A stretch of 46,057 nt of DNA from an uncultured Alphaproteobacteria bacterium (GTDB lineage: Bacteria; Pseudomonadota; Alphaproteobacteria; VGEJ01). Made by a program: the position numbers and the translations under genes. The stretch is taken from NCBI GenBank assembly GCA_913041535.1, contig CAJWJK010000015.1, positions 1 to 46,057 on the forward strand, read 5' to 3'. The notes below the pieces were generated by a model that was given only the letters and a program-made list of their open reading frames with translations, was not told the DNA's origin and searched no databases. Shown here one piece after another: positions 1 to 46,057 of this stretch; positions within the stretch are counted from its first letter, which is position 1, and every line of letters starts with the position of its first letter.

Positions 1-411
1 CTACAAAGAGTTGGCCTGGGATATATACACATTGGCCAACCCGCCACCACGTTATCGGGCGGAGAAGCACAAAGAGTTAAGCTCGCAAAAGAGCTCTCCC
101 GTCGTGCAACTGGTCAGACACTTTATATACTTGACGAACCTACCACAGGTTTACATTTTGAGGATATTCGCAAACTACTGGAGGTACTTCACACACTCGT
201 TGACGCGGGCAATACCGTAATAGTAATTGAGCATAACCTAGAAATCATCAAAACAGCGGACTGGATTATTGATCTTGGTCCAGACGGTGGGGATGCTGGC
301 GGCGAAATCATTGTGCGTGGTGCACCAGAAGAAGTTGCACTTGAGCCACGAAGTATTACCGGACACTACCTTAAGGACTATCTTGACAAATCAAAAACAC
401 GTCGCAGGTAA
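1..411 (+). CDS. uvrA: UvrABC excinuclease subunit A, C-terminal fragment
   Basis: The window opens inside this gene, and 136 codons remain before the TAA at 409-411. UvrA is the DNA-damage-recognition ATPase of nucleotide excision repair. The visible part holds the second ABC signature ([15 protein letters not shown], about residues 19-33 of the fragment), the Walker B segment [11 protein letters not shown], and the switch histidine region [20 protein letters not shown]. It ends with the usual GGDAGGEII...GHYL tail. These motifs match the C-terminal nucleotide-binding domain of the family closely. The rest of the gene lies upstream of the window. The stop is 4 nt before trmFO, so the two genes are probably cotranscribed. 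Confidence 0.95.
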
Positions 412-415
412 TATT

Positions 416-1747
416 ATGACAACCCACCCCATACATATAGTCGGCGGCGGCCTAGCTGGCACAGAGGCCGCTTGGCAATCAGCACTAAAGGGTGTTCCAG
501 CTGTAATTCATGAAATGCGTCCCCACAAAAATACGGAAGCGCATGTCACTGGAGGTTTAGCCGAACTGGTTTGCTCAAATTCTTTCCGGTCTGATGACCT
601 TGGCACAAGCGCAATTGGCCTATTACACGAAGAGTTACGTTTCTGTGATTCAATTATCATGAAGGCAGCAGATGCCCATAGAGTCCCCGCTGGTTCAGCG
701 CTAGCTGTTGATCGCATCGAATTCTCGTCCAGCGTATCAAAGATGATTCAGGCAGAACCTTTAATCACCATCGTAAGGGAAGAGATTACCGATCTTATGC
801 TATCAGATTGGGAACATACAATTATAGCAACTGGACCATTAACCTCAGCCCCACTTGCTGAATCAATTCTCAGTCTGACCGGAAAAAAGTCACTCGCATT
901 TTTCGATGCAATCGCACCAGTAATTTATAAAGATAGTATTGATTTTTCCAAAGCTTGGTACCAATCCCGTTATGATCATGGCGGTAGTGCTGATTATATA
1001 AACTGTCCGCTTGACAAAAATGAATACACTTCTTTCATCACAGCCATATTAAAAGGCCAACAGACACCATTTAAGGATTGGGAACGAGACACTCCATACT
1101 TTGAAGGCTGCCTCCCCATTGAGGTTATGGCAAGCAGGGGATTTAAAACTCTTTCGTATGGCCCTATGAAACCGGTAGGGCTAAAAAATCCACATTCCGC
1201 TGATTTACCTTACGCGATAGTCCAACTGCGACAAGATAATACGCATGGAACCTTATACAACATGGTCGGATTTCAGACAAAACTTCAACATAGTGAACAA
1301 ACACGAATATTTCGCAGTATTCCCGGACTAGAAGGTGCTCGTTTTGCGCGTCTCGGCGGTATACATCGCAACACGTTTCTCAACAGCCCTGAATTACTTG
1401 ATTCTAAATTAAGATTAAAGACGATGCCAAAACTACGTTTCGCCGGCCAAATAACTGGCGTGGAAGGGTATGTAGAAAGTGCGGCAATTGGCCTTCTTGC
1501 CGGTCGTTTCTCTGCTGCCGAGAAACTTAGCCATACAATTGAGCTGCCACCGCCAAGCACCGCTATCGGTGCACTTTTAAACTACATCACGGGTGAACAT
1601 GTAACAAACACAGGCAACCCCTTTCAACCGATGAACATAAATTTTGGCTTATTACCACCGCTTAAATCTTCTACCAAACGCATTGTCCGCCGAAGGAATC
1701 AAACGAATAGGGCACTGGCAGACCTTAAGTCATGGAATATTCGATAA
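416..1747 (+). CDS. trmFO: Methylenetetrahydrofolate-tRNA-(uracil-5-)-methyltransferase TrmFO
   Basis: TrmFO is a flavoprotein that methylates U54 of the tRNA T-loop, using methylenetetrahydrofolate as carbon source. The 443-residue product begins [15 protein letters not shown], so the FAD-binding glycine motif is at residues 10-15. C53 (LVCSNSFRS) and C232 ([11 protein letters not shown]) fit the two functional cysteines known from the Bacillus enzyme (Cys53 and Cys226). The segments [12 protein letters not shown] and [20 protein letters not shown] are family hallmarks. I chose the ATG at 416 because it directly precedes the FAD motif and has an AGG seven bases upstream; the longer open frame back to 269 only overlaps uvrA. 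Length and motifs are normal for the family. Confidence 0.96.
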
Positions 1748-1976
1748 GGGGGTCTCAAATCATGGCCACAGCACGCTTAGCGTTGGGGCAAACGTCACTT
1801 GATAAATATGTCTAACAGAGCCTCTTAAGGAACATAATAAGATAAATTAAACCACGAATTGCCGAGCTAAACACTATTCATTTTGGTGACGTAGTAACCT
1901 GTGTTCGTTTGCATCAAATGTCAAAGAGCCCTCTCCATTAAACTTCCTAGTACAACCAAAGTTTAGATACATGCCA
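1748..1976. other. Intergenic stretch after trmFO, no gene recognised
   Basis: No convincing gene, tRNA or hairpin was seen in this stretch. Short plus-strand frames here are 20 codons or fewer. A minus-strand open frame crosses the area (1874-2110), but it has no recognisable domain and runs over the promoter and leader of the next plus-strand genes, so it is treated as doubtful. The stretch ends at the -35 element of the promoter for the small membrane peptide. Confidence 0.5.
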
Positions 1977-2004
1977 TTGCTAGGAGAGTAATGTGCCCTA
2001 TAAT
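1977..2004 (+). promoter_or_regulatory. Sigma70-type promoter upstream of the small ORF and PuuD-like gene
   Basis: A -35 element TTGCTA (1977-1982) is followed after 16 bp by a perfect -10 TATAAT (1999-2004). Transcription would start near 2011. That gives a leader of about 38 nt carrying GGAGG at 2036-2040 and an ATG at 2049. The layout supports the 30-codon frame as the first translated unit of this transcript. The -35 matches consensus at 4 of 6 positions. Confidence 0.55.
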
Positions 2005-2048
2005 CGTCTGACGCAATGATCTCATAAGCATAATTGGAGGCTGGCATA

Positions 2049-2141
2049 ATGAATCCTCTTGAGTCTTTAACTGGCACTATTGTTTCGGGAGTTGTACTCA
2101 CCGTTATCATGGTGCTTCTTATTCACGCAATTGGCTCTTAG
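2049..2141 (+). CDS. Small single-pass membrane peptide (30 aa), unknown function
   Basis: This is a 30-codon frame. The product starts MNPLESLTG, has a hydrophobic stretch of about 19 residues (TIVSGVVLTVIMVLLIHAI) and ends GS, so it should be a single transmembrane helix. Translation signals are strong: GGAGG at 2036-2040 sits 8 nt before the ATG, and a promoter with perfect TATAAT lies just upstream. The stop is 17 nt before the PuuD-like gene, which has its own strong ribosome binding site, so the two are very likely cotranscribed. A small accessory subunit of the neighbouring membrane protein is plausible but is only inference. I recognise no family. An opposite-strand frame overlaps it, so the call is not certain. 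Confidence 0.6.
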   Translation: MNPLESLTGTIVSGVVLTVIMVLLIHAIGS

Positions 2142-2158
2142 CGGAGGGAGGCGTAACG

Positions 2159-2668
2159 ATGGAATTTGTCACGCATGACTGGTGGGCCTTTGCGTTCCGC
2201 TACTTTCACGTGCTGAGTGGAGTGATGTGGATTGGGCTCCTTTGGTATTTTAACTTCGTTCAAATCCCTTCCATGCCCAAAATCCCCGATGATCAAAAAC
2301 CTGCTATCGGTAAAGTTATTGCACCGACGGCGCTGTTTTGGTTTCGGTGGGCAGCCGTTAGCACTTTTGTAACCGGTATTATTTTAGCCCAGATGAATGG
2401 CTATCTCGGCGAAGCAATTATCATTGGCCTTGGTGATGGCGCTGCCAAACACTCGGCAATTGGCTTCGGCATGTGGTTGGGCACCATAATGGCGGCCAAT
2501 GTCTGGTTTATAATCTGGCCAAATCAAAAGAAGGCTCTTGGTATCGTTGAAGCCTCAGCAGATGAGAAAGCCAAGTCGGCACGAATGGCCATGCTCGCTT
2601 CACGAACCAACACAATGCTTTCAATTCCCATGCTTTATGCCATGGTGTCCGCACAGAACATATGGTGA
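2159..2668 (+). CDS. PuuD/urate-oxidase-N-type integral membrane protein
   Basis: The 169-residue protein has about four membrane segments. The first carries FRYFHVLSGVMWIGLLWYFNFVQ, and a later one carries KHSAIGFGMWLGTIMAANVWFIIWPNQKKALG. This pattern is typical of the Urate_ox_N domain found in the membrane-bound urate hydroxylase PuuD. Full PuuD also has a C-terminal cytochrome c domain with CXXCH. That domain is absent here, so urate oxidation is not established, and a general membrane or redox role is equally possible. GGAGG sits 7-8 nt before the ATG. A likely partner is the 30-residue peptide just upstream. A GC-rich hairpin follows the stop. Confidence 0.75.
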   Translation: MEFVTHDWWAFAFRYFHVLSGVMWIGLLWYFNFVQIPSMPKIPDDQKPAIGKVIAPTALFWFRWAAVSTFVTGIILAQMNGYLGEAIIIGLGDGAAKHSAIGFGMWLGTIMAANVWFIIWPNQKKALGIVEASADEKAKSARMAMLASRTNTMLSIPMLYAMVSAQNIW

Positions 2669-2686
2669 AGCACCAGAACGCTTATT

Positions 2687-2714
2687 CGTGAGGGGGGCAA
2701 GCCCCCCCCTCACG
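2687..2714. terminator. GC-rich hairpin between convergent genes
   Basis: An 11-bp perfect inverted repeat (CGTGAGGGGGG pairing with CCCCCCTCACG) with a 6-nt loop lies 18 nt after the PuuD-like stop. It is upstream of the convergent Mth938 gene end, so it could terminate transcription from both sides. No T-run follows on the plus strand, so it is not a textbook intrinsic terminator. Confidence 0.55.
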
Positions 2715-2838
2715 AGCTCTACTAACAAAGCAATACTACAATTATTGTATTGAATGCACCTTTGACGCATGACGTTAAACAAAAGTCTTTGAACCCAGTC
2801 TCGGTGGACTCCAATAACTACACAGGGACACTTATACC

Positions 2839-3219
2839 CTAAGAAGTGATTGGCATTAAGCCCGCCGCAACGCGACGGTTCTCTGATACTAAGAGATTAT
2901 AGGTGCGGCAAGCCGCGCCAGTGTTCATGGACTCCAATACAAGCCCCCGACTTTTCAACCCATCCATAAGGCTTTGACTAACCATCGATCCTTCAGTTCC
3001 GCAGCCAAGAAGAAAGATCTCTGCACGTGGAGATGAACTGAGAACTTTGTCGAAGCAATCCAGTGTTAGATCAGAAACTCCATTAACTGACCAAGCCGAG
3101 ACGTCGTGAGGGAGCAATAGTATTGATTCAGTCCAAAGATGACCTGCGACACTGAATCCCTCAATCCCATATGTCTCGATGTAAACTCTTCCGTCACTAC
3201 CAACTTGTAACAGTTCCAT
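2839..3219 (-). CDS. Mth938-like domain protein (DUF498 / NDUFAF3 family)
   Basis: This protein of 126 residues belongs to the Mth938/DUF498 family, which is related to the complex I assembly factor NDUFAF3. The seen features are FSVAGHLWTESILLLPHDVSAW and EIFLLGCGTEG, plus the late segment GLVLESMNTGAACRTYNLLVSENRRVAAGLMPI, which carries the family's conserved MxTGAAxRTYN motif. I chose the ATG at 3219 because GAGG sits 5 nt upstream and the length is then normal; a GTG at 3237 would overlap secF by 11 nt. It follows secF on the same strand, a common alphaproteobacterial arrangement. Its biochemical role in bacteria is not known. Confidence 0.85.
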   Translation of the reverse strand: MELLQVGSDGRVYIETYGIEGFSVAGHLWTESILLLPHDVSAWSVNGVSDLTLDCFDKVLSSSPRAEIFLLGCGTEGSMVSQSLMDGLKSRGLVLESMNTGAACRTYNLLVSENRRVAAGLMPITS

Positions 3220-3226
3220 TAATGCC

Positions 3227-4162
3227 TCACTCGGCACTCACCTCGGACGAGTCAATCGATGAACTGCTTCGAACCCGCAGGTAAAGAAGTACAGGGCACG
3301 CAACAAACAGCGAAGAATATGTGCCCACAATAACGCCCCATATCATTGCCACCGTAAAGCTCTCTATGACCTCCCCGCCAACAAATCGTAGTGCTAATAG
3401 TGCAAGTAAAGTAGTCGCAGAGGTAACCACTGTACGGGAGAGGGTTTCATTCAAACTTCGATCAATTAGAAGTTTAAGCTCAAGCGTCTTGAATTTGCGC
3501 AAATTCTCGCGGATACGGTCATATATGACGACAGTGTCATTCATCGAATACCCAATGATTGTTAGAATGGCAGCGACGGTTGCAAGATTAAAGTCAAGGC
3601 CAGTCACCGCAAACAAACCAACCGTCAAAAGAACATCGTGAACCAAAGCTACCACTGCACCAACACTGAATTGCCATTCAAAACGAAACCAAATGTAGAT
3701 CAACATTGCTCCCAATGCTAAAACCAGCGCCAATACGCCTGCTTCTATCAACTCCCCGCTTACCTTAGGGCCCACAACCTCTACTCGCCGATAAGTAATG
3801 TCGCCACCAAGCTCATTCGCAAGCGCTCGTTTTACAATATCAACGGCTCCTTGCTGTGAGTCATCGCCCCCTGGTTGTCGTTCCACTCGAATAAGGACAT
3901 CACTTGGAGATCCAAATTCTTGTAATGCAACCTCCCCCAATCCCTTATCAGATAACGCTGCGCGCATGGCTGTGAGGTCTGCATCGCCATTGGTTCGGAT
4001 TTCAATCAATATCCCTCCACGGAAATCGATGCCATAGTTCAGCCCAACAACCAAGAAAAGAAATATCGAAATTAGTACCGAGACAATGGATGCTAATCCG
4101 AAGACCTTCCGCCAACGCATGAAGGTGATATTACTGCTACTGGGAACTAGACGTAGACGCAT
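3227..4162 (-). CDS. secF: Protein translocase subunit SecF
   Basis: SecF works with SecD in the inner membrane to pull exported proteins through SecYEG using the proton gradient. The 311-residue product has an N-terminal membrane helix followed by NYGIDFRGGILIEI, the hallmark of SecF. A periplasmic domain with ALQEFGSPSDVLIRVE comes next, then the C-terminal membrane bundle with TVAAILTIIGYSMNDTVVIYDRIREN and TTLLALLALRFVGGEVI. The length is normal for a six-helix SecF. It starts 8 nt after secD and is followed by the Mth938-like gene. Confidence 0.97.
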   Translation of the reverse strand: MRLRLVPSSSNITFMRWRKVFGLASIVSVLISIFLFLVVGLNYGIDFRGGILIEIRTNGDADLTAMRAALSDKGLGEVALQEFGSPSDVLIRVERQPGGDDSQQGAVDIVKRALANELGGDITYRRVEVVGPKVSGELIEAGVLALVLALGAMLIYIWFRFEWQFSVGAVVALVHDVLLTVGLFAVTGLDFNLATVAAILTIIGYSMNDTVVIYDRIRENLRKFKTLELKLLIDRSLNETLSRTVVTSATTLLALLALRFVGGEVIESFTVAMIWGVIVGTYSSLFVACPVLLYLRVRSSSSIDSSEVSAE

Positions 4163-4170
4163 CAGTCAAC

Positions 4171-5793
4171 CTACAACGATAAGTGAGTTGGCCGACGCCG
4201 ACGCAACCAAATCACGACGAGCAATCGGCTGAGCATTAAGGCCGTAAACATTGACGTGGCAATGCCAATGCCCAAGGTCACCGCAAATCCTTTAACAGGA
4301 CCAGAGCCAAGCACCCAAAGTATAAGCGCCGCAATGAAAGTCGTCACATTGGCATCGATTATTGTCGTAAGCGCACGTTTGTAGCCGGTTTCAACGGCTG
4401 AAAAGACAGTTTTCCCCGATTTGACCTCCTCCTTGATGCGTTCAAATACCAGAACATTCGCGTCAACTGCCATACCGATGGTGAGAACAATTCCAGCAAT
4501 ACCCGGTAGAGTTAAAGTAGCCTGGAGCAGCGACAACGCACCGCCAATAATTAGGAGGTTTGAAAGAAGAGCAACGTTAGCAACCAATCCAAAGAGGCCG
4601 TATGACGCAAACATAAATACTAATACCAGCACCAAACCTATCACAGCTGCCACTTTTCCTTGGGCCACTGAATCAGCTCCAAGATCAGGCCCCACTGTAC
4701 GCTCCTCCAAGATAGTCAAGGGAGCTGGGAGTGCACCTGCTCGCAGAACAATGGCTAAATCCGTTGCTTCTTGCCACGTGAAGGAGCCGCTGATTTGGCC
4801 TGAACCTCCAAGAATAGGTTCCCGAATGACTGGAGCACTTACTACCTTTTCATCTAGAACAATAGCAAAACGTCGACCTACATTATCCTTTGTTGCATCA
4901 GCGAAGCGTTTAGCTCCAACTCCATCAAATCGAAATGTTACAACGGGGCGCCCAGTTTGTTGATCGGTGGATGGCTGTGCGTTAACCAGACTATCACCCC
5001 CCACCAACACTCGTTTTTTAACCAAATAAGTAGTGGCCGCACCTGAAGCATCGAATTCCATATCTGATGGCAGAATCTCCGAACCCTGGGGCATGCGTGC
5101 GCGCTCTGCCTCTATAGGACTCATGCTTTCATCCAATAGTCGAAATACAAGCTTAGCTGTTTTACCTAACAAACGCTTTATTCGATCCGGGTTATGTTCA
5201 CCGGGTAGCTGCACAAGAATCCTGTCAACTCCTTGTCGCTGAATCGTTGGCTCAGTAGTCCCAACCTCATCAACACGACGACGAACAATCTCTATAGACT
5301 GTTCCACCGCGGAGCGTTGTCCATGTTCTATTGCCGAATCGGTTAAACCCATAATAATGGTTTGTCCATCAGCAACACTGATTTCAAACTCTCGTCCTCC
5401 TCCTGTAGACATTATCTGTGACCCAATGGGAGCATTAATTTTGGCCAACTCATCAAGCGCTAGATCCATCTGGGAAGGGTCACGTATTGTGACCGTTAGA
5501 ACTGAGCCAATTGAACCCAAACCGCGGTAGCCTATCCTCTTACCACGAAAGCTAGTGCGAACCCTTGCCTCAAGATCTTCAAGGCGTTCCTCTACAATTG
5601 CCTTAGTCTCGACCTCCAGCAAAAGATGAGATCCGCCCTGAAGGTCAAGCCCAAGATTTATTTGCCGATTAGGGATCCACCCTGGCATGCCACTCAAGAA
5701 ATCACGACTCAAAAAATTGGGCATTGCAAACAGAAGCCCAGCAACACACGTTACTACAACTACGGTAACCTTCCACGGTGCAAAATAGAGCAT
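4171..5793 (-). CDS. secD: Protein translocase subunit SecD
   Basis: SecD is the large partner of SecF in proton-driven late steps of Sec export. The 540-residue product has one N-terminal membrane helix, the motif INLGLDLQGGSHLLLEVE, and a periplasmic P1 region with IVRRRVDEVGTTEPTIQRQG and RILVQLPG. The P1 head follows, then five more membrane segments with GIAGIVLTIGMAVDANVLVFERIKEE. Size and motif order are those of a typical alphaproteobacterial SecD. It lies 35 nt downstream of yajC on the same transcript and 8 nt upstream of secF. Confidence 0.97.
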   Translation of the reverse strand: MLYFAPWKVTVVVVTCVAGLLFAMPNFLSRDFLSGMPGWIPNRQINLGLDLQGGSHLLLEVETKAIVEERLEDLEARVRTSFRGKRIGYRGLGSIGSVLTVTIRDPSQMDLALDELAKINAPIGSQIMSTGGGREFEISVADGQTIIMGLTDSAIEHGQRSAVEQSIEIVRRRVDEVGTTEPTIQRQGVDRILVQLPGEHNPDRIKRLLGKTAKLVFRLLDESMSPIEAERARMPQGSEILPSDMEFDASGAATTYLVKKRVLVGGDSLVNAQPSTDQQTGRPVVTFRFDGVGAKRFADATKDNVGRRFAIVLDEKVVSAPVIREPILGGSGQISGSFTWQEATDLAIVLRAGALPAPLTILEERTVGPDLGADSVAQGKVAAVIGLVLVLVFMFASYGLFGLVANVALLSNLLIIGGALSLLQATLTLPGIAGIVLTIGMAVDANVLVFERIKEEVKSGKTVFSAVETGYKRALTTIIDANVTTFIAALILWVLGSGPVKGFAVTLGIGIATSMFTALMLSRLLVVIWLRRRRPTHLSL

Positions 5794-5828
5794 GCCATTT
5801 GCCCTGCTGGCTGCCCAAGCGCCGGCCG

Positions 5829-6239
5829 CTAGGTCTTATCAGACCCCACTGCCTCCGACTTAGCGCCGGTTGATTTATCCTTCTGCCTCTTGTCTTTACG
5901 ACCGGAGTTAGTACGCGTCGGTTCGCCACGATTGAGAACATCCTGCACTGAAGATGCAGAACACTGTACCCTCACCCCATCAGCAATTTCCACCATTAAG
6001 CGGTTATCTTCAAGAACCTTAGTAACGCGCCCAATTATACCACCTTGAGTCAAAATGCTATCGCCACGCCGAATATTGCTAATCATTTCTCTATGTAGCT
6101 TAGCCTTCTTTTGTTGCGGGCGAATGAGGAGGAAATAAAATACAACGAATATCAGAACAAGTGGCAACAGCGAGGCAAGACCACCACCGAGGAAACCCTC
6201 TCCGCCTGCCGCCTGTGCGTACGCTGGAGCTATCAACAT
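5829..6239 (-). CDS. yajC: Preprotein translocase subunit YajC
   Basis: YajC is a small accessory subunit of the SecDF complex. The 136-residue product has a short N-terminus (MLIAPAYAQA), one membrane helix (LPLVLIFVVFYFLLI) and the family signature RPQQKKAKLHREM. A soluble part with GDSILTQGGIIGRVTKV follows, and the tail is lysine-rich and charged. Start: ATG at 6239 with AAGGA 8 nt upstream. It leads the yajC-secD-secF-Mth938 unit and has a recognisable promoter at 6278-6305. Confidence 0.95.
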   Translation of the reverse strand: MLIAPAYAQAAGGEGFLGGGLASLLPLVLIFVVFYFLLIRPQQKKAKLHREMISNIRRGDSILTQGGIIGRVTKVLEDNRLMVEIADGVRVQCSASSVQDVLNRGEPTRTNSGRKDKRQKDKSTGAKSEAVGSDKT

Positions 6240-6277
6240 CGCCGTTGTCCTTATACTGTAATCGCGGGTTTGAGCGG

Positions 6278-6305
6278 ACTATAACGATCAGACCTCCGAT
6301 TGCAA
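6278..6305 (-). promoter_or_regulatory. Promoter of the yajC-secD-secF operon
   Basis: Read on the minus strand, TTGCAA (6305-6300) is followed after 16 bp by TATAGT (6283-6278). These match sigma70 consensus at 4/6 and 5/6 positions. The predicted start is near 6272, about 32 nt before the yajC ATG, with a ribosome binding site in between. Confidence 0.5.
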
Positions 6306-6415
6306 ACCAACAGGTGAAGTCAAAAAGTCAAATCGCCCCGCAAGTACCAATACCAATTTCGCCGCCAACTTCCGTGTGCTAACCTATATTGGCGTTAGCT
6401 GCACCGCGTCTCGCC

Positions 6416-6421
6416 TATAAT
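6416..6421 (+). promoter_or_regulatory. Perfect -10 element immediately before the DUF815 gene
   Basis: TATAAT at 6416-6421 ends only 9 nt before the ATG at 6431, with no clear ribosome binding site between them. If this is the true -10, the mRNA would start about 3 nt before the ATG and be nearly leaderless. The -35 is weak: TTAGCT at 15 bp or TTGGCG at 21 bp. Confidence 0.3.
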
Positions 6422-6430
6422 GGATAAGTT

Positions 6431-7285
6431 ATGCCCGACCAAACTTTACAACTGTTCTTAGAACGTATAGCTGAAGCCCTTGAACGTTTGAGCCCAAAAC
6501 CAACGGATGAAACCCTTCCCGATAATATTAATGCTTTCGTTTGGAGTTCAGAAAATTATTCACTGAAGCAGGTAACTAACGTCTGTAGCGTTGAGCTCGG
6601 CCTATTGCGCGGTATCGACCAAGTCCGTGATATCCTTCTTGAAAATACCCGTCGGTTTACCAATGGGTTTCCCGCTAACAACGCGCTTTTGTGGGGCGCA
6701 CGTGGTATGGGGAAAAGTTCTCTAATAAAGGCTGTACACCATGAATTAAATGAAGGTCGTCCAGGCAGTCTTGTGCTCGTAGAAATACACCGAGAAGATA
6801 TCTCATCATTGCCAAGATTGCTTCAGCAACTCACGGGCTCAGAACGACGTTGCCTCATATTTTGTGACGACCTTTCATTTGATGATCAGGATAGCAGTTA
6901 TAAATCCCTAAAAGCAGTCCTGGAAGGAGGCATTGAAGGGAGGCCAGAAAATGTTATCTTCTACGCTACATCTAATCGACGACATCTAATGCCCCGCGAT
7001 ATGATTGACAATGAAAAATCAACGGCAATTAACCCTGGTGAATCTGTTGAGGAAAAGGTCTCATTATCAGACCGTTTCGGATTATGGCTGGGATTTCACA
7101 CTTGTAGCCAAAAGGAATATTTATCGATGGTTGATGGCTACGTTAAGCACTACCAAATCCAAATTGCTACTGACAAGCTTCACTCTCGCGCACACGAATG
7201 GGCTCTCTCTAGAGGATCAAGGTCCGGCCGAGTCGCATGGCAGTTCATACAGGACCTTGCTGGAGATTTAAAGGTTCGGCTATAG
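6431..7285 (+). CDS. DUF815 family AAA-type ATPase
   Basis: The 284-residue protein is a P-loop ATPase of the DUF815 family, whose cellular role is not established. Walker A is GARGMGKSS (about residues 89-97), Walker B is CLIFCDDLSF (about 141-150), and sensor-like segment VIFYATSNRRHLMPRDM follows. The late part has SLSDRFGLWLGFHTCSQKEYLSMV and a C-terminal small helical domain with RSGRVAWQFIQDL. It lies alone on the plus strand, divergent from yajC. Its 3' end overlaps the convergent LysM/M23 gene by about 41 nt. The position between a LytM-type gene and yajC is common in alphaproteobacteria. A -10 element just before the start suggests its own promoter. Confidence 0.88.
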   Translation: MPDQTLQLFLERIAEALERLSPKPTDETLPDNINAFVWSSENYSLKQVTNVCSVELGLLRGIDQVRDILLENTRRFTNGFPANNALLWGARGMGKSSLIKAVHHELNEGRPGSLVLVEIHREDISSLPRLLQQLTGSERRCLIFCDDLSFDDQDSSYKSLKAVLEGGIEGRPENVIFYATSNRRHLMPRDMIDNEKSTAINPGESVEEKVSLSDRFGLWLGFHTCSQKEYLSMVDGYVKHYQIQIATDKLHSRAHEWALSRGSRSGRVAWQFIQDLAGDLKVRL

Positions 7286-8318
7286 CAACATTGCCTTGTA
7301 TCAAAGCGTTTTCCATTGAGAGATAACGCATTGGGTCTATTGCACGTATGCCCATTCGGACCTCAAAATGAAGCTGTGGTCTCTGAACAGCACCGCTGGT
7401 ACCCACACGGCTAACTGCTTGACCGCGCTTCACTGCATCACCCCGCGCCACCAAAAGCTCCGAATTGTGAGCGTACGCGGTTACCCAGCTATCTGCATGA
7501 CGGATCAATAAAAGCTTACCAAATCCCCGTAACTCATTGCCTGCGTATGCCACAACCCCACTGTCCGCCGCGCGCACTATCGTACCAAGCTCTGCGCCAA
7601 TATTTATACCATCGTTGTGTAGGCCTCCCCCCTTTGGGCCAAACCCGGATAATAGTTCCCCCCTCAATGGCCAAATGAACGACCTTTCCACATCCTCCAT
7701 TGACTGACTCTTTGCAACACTGGCATTAACATTCGACAACGAATCGGAACCCCCAAGAGACGGGACGTGTATACGTTGTCCCACCCTAATAATGAAAGGA
7801 CGTCGAATCCCATTAGCGCGAACAAGCGTAAGCATATCAATACCGAAACGCCTTGAGATTGCGTAAATTGTATCCCCTTTAACGACGGTATAGTTCTGCG
7901 GAGGTGGCAGGGCCAATGTCTGCCCGATAACAAGTCTGTATGGCGGCTTAAGTCCATTAATCGCGATTAACGCGAACATACTCGTCTTACCCCTCCTTGC
8001 GATGGCATAAACCGTGTCGCCACGACGTACTGTTATGGTACGACCAATCGACTTAAATGAATCGGACTGTGGTCCGTCGTTGTTATCAAAAGCGGTAGGC
8101 TTGTGAGATGGCGTAAGAGCAGAGTATTGCTGCAAACTCCCAAATTCACCCGAGGGACGCACCTTCGGTAAAGGAGTTTTCATTTTCTCTGATACGACTT
8201 TCTTGTATTCAACTGGAGCAGGAACGGAACGATTACAACCAACTAGTGCCCCTAGAAGTATCACTGTGAGAAAAACAAGCGAAAAACTGTATCTCTCAAT
8301 GGATGACACATCACCCAT
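7245..8318 (-). CDS. LysM and M23 (LytM) domain lipoprotein, NlpD/amidase-activator-like
   Basis: This is a secreted cell-wall protein of about 357 residues. It has an N-terminal hydrophobic signal ending LVGC, a lipobox, so it is probably a lipoprotein. Two LysM domains (TITVRRGDTVYAIARR and NYTVVKGDTIYAISRRFG) bind peptidoglycan. A C-terminal LytM/M23 domain runs from GLHNDGINIGAELGT to PQLHFEVRMG. Of the usual zinc ligands (HxGxD and HxH), only the last histidine is visible: NDGIN replaces the first pair and QLH replaces HLH. It therefore resembles NlpD/EnvC-type amidase activators rather than active endopeptidases. The start is uncertain: TTG 8327, ATG 8318 or GTG 8309 (AGGAG nine bases upstream). 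It overlaps pcm slightly. Confidence 0.88.
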   Translation of the reverse strand: MGDVSSIERYSFSLVFLTVILLGALVGCNRSVPAPVEYKKVVSEKMKTPLPKVRPSGEFGSLQQYSALTPSHKPTAFDNNDGPQSDSFKSIGRTITVRRGDTVYAIARRGKTSMFALIAINGLKPPYRLVIGQTLALPPPQNYTVVKGDTIYAISRRFGIDMLTLVRANGIRRPFIIRVGQRIHVPSLGGSDSLSNVNASVAKSQSMEDVERSFIWPLRGELLSGFGPKGGGLHNDGINIGAELGTIVRAADSGVVAYAGNELRGFGKLLLIRHADSWVTAYAHNSELLVARGDAVKRGQAVSRVGTSGAVQRPQLHFEVRMGIRAIDPMRYLSMENALIQGNVAIAEPLNLQQGPV

Positions 8319-8952
8319 CTCCTGCAACCCCTAACACCATTGGCACAAATCTTACAGGTAAGATCTTGGCTAGCTCAAAGCCACTATCTGTACGCCGTAT
8401 CTGCACGAGATCCTGGTTGGAAAGAGTTGATCCAATAGGGAGAATCATAATTCCGCCAACAGCAAGTTGTTTTAGAAGTGCCTGAGGGGGTTCCTCTGCC
8501 GCAGCCGTAACTATGATACGTGGAAATGGAGCCTGCTCCGGCCATCCATTACTGCCATCTCCTAATCTGCTTGTCACATTGTGCAAGTTTAACTCTAAGA
8601 ACTTTTTTTCCGCTTTTCTCAATAATGAAGGATAACGCTCTACCGTGTAGACCCGCCTACAGAGATTCGCTAGCACGGCTGCCTGATAACCAGAACCGGT
8701 GCCTATTTCTAGGACCTTCATTCGATCATTGACGTCCAAAGCTGAAGTCATTACCGCAACAATGTAGGGCTGACTAATCGTCTGCCCCTGTTCAATGGGA
8801 AGAGCAGTGTTAGCATACGCTTGATCTTCAAAGTGAGGTAAAACAAAGCGATCTCGCGGAACGCGTTCTATGGCTGACAACACTCGAGTATCGGTTATGC
8901 CTTCTTGTCGGAGCTCCATGATCAGCTTAATTCTTCGGGATTCAAGCGTCAC
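8311..8952 (-). CDS. pcm: Protein-L-isoaspartate O-methyltransferase
   Basis: Pcm transfers methyl from S-adenosylmethionine to isoaspartyl residues so that damaged proteins can be repaired. The 213-residue product has VPRDRFVLPHFEDQAYANTALPI, GQTISQPYIVAVMTSAL and the SAM-binding motif VLEIGTGSGYQAAVLA. It also has FPRIIVTAAAEEPPQALLKQL and GGIMILPIG, all in family order. The start is GTG at 8952, which overlaps the surE stop as GTGA, a sign of coupled translation. The surE-pcm-LytM order is widespread in Proteobacteria. Confidence 0.96.
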   Translation of the reverse strand: MTLESRRIKLIMELRQEGITDTRVLSAIERVPRDRFVLPHFEDQAYANTALPIEQGQTISQPYIVAVMTSALDVNDRMKVLEIGTGSGYQAAVLANLCRRVYTVERYPSLLRKAEKKFLELNLHNVTSRLGDGSNGWPEQAPFPRIIVTAAAEEPPQALLKQLAVGGIMILPIGSTLSNQDLVQIRRTDSGFELAKILPVRFVPMVLGVAGDG

Positions 8953-9707
8953 CCTAATATCTTTCTAAGATGTCCCATGGATCCAGTATGAGTGAGATTG
9001 ATTTTCAATGGAGTTACAGACACATAACCTGAATTAATAGCAGCTAAATCACTTCGAGGAGCTGGTGGCAGACCTAATTGTCGCCGAAAACCAAGCCAGT
9101 AATATGGCGTGCCTCTCGTATCCAGTCGATTCACAATATTCAAATCGCTGGCAACTCGCCGCCCCTGGGTGGTTACCCTGATACCACTTACATCGGTCTT
9201 TTTCCGATCAGGAAAATTTATGTTTATTAAAGCGTGCTGTGACCAGCCGGCATTCACCAACTGCCGCAATATAATCGGCGCAAAATGTGCGGCAGTGGAC
9301 CACTTGACGCCAGTTTTTCCTCGCACGCTTTGACTTAATGCTACTGAAGGTATTCCCAAAATCAACCCCTCCATAGCAGCCGCTACAGTACCTGAGTATG
9401 TAACATCATCACCAAGATTTGCGCCACAGTTAACCCCCGAAAGCAGGAGATCTGGTGGGCTGCCTGATATAATTTGGTAAACCGCAAACATCACGCAATC
9501 GGTCGGGGTTCCGCGAACAGCAAAACGCCTTTTTGAGATTTTTCGAATCCGCAACGGCTCATGAAGCGTAATGGAATGAGAAGCACCGCTTTGTTCCGCT
9601 TCCGGTGCCACTACCCAAACATCGTTGCTCAACGTCTTAGCAATACCCTCTAGCACCTTTAAGCCTCGGGCATTAATACCATCATCGTTGCAAACTAGGA
9701 TACGCAT
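8949..9707 (-). CDS. surE: 5'/3'-nucleotidase SurE
   Basis: SurE is a metal-dependent nucleoside monophosphate phosphatase. The 252-residue product starts MRILVCNDDGINARGL, giving the metal-binding D8-D9 pair. The conserved segments EQSGASHSIT, RGTPTDCV and SGVNCGANLGDDVTYSGTVA follow. I chose the ATG at 9707 because family members start MRIL; the upstream GTG at 9728 would overlap the serS end. It lies 5 nt after serS and overlaps pcm by 4 nt. Confidence 0.96.
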   Translation of the reverse strand: MRILVCNDDGINARGLKVLEGIAKTLSNDVWVVAPEAEQSGASHSITLHEPLRIRKISKRRFAVRGTPTDCVMFAVYQIISGSPPDLLLSGVNCGANLGDDVTYSGTVAAAMEGLILGIPSVALSQSVRGKTGVKWSTAAHFAPIILRQLVNAGWSQHALININFPDRKKTDVSGIRVTTQGRRVASDLNIVNRLDTRGTPYYWLGFRRQLGLPPAPRSDLAAINSGYVSVTPLKINLTHTGSMGHLRKILG

Positions 9708-9712
9708 CCATT

Positions 9713-10993
9713 CTAACCGGCTCGACACTCAAGCGTTGAAACGCCACCCATATAGGGGCGTAAAACTTCTGGAACCGCTACCGAACCATCCTTACGTTGC
9801 ATATTCTCAAGAATTGCGACAAGTGTCCGCCCAACTGCTAGACCAGAGGCATTTAAGCTGTGAACAAAGCGCGTATGCGTATCCCCTGAATCCCGAAAAC
9901 GGGCATTCATTCGTCTTGCTTGAAAATCTCCACAATTAGAACAACTGGATATTTCTCTATACGTTTCTTGCCCTGGCAGCCAAACCTCTATGTCGTACGT
10001 CATACGTGCCGAAAAACCAAGATCCCCAGCACTAAGCTTGACTACTCTGTAATGGATACCGAGCTCTCGGAGCACTTCCTCCACTGCACTCCGCATATAC
10101 TCAAGCTGATCGTTTGATGAATCCGGATGAGTGATACTTACCAATTCAACCTTGGAAAACTGATGCTGCCTAATCATTCCCCGAGTGTCTTTGCCTGCCG
10201 CACCAGCCTCCGATCGGAAACAAGGAGTATAAGCGGTAAAGCAAAGAGGCAACTCTTTCGCATCGAGTATCGTCTCCCGAACGATATTGGTCAGTGGCAT
10301 CTCTGCGGTTGGAATCAACCAATAATCATCGGTTGTATGAAATAGATCGCCCGAAAACTTGGGAAGATTGCCAGTGCCGTATGCGACGTCACCCCGCACT
10401 AGAAGTGGCGGTGCAACCTCCACATAGCCAAAACGAGTGGTATGTAAATCGAGCATAAACGCTGCGAGTGCCCGCTCCATCTTCGCCAGCAGCCCCTTGA
10501 GCATAACGAACCGAGACCCAGACAACTTGGCTGCCGTATCAAAATCCATCAAACCTAGCGCTTCCCCAATCTCAAAATGCTCACGGGGCGCAAAGTCAAA
10601 CTTAGGCGCTTCTCCCCAACGTGCCACCTCAACATTAAATGATTCGTCGACTCCCTCTGGCACATCGGCTGCCGGCATATTAGGTAGGCTCGACAAAATA
10701 GTATCAAGCGCCGCAGCCAGCTCTCTTTCTCGCTCTTCACCTTCACGAATACGGGCCTTCAATACACTTACATCTGCAATAAGTTCGCTGGCATCCTCCC
10801 CCTTAGCCCTCATTAACCCAATTTTTTTGGAAACCTGGTTACGTTGTGATTGATCGGCGTGAAGCTTTACCAGACACTCTCTATGATCTACATCGAGTTT
10901 TAAGATCTTATCTGATTCACCGCACAAACCGCGCTTAATGAGGCCCGCATCAAATTCCAAGGGATTTTCACGGATCCATCTAAGATCAAACAT
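9713..10993 (-). CDS. serS: Seryl-tRNA synthetase
   Basis: SerS charges tRNA-Ser and tRNA-Sec with serine. The 426-residue product begins MFDLRWIRENPLEFDAGLIKRG, then has a long antiparallel coiled coil (roughly residues 30-100), the tRNA-binding arm. The class II catalytic core follows: FRSEAGAAGKDTRGMIRQHQF (motif 2), YREISSCSNCGDFQARR and NASGLAVGRTLVAILEN (motif 3). Length is normal. There is about 107 nt between tatC and serS without a clear promoter. It is 5 nt upstream of surE. Confidence 0.97.
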   Translation of the reverse strand: MFDLRWIRENPLEFDAGLIKRGLCGESDKILKLDVDHRECLVKLHADQSQRNQVSKKIGLMRAKGEDASELIADVSVLKARIREGEERERELAAALDTILSSLPNMPAADVPEGVDESFNVEVARWGEAPKFDFAPREHFEIGEALGLMDFDTAAKLSGSRFVMLKGLLAKMERALAAFMLDLHTTRFGYVEVAPPLLVRGDVAYGTGNLPKFSGDLFHTTDDYWLIPTAEMPLTNIVRETILDAKELPLCFTAYTPCFRSEAGAAGKDTRGMIRQHQFSKVELVSITHPDSSNDQLEYMRSAVEEVLRELGIHYRVVKLSAGDLGFSARMTYDIEVWLPGQETYREISSCSNCGDFQARRMNARFRDSGDTHTRFVHSLNASGLAVGRTLVAILENMQRKDGSVAVPEVLRPYMGGVSTLECRAG

Positions 10994-11100
10994 GGAGACG
11001 CCCAGACTAACGCGCAGCTAAAACTACGCCAAAGGCGAGCACTATATACGCCGAGACGACGGCTACGTCTATATCTACTTACCAGAAAACTGCAGCTAAT

Positions 11101-11886
11101 CTACACTGATTCAGCTTCTTCGCGTTGAGCTCGCTTCTTTTCAACCATCTTAGCCGCGATAATTGATATCTCATATAAGACCAATATCGGGATACCCAAA
11201 CCAATCTGACTAATTAGATCTGGCGGTGTCAGAAAGGCTGCGACCAAGAATGTTATTACAATGGCATACTTTCGCTTCGCCTTTAGGGTTGTAGACGAAA
11301 CTAAACCTGCTCGCGCTAGAAGCGTAATTGCAACTGGAAGCTGAAAGCTCAATCCAAATGCAAACATCAATTTGATCACGAGACTCAAATACTCATTGAC
11401 CTTAGCCTCTAGTTGAATAGCTAACGCCTCCTCACTACCAGCACGTTCAAAACTTAAGAAAAAGCTCCATGCCAGAGGAAAAATAACGTAGTAGACAAGT
11501 GCTGCCCCAGCTATAAAAAGAATTGGCGTTGCAATTAAAAAAGGAAGAAATGCAGTTTTCTCTTTTCGATATAGACCAGGAGCTGCAAATGCGTAAATCT
11601 GGCCCGCAATAATTGGAAATGCTATCGCCAAAGCTCCAAAAAAAGATAACTTGAGGTAGGTAAAGAATGCCTCATGGAGTGCCGTATAGATCAAACGCCT
11701 GTTAGGCTCACCTTCGTATAATGCAGCCAATGGACGCACTAGAAAATCATAGATCTGTTCCGATACGATGTAGCATCCCACGAAGGCTATAGCCATCGCT
11801 ACCAGTGAATACATAAGTCGACGCCTCAATTCTACAAGGTGTTCGACCAATGGCATCTTACGATCATCTATATCTTTGATAACCAC
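11101..11886 (-). CDS. tatC: Sec-independent protein translocase TatC
   Basis: TatC is the receptor of the twin-arginine export system, which moves folded proteins across the inner membrane. The 261-residue product has the cytoplasmic start DDRKMPLVEHLVELRRRL, the classic TatC N-terminal motif. Six membrane segments follow, with PLAALYEGEPNRRLIYTALHEAFFTYLKLS and a late FLTPPDLISQIGLGIPILVLYEIS region. The start is GTG at 11886, supported by AGGAG 5 nt upstream; the internal ATG at 11856 would remove part of the N-terminal motif region. It is the last gene of tatABC, 8 nt after tatB. Confidence 0.97.
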   Translation of the reverse strand: MVIKDIDDRKMPLVEHLVELRRRLMYSLVAMAIAFVGCYIVSEQIYDFLVRPLAALYEGEPNRRLIYTALHEAFFTYLKLSFFGALAIAFPIIAGQIYAFAAPGLYRKEKTAFLPFLIATPILFIAGAALVYYVIFPLAWSFFLSFERAGSEEALAIQLEAKVNEYLSLVIKLMFAFGLSFQLPVAITLLARAGLVSSTTLKAKRKYAIVITFLVAAFLTPPDLISQIGLGIPILVLYEISIIAAKMVEKKRAQREEAESV

Positions 11887-11894
11887 CGATTCTC

Positions 11895-12464
11895 CTAACT
11901 CGCACGTGGAGATTTGTCATCAGAAATCTCGGCAGTCCTATCTGACTCAGCATCATCTGAATGATCTGGAGAAGCGGAGCCATCCTCGGGCTCATCCGTC
12001 TCAGCTGTGCCAACTAACGACTTATCTTTAAGATACCCAGGGTTGGGAGGCGGACCAGGGGCAGCCCATGGCGCACTGCCAACGTCTGTAGCCTCCGATG
12101 CATCATCTATTTTACTAACAGTTGATTCGTCAGCTACAACCTTCTTTGAATTCTCTTCAGGCCCCTTCTGAACAGCACTTTCATCGCTGGATTCTGCATC
12201 TGGTTTTTGCTTGCCCTTCTGTGGATCAGAGACCGCAACATCCGAAGACGCAGAACCTTTCGATACAGAAGAAGTTTTAGCTGTATCGGTTTCCGCCTCT
12301 CTTGCCAGTTGATTCATGTTGTACTGGAACTCACGCGAAAGAGTGCGAGCTTTACCCATCCATTGGCCAAACGTCCGCAGGACCCCAGGCAATTCCTTAG
12401 GGCCAACAACCACGATCAGCACAACGGCTATTACAAGAAGCTCGCTCCAGCCAATGTCTAACAT
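11895..12464 (-). CDS. tatB: Sec-independent protein translocase TatB
   Basis: TatB joins TatC to form the twin-arginine signal receptor. The 189-residue product starts [33 protein letters not shown] with the conserved E-L membrane helix and the GP hinge. An amphipathic helix follows ([21 protein letters not shown]). The remaining 120 or so residues are a low-complexity tail rich in acidic residues, serine and proline, with a [13 protein letters not shown] patch, likely disordered. TatB tails vary in length, so this is unremarkable. It lies 42 nt after tatA and 8 nt before tatC. Confidence 0.95.
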
Positions 12465-12506
12465 AGCGATTCACCGCGGCCGCTACGCCGCTCCTTAAGG
12501 AGCCAA

Positions 12507-12737
12507 CTAGCTGCTAGCCGCTTCGTCTTTCTTCACGGCCCCCTCATTTGCGGCCGTTGCTTCGGCATCGATGGTTTTGGGTGAAGAGCTGGCAACAGAG
12601 CCATCATCTTTCATACCCTTCTTAAAGCCTTTGATTCCCTCGGCCACGTCCGTCATTAGACCTTTAATCTTACCGCGACCAAACAGCAAAACGACTACAA
12701 CAAGGACCAACGCGATTTGCCAGAAACTCGGCATCAT
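12507..12737 (-). CDS. tatA: Sec-independent protein translocase TatA
   Basis: TatA forms the pore-like oligomer of the twin-arginine system. The 76-residue product has one membrane helix ([16 protein letters not shown]), the conserved [24 protein letters not shown] amphipathic segment and a short charged tail. The ATG at 12737 has AGGGAG seven bases upstream; a second ATG follows directly. Gene order tatA-tatB-tatC is standard. A candidate promoter lies at 12788-12815, after the end of the iron transporter ATPase gene. Confidence 0.95.
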
Positions 12738-12787
12738 GGCTACACACTCCCTTTTTTCAGAGTAACTCTAAAAAGCACTCCGCACGA

Positions 12788-12815
12788 ATTATCACACAAG
12801 GCGGCACCCATGCAA
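12788..12815 (-). promoter_or_regulatory. Candidate promoter of tatABC
   Basis: On the minus strand, TTGCAT (12815-12810) and GATAAT (12793-12788) are separated by 16 bp in the gap between the fbpC stop and tatA. The -10 matches consensus at 5 of 6 positions and the -35 at only 3. If real, tatABC does not depend on transcription through the iron transporter genes. Confidence 0.35.
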
Positions 12816-12847
12816 TCACAGCTACAGGCTTACCCTCTACATCGACC

Positions 12848-13915
12848 TTAGTCTAGAACTTCTTCAGCAAAAACAAAAACCTGGCTCAGGTCAAGTACAA
12901 TCCCTACCTGCTCACCAATTGTGACGGTCTCCTCAACAGCCGTATGAACTACCAAAAGTGACTCTACATTGGCCACCTCAATCTCTACACGATTGTAGGA
13001 CCCTACTACGCGACATCCACGAATTACTGCAATTGGCTCACTGTTTTCAGGCTCCCGTAAGCATATGGCTTGCGGGCGAATTAATACCTCAACCTTCTGA
13101 CCATCATACATTCCAGTTGCAGACACAGCTCCGATACCCGTTAGTGCCGATTTATCTTTAATAAATCCCTTCAACATATTGATTTCACTCATTAACCTAG
13201 CCACAAATGATGACACTGGATGATTGTATATCACCTTTGGTGTATCGATTTGAACTAGCCTTCCGAGACGCATTACAGCGATGCGATCAGCCATCAGCAT
13301 GGCCTCCCTCGGATCATGCGTAACCACCACGGTAGGAGTCCCTGCCTCTCTAAGTATAGCGAGTGTTTCCTCACGAACATTATCACGTAAACGACCATCC
13401 AAACTTGCAAACGGCTCATCTAACAACATCACATCAGGTTCAGGAGCCAATGCTCGGGCAAGAGCTACACGTTGTTGTTCACCGCCAGAAAGCATGTGCG
13501 GGTAGAATTTAGCCATTTCTGACAGGCGAACTTGTTCAAGCGCACCAAATGCCTTGGCATTCTTTTGCTCAGCTGAATGAGACCTAATACCAAAAGCAAC
13601 GTTTTCAAAGACGTTTAGGTGAGGAAACAAAGCATAATCCTGAAAAACCAAACCAATTTTCCGATCCTCGGGCGGAAGTGAAGTCCGTTCATCTGCAAGC
13701 ACGCGATTGCCAACACATACACGACCCTTCTGCAAATTTTGTATTCCAGATGCAATGGCCAGTAATGTTGATTTTCCGCAGCCAGAGGGGCCCAACAAAC
13801 AAATAATTTCTCCCACCCCAACGTCAAGGCTCACATTGTTTAATACCTCTTTACCGTCGTAGGCATGAGTGACAGACTCAAGTTTAAGGTCCTTTTGGGC
13901 CACTACGAGTCCCAT
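12848..13915 (-). CDS. fbpC: Iron(III) ABC transporter ATP-binding protein (FbpC-like)
   Basis: This is the ATPase that drives uptake through the adjacent permease. The 355-residue product has Walker A LLGPSGCGKSTLLAIASG (about residues 41-58), the Q-loop VFQDYALFPHLNVFENVAFG, the signature LSGGEQQRVALARALAPEPDVMLLDEPFASLD and the switch VVVTHDPREAMLMADRI. A C-terminal regulatory TOBE-like domain follows. Together with the fused-type permease it fits the FbpC/polyamine-iron class. The gene overlaps the permease gene by 13 nt. A Fur-box-like site upstream of the permease favours iron over other substrates. The exact substrate cannot be read from the ATPase alone. Confidence 0.88.
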   Translation of the reverse strand: MGLVVAQKDLKLESVTHAYDGKEVLNNVSLDVGVGEIICLLGPSGCGKSTLLAIASGIQNLQKGRVCVGNRVLADERTSLPPEDRKIGLVFQDYALFPHLNVFENVAFGIRSHSAEQKNAKAFGALEQVRLSEMAKFYPHMLSGGEQQRVALARALAPEPDVMLLDEPFASLDGRLRDNVREETLAILREAGTPTVVVTHDPREAMLMADRIAVMRLGRLVQIDTPKVIYNHPVSSFVARLMSEINMLKGFIKDKSALTGIGAVSATGMYDGQKVEVLIRPQAICLREPENSEPIAVIRGCRVVGSYNRVEIEVANVESLLVVHTAVEETVTIGEQVGIVLDLSQVFVFAEEVLD

Positions 13916-15585
13916 CTACCAGCATTGGTTAGCGTAATCGCTCTACCGAGGACCACCATAGGCAGCAACCCAACTACCACAATAGCAAGGGCAGCTGGAG
14001 CCGCCTGCTCAATCATTTCGTCGCTTGCGTATTGATATACGAATGTCGCAAGAGTCTCTACATGAAATGGCCGCAGAACCAATGTCATTGGCAATTCCTT
14101 CATGACATCAACAAAGACTAAAATGCCAGCTGCCAATGCACTTCGTCGTATTAGCGGCATATGTACTCTCCATAGAGTCTGGGTGGAAGTGAGACCCAGA
14201 CTCCGAGCCGCCTGGTCCATGTTGGGCTTTATTTTTGCCAAACCAGCCTCAACGCCACCATAAGCAACCGCAAGAAACCTTACGGTGTACCCAAAGAGTA
14301 TCGCGATAACTGTTCCACTGAAAATGAGGCCTGTTGATAGATTCAAATTGTTCCTCATCCAGCCATCAATCGTATTATCAATCCAACCGAGCGGCGAAAG
14401 GACACCAACAGCGAGGACAGCGCCTGGCACGGCATAGCCCATGCTTGATAATCGAACTATTGCCTTCAAAACAGCGTTGTCATTAAGTCGAACGCCGTAT
14501 GCCAATATCATAGAAAGACCTACGGTAAGTGCTGCTGCTACAAGAGATAACAAGAGACTATTACCCGCTAATTTAACAAACATACTTTCAAAGAGTCTCT
14601 GGTAGTTTCTCGCCCCATGTCCTACCAAAATTAGCCCGGGAATAACGAAGCCAAATGCCACTGGGACACTACAGATCAATACAGCCACTGCAGAGAAATA
14701 ACCTTTCAGTTGTTGGCGTTGAAAGGGCATCCATGCGTCCTGCATTTGATAAAAACGCCGACCACGCCGAGCAGCACGTTCAAAGACCAAAACTAACATT
14801 ACGATAATCAATAACGCGGAAGCGATTTGTGCGGCGCCAGATACACTATTGAGACCAAACCAGACATTAAAAATCCCACGGGTAAAGGTATTAATTGCGA
14901 AATAGTCAACTGTGCCAAAATCAGCCAATGTCTCTAGCAGCGCTAGTGCTAACCCTGCAACGATAGCTGGGCGCGCTAATGGCAAAGAAACTCCAAAAAA
15001 GCTCCGCCAGCGAGTACCACCCAAAGTCCTACCGGCGTTGACAAGTCGTGCCGATTGTTCCTGAAAAGCAGCACGCGTCAGAAGATATACGTACGGGTAA
15101 AGTACTAAGGACATAAGTATTATTGCGCCAGGCATCGAGCGAACTTCTGGAAACCAATAGTCACTTGTTAGTTGCCACCCAAAAACCCATCGAAGCAAAT
15201 GCTGGATGGGCCCTGCAAAATCAAGAAAGTCTGTATAAACGTAGGCTACAACATACGCTGGCATGGCAAGAGGTATCATCAGCGCCCATTCGAAAATTTC
15301 TCTACCTGGAAAATTGAACATAGTTACTAACCAGGCTGAAGAAACTCCGATAAGAACAGTCCCAACACCAACGCCAAACATTAACCATAAAGTATTCTCC
15401 ACATACGTCGGCAATACTGTTGCTACAAGATGGTTCCAAATTGATTCTGAAGGATTAAATGCTAGCCAAATCACGCTAAAAACCGGCAGCGCTAAAAAGC
15501 TTCCGATCAACAACGTCACCAAAATCCAACGGGAGGCCTTTATGTTTATTAAGAGATGATTTGGATGCCGAATCACTTTATTCAT
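13903..15585 (-). CDS. fbpB: Iron(III) ABC transporter permease (FbpB-like, fused two-domain)
   Basis: The 560-residue protein has about 12 membrane segments arranged as two homologous permease halves, typical of FbpB/SfuB. Each half has an EAA-like coupling loop: RTLGGTRWRSFFGVSLPLARPAIVAG in the first and RSLGLTSTQTLWRVHMPLIRRSALAAG in the second. Neighbouring segments ADFGTVDYFAINTFTRGIFNVWF and DVMKELPMTLVLRPFHVETLA are common in iron permeases. No periplasmic binding-protein gene is in the window, so it must be elsewhere if the system works. The gene splits the usual scpB-tatA neighbourhood. A strong Fur-box-like sequence lies at 15642-15660. No clear ribosome binding site precedes the ATG. 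Confidence 0.88.
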   Translation of the reverse strand: MNKVIRHPNHLLINIKASRWILVTLLIGSFLALPVFSVIWLAFNPSESIWNHLVATVLPTYVENTLWLMFGVGVGTVLIGVSSAWLVTMFNFPGREIFEWALMIPLAMPAYVVAYVYTDFLDFAGPIQHLLRWVFGWQLTSDYWFPEVRSMPGAIILMSLVLYPYVYLLTRAAFQEQSARLVNAGRTLGGTRWRSFFGVSLPLARPAIVAGLALALLETLADFGTVDYFAINTFTRGIFNVWFGLNSVSGAAQIASALLIIVMLVLVFERAARRGRRFYQMQDAWMPFQRQQLKGYFSAVAVLICSVPVAFGFVIPGLILVGHGARNYQRLFESMFVKLAGNSLLLSLVAAALTVGLSMILAYGVRLNDNAVLKAIVRLSSMGYAVPGAVLAVGVLSPLGWIDNTIDGWMRNNLNLSTGLIFSGTVIAILFGYTVRFLAVAYGGVEAGLAKIKPNMDQAARSLGLTSTQTLWRVHMPLIRRSALAAGILVFVDVMKELPMTLVLRPFHVETLATFVYQYASDEMIEQAAPAALAIVVVGLLPMVVLGRAITLTNAGRWDS

Positions 15586-15641
15586 AAGGATTAGTGCCGA
15601 TGGCTATATCAACTAGTTAACAAAAGATCATCATTCGTAAT

Positions 15642-15660
15642 GATAATGATACGCATTCGC
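15642..15660 (-). promoter_or_regulatory. Fur-box-like operator upstream of the iron transporter
   Basis: On the plus strand the 19-mer GATAATGATACGCATTCGC matches the classical Fur box (GATAATGATAATCATTATC) at 15 of 19 positions. It lies 57 nt before the permease ATG. A possible minus-strand -10 TATCAT (15652-15647) lies inside it, with a weak -35 TTAATT 17 bp upstream, so binding would block transcription. Alphaproteobacterial Fur homologs do not all use this sequence, so the link is an inference. Confidence 0.6.
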
Positions 15661-15757
15661 AACTATAAAATTAAACCCAGTCTTCTAACACTCAATGTGT
15701 GTTACTGTCCCATAGCCAATACCAGATCGCTATAACGGGTCTTCCGAAATTAATTTG

Positions 15758-16324
15758 CTATGGTTCTGCATCGCCCTCGCCGATATTTTCTGGAGGCATG
15801 GGCTGTAATAATCCGGCTGCCTTCAACTCATCTAGCCCCGGTAAACTCTCGATATCTTCAAGACCAAAATATTCTAAGAAACTAATGGTAGTACCATAAG
15901 TGACAGGTCTCCCAGGAGTACGACGACGACCGCGAAGCCTTATCCACCCAGCCTGCAAAAGAAGATCAAGGGTACCTCTACTGAGTGAAACCCCTCTGAT
16001 TTCTTCGATTTCAGCCCGTGTAATTGGCTGGTGATAAGCAATTATGGCAAGCGTCTCCGTAGCCGCTCGAGATAGTCGCCGAGGCATGGTAACTTCTCGT
16101 TGCATAAAATGAGCCAAATCCGGTGCGGTGCGAAAACACCAACGACCCGCAACACAAACGAGATTTACCCCACGGTCAGCATACAGCTCTCGAACTCTTT
16201 CAAGAAGTAGCTCTATATTGCAATTAACGGGTAACTGGGCGACAAGACTTTTTCGATCAAGCGGATCCGAAGCTGCAAAAAGTAATGCTTCCAGTATACG
16301 GACTTCTTTCTCAACTTTAGACAT
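15758..16324 (-). CDS. scpB: Segregation and condensation protein B
   Basis: ScpB is the winged-helix partner of ScpA in the SMC condensin complex that compacts chromosomes. The product of about 188 residues has VRILEALLFAASDPL, then RRLSRAATETLAIIAYHQPITRAEIEEIRGVSLSRGTLDLLLQAGWIRLRGRR and PGRPVTYGTTISFLEYFGLEDIESLPGL, a full family signature. ATG at 16324 is preferred; a TTG at 16336 would overlap the scpA stop as TTGA. The short tail ends with acidic residues. Confidence 0.95.
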   Translation of the reverse strand: MSKVEKEVRILEALLFAASDPLDRKSLVAQLPVNCNIELLLERVRELYADRGVNLVCVAGRWCFRTAPDLAHFMQREVTMPRRLSRAATETLAIIAYHQPITRAEIEEIRGVSLSRGTLDLLLQAGWIRLRGRRRTPGRPVTYGTTISFLEYFGLEDIESLPGLDELKAAGLLQPMPPENIGEGDAEP

Positions 16325-16332
16325 GAAGGCAA

Positions 16333-17130
16333 TCAACCATCATCGCTACCATTTTCTGAATCACGTTTAGCCCGACGGACGTGTATAGGAGAAAAAGGTG
16401 CTGACTGCCGCAATAATAATCTACCCGAACGAGTCATCTCAAGGGTAGCCGCTAATGTTGTTGCTAGCGCGGCACGGTGCTCATGATCATTCCGAATACC
16501 TGATGGCAAAAACCGCTCCAGAGTCTCCCAGTCCGGAATCCGCCCAACCAAAGAGGTGAGGCGCTCCAATGCCTCATCGACCGAAAATAGCGCCCTTGGC
16601 TCTATCGACAACCGCGACCCTTCCTCCCTTGTTCTGTTGTCGGCATACGCTCTAAGCACATCGTAAAGAGACACATCATAAACGTTGCTTCGAATGATGT
16701 TGACTCCTTCCGGAGCCCCTCGCGCAAACACATCTCTTCCAAGAAGGTTAAAACCCATAAGCTGTTCTGCCGCATTTCGCATAGCCCCTAAACGGCGAAT
16801 CTGAAAAGCTAACCGCGCAGCCATTTCTTGACCACTAGGGCCCTCGTCACATTGGCTATTAGGTAGTAGAAGCCGAGATTTCAGATATGCTAGCCAAGCG
16901 GCCATCACCAAATAATCAGCAGCTATTTCAAGCCTCAATTGACGAGCGTTTTCAATAAATGCCAAATATTGTTCAGCAAGTTCAAGAATTGAGATCTGCG
17001 TCAGATCCACTTGCTGGCGACGGGCTAAAGCCAACAATGCATCAAGCGGACCTTCGTACCCATCAAGGTCAACAACTAGAGGCATAGAGGCCACTAAAGT
17101 ATCACTATCCTCAGAGGAATTCTTTACCAC
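16333..17130 (-). CDS. scpA: Segregation and condensation protein A
   Basis: ScpA is the kleisin that bridges SMC heads. The product of about 265 residues has LDGYEGPLDALLALARRQQVDLTQISILELAEQYLAFI, then EIAADYLVMAAWLAYLKSRLLLP, then a variable middle and a C-terminal winged helix. A GTG start at 17130 is chosen because AGGA sits 6 nt upstream; a TTG directly before it and an ATG at 17085 are alternatives. It is followed by scpB and preceded by the site-2 protease gene. Confidence 0.94.
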   Translation of the reverse strand: MVKNSSEDSDTLVASMPLVVDLDGYEGPLDALLALARRQQVDLTQISILELAEQYLAFIENARQLRLEIAADYLVMAAWLAYLKSRLLLPNSQCDEGPSGQEMAARLAFQIRRLGAMRNAAEQLMGFNLLGRDVFARGAPEGVNIIRSNVYDVSLYDVLRAYADNRTREEGSRLSIEPRALFSVDEALERLTSLVGRIPDWETLERFLPSGIRNDHEHRAALATTLAATLEMTRSGRLLLRQSAPFSPIHVRRAKRDSENGSDDG

Positions 17131-17138
17131 CAAAATTC

Positions 17139-17846
17139 CTATCCATGACCAGTAAGGGCCACAACAGTATCATATAGAACGCCAACGGTGGGGCCCACAA
17201 CCCAAGAAATAATACTCATATCCACACCGATACTGCGACCTATAAACGGAAGTACAAAAATTAGCCCAATAACTATCAACAAGCCATAACGCTCTAATCT
17301 CGCTAATACTAGAGAAAACCGAATGGGAAGCAGACCAACGGCTACCCTGCCGCCATCTAGTGGCGGGACTGGAAGCATATTAAATACTGCAAGAACTAAA
17401 TTTATCAGTATGGCGTTTTGCAAGTTAGCCAGAGCCCATCCCTGTACCCAAGACGGAAATAAAGGAATGATATGTATTAGCATACCAGCGATCGCTGCCA
17501 AAAAGATGTTTGCGCCAGGCCCAGCCACTGCCACCCAAACCATAGCACGCTTGGGATTCCGCAGACGCGAGAAATTTACAGGCACAGGCTTGGCCCAACC
17601 AAATAGTACTAACCCAGCCCCCAAACCTGACCCAGCCAGAAGAATCAAGCCTGGCACCAACACGGTACCCAACAAATCAATATGTTTAAACGGATTAAAG
17701 GTGACGCGACCAAGCCTCAGCGCAGTATCATCACCCAACTTCCACGCAATGTAACCGTGGGAGGCCTCGTGGAGTGTTATTGACAGCAACACCGGCAGTA
17801 CCCATACCGATGCTATGTGAATGATTTCAAAAACCCCTGCCAACAT
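17139..17846 (-). CDS. Site-2 protease family (M50) membrane metallopeptidase
   Basis: The 235-residue protein has about six membrane segments and the M50 zinc motif ITLHEASHGYIAWKLGDDTA (HEASH, about residues 26-30). FNPFKHIDLLGTVLVPGLI, GWAKPVPVNFSRLRNPKR and the distal NMLPVPPLDGGRV with the third metal ligand follow. These define the short, PDZ-less site-2 protease group. Known relatives cut membrane-bound substrates within the bilayer; the substrate here is unknown. It lies 5 nt after nagZ and 8 nt before scpA, so it is within the same transcription unit. Confidence 0.92.
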   Translation of the reverse strand: MLAGVFEIIHIASVWVLPVLLSITLHEASHGYIAWKLGDDTALRLGRVTFNPFKHIDLLGTVLVPGLILLAGSGLGAGLVLFGWAKPVPVNFSRLRNPKRAMVWVAVAGPGANIFLAAIAGMLIHIIPLFPSWVQGWALANLQNAILINLVLAVFNMLPVPPLDGGRVAVGLLPIRFSLVLARLERYGLLIVIGLIFVLPFIGRSIGVDMSIISWVVGPTVGVLYDTVVALTGHG

Positions 17847-17851
17847 CCAAA

Positions 17852-18862
17852 TTATATCTTGTTTAGGTGTTCAGAAAGCTGCCTCAGTGTGCGCTCGCGG
17901 TCTATATCGTGTGGTAGTGTGATCTTTGCCTTTGCTCTCATCCAGCGAGCATTCGATGATTCATTCATCAAACATGCACTTTCAGCAATTTGGTACATTT
18001 CCGACAAGTGACCCGTGCAGTGTAGTACAGCATCACAACCAGCGTTGATTGCTTCGCTAACCCTTGCGCCGAATGGCCCTGACAATGCATCCATAGCTAT
18101 ATCATCTGAGAGCAAGAGACCATTAAACCCAATCTCACTTCGAATCACTTGGTTGATAACGTGTGAGGACACACTCGCTGGGGTGCACGGGTCCAATGAA
18201 GAATAAACTGGGTGCCCAACCATACCAACTGGCATATGCGAAAGCGCTTGAAAAGGCAAAAAATCAACGGATTGCATTTCCTCATGAGTCGCTGAAATCT
18301 CTGTTCTAACGGCGTGAGTATCAGTAGGAGATCTGCCGTGACCAGGAAGATGTTTTACAATAGGCAGAACACCTCCTTGAAGCAGGCCAAAAGCGTACTC
18401 ACGACCAAGAATGGTGACTGGCCCTGCTCGATTTGAAAACGCCCTATCCCCAATTACTGCATGCCCCTCAGAGTTGGCTATATCAAGTACCGGGGCACAA
18501 TTAATATTAATTCCCAGATCCCTTAAATCGTCGGCCACTAAACGTGCATTTAGTTGTACGGCTTCGATGGCTGCGCTTGGGGAAATATCAAAAAGATCCC
18601 CAAACCTTGAGGCTGGAGGGGTGGCACGCCATTCTGGATGGCATAGGCGAGTAACACGACCTCCTTCCTGATCGATAAGTATGGGAGCATCGGAACGCCC
18701 TACCGAATCTCGAAGATCCATTACTAAACTGCGAACCTGCGATCGACTCTGGCAATTGCGTGTGAATAAGATGAAGCCCAAAGGATCCGTCCGAGTAAAA
18801 AACTTAGATTCCTCCCTGCTCAGAACTGGACCGCGGCATCCAAGAATAACAGCCCGCGGCAT
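17852..18862 (-). CDS. nagZ: Beta-N-acetylhexosaminidase NagZ
   Basis: NagZ is a cytoplasmic family 3 glycosidase that removes N-acetylglucosamine from recycled peptidoglycan fragments. The 336-residue product has RTDPLGFILFTRNCQS, APILIDQEGGRVTRL, GDRAFSNRAGPV, the KHLPGHGRSPTDTH loop that carries the catalytic His-Asp dyad, and GLLLSDDIAMDAL with the nucleophile aspartate. All sites look intact. It begins 2 nt after the SPOR gene stop, consistent with coordinated cell wall functions. Confidence 0.95.
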   Translation of the reverse strand: MPRAVILGCRGPVLSREESKFFTRTDPLGFILFTRNCQSRSQVRSLVMDLRDSVGRSDAPILIDQEGGRVTRLCHPEWRATPPASRFGDLFDISPSAAIEAVQLNARLVADDLRDLGININCAPVLDIANSEGHAVIGDRAFSNRAGPVTILGREYAFGLLQGGVLPIVKHLPGHGRSPTDTHAVRTEISATHEEMQSVDFLPFQALSHMPVGMVGHPVYSSLDPCTPASVSSHVINQVIRSEIGFNGLLLSDDIAMDALSGPFGARVSEAINAGCDAVLHCTGHLSEMYQIAESACLMNESSNARWMRAKAKITLPHDIDRERTLRQLSEHLNKI

Positions 18863-18864
18863 CT

Positions 18865-19752
18865 TTACTCTGCTGAAACCACGAAGCAGGCCTGAGATCG
18901 CGCCTTTAGCCTCTTACACAATTCATCTGCAGCACTCTGTTCAACAAAGGATCCAATCTGAAGCCGGTAATAAACCCCACGATTTTCGCCAAGGTCGATA
19001 CTTTCAACTCTATGTACTAACCCACTCAATAAGTCACTGTTTGCGGCCACTGCAAGATTCAATGCGCGCTCGGCCTTAATTTTGCTACGAAGTGATGCGA
19101 TTTGAACTCTATAGCTCGCCCTCAAACCCTGATTTCCTTCGACAATCGACTCATCAATGGTTTCTAACGTCTTATGTTCTGCTGGCTGCTCCCGATTGTC
19201 GCTAATCATTTCAGGTGTTTCCTGATCAGAGGAATCTGGCATGTGTTGATCTTGATTACCGCTAGACGACTTAACTGATATATCATCGTCCAATCGTGCA
19301 ACAGGAGGTTCACTTAGTTGATCCAAACGACTGGATATTCCAACATCAACCGATCCTGCCGGCAGTTCATCTTTTTCATCAATCCGGGTAGATGTAGGAT
19401 CCGACAATGATATCGGCTCCTCCGGCGGAGGCATCAAGGATTCTACCCCGTCCTCTTCTACTGAACTATCCAGCACTCCATAAACGAGTTTGTCTTGATG
19501 AGGGACCTTTAGTCCTCCTGGATCTTCTGGCGCAAGCTTTGTTGGAGATGCATCCGCTTTGATAAATGGAATTAATTGTGCCGTTCCACGTCGAAGCCCA
19601 AGATCATATGCATACCAAACGCTTCCGGCATAAACGGCCACTACTATAAAGGCTAAGCAGAAGAACAATACTGAGCGGCCACGTAACCAGAGTCCAGTTT
19701 TCAAGGACGAGCTGTTATCGCGAGAACCGACTTCACCATTCCGCACAGCCAT
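18865..19752 (-). CDS. SPOR domain-containing membrane protein
   Basis: The 295-residue protein has a short cytoplasmic N-terminus, one membrane helix (VLFFCLAFIVVAVYAGSVWYA, about residues 29-49) and a long acidic, proline-rich periplasmic linker. A C-terminal SPOR domain (roughly 215-295: YRVQIASLRSKIKAERAL ... YYRLQIGSFVEQSAADELCKRL) follows. SPOR domains bind septal peptidoglycan lacking stem peptides, so a division-site role is likely. The position between argS and nagZ is typical for alphaproteobacteria. The linker has no recognisable domain. Confidence 0.92.
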   Translation of the reverse strand: MAVRNGEVGSRDNSSSLKTGLWLRGRSVLFFCLAFIVVAVYAGSVWYAYDLGLRRGTAQLIPFIKADASPTKLAPEDPGGLKVPHQDKLVYGVLDSSVEEDGVESLMPPPEEPISLSDPTSTRIDEKDELPAGSVDVGISSRLDQLSEPPVARLDDDISVKSSSGNQDQHMPDSSDQETPEMISDNREQPAEHKTLETIDESIVEGNQGLRASYRVQIASLRSKIKAERALNLAVAANSDLLSGLVHRVESIDLGENRGVYYRLQIGSFVEQSAADELCKRLKARSQACFVVSAE

Positions 19753-19757
19753 GTTAA

Positions 19758-21512
19758 CTACTTGAGCTCCTCCACAGGCTGCACTCCGATGATTGATAAT
19801 CCGCCAGAAATTACGGTTAACACACCTTTAACAAGCGCTAGACGAGCCAAGCTTAACTCGGGTTCATTGGCAATAATGAATCGCAAAGATGCATGCTTAT
19901 CACCGCGTGACCAAATACCATGGAAAGCCGATGCCACTTCGTGCAAATAGTAAGTTAAACGGTGAGGTTCTTTTGCCAACGCCGCTGATTCCAATACATT
20001 TGGCCAGAAAGAAAGTATTTTCATAAGCTCTATTTCTTCAGGCTCTATCAACCGATCAAGCTCACTGGACGATAACGCGTGTGTATTGATCGTCATATTT
20101 GGCATAACCTGAATTGCCCGCCGGAGAAGAGAGCAGCCACGAGCATGCGCGTATTGTACATAAAATACAGGGTTATCTCGCGATTGCTCTGTTACAGCAG
20201 CAAAGTCAAAGTCTAAGGGAGCGTCGTTACGCCTGGTTAGCATGATGTAACGAACGACGTCTTTCCCAACTTGATCAATGACCTCTCTAAGCGTCACAAA
20301 ATCACCAGCCCTTTTTGACATTTTCACTGCCACCCCGCCCTTTAATACGTTAACCAACTGACAGATTCTTACATCGAGGTTTGCTTGGCCGTTACTAATG
20401 GCATCGACAGCCGCTACCATGCGCTTAACATACCCACCATGATCGGCCCCCCAAACATCAATCATCTTTGAAAAACCCCGCTCAAACTTGTCACGATGAT
20501 ATGCAATATCAGCAGCGAAATACGTCCAGTCACCATTTGATTTTTTTAAAGGCCTATCGAGGTCGTCTCCAAATTTAGTAGCTCGAAAGAGCGTCTGTGG
20601 TCGAGGCTCCCAATCTTCCAATTTAATTCCCTTAGGTGGGTCCAAAACACCTTCGTAAATCAGGCCTCGTAAACGTAGATCACTAAGAGTTTCTTCAGTT
20701 TTGCCGTTTTGGTGAACATCTTTCTCGGAGAAAAAAATGTTATGCCTGATTCCTAGATCATTGAGATCATTTTTGATTAACGTCATCATGGCTTTACAAC
20801 CCGCGGCTGCGAATTGATCTAACCAGTCCACGTCAGGCGCTAATAGCCAGCGATCCCCCTCTGAATTAGCTAGCTGTTGGCCAACGGGAACAAGGTATTC
20901 ACCAGGGTAAAACCCGTCAGGCAATACACTGACCTCAATGCCCATGGCTTGTTGATACCGCACAAACACCGAACGCGCTAATGCTTCAATCTGTACTCCG
21001 GAATCATTGATGTAATACTCCCTCGTAACCCGATACCCCATCTTCTCAAGCATATTTGCAATAACATCACCAACAACCGCACCGCGCCCATGTCCAATGT
21101 GCAAAGGGCCGGTTGGATTGGCTGAGACATACTCAACATTTATGGACAATCCTTCGCCTAAAGTTGATTCTCCATAGCTTGAACCAGCCAGCAGTAACGT
21201 TGACAGTTGACTTCTCCAATACTCACTAGTGAGGCGCAGGTTAACAAAACCCGGACCAGCAACCTCAGACAATGCAACATCGTCAAGCAGCGCTAGCCGT
21301 TCCGACAGAACACGGGCAAGATCAACGGGGTTTGTGTTAGTCTGTTTTGCCAATATCATTGCAGCATTGGTCGTAAGATCTCCATGGCTAGAATTTCGTG
21401 GAGCCTCGACACGTATACTGCTGAGGTCAGGTTTCTTTTTACCATTCCCTTCATTTGACAGTATTTCTATCTGTTCAAAAAGATGAGTTCTAATGTGTTG
21501 AAATACGTTCAA
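19758..21512 (-). CDS. argS: Arginyl-tRNA synthetase
   Basis: ArgS charges tRNA-Arg. The 584-residue class I enzyme has the N-terminal Add-1 domain, the HIGH-type motif NPTGPLHIGHGRGAVVGD (about residues 112-129), WGADHGGYVKRM, the KMSK-type GVAVKMSKRAGDFV, and a C-terminal anticodon-binding helical domain (YYLHEVASAFHGIW). The start overlaps the dgt stop by 4 nt (ATGA), and it is 5 nt upstream of the SPOR gene. Confidence 0.97.
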   Translation of the reverse strand: MNVFQHIRTHLFEQIEILSNEGNGKKKPDLSSIRVEAPRNSSHGDLTTNAAMILAKQTNTNPVDLARVLSERLALLDDVALSEVAGPGFVNLRLTSEYWRSQLSTLLLAGSSYGESTLGEGLSINVEYVSANPTGPLHIGHGRGAVVGDVIANMLEKMGYRVTREYYINDSGVQIEALARSVFVRYQQAMGIEVSVLPDGFYPGEYLVPVGQQLANSEGDRWLLAPDVDWLDQFAAAGCKAMMTLIKNDLNDLGIRHNIFFSEKDVHQNGKTEETLSDLRLRGLIYEGVLDPPKGIKLEDWEPRPQTLFRATKFGDDLDRPLKKSNGDWTYFAADIAYHRDKFERGFSKMIDVWGADHGGYVKRMVAAVDAISNGQANLDVRICQLVNVLKGGVAVKMSKRAGDFVTLREVIDQVGKDVVRYIMLTRRNDAPLDFDFAAVTEQSRDNPVFYVQYAHARGCSLLRRAIQVMPNMTINTHALSSSELDRLIEPEEIELMKILSFWPNVLESAALAKEPHRLTYYLHEVASAFHGIWSRGDKHASLRFIIANEPELSLARLALVKGVLTVISGGLSIIGVQPVEELK

Positions 21513-22693
21513 ATACCCGTATCCCTCTCAAATAATCTCTGGGCCTCCTGCAGCGCAAACGCATCTGTCATTCCCGCAATGTAATCTGCTACTAGACGTG
21601 CAGTATCAAGCTCATCTCCCATATCAGATAGATCACGCCATTCTGTTGGCAAACAATCGGGACGCTTGAAAAAAAATGTGAACAATTCCTTTACAATGCG
21701 GTTAGCTTTAGCATGCGACCTATTGAGTTTGTAATGGCCATACATAAACTCATGAAGAAACTCCTTTATAACTCGGTTGGTCTCTCCCATTTTCGCTGAG
21801 AAGGCTACTATCGGGCCTCCCAAGGCACGAATATCTTCAACACTCTGAGGTGCCTCTACTTCCAATCTTCTGGATGTCTCTTCTATGAGATCACAGACCA
21901 TACGATCAATCACACACCGAACCGTTTCATGAATTAACCTTGCCTTTGACAGCATAGGATATTGCCGCCTGACATCCACAACAATTTCACCAACAAGCGG
22001 CACCGCCGCCACATCATCGAGGTCAAAAAGTCCAGCTCGTAGCCCATCATCAATATCGTGATTATTGTAAGCTACATCATCAGCAAGTGCAGCAACCTGC
22101 GCCTCTGCACTAGGCCACAGGTGGAGCTCAAGGTCGTTCTCTTCAGCGTACTCACACACCGCAGCCGCCAGGCCTGACGAACTTGATGCAGAATGCCTAA
22201 GAAGTGGGCCATTATGCTTAACCAATCCCTCTAAAGTTTCCCATGTCAAGTTCAACCCATCAAACTCAGCGTAACGCTGTTCAAGTTTTGTCACTATACG
22301 AAGCGTCTGTGCATTGTGATCAAATCCCCCGTAGGGCAACATTGCCTCGTGAAGAGCATTCTCTCCCGCATGGCCAAAAGGCGTGTGACCAAAATCGTGT
22401 GCTAGCGATAGTGCCTCAGTCAAATCTTCATCAAGGCTAAGAGTACGGGCTATGCTGCGCGCTATTTGTGCAACCTCAATGGAATGAGTAAGTCGAGTCC
22501 GATAATGATCTCCCTCGTGATATACGAAGACCTGAGTCTTGTGTTTCAGCCTACGGAACGCGGTAGAATGGACGATACGATCTCTATCCCTTTGAAATGG
22601 AGTACGATATAAACTCTCTGGCTCGTTATAGAGACGCCCACGACTACGCTCAAAGTGACTGGCGAAAACGGCACGGTGTTGACATGAGTTCAT
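21509..22693 (-). CDS. dgt: Deoxyguanosinetriphosphate triphosphohydrolase-like protein (HD domain)
   Basis: Members hydrolyse dNTPs to nucleosides and triphosphate. The product of about 394 residues has YRTPFQRDRDRIVHSTAFRRLKHKTQVF, the first metal His in RTRLTHSIEVAQIARSIAR, the HD pair in LAHDFGHTPFGHAGE, and later DDVAYNNHDIDDGLRAG. These motifs identify the type 2 dGTPase-like subgroup. ATG at 22693 is preferred over TTG at 22699. It heads the long minus-strand gene series and is divergent from erpA. Substrate range is not readable from sequence. Confidence 0.93.
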   Translation of the reverse strand: MNSCQHRAVFASHFERSRGRLYNEPESLYRTPFQRDRDRIVHSTAFRRLKHKTQVFVYHEGDHYRTRLTHSIEVAQIARSIARTLSLDEDLTEALSLAHDFGHTPFGHAGENALHEAMLPYGGFDHNAQTLRIVTKLEQRYAEFDGLNLTWETLEGLVKHNGPLLRHSASSSSGLAAAVCEYAEENDLELHLWPSAEAQVAALADDVAYNNHDIDDGLRAGLFDLDDVAAVPLVGEIVVDVRRQYPMLSKARLIHETVRCVIDRMVCDLIEETSRRLEVEAPQSVEDIRALGGPIVAFSAKMGETNRVIKEFLHEFMYGHYKLNRSHAKANRIVKELFTFFFKRPDCLPTEWRDLSDMGDELDTARLVADYIAGMTDAFALQEAQRLFERDTGI

Positions 22694-22859
22694 TATCAAA
22701 ATTAGCTTTTCGTCTTACAAAAGATCAATGTATGTACCATCACACTTAGATCCAGCCTAGTCCGCTGTTATCTTATGTGTCCTTGCTGATTTAATATTGT
22801 TGACAGCAGCATAGTATTTCCTGACTAATAGAAAGAGATGCAGCAATGAAGTATTAACT

Positions 22860-23213
22860 ATGTCCCACACTGAAGTTGAAAGCCAAGAAATATCTTTGTC
22901 CAATACAGCTATAAGGCGCTTAAACGCGATATTGCCAGACAGCAATGGCAAAGAGCATATGCTTAGAGTCACCGTTAATGGGGGTGGCTGCTCGGGCTTT
23001 CAGTACAGTTTTGACCTTGATAACATACAAAAGAATGACGATTTAGTGTTTGAGCGTAACGGAATACGAGTGGTTACCGATTCAGTTTCGTTTGAGTTTC
23101 TGGCCGGATCAGAAATTGACTACGTTGATGAACTTATTGGCTCGTATTTTCGTGTAAACAACCCCAACGCAACTGCAGCATGTAGTTGTGGCGCCTCTTT
23201 TGCTGTGGGCTAA
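22860..23213 (+). CDS. erpA: A-type iron-sulfur cluster insertion protein (ErpA-like)
   Basis: The protein carries Fe-S clusters to apo-enzymes. The 117-residue product has the three conserved cysteines in GGGCSGFQYSF (C44) and AACSCGASFAV (C108 and C110), and EIDYVDELIGSYFRVNNPNA between them. These fit the ErpA/IscA group; ErpA is favoured by the usual alphaproteobacterial neighbourhood with dgt and xthA. The divergent region upstream contains a perfect -35 TTGACA at 22800-22805, but no good -10 at normal spacing. Confidence 0.92.
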   Translation: MSHTEVESQEISLSNTAIRRLNAILPDSNGKEHMLRVTVNGGGCSGFQYSFDLDNIQKNDDLVFERNGIRVVTDSVSFEFLAGSEIDYVDELIGSYFRVNNPNATAACSCGASFAVG

Positions 23214-23271
23214 TTTTATGTAGCAAGGCCTAAGTCATAAAGAATATATGTAAGGCCCGTATCGTTTAGTT

Positions 23272-24075
23272 ATGAAAATTGCAACGTTTAACGTCAACTC
23301 TGTGCGAGCACGATTACCCAATCTTCTAAATTGGTTGAAGAACCTAACTCCAGACATTGTTCTACTGCAGGAAACAAAAGTTGTTGATGATTTGTTTCCT
23401 GCAGAAGCCATTGAGGACCTTGGTTATAATCTGGCTATTCATGGGCAGAAAACTTACAACGGTGTTGCGATACTATCTAAAACTCCGCTCGAGGATGTTA
23501 AAAAGAGTCTTCCGGGCGATCAAACCGATGACGAATCTCGCTATATTGAGGCATTTACTAATGGCATCCGCGTCGCCTCCATATACGTACCGCAGGGTAC
23601 AAATATAGAATCTCCGCGATTTCAGTTTAAATTGAAGTTCTTGGATCGAGTTTATGCCCATACTAAAAACCTGTTAGATTTCGGCGAACCTTTTGTTCTA
23701 GGTGGCGATTGGAATGTAGCGCCCGAACCCGATGACGTCTATGATCCACAACACCTGCTCGGTGAATTATGCTTTCACCCAGATGAAAGAGCGCATTTCC
23801 GAAAACTATTGTGGCTTGGACTCACCGACGCATTTCGTGCCATAAACCCCCAGGCAGCCCAATTCAGCTACTGGGATTACCGAGGCCGCTACTGGCGTGC
23901 GAACCAAGGTCTCCGCATCGATCATCTATTGCTATCCCCTTTGGCAACGGATCGGCTCATAAAGTGCACTATTGACCGTGCGCAGCGCGGATTAGAAAAC
24001 CCCTCAGACCACGCACCTGTCTGGTGCGAAATCTCTAGAGCACCGACATATCTGCCCGATCAATCATGTGAATAA
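23272..24075 (+). CDS. xthA: Exodeoxyribonuclease III (AP endonuclease)
   Basis: The enzyme cuts DNA at abasic sites and removes 3' blocks. The 267-residue product starts MKIATFNVNSVRARLPNLLNWL, with the metal-binding glutamate in DIVLLQETKV. The segments YNGVAILSKTPLED, GGDWNVAPEPDDVYDP, FSYWDYRGRYWRANQGLRIDHLL and a final SDHAPVWCEI follow. All catalytic motifs of the EEP fold family are present. It follows erpA by 58 nt and converges on gatA. Confidence 0.95.
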   Translation: MKIATFNVNSVRARLPNLLNWLKNLTPDIVLLQETKVVDDLFPAEAIEDLGYNLAIHGQKTYNGVAILSKTPLEDVKKSLPGDQTDDESRYIEAFTNGIRVASIYVPQGTNIESPRFQFKLKFLDRVYAHTKNLLDFGEPFVLGGDWNVAPEPDDVYDPQHLLGELCFHPDERAHFRKLLWLGLTDAFRAINPQAAQFSYWDYRGRYWRANQGLRIDHLLLSPLATDRLIKCTIDRAQRGLENPSDHAPVWCEISRAPTYLPDQSCE

Positions 24076-24194
24076 CTTTTGCACAAATTTTCCCTAAAAA
24101 AACAGTGTGAGTGACAGAGGTTTAACCGCGCATACAACACAATTAGATACCTAGCGTTTGTAGTGCTTTCTGATTTATTGGAAATCCTAATCGA

Positions 24195-25703
24195 TTAAAC
24201 TGTCGGAGAACCGTTATCAGACTTATCCAGCCACCAAGTTTGAGGTCGGCTAGAAAATTCAGCTAAGGCCTCTATTGCATCAGCAATTTTTAGTACGCTT
24301 TCTTCGTCAAATGGCTTGCCTATTATCTGTAAACCTAGCGGCAGCCCTCCACTTGTAAGACCAACAGGCACGGAAATACCAGGAAGCCCGGCCAGACTTG
24401 CAGGCACCGTAAATACATCGTTCTGGTACATCGAAATAGGGTCATTCGACCTCTCACCAAACCTAAAAGCAGCAGTTGGCGCAGTTGGTGTTATTAGTGC
24501 ATCTACACTAGAAAAAACATTTGTAAAATCTTGTTTTATAAGAGTACGTACCTTCTGTGCTTTTAAATAGTACGCATCATAGTACCCTGCTGACAGTACA
24601 TATGTACCAATCATTATCCGCCGCCTTACTTCTGCGCCAAATCCTTCAGTTCGAGTTTTTTCATACATGTCCTGCACGCTATCACCCTCTACCCGCAATC
24701 CGTAACGAACTCCATCATAACGCGCTAAATTTGAAGACGCTTCAGCAGGGGCAACAATATAATAAGCAGGCAGCGCATAGTGAGTATGCGGGAGCTCCAC
24801 CGGTACCGTAATAGCCCCTGCCTCTTTCAGCCACTCTATACCCTTTTTCCAGAGCGCATTAATTTCGTTCGATAGTCCCTCCAAACCATATTCAGCAGGA
24901 ATGCCTATTCTCAGACCTCTAATATCACCGGTAAGTGCTCCAGTATAATCAGGGACTGGCAAATTAACCGACGTTGAGTCCTTCGAGTCGTAGCCGGCCA
25001 TAACACCTAGCATAATGGCCGCATCCCTCACAGTTCTTGTAATAGGGCCAGCCTGATCAAGTGACGATGCAAATGCAATTATTCCCCAACGTGAGCACCG
25101 ACCATATGTTGGCTTAAGGCCTACAACACCACAGAATGAGGCCGGTTGTCGGATCGAACCTCCGGTATCCGTTCCCGTAGCCCCCATTGCTACTCGCGCC
25201 GATACTGCTCCCGCAGAACCACCGCTTGATCCCCCCGGTACGAACTGATAGTCACCCTCGTTAGACCTCCATGGGTTTTCAACGGGGCCAAAAAAACTAG
25301 TTTCATTAGAAGAACCCATTGCAAACTCATCCAAGTTTGCTTTTCCAAGCATGACAGCCCCGGAGCTCCACAGCTTCTTCGTGACCGTCGATTCATATGG
25401 CGGAACATACCTTTCAAGCATCTTTGAGCCAGCGGTAGTTACTATATTCTCTGTCGCAAAAAGGTCCTTAACAACGATTGGAATACCGTCAAGAACGCCT
25501 GCTTTTGACTTGCGGCGACGCGAGTCGCACATATCAGAAGAGGCAAGAGCCATTTCAGCTGTTTCTGTGATAAAAAGATTTAAAGCTTTAGCACGCTCCA
25601 TTGCCGAGATATGGGCCTCTACAAGCTCACGCGCGGAAAAATCCCCTGACTCAAGCCCGAGGAGCGCTTCGGAAATGGTAAGGTCAGTTAGCTCTTCAGT
25701 CAC
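24195..25703 (-). CDS. gatA: Aspartyl/glutamyl-tRNA amidotransferase subunit A
   Basis: GatA is the glutaminase of the GatCAB complex, which makes Gln-tRNA and/or Asn-tRNA by amidating misacylated tRNA. The 502-residue product has the amidase catalytic triad: K79 in IPIVVKDLF, cis-Ser S159 in [11 protein letters not shown], and nucleophile S183 in [13 protein letters not shown]. The start is GTG at 25703, overlapping the gatC stop as GTGA. No gatB follows; the next gene is the convergent xthA after about 119 nt. Confidence 0.96.
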
Positions 25704-25987
25704 TCGATAACTTTGGGCACCGAAAAAAATCCTTGCGCCGAGGCCGGTGCATTAACAAGAATCTTGTCTGCGCAGTCACCATCACTAACAACGTCATCCC
25801 GCATAGGCAAGTCTACATCAACGACACGTGTCATCGGCAAGACATCATCAGTGTCCAACTCTGTTAGTTGTTCCACCCAATGCAATATCTCGTTCAGCTC
25901 AGCCTCCATCGTACTAAGGTCAGTATCAGAGACTCTTATCCGACATAAGGCAGCAACACGCCTGACAGTGGCTATATCAAGCGCCAT
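25700..25987 (-). CDS. gatC: Aspartyl/glutamyl-tRNA amidotransferase subunit C
   Basis: GatC clasps GatA and GatB together. The 95-residue product has [57 protein letters not shown] and the C-terminal [10 protein letters not shown], all typical. It is divergent from ruvX (108 nt between starts) and translationally coupled to gatA. Length is normal. Confidence 0.94.
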
Positions 25988-26095
25988 AAATAGAATTCCA
26001 CATCATTAAATGAACAACCTCTGTTACCAAACGCCAAATGAAGTAGAATGGTAACGTGTTCGTGTTACTAATACCAAGGACGCTATCATCGCGTT

Positions 26096-26557
26096 ATGCT
26101 GTATCGCAACCCTGAGCAACTCAAAGCAATCCTTAAACCAAAAGAAAGGTTGCTGGGTCTCGATGTTGGAGCAAAGACCATAGGCCTTGCCATTTCTGAT
26201 ACCACACGCCTAATTGCATCACCATACTCCACCATACAGCGCACATCCTTCACTAAAGACGCACTGCATTTAAGTAATTTGGTTCAGCAAGAAATCATCG
26301 GTGGAATAGTTATCGGACTGCCCATAAACATGAACGGTTCAGAAGGTCGTCGCTGTCAGTCTGTCCGACAGTTTGCCCATAACCTATTTGAGTATACAAA
26401 ATTACCGATGGTATTTTGGGATGAGCGCCTGTCCACTGTCGCAACGGAACGCACACTCATATCCGCAGATGTTTCGCGTCAAAAGCGCTCCCGAATTATA
26501 GATAAACTTGCTGCTACATACATCCTTCAGGGTGCTCTAGATTCGCTTGCTTCTTGA
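26096..26557 (+). CDS. ruvX: Putative pre-16S rRNA nuclease YqgF/RuvX
   Basis: The 153-residue protein has an RNase H-like fold with LLGLDVGAKTIGLAISD, IIGGIVIGLPINMNGSEGRRCQSVRQFA, VFWDERLSTVATER and RIIDKLAATYILQGALD. The acidic catalytic residues (D in GLDVG, E in WDERLST and D in IDKLAA) are in place. Relatives mature the 16S rRNA 5' end; a Holliday junction role was proposed earlier. It is divergent from gatC, as in many alphaproteobacteria, and 67 nt upstream of pyrB. Confidence 0.93.
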   Translation: MLYRNPEQLKAILKPKERLLGLDVGAKTIGLAISDTTRLIASPYSTIQRTSFTKDALHLSNLVQQEIIGGIVIGLPINMNGSEGRRCQSVRQFAHNLFEYTKLPMVFWDERLSTVATERTLISADVSRQKRSRIIDKLAATYILQGALDSLAS

Positions 26558-26624
26558 ACCAACAAAAAAACAATTGTTTTGACGGCTGGACAGTCGCGCC
26601 GAACCAAAGCATAGTCATGTTTTA

Positions 26625-27587
26625 ATGGCTTCGAAGACCACAGATACAGCCCCAAATCAACACTTGTTGACGATCGAAGGTCTTTCCGTGAGCAATATTA
26701 CGAAGTTGCTCGATCTCGCCGACTCGTACGCTACACACAATCGAGATATTGGCACTAAACAGTCTTTGCTCAGCGGCTGTACCCAGATCAACTTATTCTT
26801 TGAAAGTTCTACACGCACACGCACTTCGTTTGAACTTGCGGGCAAACGCCTAGGAGCAGACACAATAAACATGTCTGTCGAGGGCTCTGCCATTAAGAAG
26901 GGTGAAACCCTGATCGATACAGCAATGACACTTAACGCTATGCAACCAGATGTCCTTGTAGTGCGGCATCCAGAGAGTGGGGCCGCTGCTCTCCTGGCAC
27001 AGAAGGTCGATTGTTCAGTCATTAACGCTGGAGATGGAACTCATGCTCACCCCACCCAAGCGCTTCTCGATGCCCTTACAATCCGACGGCGCAAAGGTCA
27101 GCTTCAGGGTTTGGTCGTGGCAATTTGCGGTGACATACTGAATAGTCGTGTTGCCCGATCCAACATTCAACTGCTTACAACAATGGGCGCGCAAGTCCGC
27201 GTAATTGCCCCACCAACATTACTGCCTGCGTCTGTAGACCGCCTTGGTGTTGAACTTCACCATGATATGCGATTGGGCCTTAACAATTGTGATATTGTTA
27301 TGATGCTACGACTTCAAACTGAAAGAATGCATGGAACCTTTGTGCCGTCGGTTCGAGAATATTACCACTTTTACGGACTTGACTACGACAAGCTATCCTC
27401 TGCCAAGAGCGATGCCTTGATAATGCACCCTGGCCCAATGAATCGCGGAGTAGAGATTGATACTGCGGTAGCAGACGATATTGATCGAAGTCTCATCCGC
27501 GAACAGGTTGAAATGGGAGTTGCAGTGCGAATGGCCTGCCTCGACTTACTAACACGAGAATCTAGGACGCAAGATGGCAAACAATAA
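26625..27587 (+). CDS. pyrB: Aspartate carbamoyltransferase catalytic subunit
   Basis: PyrB makes N-carbamoyl-aspartate, the second step of pyrimidine synthesis. The 320-residue product has the carbamoyl phosphate motif [19 protein letters not shown], then [14 protein letters not shown], a FxGDxxxSRVARS-like segment ([15 protein letters not shown]) and the terminal [12 protein letters not shown]. No regulatory subunit gene is near. It overlaps the pyrC-like gene by 14 nt, which suggests a complex of the two products, as known for PyrB with inactive PyrC homologs in some bacteria. Confidence 0.97.
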
Positions 27588-28911
27588 TTCGTACGAACCT
27601 CAAACCCTTGGAGAAAAACGAGCATTTGTTAATGTCCGACTAGTCGACCCAGAGTCAGGACTTGACGTTCTTGGATCCTTGCTGATTTTTGACGGAAAAA
27701 TAATGGACCTTGGACCTCGTTTGTTTGCCGATGGACTGCCTTCCGACATTACAACTATTGATGGCGGCGGACACTGTCTGTGCCCGGGCTTAATTGACAT
27801 GCGAGCGTTCGTTGGTGAACCGGGAGCCGAACATAAGGAAACACTATCGACCGCTAGTGCTGCAGCTGCCATAGGAGGCATTACAACGTTAATTGCTACT
27901 CCAGATACTGATCCAACTATCGATGACGTTGCCCTGGTCGAACTGCTGGAGAGGTCTGCACAAGACACTGCGCGAGTAAACGTTCATCCCATGGCAGCCA
28001 TCACCAAAGGTCTGCGCGGTGTTGAAATGACAGAGATGGGACTTTTGGCCTCTGCAGGAGCTGTAGCTTTCACTGATGGAAATGTCACTATCTCAGATGC
28101 TCTCGTGATGAGGCGGGCACTGGCGTACGCATCTACTTTTGACCTATTAATTGATCATCTCCCGCAAGAAAACAGCCTTAGCGCCGAAGGTTGTACTAAC
28201 GAGGGCGAAGTGGCTACTCGACTGGGACTCACTGGAATTCCTAGTGTTGCCGAATCTATCGTTCTTGATCGAGACCTGCGGCTTACTGAACTTACAGGAT
28301 CGCGTTTACATGCAAGCCACCTAACCACGGAAATGTCTATATCGGCGGTGCGCAATGCAAAAGCACGTGATGTCCGAGTGACCTGCTCTGTTACACCACA
28401 CCACTTTACGCTGAATGAAACCGCTATTGGAGAATACCGAACATTTGCTAAAACATGGCCTCCTCTTCGTTCAGAATCAGATCGATGCGCGCTAATAGAC
28501 GGTCTCTCTGACGGCACGGTAGATGTCATATCGAGTGGTCACACACCACAGGATCAAGAAAGCAAAAGGCTTCCGTTCGCACAGGCTGCTACTGGAATCT
28601 CTGGCCTAGAGACCATGTTACCTCTAGCTCTAGACCTGTACCACAAAGGCAAACTATCTCTTCACACTTTGCTGCAAAAAATGACGAGCACGCCCGCACG
28701 CCTACTTAACTTAAAGTCTGGCAGATTGATTTCAGGCGCACCAGCGGATCTAATACTAATTGACATTGATTCTCCTTGGCTGATTGACCCTGATCAATTT
28801 CTTAGTAAGTCAAAAAATTCACCATTCGAAAAACACCCTGTTCAGGGTCGTGTATTACAAACGTTAGTCGCCGGCCAACCCGTATATGACCGGACGCTCC
28901 AACCAACATAG
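27574..28911 (+). CDS. pyrC: Dihydroorotase-like protein, probably inactive (PyrC' type)
   Basis: The 445-residue amidohydrolase belongs to the class I dihydroorotase family. The segments [63 protein letters not shown] and [18 protein letters not shown] are clear. The metal-binding HxH of active enzymes (DxHVH) is replaced by DMRAF, and the catalytic Asp region TDHAPH reads SGHTPQ. Such changes mark the PyrC'-type partner that supports PyrB structurally; an active PyrC would then be elsewhere. This is inference from missing ligands. The gene overlaps pyrB and is 3 nt upstream of plsY. Confidence 0.9.
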
Positions 28912-28914
28912 ACA

Positions 28915-29682
28915 ATGCCGGATCCACTTGGGACGTTTGAGTATACCTGGCGCTTATGGTTAGCAGCACCAGCTGCGGGATACCTTCTCGGATCAATTCC
29001 TTTTGGGCTTATTTTGTGTCGCATTGCTGGACATGGCGATATCCGAAACATTGGCTCTGGCAACATTGGAGCAACAAATGTTCTTCGTACTGGCAATAAA
29101 GCCCTAGCGGTTATCACTCTACTTTTAGACGCTGGAAAGGCTGGTGCTCTAGTCGCCATAGCCGATCATCTTTATGGCCAGGACTTCGCAGTAATATCTG
29201 GTTTAGGTGCTATGGTTGGGCATATACACCCACTCTGGCTAAAAAATGTTAAAGGGCGCGGGACGGTTACCACCATAGCAATCTTTGTATCTCTTTTCTG
29301 TGGCTTCGCAATGATTAGTGACGGGGGATATAGTTTTCGTACTGCCGCTGGAATCATTCTGATCATTGCGACAACTCCATTCGCTTGGGGTGGCAAGGGA
29401 GTAGCCTGTGCTATGGGCTGCCTTATTGCTCTAGCTTGGCCGGTCGGACTTCTATCTTGTGTAAGTTGGCTAGTCGTCGCAGTTCTATTCCGTTTTTCTT
29501 CACTTGCAGCCCTTTCTAGCTTTTTATTGAGCGTTGCATACGCTTATGTCCTTGCAGACCAACAAATCACAGAGTTTGCCGTCTTGTTATCAGTTCTGAT
29601 ATGCATTCGACATATAGATAACATTCGCCGTCTATTGAAGGGAAGAGAAGGAAAACTTTCTCTAACCCTCTCCAGAGACTGA
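28915..29682 (+). CDS. plsY: Glycerol-3-phosphate acyltransferase PlsY with an insertion
   Basis: PlsY transfers acyl from acyl-phosphate to glycerol-3-phosphate in the inner membrane, the first step of phospholipid synthesis. The 255-residue product has LLGSIPFGLILCR and DIRNIGSGNIGATNVLRTG (residues 42-60), both typical. The second motif, normally GHxxPVWLxFKGGKGVAT, is odd: GHIHPLWLK (102-110) is followed by NVKGRGTVTT, about 46 extra residues with two hydrophobic stretches, and only then WGGKGVAC (158-165). The rest (ALAWPVGLL) is normal. Family members are about 200 residues, so the excess matches the insertion. Membrane topology and activity may be altered. It lies directly after pyrC. 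Confidence 0.9.
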   Translation: MPDPLGTFEYTWRLWLAAPAAGYLLGSIPFGLILCRIAGHGDIRNIGSGNIGATNVLRTGNKALAVITLLLDAGKAGALVAIADHLYGQDFAVISGLGAMVGHIHPLWLKNVKGRGTVTTIAIFVSLFCGFAMISDGGYSFRTAAGIILIIATTPFAWGGKGVACAMGCLIALAWPVGLLSCVSWLVVAVLFRFSSLAALSSFLLSVAYAYVLADQQITEFAVLLSVLICIRHIDNIRRLLKGREGKLSLTLSRD

Positions 29683-29752
29683 CGTAACTATAAATTCATC
29701 CTAATAAACCACTCCCGTTATGAGATGAACATGTTGGCAGGAACAATAGTGA

Positions 29753-29890
29753 CCTTGTCGACTTAAGGTTGACGAACTCGCGTGCCAATGCGATGTCTCG
29801 CAAAGTATCATTGCTCACATGACTCTGTATAGCTCGTTTAATCAGAAAACTAGATCAATGATACTACAACAAATCAGCAAGCTTTCTTGA
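29753..29890 (+). pseudogene. dprA: Remnant of dprA (DNA processing protein A), C-terminal winged-helix
   Basis: In many alphaproteobacteria dprA sits between plsY and topA. Here that gap is only about 257 nt, but from 29768 one frame reads VDELACQCDVSQSIIAHM. The DprA C-terminal winged-helix domain typically reads VDEL.RQC..S...V followed by LLELELAG. The remnant starts after a stop and ends at TGA 29888-29890, after which no DprA sequence is seen. The DNA-binding Rossmann domain is missing entirely. The call rests on a short match plus gene position, so it is moderate; chance similarity cannot be excluded without alignment. Confidence 0.5.
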
Positions 29891-29939
29891 GCATGGTTTT
29901 GCTCTAGATTTGTCGCAATTTACGGGTGTAGATTTAGAG

Positions 29940-32489
29940 ATGGATGTTGTAGTTGTCGAATCCCCAGCTAAAGCTAAGACCATAAACCGATATCTTGGTC
30001 AAGGGTTTATAGTTCTCGCTAGCTACGGCCACGTGCGGGACCTTCCATCCAAAGATGGATCCGTTCGTCCGGAAGAAAACTTTGCAATGACTTACGTCCC
30101 CGACCCCGGTGCTGCAAAACACCTTACTAAAATTGCTAAAGCACTGAAGGGCGCCAAACACCTATACCTTGCCACGGACCCAGATAGAGAAGGAGAAGCC
30201 ATATCCTGGCATGTTCTTGAAGCCTTAGTTGAACGTAAGGCAATGAAAGACATCACCGTAAAACGCATCGCATTTAACGAAGTCACCGAGCGTGCGGTCC
30301 TTGACGCCCTGAAACATCCTCGCGATCTAGATATGGATTTAGTGTACGCACAACAAGCACGACGGGCTCTCGACTATCTTGTGGGATTTACGCTGTCACC
30401 GGTACTTTGGCGCAAACTTCCAGGCGCAAGATCAGCGGGCCGCGTGCAATCTGTAGCGCTGCGTTTAATATGTGAACGTGAACTTGAGATCGAAGCGTTC
30501 TCACCACGTGAATATTGGTCAATAGAGGGCCAGTTTTTTACGGCTGATGCAGAACCGTTCAAATCTCGTCTTACCCACCTTGATGGTGAGAAATTAACTA
30601 AATTCTCTATAGATAACGAATCACTAGCACGTGAGGCGGTTACTAAAGCAAAAGCAGCACCTGGGTACGCTATTAGTCTAGTAGAAGCCAAACAAAATCA
30701 ACGCCATCCGCCACCACCATTTCGTACCTCCACACTGCAGCAAGAAGCCGCGAGAAAACTCCGGTTTTCGGCCAGTCATACAATGCGGGTGGCTCAACGT
30801 CTCTACGAAGGAGTGAATATAGATGGACAAACGGTGGGTCTAATCAGCTATATGCGTACAGATGGTGTGCAGATGGCACAGGAAGCGGTTAACAACTGCC
30901 GAAATATTATAGATCATCTCTACGGCACAGCTTACGTCCCAACCAAGCCCAAGTTTCACTCCACCAAAGCAAAGAATGCTCAAGAAGCGCATGAAGCCAT
31001 ACGACCCACCGACTTCAAAAGATTACCTAAAGAAATTGCATCCTCACTGGAACAGGATCAGGCAAAACTTTATGAGTTGATCTGGAATAGAGCCGTTTCG
31101 AGTCAAATGAAGAGCGCTCTCTTGGAACGAACTTCGGTGGATATTTTGGCAACAGACGAATCGGTAATGTTTAGAACAAATGGCACTATTACGATTTTTG
31201 ATGGTTTTCTGCGCCTATACCGCGAGGGGCGCGACGATCAAAAAGATGAAGAAGATGAAGATTCTCTTCCACGGCTTACCAAGTCACAGAAAGTTCTTGA
31301 ACAGAAAATTGAACCGACTCAGCATTTTACTGAACCACCTCCACGTTTTTCAGAAGCCACCCTGGTCAAGAAATTGGAGGACCTGGGTATTGGCCGACCG
31401 TCAACCTACGCCAGCATAATCAGCGTCCTTCGTGACAGAGAGTATGTTCGAATGGATAGAAACCGCTTCATACCGGAAGATCGTGGCCGTTTAGTTACCG
31501 CATTCTTGACTAGCTTCTTTCGCCATTATGTTGAATATGACTTTACCGCTGAACTCGAAAATAAGCTCGATGACATTTCCGCTGGTCGTGCGAAATGGAC
31601 AAACGTCTTGGGCGAGTTCTGGAATCCCTTTAATAGCACTGTTGGGGAAATCAGCGAGCTAAGAGTTCGTGACGTATTGGATACCTTAAATGATGTTTTA
31701 GGTCCCTACATATTCCATCATGATGACCCGAATGCTGACCCACGTGCTTGCCCCACATGTAGTGATGGAAAGCTTAGTGTCAAAACTGGTCGGTTTGGCG
31801 CTTTTGTCGGCTGCTCCAACTACCCAACCTGTCGCCATACGAGAGCTCTAACTGCTACGGCAAATACTGGAGATCGAGATGGTGAAGGTGAAAACAATTC
31901 ACCACGTGAACTCGGGTCAGACCCTGAAACCGGTCTCCTTGTAAGCGCTAGACAAGGACCTTATGGACCATATGTCCAACGTGGAGAGGCAGGAGAAGAA
32001 GATAAGCCACACCGCGTCTCATTACCTAAGGGTGTAGAATTTCTACATGTAAACCTTGATACGGCTTTGAAATTGTTGTCATTACCCCGCGTTGTTGGCC
32101 GTCATCCAGAAACAGGTAAAAACATCACCGCAGCAATTGGCCGCTATGGTCCGTACATAAGGCACGAAAAAGAATCTCGTTCACTAGAAACAGACGATGA
32201 CATATTAGAAATTGGCCTTAACCGAGCTGTTTCTCTTCTTGCGGAGCCCAAAACTACACGGCGAAGCGGCGGCGAAGAACTGAGGAATCTTGGCTCACAC
32301 CCCGAAGATGATAAGCCAATTCGTATTTTAAAAGGGAGATACGGGCCCTATGTGAAACATGGCAAGACAAACGCTCCGATCCCAAAGGACCTTGAAGCTA
32401 TCGATATAACTCTAGATAAGGCGCTAGAACTTCTTGGAAAGCGCCTCAAACGCACCAAAAGAGCCGGACGAAAGAGAAAAATTGGCTAA
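29940..32489 (+). CDS. topA: DNA topoisomerase I
   Basis: TopA relaxes negative supercoils. The 849-residue product begins MDVVVVESPAKAKTINRYLG, the TOPRIM domain, with YLATDPDREGEAISWH (acidic metal site). The catalytic tyrosine is Y304 in GLISYMRTDG. A zinc finger follows (CPTCSDGKLSVKTGRFGAFVGCSNYPTCRHTRAL). The C-terminus has three repeat units (GPYGPYVQRGE, GRYGPYIRHEKE and GRYGPYVKHGK), typical of alphaproteobacterial TopA. ATG at 29940 is preferred because the family begins MDVVVVESPAKAKT; TTG at 29910 would add ten residues that do not fit. It is followed by rnr after 56 nt. Confidence 0.97.
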   Translation: MDVVVVESPAKAKTINRYLGQGFIVLASYGHVRDLPSKDGSVRPEENFAMTYVPDPGAAKHLTKIAKALKGAKHLYLATDPDREGEAISWHVLEALVERKAMKDITVKRIAFNEVTERAVLDALKHPRDLDMDLVYAQQARRALDYLVGFTLSPVLWRKLPGARSAGRVQSVALRLICERELEIEAFSPREYWSIEGQFFTADAEPFKSRLTHLDGEKLTKFSIDNESLAREAVTKAKAAPGYAISLVEAKQNQRHPPPPFRTSTLQQEAARKLRFSASHTMRVAQRLYEGVNIDGQTVGLISYMRTDGVQMAQEAVNNCRNIIDHLYGTAYVPTKPKFHSTKAKNAQEAHEAIRPTDFKRLPKEIASSLEQDQAKLYELIWNRAVSSQMKSALLERTSVDILATDESVMFRTNGTITIFDGFLRLYREGRDDQKDEEDEDSLPRLTKSQKVLEQKIEPTQHFTEPPPRFSEATLVKKLEDLGIGRPSTYASIISVLRDREYVRMDRNRFIPEDRGRLVTAFLTSFFRHYVEYDFTAELENKLDDISAGRAKWTNVLGEFWNPFNSTVGEISELRVRDVLDTLNDVLGPYIFHHDDPNADPRACPTCSDGKLSVKTGRFGAFVGCSNYPTCRHTRALTATANTGDRDGEGENNSPRELGSDPETGLLVSARQGPYGPYVQRGEAGEEDKPHRVSLPKGVEFLHVNLDTALKLLSLPRVVGRHPETGKNITAAIGRYGPYIRHEKESRSLETDDDILEIGLNRAVSLLAEPKTTRRSGGEELRNLGSHPEDDKPIRILKGRYGPYVKHGKTNAPIPKDLEAIDITLDKALELLGKRLKRTKRAGRKRKIG

Positions 32490-32545
32490 ACTTAAATCAA
32501 GATCCATTTACGTTGAGCCACCGCGACGACACTTGAAAACAAACA

Positions 32546-34765
32546 ATGGAGATAATAATCTCTAAACGTCATTTTTCTAACCTTCCTACAAGAACACAAA
32601 TACGTCGATTCATTGAAGAGCATCCTGGGCGTGCTAACACCAGCGACATCGGTCGTATGTTCGGTGTTCGCCTAAATCAACGAAAAAACCTCCGTGCACT
32701 TATAAAAGCCATGGCTATAAATGGTGAAATACCAGACAGTCCCAGACAATCTTATTTAAAAAACACTTTGCCAAAAGTCGCAGTCATTGAAATCACCAAG
32801 GTATTCGACACTGGCGTTATCAATGCCCGCCCCAATAATTGGCGTGGCAAACAACCACCACCACGAATATCCCTTCAAATTAGTCCCGATACAGATATCA
32901 ATCTGACTCGCGGTGACCGCTTGCTTGCACGCCTGACATGCAAAACCAACAATCAATATAGCGCAAAAGCCATTCGACTACTGACACGCAACCCACGTGA
33001 AATAATTTGTGTCTACCGATCTGCCAACAATGAGGACTACTTGATTCCTATCGATCGACGCATGAGAAAAAAATACTTAATAAAACGTGCCAATGAGATT
33101 TCCGTAAGTGATGGAGATGTGGTGGTTGCGAAGGCTAATAAGCAAGACGTCAGCCGCACCGCTAGTCCACGCATACTCCGAAAACTCGGGAGGTCCGATA
33201 ATCCGAGCGTATATAGCCTTATCGCTATGTACGCCCACGGTATCCCCGAATATTTTGAAACTGATGTGCTTAATGAGGCAAATAGAGTCACGCACCTTGA
33301 GTTCAATAATCGGTTAGATCTACGAGACCTTGATCTCATTACAATAGATCCCGATAACGCCCGCGATTATGACGATGCAGTCTGGGCACAGCCACATCCA
33401 ACACAACCAAATAACTGGGAAATCATTGTCGCAATATCTGACGTGGCCCATTACGTCCGTTCAGGGTCTGACCTCGATCAATCTGCCCAAAGTCGTGGAA
33501 ATTCGGTGTATTTTCCTGACCGGGTAATTCCAATGTTGCCAGACATACTCTCGTCAAATATCTGCTCTCTCCGTTCCGGAAATGACCGTCCCTGTATAGC
33601 CTTACGCATACTCATAGATAATGAGGGCCAAAAGAGCTCACATACGTTTATGCGTGCAATAGTTAGAGTGAGACAAAACCTCACGTACAAAGAAGCACAA
33701 CGCTACTACGAAAGCATGCCTCAAAGACCAGGCAACCCCCTCTCAACATTAGATCACCTTTTTGGTGCCTATCACGCGCTTAATCGAGCTAGTTGCCGCC
33801 GCTCACCGCTAAATATAGAGACCTGTGACCGCCAGATTGAGCTCAGCAAAGACGGGCAAATTGTCGCGACCCAAATGTCACCGCAGTCGGATAGTCAGAG
33901 GTTAATTGAAGAATTCATGGTCTTAGCGAATACATGCGCTGCTGAAACACTGGATAATTATAAAAGTCCATGTCTGTACCGCGTCCATGACCGGCCAGAT
34001 GCAGAGAAAGTCAAAACCTTACAATACCTATTAAAAAGAATGAATCTGCAGTTAACAAATGTCACATCGCCCGAACCTCACCATTTCAACAAGGTTCTAG
34101 AATTAGCTGCATCACAACCCCATTCAGCTATCGTTGGCGAAGCTATTTTGCGTGCACAATCTCAAGCTTGTTATAGCACTATAAATTCGGGCCACTACGG
34201 TCTAACCTTGACTCGTTACACCCATTTTACTTCACCGATAAGAAGGTATGCGGATCTTCTTGTTCACCGCGCGTTAATTGACGTTCTCGGACTTGGCAAA
34301 GATGAACAAGTCAATAAACCTGAACGACTGCAACACATCGCTGACAAACTATCTAAAACCGAACGCCGTACGGCGCTAGCTGAAAGAGAAGCAACAGACA
34401 AGTTTGTGGCAACATTTATAGCCAACAAGATTGGTGACGTCTTCCATGGATACATTTCTGGTGTAGAACGCTTTGGTCTCTTCATTAACATCCCTGAGCT
34501 CAGTTTAGATGGACTAATTCCAATCTCTAGTCTGTCGGATGACTATTATTGCTACGAGCCTAGTCGCCGCGCCCTTGTCAGCCATCGCCATGGAACGATT
34601 CTGTGCCTTGGTGATAGCGTTAATGCTCGACTCGTAGAAGCCAACCCCATAGGGGGCTCCCTTAGATTTGAGCTTAGTGCAATAAACAACAGCTCGACGG
34701 CAAAGACCAAACAGCGGGGGAAAAGGCCATATCCCGTCTCTTCAACGTCTTACGATAACAGTTGA
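32546..34765 (+). CDS. rnr: Ribonuclease R
   Basis: RNase R is a processive 3'-5' exoribonuclease that degrades structured RNA. The 739-residue product has an N-terminal winged-helix region (roughly 15-65), cold-shock-like domains, and the RNB core with TIDPDNARDYDDAVWA (the metal aspartates). FPDRVIPMLPDILSSNICSL and YTHFTSPIRRYADLLVHR follow. An S1 domain at the end begins GDVFHGYISGVERFGLFI. The tail is short and basic. The topA-rnr order is common in this class. Confidence 0.96.
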   Translation: MEIIISKRHFSNLPTRTQIRRFIEEHPGRANTSDIGRMFGVRLNQRKNLRALIKAMAINGEIPDSPRQSYLKNTLPKVAVIEITKVFDTGVINARPNNWRGKQPPPRISLQISPDTDINLTRGDRLLARLTCKTNNQYSAKAIRLLTRNPREIICVYRSANNEDYLIPIDRRMRKKYLIKRANEISVSDGDVVVAKANKQDVSRTASPRILRKLGRSDNPSVYSLIAMYAHGIPEYFETDVLNEANRVTHLEFNNRLDLRDLDLITIDPDNARDYDDAVWAQPHPTQPNNWEIIVAISDVAHYVRSGSDLDQSAQSRGNSVYFPDRVIPMLPDILSSNICSLRSGNDRPCIALRILIDNEGQKSSHTFMRAIVRVRQNLTYKEAQRYYESMPQRPGNPLSTLDHLFGAYHALNRASCRRSPLNIETCDRQIELSKDGQIVATQMSPQSDSQRLIEEFMVLANTCAAETLDNYKSPCLYRVHDRPDAEKVKTLQYLLKRMNLQLTNVTSPEPHHFNKVLELAASQPHSAIVGEAILRAQSQACYSTINSGHYGLTLTRYTHFTSPIRRYADLLVHRALIDVLGLGKDEQVNKPERLQHIADKLSKTERRTALAEREATDKFVATFIANKIGDVFHGYISGVERFGLFINIPELSLDGLIPISSLSDDYYCYEPSRRALVSHRHGTILCLGDSVNARLVEANPIGGSLRFELSAINNSSTAKTKQRGKRPYPVSSTSYDNS

Positions 34766-34899
34766 CATTTCAAAACATCTGGGAAGCCACCTACTTGATC
34801 AATCAAGAAAGGCGGTATGGCCAAATATTTCCTAGGCATGACCACCCCCCCTTATGCTACCCCAAATCAATAGGCTGGTCAGCGTATTGCGACGGCCAA

Positions 34900-35709
34900 T
34901 CAGCAGTCTGCAGCGAGAGAGTCAAGACTTACCAAAGTACCCTCTAAAACAATTCCACCATAGTCGATCAGAAAAGAAGAACCTACACCGTTAGCATAAA
35001 GACGATAGCCAATTTCGAGCTCCGGCACTCCACTCATAACATCTGATGCATAATACGCAATACGGACCGGCCACGACACTACATCACGTATCATTGAAAC
35101 CTCGGCACTAGGATCTCCAGCAATCTCCACGCCCAAAAAGGAAACAACTTGAAAAAGACCATTGGGGCCATTGCCATCATAAACCTCTGAGGAAAAACGT
35201 TGAATTCCCATCCGAGCTCTCTCTATCAAAGTCCGTATATGAGCACCAGGAAACACAGTGCTAGGCGCTAATTCTAGATCTTCCAGTCCGTAGGGATGAG
35301 AAAACTTTACTCGGCCATCCCCACCCGTTTCTGGAATCCTTGCATGCCCCCTATAGTGCTCAGTCAATTGGCCATCAATCTTCGTCGTGGAATCAAAACG
35401 AAATTCTCTACCTGCCTTAGATTCCCATGCAGTAGCGACGTAATCGGAGGTAAAATTCCTTCCCTCGTCATACGCCCAGAGAACAACAAAGCGCTGATTG
35501 GAAATGTAGCCATCACAGGCATCAGAGAGTTCGAGAACAAGCCGTCCATTAGCTGTGAGAAGCGTATTGGGAACGGTAGATTCTGAAAGTACAACATCGT
35601 AAATAGCGCGATGCGGCTCAAGATTAATGGCAACCACCGACGCCGATGAAGCACAAGTGCCAAGTATAGAACCCACGACAACAATAGCGGTACAGAGTAG
35701 CTGTTTCAC
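34900..35709 (-). CDS. eipB: Cell envelope integrity protein EipB family (DUF1849)
   Basis: The product of about 269 residues has a Sec-type signal peptide (MKQLLCTAIVVVGSILG...) and a periplasmic beta-spiral-type domain starting NLEPHRAIYDVVLSES. FDSTTKIDGQLTEHYRGHARI and VVSWPVRIAYYA are also typical of DUF1849. In Brucella EipB, two conserved cysteines form a disulfide that stabilises the fold; here C65 (SDACDGY) and the last residue C269 (SLAADC) occupy the matching N- and C-terminal positions. The start is uncertain: GTG at 35709 is preferred because it gives a compact signal peptide, but TTG at 35724 is possible. Confidence 0.85.
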   Translation of the reverse strand: MKQLLCTAIVVVGSILGTCASSASVVAINLEPHRAIYDVVLSESTVPNTLLTANGRLVLELSDACDGYISNQRFVVLWAYDEGRNFTSDYVATAWESKAGREFRFDSTTKIDGQLTEHYRGHARIPETGGDGRVKFSHPYGLEDLELAPSTVFPGAHIRTLIERARMGIQRFSSEVYDGNGPNGLFQVVSFLGVEIAGDPSAEVSMIRDVVSWPVRIAYYASDVMSGVPELEIGYRLYANGVGSSFLIDYGGIVLEGTLVSLDSLAADC

Positions 35710-35831
35710 AACAGAAAACCACAAAAATAAAGATGCGGTATCATTTTACACTAAACTGCACTTGGCGAAAGTTATCAGTCGACCGTAAGGTGTCCTTTCC
35801 GAAACGGTTACCACTCCTATAGGAACACAGC

Positions 35832-36812
35832 ATGTCCAAAAAACCCAAGTTAATTGTAACGCGAAAATTGCCGTTCGAGGTTGAAGCACGAGCAATGCGT
35901 GATTATGACGTCTCTCTCAATACGAAAGATACTCTGTACGACACAGATTCATTGTTAGCGGCCTGCGATGGTGCATCCGCTATCCTAGCCTGTCCGACAG
36001 ATAATCTAAGCGCCTCTGTAATTAAATTGTTGCCCCATTCTATCCGCATAATTGCCAATTTTTCGGTCGGTTATGATCACGTAGACATTGCTGCGGCAAC
36101 GTCGCACGGAATTATGGTGACAAACACGCCTGACGTTCTAACTGACGCGACCGCTGATTTGACAGTGATGTTGCTTCTAGGTGCAGCTCGTCGTGCAAGT
36201 GAAGGTGAGGCACTAATTCGTGCAGACAAGTGGGACGGTTGGGGACCTATACACATGTGTGGAACAAACGTAACCGGAAAGAATCTTGGAGTTATTGGAA
36301 TGGGAAGAATAGGGCGCGCTGTTGCTAAACGCGCTCGTGGATTCAGTATGTGCATACACTACCACGATGAGGCCCCGGTACCCAGCGAAGACGATGCCGG
36401 CGCTATTTTCCATCAAAACCTAGATGAACTGTTACAGATTAGTGAATTTCTTACACTTCACTGCCCATCTACCCCCCAGACATATAAGCTAATAAATGCT
36501 GACCGCATCGCACGGATGCCTAAAGGTGCGATAATAGTTAACGCTGCCAGAGGAGATATCGTAGATGACGAGGCACTAATAACCGCAGTCAGGACCGGTA
36601 AGATTGCAGGAATCGGTCTTGATGTATACTACAACGAACCTCACTTAGATCCTCGCTATCGTTCGCTAGAGAATAGCTTTCTTATGCCTCACCTAGGCAG
36701 TGCCACGAACGAGACTCGAGATGCAATGGGCTTTAAGGCTCTCGACAATTTAGATGCATTTTTTATAGGGAACCAGCCCCCCAACGCCGTTGTTGATCCG
36801 TTGGCGCTATAG
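35832..36812 (+). CDS. D-2-hydroxyacid dehydrogenase (glyoxylate/hydroxypyruvate reductase type)
   Basis: The 326-residue protein has the catalytic residues of the D-isomer-specific 2-hydroxyacid dehydrogenases: Arg in NAARGDIVDD, Glu in YYNEPHLDPRY and His in LMPHLGSATNETR. The NAD(P) motif is GVIGMGRIGRAVAKR. FSVGYDHVDIAAATSHGIMVTNTPDVLTDATADLTV is typical of GyaR/GhrB-like glyoxylate and hydroxypyruvate reductases. The precise substrate cannot be fixed by sequence. It is divergent from eipB (about 122 nt apart), and no other glycerate pathway gene is close. Confidence 0.92.
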   Translation: MSKKPKLIVTRKLPFEVEARAMRDYDVSLNTKDTLYDTDSLLAACDGASAILACPTDNLSASVIKLLPHSIRIIANFSVGYDHVDIAAATSHGIMVTNTPDVLTDATADLTVMLLLGAARRASEGEALIRADKWDGWGPIHMCGTNVTGKNLGVIGMGRIGRAVAKRARGFSMCIHYHDEAPVPSEDDAGAIFHQNLDELLQISEFLTLHCPSTPQTYKLINADRIARMPKGAIIVNAARGDIVDDEALITAVRTGKIAGIGLDVYYNEPHLDPRYRSLENSFLMPHLGSATNETRDAMGFKALDNLDAFFIGNQPPNAVVDPLAL

Positions 36813-37083
36813 TACCAGGATTCCTGCTATAACCTGACACCTTAGCGAATAAAAACCACGTAATCTCAACCCTTGATCTATATATGCTAATCTCTCTGAA
36901 TCATGCTTATTTTAGATAAGCTTAAGTTAACATTCTGACAGGCTATTCCGTTTGCAAAGTCACCTTTGACCGGCCAGAAACTTTTTAGCAATTTCTGTTC
37001 TTGTCTCTTGGCGACCCAACAAGAGAAAGTTATGCTTAAACCAGCGTATACATCCTAGTTTAAAAGTTAAGTCAGGGTCCGAA

Positions 37084-37551
37084 ATGGCAGGAAAAATTGA
37101 AAGTCGTCTTAAAGAGCTTGGTATAGAGTTACCGGCAGGCCCAGCTCCCGTAGCTAACTACGTTCCCTATGTGCAGAGTGGCCAACTTGTGTTTATTGCT
37201 GGTCAAATTCCACTAGTGGAAGGGAAACCCGCTTATGTCGGAATTCTAGGAGACACCGTAAACGTTAAAGAAGGTCAAGCAGCTGCCCGACTATGTGCCA
37301 TTAATGTAATTTCGCAGATTAAGGCAGCATGTGGGGGTAACCTAGATTCTGTTACTCAGTGTATCCGTTTAGGTGGGTATGTCAGCTCCACTCAAGCCTT
37401 CTCCGAGCATCCAGCAGTAGTCAACGGCGCATCCGACCTAATGGTAGAAGTGTTTGGAGATGCTGGTCGGCACGCACGCTTTGCCGTTGGTGCAGGCAGT
37501 CTACCTCTTGGTGTGCCAGTCGAAATTGACGCGATATTTGAAATTTCTTAA
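37084..37551 (+). CDS. RidA family protein, first of a tandem pair
   Basis: RidA-type proteins hydrolyse reactive enamine/imine intermediates from amino acid metabolism. The 155-residue product has GQLVFIAGQIPLVEGKP, a conserved NGASDLMVEVFGDAGRHAR segment with the expected arginine, and a terminal LPLGVPVEIDAIFEI. It has a ribosome binding site CAGGG six bases before its ATG. The 271-nt region upstream shows no gene. A paralog of exactly the same length follows after 10 nt. The distance from canonical short RidA (about 128 aa) places it in a longer subgroup, so the substrate is unknown. Confidence 0.9.
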   Translation: MAGKIESRLKELGIELPAGPAPVANYVPYVQSGQLVFIAGQIPLVEGKPAYVGILGDTVNVKEGQAAARLCAINVISQIKAACGGNLDSVTQCIRLGGYVSSTQAFSEHPAVVNGASDLMVEVFGDAGRHARFAVGAGSLPLGVPVEIDAIFEIS

Positions 37552-37561
37552 AGGCAATTCA

Positions 37562-38029
37562 ATGACTGGTGTAGTGGAGGCACGACTGAACAAACTAGGG
37601 ATCGAGCTACCCTCAGCGTCAACGCCAGTGGCAAACTACGTCATGTCATCGGCTAGCGGAAAAATTGTACAATTGTCGGGTCACGCACCCCAGTTGAATA
37701 ATGGATCTGTCGTTACAGGAAGATTAGGCGACAATATGGATGTATCTGCAGGCGCCGATGCTGCTCGTTTGGTAGGCCTACAACTTCTCGCAAGCCTTCA
37801 ACAAGCGTGTGGCGGAACTCTTGACCAAGTAAAGCAATGTGTTCGCCTCTATGGTCTTGTTCTCTGCACTTCCCAGTTCACGGCACATGCCTCAGTAATG
37901 AATGGTGCATCCGATCTAATGGTAGAAGTATTTGGAGATGCCGGTCGTCATGCTCGTACTACGATTGGAGCTCGAGCACTACCGTTTGGAATAGCAGTTG
38001 AGATTGAAGGCACCTTTGAATTGCACTGA
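37562..38029 (+). CDS. RidA family protein, second of a tandem pair
   Basis: This 155-residue paralog has the same architecture as the gene before it: an N-terminal VEARLNKLGIELPSASTPVANYV repeat of the family start, a NGASDLMVEVFGDAGRHAR core identical to the first copy, and a terminal LPFGIAVEIEGTFEL. ATG at 37562 is chosen because it restores the same N-terminus and length as the first copy, and AAAGG sits 7 nt upstream. The longer open frame from 37454 runs inside the first gene and is an artefact. The middle region (KIVQLSGHAPQLNNG versus QLVFIAGQIPLVEGK) has diverged, so the copies may differ in substrate. Confidence 0.88.
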   Translation: MTGVVEARLNKLGIELPSASTPVANYVMSSASGKIVQLSGHAPQLNNGSVVTGRLGDNMDVSAGADAARLVGLQLLASLQQACGGTLDQVKQCVRLYGLVLCTSQFTAHASVMNGASDLMVEVFGDAGRHARTTIGARALPFGIAVEIEGTFELH

Positions 38030-38109
38030 TTACTACTGTTACATTTCTCCAGAGACACCTATAGGTCTTGAACTTCCCCAGTACTATCGCAGGCAATGCA
38101 AAGCATGGA

Positions 38110-39252
38110 ATGGTAACCGTAAAAGCGGTCGCAGACATCCGAGACGTGGCAGCTTCTGCATGGGACGCCTGTGCCGGGAGCTCCAATCCATCTGTAAGCC
38201 ATGCTTTCCTCGCTGCACTCGAGGAAAGCGGTTCTGTCTCACCGCAGACGGGATGGGCTCCGCAGCATCTACTATTGATAGCGCCCGACGGTTCATTGAT
38301 AGGTGCCGTACCGATGTACCTAAAAGGTCACTCCTACGGCGAATACATTTTTGATCAAGCCTGGGCAGAGGCTTACGAACGGGCGGGTGGTCAGTACTAC
38401 CCTAAACTACTTGCAGCCGTGCCATTTACTCCAGTAACAGGCCCTCGTTTGCTTGTCCATCCAGATGCATCAACCGCTGACCTCCAAAGATATCTCGTAG
38501 ATGGATGTATCACGCTGGCGCACGAACTTGGAGTCTCATCGCTCAATTTCAATTTTCCCGATGTCAACACGTGGAAACTTCTCGGTGAGTCTGGGTTATT
38601 ACTGAGAAAGGGCGAACAATTTCACTGGCATAATAAGGGATATCACACTTTTGAAGACTTTCTGCTGGTTTTGTCCTCGCGCAAGCGCAAAGCAATCCGT
38701 AAAGAGCGGATAGCTGCGCTATGCGATGGAGAAATCAAAATAGAAATTGTCTCCGGCGATAGCATTAGTGACACACACTGGGATGCTTTCTATTCCTTTT
38801 ATATTGATACTAGTCAGCGCAAATGGGGACACCCATATTTAAATCGGCAGTTTTTTAGGCAAATCGGCAACACCATGAGTGACCACATAGTAATGATTAT
38901 GGCGGTGCATAACGAAGAATATGTTGCTGGAGCACTGAACCTGTTAGGCAGAGAAGCCCTTTATGGTCGCTACTGGGGTTGCCTAAAAGATTATCCTTTT
39001 CTCCATTTTGAAATTTGTTATTACCAAGCTATTGAATATGCAATCACCAACCAAATAACGAAAGTAGAAGCAGGTGCACAGGGGCCCCACAAAATTCAAA
39101 GAGGGTATTCTCCAGTATATACGTACTCGGCACACTGGATCAGAGACAACAGCCTGCGTGAAGCCGTATCAAGTTACCTCAAGTCCGAGAGACGAGCGGT
39201 TGATGTTGAGATCAACTGGTTAACGGACCACGGGCCATTCCGAAAAGAATAG
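38110..39252 (+). CDS. GNAT-fold acyltransferase, COG3146/DUF482 family
   Basis: The product of about 380 residues starts MVTVKAVADIRDVAASAWDACAG and has NPSVSHAFLAALEESGSV, PMYLKGHSYGEYIFDQAWAEAYERAGGQYYPKLLAAVPFTPVTGPRLL. Further on come LSSRKRKAIRKER, YIDTSQRKWGHPYLNRQFF, LLGREALYGRYWGC and VEAGAQGPHKIQRGYSP. This is the COG3146 family of double-GNAT-like proteins, related to peptidoglycan/aminoacyl transferases such as FemX. No substrate is established. I chose the ATG at 38110; a TTG at 38068 adds 14 unsupported residues. It follows the RidA pair after 80 nt. Confidence 0.88.
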   Translation: MVTVKAVADIRDVAASAWDACAGSSNPSVSHAFLAALEESGSVSPQTGWAPQHLLLIAPDGSLIGAVPMYLKGHSYGEYIFDQAWAEAYERAGGQYYPKLLAAVPFTPVTGPRLLVHPDASTADLQRYLVDGCITLAHELGVSSLNFNFPDVNTWKLLGESGLLLRKGEQFHWHNKGYHTFEDFLLVLSSRKRKAIRKERIAALCDGEIKIEIVSGDSISDTHWDAFYSFYIDTSQRKWGHPYLNRQFFRQIGNTMSDHIVMIMAVHNEEYVAGALNLLGREALYGRYWGCLKDYPFLHFEICYYQAIEYAITNQITKVEAGAQGPHKIQRGYSPVYTYSAHWIRDNSLREAVSSYLKSERRAVDVEINWLTDHGPFRKE

Positions 39253-39447
39253 ATGCGACTTCTCCACATAATCTTGCGGGTATTGCAGAGTGTCTAATAT
39301 CGGCCGCAATGAAAATTGGATTATGATGGCCTATACCATAACTTCCCAGCCCGATAGATCGGAAGAATCTACTCTAAATACTTCAGTGGGGCTTTAACGA
39401 AAAAACATTGGCAAAAAAGTTGGACTATACCTAGTTCCACATAGAAA

Positions 39448-41781
39448 TCACTTAGCTAATGCAGACGTTATTCTTGAAACACCTTTACGCACTTTGCGGG
39501 TTTTCTTTTTTCCCTGTTTTCCTACGTTATCGTACTTAAAGACCAATTTTCCGCTGCGTAATTTGACGGTCACCCTTCCACCTTTGCGAATACGACCAAA
39601 TAGAAGTTCCTCAGCCAATGGCTTCTTTATGTGATCTTGAATGGTACGAGCTAACGGGCGAGCACCATAAACAGGGTCATACCCTTTTTCTGCTAACCAC
39701 GCTCGCACATTATTATCAACCGAAATATTAACGCCTCTCTCTTTCAGCTGGACCTCAAGATAGCCGACAAATTTCTCAACTACGCGTGAAACAATAGCAG
39801 CACTCAACCCAGCAAACTGGATATTTGCATCGAGACGATTACGAAATTCAGGGGTGAACAGTCTGTTAACTGCTGCAACATCTTCCCCCTCCTTCATTCC
39901 CCGGCCAAAGCCGATGGCGTGCTTGCTCATCTCCTGAGCTCCAGCATTCGTCGTCATAATCAGCACAACGTTACGAAAATCGACTGCCTTTCCGTTGTGA
40001 TCTGTCAACTTTCCATGGTCCATTACCTGAAGTAATACGCTGAACAGGTCAGGGTGTGCTTTCTCAATCTCATCCAAAAGCAACACAGAATGCGGATTTT
40101 GATCAATCGAATCTGTCAACAACCCCCCTTGGTCAAAACCAACATACCCTGGAGGAGCACCCAACAGACGTGAAACTGTATGACGTTCCATATATTCGGA
40201 CATGTCAAAACGCACTAGCTGAATACCCATAATTTTCGCTAGCTGACGTGCAACCTCCGTTTTCCCCACACCAGTCGGCCCAGAGAATAAATAACAACCA
40301 ATGGGTTTTTCGGGCTCACGCAGCCCTGCGCGTGCTAATTTTATTGCACTGGTCAGTTCCTCAATTGCCCTATCTTGCCCAAAAACGACTCTTCGCAATT
40401 GTACATCTAGCTGGCTGATAGAGCGGGCATCATCTTTGGTTAACGACTTTGGTGGAATTCGAGCAATCTTTGCTACTATCGCTTCAATATCCTTAACTGC
40501 AATAGTATTACGACGCCTAGTCGGAGACATTAACATTTGAGATGCCCCAACTTCATCTATTACATCAATCGCTTTATCCGGCAATTTTCTATCGTGAATA
40601 TAACGAGCTGACAAATTAACGGCTGCGTTTATCGCAGCCTTGGTGTACCGAACCCTGTGGAACTCTTCATAATACGGCTTAAGACCCAACAAGATTTTGA
40701 CAGCATCTGCAACTGAGGGCTCCACAACATCAATCTTCTGAAAACGCCTTAACAAGGCTCGGTCCTTCTCAAAATGATTGCGAAACTCTCTGTAGGTAGT
40801 AGATCCAATACAACGAAGTGTACCGCTGGCTAAGGCTGGCTTAAGAAGGTTAGATGCGTCCATTGCTCCACCGGTGGTCGCCCCAGCCCCAATCACCGTA
40901 TGAATCTCATCAATAAAAAGAATCGCTCCCGGATATCCATCTAACTCTGATAATACACTCTTAACACGCTCCTCAAAATCACCCCGATATCGAGTTCCTG
41001 CCAGTAGACTCCCCATATCAAGGCAAAATATGGTTGCATCCCCCAGCACTTCAGGTACCTCTTCCAACACAATCTGCCGAGCTAGACCTTCCGCAATAGC
41101 GGTTTTCCCAACCCCAGGCTCACCTACAAACAAGGGATTATTCTTTGTCCTCCGACATAGAATCTGTATTGTCCGCTCAATTTCGGATTCTCGACCGATT
41201 AGCGGATCAATGCCTCCCTCTAACGCCTTGTCGTTAAGATTAATGCAATAGGCAGCAAGCGCTTGCTCATCCTTTGGATCTCGACCTTCATCATCGGTAT
41301 CATCATCAACCCCGCTTAAAGTGTCGCGTTCATTTGCACCCATGGTTTTTGCAATACCATGCGACATATAGTTAATCGCATCTAGACGTGACATTTCTTG
41401 TTCTTGCAGGAAATATATAGACCTGGATTCACGCTCAGAGAACATAGCCACAAGAATGTTTGCCCCAGTAACATTCTCCTGTCCGGACGATTGCACATGT
41501 ACCAAGGCACGCTGAACTACTCTTTGAAAACCCGCAGTTGGCTTAGCATCAGTTTTTGCGTCAACAATCAGATTTGCAAGTTCTTCGTCAATACAATGTA
41601 ACAAGCCCTGCCTAAGTGCCAAAATATCAACACTGCATGCACGCATTACTGAAACAGCATCTTTGTCCTCTGTAAGCGATAGAAGTAGGTGTTCAAGGGT
41701 TACAAATTCATGCTGACGCTCATTAGCTAACGCTAATGCCCGATGCAACGTCTTCTCCAGGTTTCGTGAAAAACTTGGCAC
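39448..41781 (-). CDS. clpA: ATP-dependent Clp protease ATP-binding subunit ClpA
   Basis: ClpA unfolds substrates for the ClpP protease. The 777-residue product starts VPSFSRNLEKTLHRALALANE with the Clp_N repeats. The first AAA module (GEPGVGKTAIAEGLA) and the second (GPTGVGKTEVARQLAKIMG) follow, along with DMSEYMERHTVSRLLGAPPGYVG and the D2 small domain GYDPVYGARPLARTIQDHIKKPLAEELLFG. The start is GTG at 41781, with a perfect AGGAGG six bases upstream; the extension to GTG 41820 would remove that site from the leader. clpS precedes it by 17 nt. Confidence 0.97.
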   Translation of the reverse strand: MPSFSRNLEKTLHRALALANERQHEFVTLEHLLLSLTEDKDAVSVMRACSVDILALRQGLLHCIDEELANLIVDAKTDAKPTAGFQRVVQRALVHVQSSGQENVTGANILVAMFSERESRSIYFLQEQEMSRLDAINYMSHGIAKTMGANERDTLSGVDDDTDDEGRDPKDEQALAAYCINLNDKALEGGIDPLIGRESEIERTIQILCRRTKNNPLFVGEPGVGKTAIAEGLARQIVLEEVPEVLGDATIFCLDMGSLLAGTRYRGDFEERVKSVLSELDGYPGAILFIDEIHTVIGAGATTGGAMDASNLLKPALASGTLRCIGSTTYREFRNHFEKDRALLRRFQKIDVVEPSVADAVKILLGLKPYYEEFHRVRYTKAAINAAVNLSARYIHDRKLPDKAIDVIDEVGASQMLMSPTRRRNTIAVKDIEAIVAKIARIPPKSLTKDDARSISQLDVQLRRVVFGQDRAIEELTSAIKLARAGLREPEKPIGCYLFSGPTGVGKTEVARQLAKIMGIQLVRFDMSEYMERHTVSRLLGAPPGYVGFDQGGLLTDSIDQNPHSVLLLDEIEKAHPDLFSVLLQVMDHGKLTDHNGKAVDFRNVVLIMTTNAGAQEMSKHAIGFGRGMKEGEDVAAVNRLFTPEFRNRLDANIQFAGLSAAIVSRVVEKFVGYLEVQLKERGVNISVDNNVRAWLAEKGYDPVYGARPLARTIQDHIKKPLAEELLFGRIRKGGRVTVKLRSGKLVFKYDNVGKQGKKKTRKVRKGVSRITSALAK

Positions 41782-41798
41782 TATGAACCTCCTGTGGA

Positions 41799-42128
41799 CT
41801 ATTCCTTCTCCATTGTACACTGCAATGGATGCTGATTCTCACGCGCAAAATCTATTACTTGACCAACTTTAGTCTCTGCTACTTCGTACGTGTATACTCC
41901 GCAAACCCCAACACCGCGTTGATGAACATGCAACATCACGCTAGTTGCATCTTCTCTGTTCTTATTAAAGAAACGCTCCAGAACATAAATCACAAACTCC
42001 ATAGGAGTGTAATCGTCATTAAGTAGCAGAACTCTATATAACGAAGGCTTTTTAGTTTTTTCTTTCTGTCGCGTGATAGTTCCAGTTGCAAGCCCTTCTT
42101 CATCCCTTTCCCTATTCCGATTACTCAT
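41799..42128 (-). CDS. clpS: ATP-dependent Clp protease adaptor ClpS
   Basis: ClpS delivers N-degron proteins to ClpA. The 109-residue product has the binding core [24 protein letters not shown], the conserved [21 protein letters not shown] and a tail ending in [11 protein letters not shown]. The first 25 or so residues are charged and likely disordered. It is 17 nt upstream of clpA on the same transcript. Confidence 0.96.
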
Positions 42129-42526
42129 TTACGTTTACTCACTAGCTTTACACAACCAACTGAAGTTACTAGAGACAAAGCACATACAAAGTTCTTGCTG
42201 CTAATTATTGCAACGAATCCCGCACCAGATTGCAAGCAGTACAGTGCGCATCGTCGCAAGCCAGTATAACTAGTCTTTAACTAAGAAAACACCACAGCGT
42301 GTACAATGAATAATGCCAACGCCAGTGTTTGAAATGATGAACACAGAGTGGGCCCTCGCAAGGTAGGCGGAAGAAATCCGTCTCAATACTGCCCCAAATA
42401 TCTTACGTTCCAATAAATCAGACTACTTCGATAGACATAGAAACTGGTTTTACATAATATGCTATGCTTATAAGAAACGGGTTAAGACTCGTATGTTAGC
42501 GAGGAAGTGCACAAGGGCAGGTTCGA
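42129..42526. other. Divergent intergenic region between clpS and the carboxypeptidase
   Basis: No gene, tRNA or stable hairpin was seen in 398 nt. It must hold divergent promoters for clpS (-) and the carboxypeptidase (+). The AT-rich run near 42449-42474, with TATGCT and TATAAG hexamers, is the best plus-strand candidate, but neither has a good -35 at standard spacing. Confidence 0.5.
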
Positions 42527-43726
42527 TTGAGGATTGCCAGGGTATTCGCTGGGATGATCATCAGGCTTTGCTCCTTCATTGTTGGCGTTACATTGTTTAC
42601 GACATGTGCATGTTTAGGCACCAACGCCGTCGCAGCTAAATACGCAGCCATTGTTGTTGAAATGGACAGCGGAGAGGTGCTATTCGCAAGGAAAGCGGAT
42701 GCACCTAGGTACCCAGCATCTCTGGCAAAGATGATGACTCTCTACCTTACTTTTGAAGCACTAGCGAACGGACAACTTAGCCTTAATACTGATCTATCAG
42801 TATCTCGACATGCGTCCAGGGCATCACCATCGAAGCTTGGGTTAAAGGATGGCGACAGAATTAAGGTCAGAGATGCCATCATGACACTAATCACTAAATC
42901 AGCGAATGATGTGGCCATTGCACTAGCTGAGACTTTGGCCGGCAGTGAAAAGGCGTTTGCCAAACGGATGACACAAAAAGCACGCCACTTGGGAATGAAC
43001 AAAACAAATTTTCGTAATGCCTCAGGCCTGCCTAATCGTAGACAGAAATCTACTGCACGTGACTTATCGCTATTGGCCAGAGCGTTGATCAGAGATTTTC
43101 CCCAGCATTATGGAAGATTCTCAGCTACATCATACTCGTTTAATGGCCGATCCTATCGGAGCCATAACCGTCTCCTTCGTTCTTATGATGGAACTGATGG
43201 TATAAAAACTGGCTACATTCACGCTTCGGGGTTCAATATCGCAGCCTCTGTACAACGTTATGGAAAACGCTTAATTGTGGTGGTTTTAGGCGGTAAGACT
43301 GCGCGCTCGCGTGATGCCCATACGAGGGTATTGCTTGACCGTGCGTTTGCTAGGCTATTGGCCCCTCGACCCAACAACAAGCCTATATTGCAACGACTTG
43401 CAGCAGGCACTGACAGCTCATCTCATACTATTGAAACTAACTATAGACCTGCCACAAAAAACCCCATCGACTGGGGAATACAGGTTGGCGCGTTCAGTAC
43501 AATCGAAAGAGCCTATGCTCATATTGGCTTCATTGCCCGTACAACTAATCAGATTCTCACAGGATCTCGCGTAGCAATTATTGGCTCTCCCAGAACGCTG
43601 TATCGGGCTCGAATTGTTGGGCTTAGTGAGGACCAGGCCCATTCAGCATGTCGAACTTTGAAGGCGCGCGAAATAGACTGCCATGCAGTAGCGCCATTAA
43701 CAGCAGTCGACCAAGGTGATCAATAA
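42527..43726 (+). CDS. D-alanyl-D-alanine carboxypeptidase with C-terminal SPOR domain
   Basis: The 399-residue protein is a penicillin-binding protein of the S11 family that trims the terminal D-alanine from peptidoglycan pentapeptides. It has a signal peptide (about residues 1-37, ending NAVAA). The active site motifs are S65-x-x-K68 (YPASLAKMM), S125-x-N127 (LITKSANDVA) and K227-T-G (DGIKTGY). A linker leads to a SPOR domain (about 313-390: DWGIQVGAFSTIERAY ... CRTLKAREIDCHAV), which targets septal glycan. The start TTG at 42527 has AGG five bases upstream; ATG at 42554 would also leave a usable signal peptide. Confidence 0.93.
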   Translation: MRIARVFAGMIIRLCSFIVGVTLFTTCACLGTNAVAAKYAAIVVEMDSGEVLFARKADAPRYPASLAKMMTLYLTFEALANGQLSLNTDLSVSRHASRASPSKLGLKDGDRIKVRDAIMTLITKSANDVAIALAETLAGSEKAFAKRMTQKARHLGMNKTNFRNASGLPNRRQKSTARDLSLLARALIRDFPQHYGRFSATSYSFNGRSYRSHNRLLRSYDGTDGIKTGYIHASGFNIAASVQRYGKRLIVVVLGGKTARSRDAHTRVLLDRAFARLLAPRPNNKPILQRLAAGTDSSSHTIETNYRPATKNPIDWGIQVGAFSTIERAYAHIGFIARTTNQILTGSRVAIIGSPRTLYRARIVGLSEDQAHSACRTLKAREIDCHAVAPLTAVDQGDQ

Positions 43727-43832
43727 CAATTGGATTGTAGGACGACGTGTGTATTACGGTTTAACCAATGTAGACAACCAAAGCCACTAGATACATCTCC
43801 GTTATCTGTATGACCTGCACCATCCGTGATCG

Positions 43833-45152
43833 TTACTCTGGTTGAGTGCAAGTTCGTCCAACACTTTCATAAATAAAGCCTGCAGCAGCCATTGTTGTAG
43901 GGTCGTATACGTTGCGCAGATCTATTACGACGGGCTTTCTCATAAGGTTGCGAATACGTATAAGATCCAAAGCACGAAATTGATTCCACTCTGTAAGAAT
44001 CGCTACCGCATCTGCACCTTCGACAGCTTCATAACTTCCTTCACACCAAGTAACATCGTCCAGAATTTCTTTGGCTGAGGCCATACCTTCAGGGTCATAT
44101 AAACGTAAAGTTGCTCCAGCTTCAGCCAAAACAGGTATGATATCCAAGCTAGGTGCCTCACGCATGTCATCCGTATTTGGCTTGAATGTAAGCCCTAGCA
44201 CCGCAATAGTTGCCCCATTAACATCTCCACCGCAGGCATCGATTATCTTTTTAGCCATACGCTTTTTTCTGTCACGGTTCACCTGCACCACCGTCTCACT
44301 GATACGGGAAGGAGCGCCCGCAGCCTCAGCTATGTGTGTAAGGGCTAAGGTATCCTTGGGAAAACAACTACCACCAAACCCCGGGCCAGGATGAAGAAAC
44401 TTACTTCCGATACGACGATCAAGTCCCATCCCGCGAGCAACGTCATGAACATCCGCGCCTACCTTCTCGCACAGATCTGCCATTTCATTAATGAAGGTAA
44501 TCTTCGTGGCAAGAAAGGTGTTGGCCGCATACTTAGTAAGCTCTGCACTCTCTAGACTCGTAAATATCACAGGAGTCTCTATCAGGAATAGTGGTCTATA
44601 AAGATCGCGCATGGTGTTGCGCGCTCTCTCCGAGTTAGTTCCAACCACCACACGATCTGGACGCATGAAATCGTTTATCGCAGATCCCTCTCGAAGAAAT
44701 TCAGGATTTGACGCAATATCGAAATCAGCCCCTGGATGCCGCGATCGAATTACGTTAGCAATACGTCGGGTGGTGCCTACGGGTACTGTGGACTTCGAAA
44801 CTACTACTGTATATCCAGAGAGAGATGTTGCTATTTCCTCAGCTGCCGCAAGCACGTACGAGACGTCTGCTTCACCATCGCCACGCCTACTTGGGGTTCC
44901 TACTGCTATAAAAACCGCATCCGCATTCGACATTGACCTTTTTAAATCTGTAGAGAACGAAAGTCTGCCTGAAACAAAGTTGTCTCGCACAAGAGCATCC
45001 AGACCAGGTTCATAAATAGTCATTTTGCCATGCTTGAGGTGTTCAATTTTCTCTTTATCGTTGTCAACACAGATAACATCGTGGCCAAATTCAGAGAAAC
45101 AAGCGCCAGATACCAATCCAACGTAGCCACATCCAATCATAACGACACGCAT
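43833..45152 (-). CDS. ugd: UDP-glucose 6-dehydrogenase
   Basis: The enzyme oxidises UDP-glucose to UDP-glucuronate for exopolysaccharide or LPS. The 439-residue product starts MRVVMIGCGYVGLVSGACFSE (NAD Rossmann site). It then has EPGLDALVRDN, FVAVGTPS-like segment AVFIAVGTPSRRGDGEADVSYV, EFLREGSAINDFMRPDRVVVG and the catalytic cysteine in GPGFGGSCFPKDTLAL. All motifs look intact. It is 96 nt after the partial galU on the same strand, which would supply its substrate. Confidence 0.97.
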   Translation of the reverse strand: MRVVMIGCGYVGLVSGACFSEFGHDVICVDNDKEKIEHLKHGKMTIYEPGLDALVRDNFVSGRLSFSTDLKRSMSNADAVFIAVGTPSRRGDGEADVSYVLAAAEEIATSLSGYTVVVSKSTVPVGTTRRIANVIRSRHPGADFDIASNPEFLREGSAINDFMRPDRVVVGTNSERARNTMRDLYRPLFLIETPVIFTSLESAELTKYAANTFLATKITFINEMADLCEKVGADVHDVARGMGLDRRIGSKFLHPGPGFGGSCFPKDTLALTHIAEAAGAPSRISETVVQVNRDRKKRMAKKIIDACGGDVNGATIAVLGLTFKPNTDDMREAPSLDIIPVLAEAGATLRLYDPEGMASAKEILDDVTWCEGSYEAVEGADAVAILTEWNQFRALDLIRIRNLMRKPVVIDLRNVYDPTTMAAAGFIYESVGRTCTQPE

Positions 45153-45248
45153 CTATCTTCGCCTCCCACCTGCCAAAACCATTAATCGCATACAATGCTC
45201 TAATTACAGGAACACCAGCGGCACCAGACATCCTGGAAACCTTATCTG

Positions 45249-45983
45249 CTACAATCTTTTCGATAACGAGCGAACAAAGGACGCCAGCTCTGGGCCTACA
45301 TCTGAACGATTAAGAGCCACAGAGAGGTTAGCTTTTAGATATCCAATTCGATCTCCACAGTCAAAGCGTTCACCTTCAAATAAGCAACCGTGGAATGGTG
45401 CTTTCCCCACCAAGTATGCCAATGCGTCAGTAATCTGTATTTCGCCTGAGGCACCGAGTTCATGGCGCTCAAGATGTTTAAAAACTTCCGGTAACAGGAT
45501 ATAGCGCCCGATAATAGCATAACGTGAAGGCGCAAGATTTGGTGATGGCTTCTCAACTAAACCCTTAACTTCAATTAAACGTTTGTCAGCAGCGCCTGGT
45601 ACTATTGCACCGTAACGCTGTATATCCTCCAACGGAACCTCCATTATCGCTACAACGTTTCCACCAACATTAGCGTAGGACGAAATCATTTGCTGGAGGC
45701 ACGAAGGAGCGCCCACGATAAAATCATCCGGGAGAATCACTACAAAGGGCTCATTGCCAACTAGGTGTCGCGCACACCACACTGCGTGCCCTAATCCCAA
45801 AGGCTCTTGTTGTCTTGTATAACTAACCTCGCCCGATTCAGGAAGCCAACCGTCAGCTACCTCGATCTCAGCAGTCTTTCCGCGAGACCGGAGCGAATGT
45901 TGCAATTCTGAAACCACATCAAAATGATCCTCTATCGCATTCTTGCCGGGCCGGATGATCAGGATTCGAGAACCGTAATCCAT
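45249..45983 (-). CDS. galU: UTP-glucose-1-phosphate uridylyltransferase, N-terminally truncated
   Basis: The 244-residue frame matches the middle and end of GalU: PGKNAIEDHFDVVSELQ, SYTRQQEPLGLGHAVWCAR, PFVVILPDDFIVG, GLVEKPSPNLAPSRYAIIGRYIL, GEIQITDAL and RFDCGDRIGYLKA. The N-terminal part with GxGTRxxPxTKxxPKEM is absent. Even though 74 nt remain upstream inside the window, all frames there are short and none resembles GalU, and the frame is closed by a TAG shortly before the ATG. The residues just before GKNAIED (ILIIRP instead of a VTGRG-like sequence) are also unusual. A sequencing or assembly fault at the edge, or a truncated gene, would explain it. Confidence 0.85.
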   Translation of the reverse strand: MDYGSRILIIRPGKNAIEDHFDVVSELQHSLRSRGKTAEIEVADGWLPESGEVSYTRQQEPLGLGHAVWCARHLVGNEPFVVILPDDFIVGAPSCLQQMISSYANVGGNVVAIMEVPLEDIQRYGAIVPGAADKRLIEVKGLVEKPSPNLAPSRYAIIGRYILLPEVFKHLERHELGASGEIQITDALAYLVGKAPFHGCLFEGERFDCGDRIGYLKANLSVALNRSDVGPELASFVRSLSKRL

Positions 45984-46057
45984 TCTGTCGAAGATCCTTT
46001 CCCTCAGCTAAAGAAGGGAATTTCCGGTTTCAAACTGGCAAGGGTTCCTGATTCGGA

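Follow-up and report, generated by a model that had tools for sequence, protein, structure and literature searches.

A very probable relic of dprA between plsY and topA in an alphaproteobacterial draft genome without a detectable comEC

The window analysed here is a 46,057-nt stretch from the draft genome of an uncultured alphaproteobacterium (G000), in which the genes plsY and topA flank a short gap at the position where relatives carry dprA (Table 1). Both flanking genes are intact, and PlsY is 59% identical across residues 1–251 to the PlsY of the nearest relative, G001, which represents the sole other genus of the family in our comparison. A longer in-frame start is available for topA, a TTG at 29910; the start of the G001 gene, which reads MDVVVVESPAKAK, corresponds to 29940. 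At an ORF threshold of 40 codons, the gap contains a single 40-codon ORF, on the opposite strand. The dprA reading frames of relatives are mostly 370–410 codons long, i.e. a gene of roughly 1.1–1.2 kb in this slot, and the intact dprA of G001 ends about 25 nt before topA, as it does at most of the nearest named alphaproteobacterial (Acetobacteraceae-like) topA loci. On the G001 contig that carries plsY (L093, G001:C188), this gene is followed, before the contig ends, by a frame for a MAPEG-like membrane protein, and plsY may be separated from dprA in that genome. By simple ORF tiling, the longest gap in the window is a different one, of 398 nt (42129–42526), between a minus-strand ORF (probably clpS) and the next plus-strand ORF.

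Table 1. Features of the plsY–topA locus, in window coordinates, and the expected position of comEC elsewhere in the genome.
Feature	Position	Strand	Description
plsY	28915..29682	+	Upstream flank, intact; 255-aa ORF
Probable remains of the dprA slot	29683..29939	+	257-nt gap between the plsY end and the topA ATG
Probable DprA winged-helix remnant	29753..29827	+	25 codons, PCRLKVDELACQCDVSQSIIAHMTL; tblastn to G001 DprA, shuffle and window controls, codon list
topA	29940..32489	+	Downstream flank, intact; ORF
Expected comEC slot	G000:C9 26023-26244 (L103:8024-8245)		gltX–lexA gap of 222 nt

The sequence-only reading had proposed that a decayed dprA lies between plsY and topA, with the frame from 29753 representing the C-terminal winged helix of DprA, and this proposal is borne out by similarity, by controls and by the syntenic position. 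Among 44 DprA queries, collected from named topA loci as well as from relatives among the alphaproteobacteria, the top tblastn match to the gap was the DprA of G001, with 12 of 25 residues identical (48%) over the frame in question, a score of 25.4 bits and an E value of 4.45e-5. The core of the match, VDELACQCDVS, lies at 29768–29800, and about 18 codons (18–25) are still recognisable as those of DprA. The distance from the valine of VDEL to the topA ATG is 172 nt here versus 156 nt on the same strand in G001, a difference of 16 nt. G001 and the Acetobacteraceae carry an intact dprA in this same slot upstream of topA with a similar winged-helix sequence (VDEL.RQC), but theirs is a full gene with a Rossmann-fold domain, whereas only a winged-helix scrap is found here. 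The codon list shows that stops flank the stretch on both sides and that there is no ATG, GTG or TTG in frame between the preceding stop and VDEL, which leaves the winged-helix core with no usual start codon from which it could be translated. The remnant is probably not translated as DprA, and as a protein it probably does nothing. When the gap was searched at the DNA level against 385 genomes of the class, matches were essentially confined to the topA part of the query.

The size of the gap can be compared with that in dprA-less lineages of other alphaproteobacterial families. In these genomes (for example G009 and G037, and relatives of G024 and G031, which themselves lack dprA) there is likewise no dprA between plsY and topA, but the distance between the two genes has been cleared to about 3–75 nt, as opposed to 257 nt with a remnant here; for some of these loci the genome in which dprA absence was established is a sister within the family and not the one that supplied the locus. 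Set against these lineages, the gap has the appearance of an incompletely cleared deletion. The retention of sequence here and not in the other lineages, together with its location directly upstream of topA, could also be accounted for if the 3' end of dprA had been kept as leader or promoter DNA for topA, which is compatible with a dprA origin and adds a role to it. However, the gap contains one promoter-like site where 0.9 are expected, a search for terminators returned none and an Rfam search returned zero RNA family matches. Nothing in these results points to a function that has been kept. We consider this role unlikely, and we think it quite unlikely that the dprA 3' end was taken over as a topA leader or promoter in a way that explains its retention only here among the sampled dprA-less lineages.

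A dprA relic must also be distinguished from unrelated intergenic DNA in which VDEL..QCDVS has arisen by coincidence. The match is short, the rest of the gap scores at chance level, and the statistics obtained with profiles only are modest. A profile of the whole DprA C-terminal winged helix, used alone, gives a weaker result (E 0.0027 over six frames), and the score of the gap in a frameshift-tolerant profile alignment is equalled by 5 of 1000 shuffles and by 36 of 1432 overlapping windows. The Pfam model DprA_WH (PF17782) does not match the remnant, a short stretch of 25 residues, and one control window out of 197 scores at least 25.4 bits against one or other of the 44 DprA queries. Against coincidence, the best match is to the nearest relative, and the remnant is found on the expected strand and in the expected place beside topA. 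The ungapped score against the C-terminus of G001 DprA is 54, above every one of 400 dinucleotide shuffles (maximum 41) and above all 366 stretches taken from elsewhere in the window (maximum 44; Gumbel p about 1e-5), and with G001 DprA as the query the 197 control windows all stayed below 25.4 bits (maximum 21.9). Because the profile result is marginal and Pfam is silent, the sequence case rests on the nearest relative, with position adding weight; taken together, these observations make coincidence very improbable.

Beyond the 25 codons, a frameshifted continuation of the winged helix 3' of 29827 is suggestive by eye (LCIARLIRK versus LELAGRLQR) but was rejected, as 751 of 1000 shuffles were equally good. 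The idea that the 85 nt at the start of the gap derive from other parts of DprA was likewise rejected, with 187 and 602 of 1000 shuffles performing equally well. The gap outside the remnant has no significant similarity to DprA.

The genome is a 2.09 Mb draft of 39 contigs with a reported completeness of 100% and a reported contamination of 4.25%. Searches for the Rossmann-fold DNA_processg_A domain (PF02481) and PF17782 gave no match anywhere in its 2.09 Mb, and G001 DprA returned nothing at E <= 10; of 41 related genomes, 31 give matches to the same two Pfam models. There is no dprA elsewhere in the assembly. That the true genome has an intact dprA, from which a draft contig has lost about 1 kb, is very unlikely: the number of contigs and the reported contamination leave room for such an artefact, but the remnant is itself diverged and has no in-frame continuation, dprA is on no contig despite the reported completeness, and comEC is missing in parallel.

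Both dprA and comEC, which the sequence-only reading had singled out for a wider search of the genome, are absent elsewhere in it. G001 carries both genes, and its comEC is convergent to lexA, which is followed by moeA, moaC and trpC (these G001 gene names were read from translations). In the present genome gltX, lexA, moeA, moaC and trpC follow one another, in the same lexA-moeA-moaC-trpC order that lies beside comEC in G001, and the expected position of comEC is the gap between gltX and lexA. A comEC remnant in this gap was considered and rejected, the best of 23 ComEC queries scoring 19 bits when the background averaged 20.6. Five of the 41 genomes are without comEC, and all of these are also without dprA; a further five lack dprA only. 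Some of these genomes are incomplete and the association is only indicative.

The stretch between plsY and topA is thus very probably a dprA pseudogene relic, formed by deletion of most of the gene, with the 3' end now decaying and comEC also lost. In the order and mechanism that we infer, an ancestral dprA would have been the immediate upstream neighbour of topA, with its end a few tens of bases from that gene, and one or more deletions in the interval from plsY to the codons of the winged helix would have removed the body of dprA. The leftover 3' end would then have gathered substitutions and indels, leaving about 18–25 codons recognisable, and comEC would also have been lost, in its case leaving a gltX–lexA junction without a remnant. 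The relic is 48% identical to G001, which is not far below the 59% of the intact PlsY. This might hint, weakly, that the large deletion was recent compared with the divergence of the two genera, the relic being a stretch of 25 residues picked for its similarity.

With dprA and comEC both gone, the genome is missing two components at the core of how DNA is taken up and processed. A role of DprA is to load RecA onto single-stranded DNA as it comes in (PMC8578077), and the gap had accordingly been read as the record of a lost function. The absence of the two genes stands; the loss of natural transformation is suggested by this gene content. The wide distribution of DprA hints at broader roles (PMC12386762), and the loss of dprA therefore need not bear on transformation alone. 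In Rickettsia, dprA and a ComEC/Rec2-related gene are split or lost, which has been read as decay of foreign-DNA uptake (PLoS One 2008, PMC2635572). These are likewise Alphaproteobacteria with both genes decaying, but in several Rickettsia species the genes persist as split ORFs, whereas here dprA is reduced to ~20 codons and comEC is traceless. The present case is real but ordinary gene decay, of an already known sort, in a different alphaproteobacterial family. It records the joint loss of dprA and comEC in a little-sampled family, with one of the losses caught before clearance of the slot, and adds a data point to the known pattern in which reduced genomes lose genes for DNA uptake, while changing no mechanism.

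Two other genes were looked at in the same genomes. Searches for comF gave, in G000 and G001 alike, only uninformative hits that fell short of the comF family cut-off. Full-length comM (TIGR00368) scores over its cut-off in 29 of the 41 genomes and is absent from both G000 and G001; if this is a loss at all, it may be an older one.
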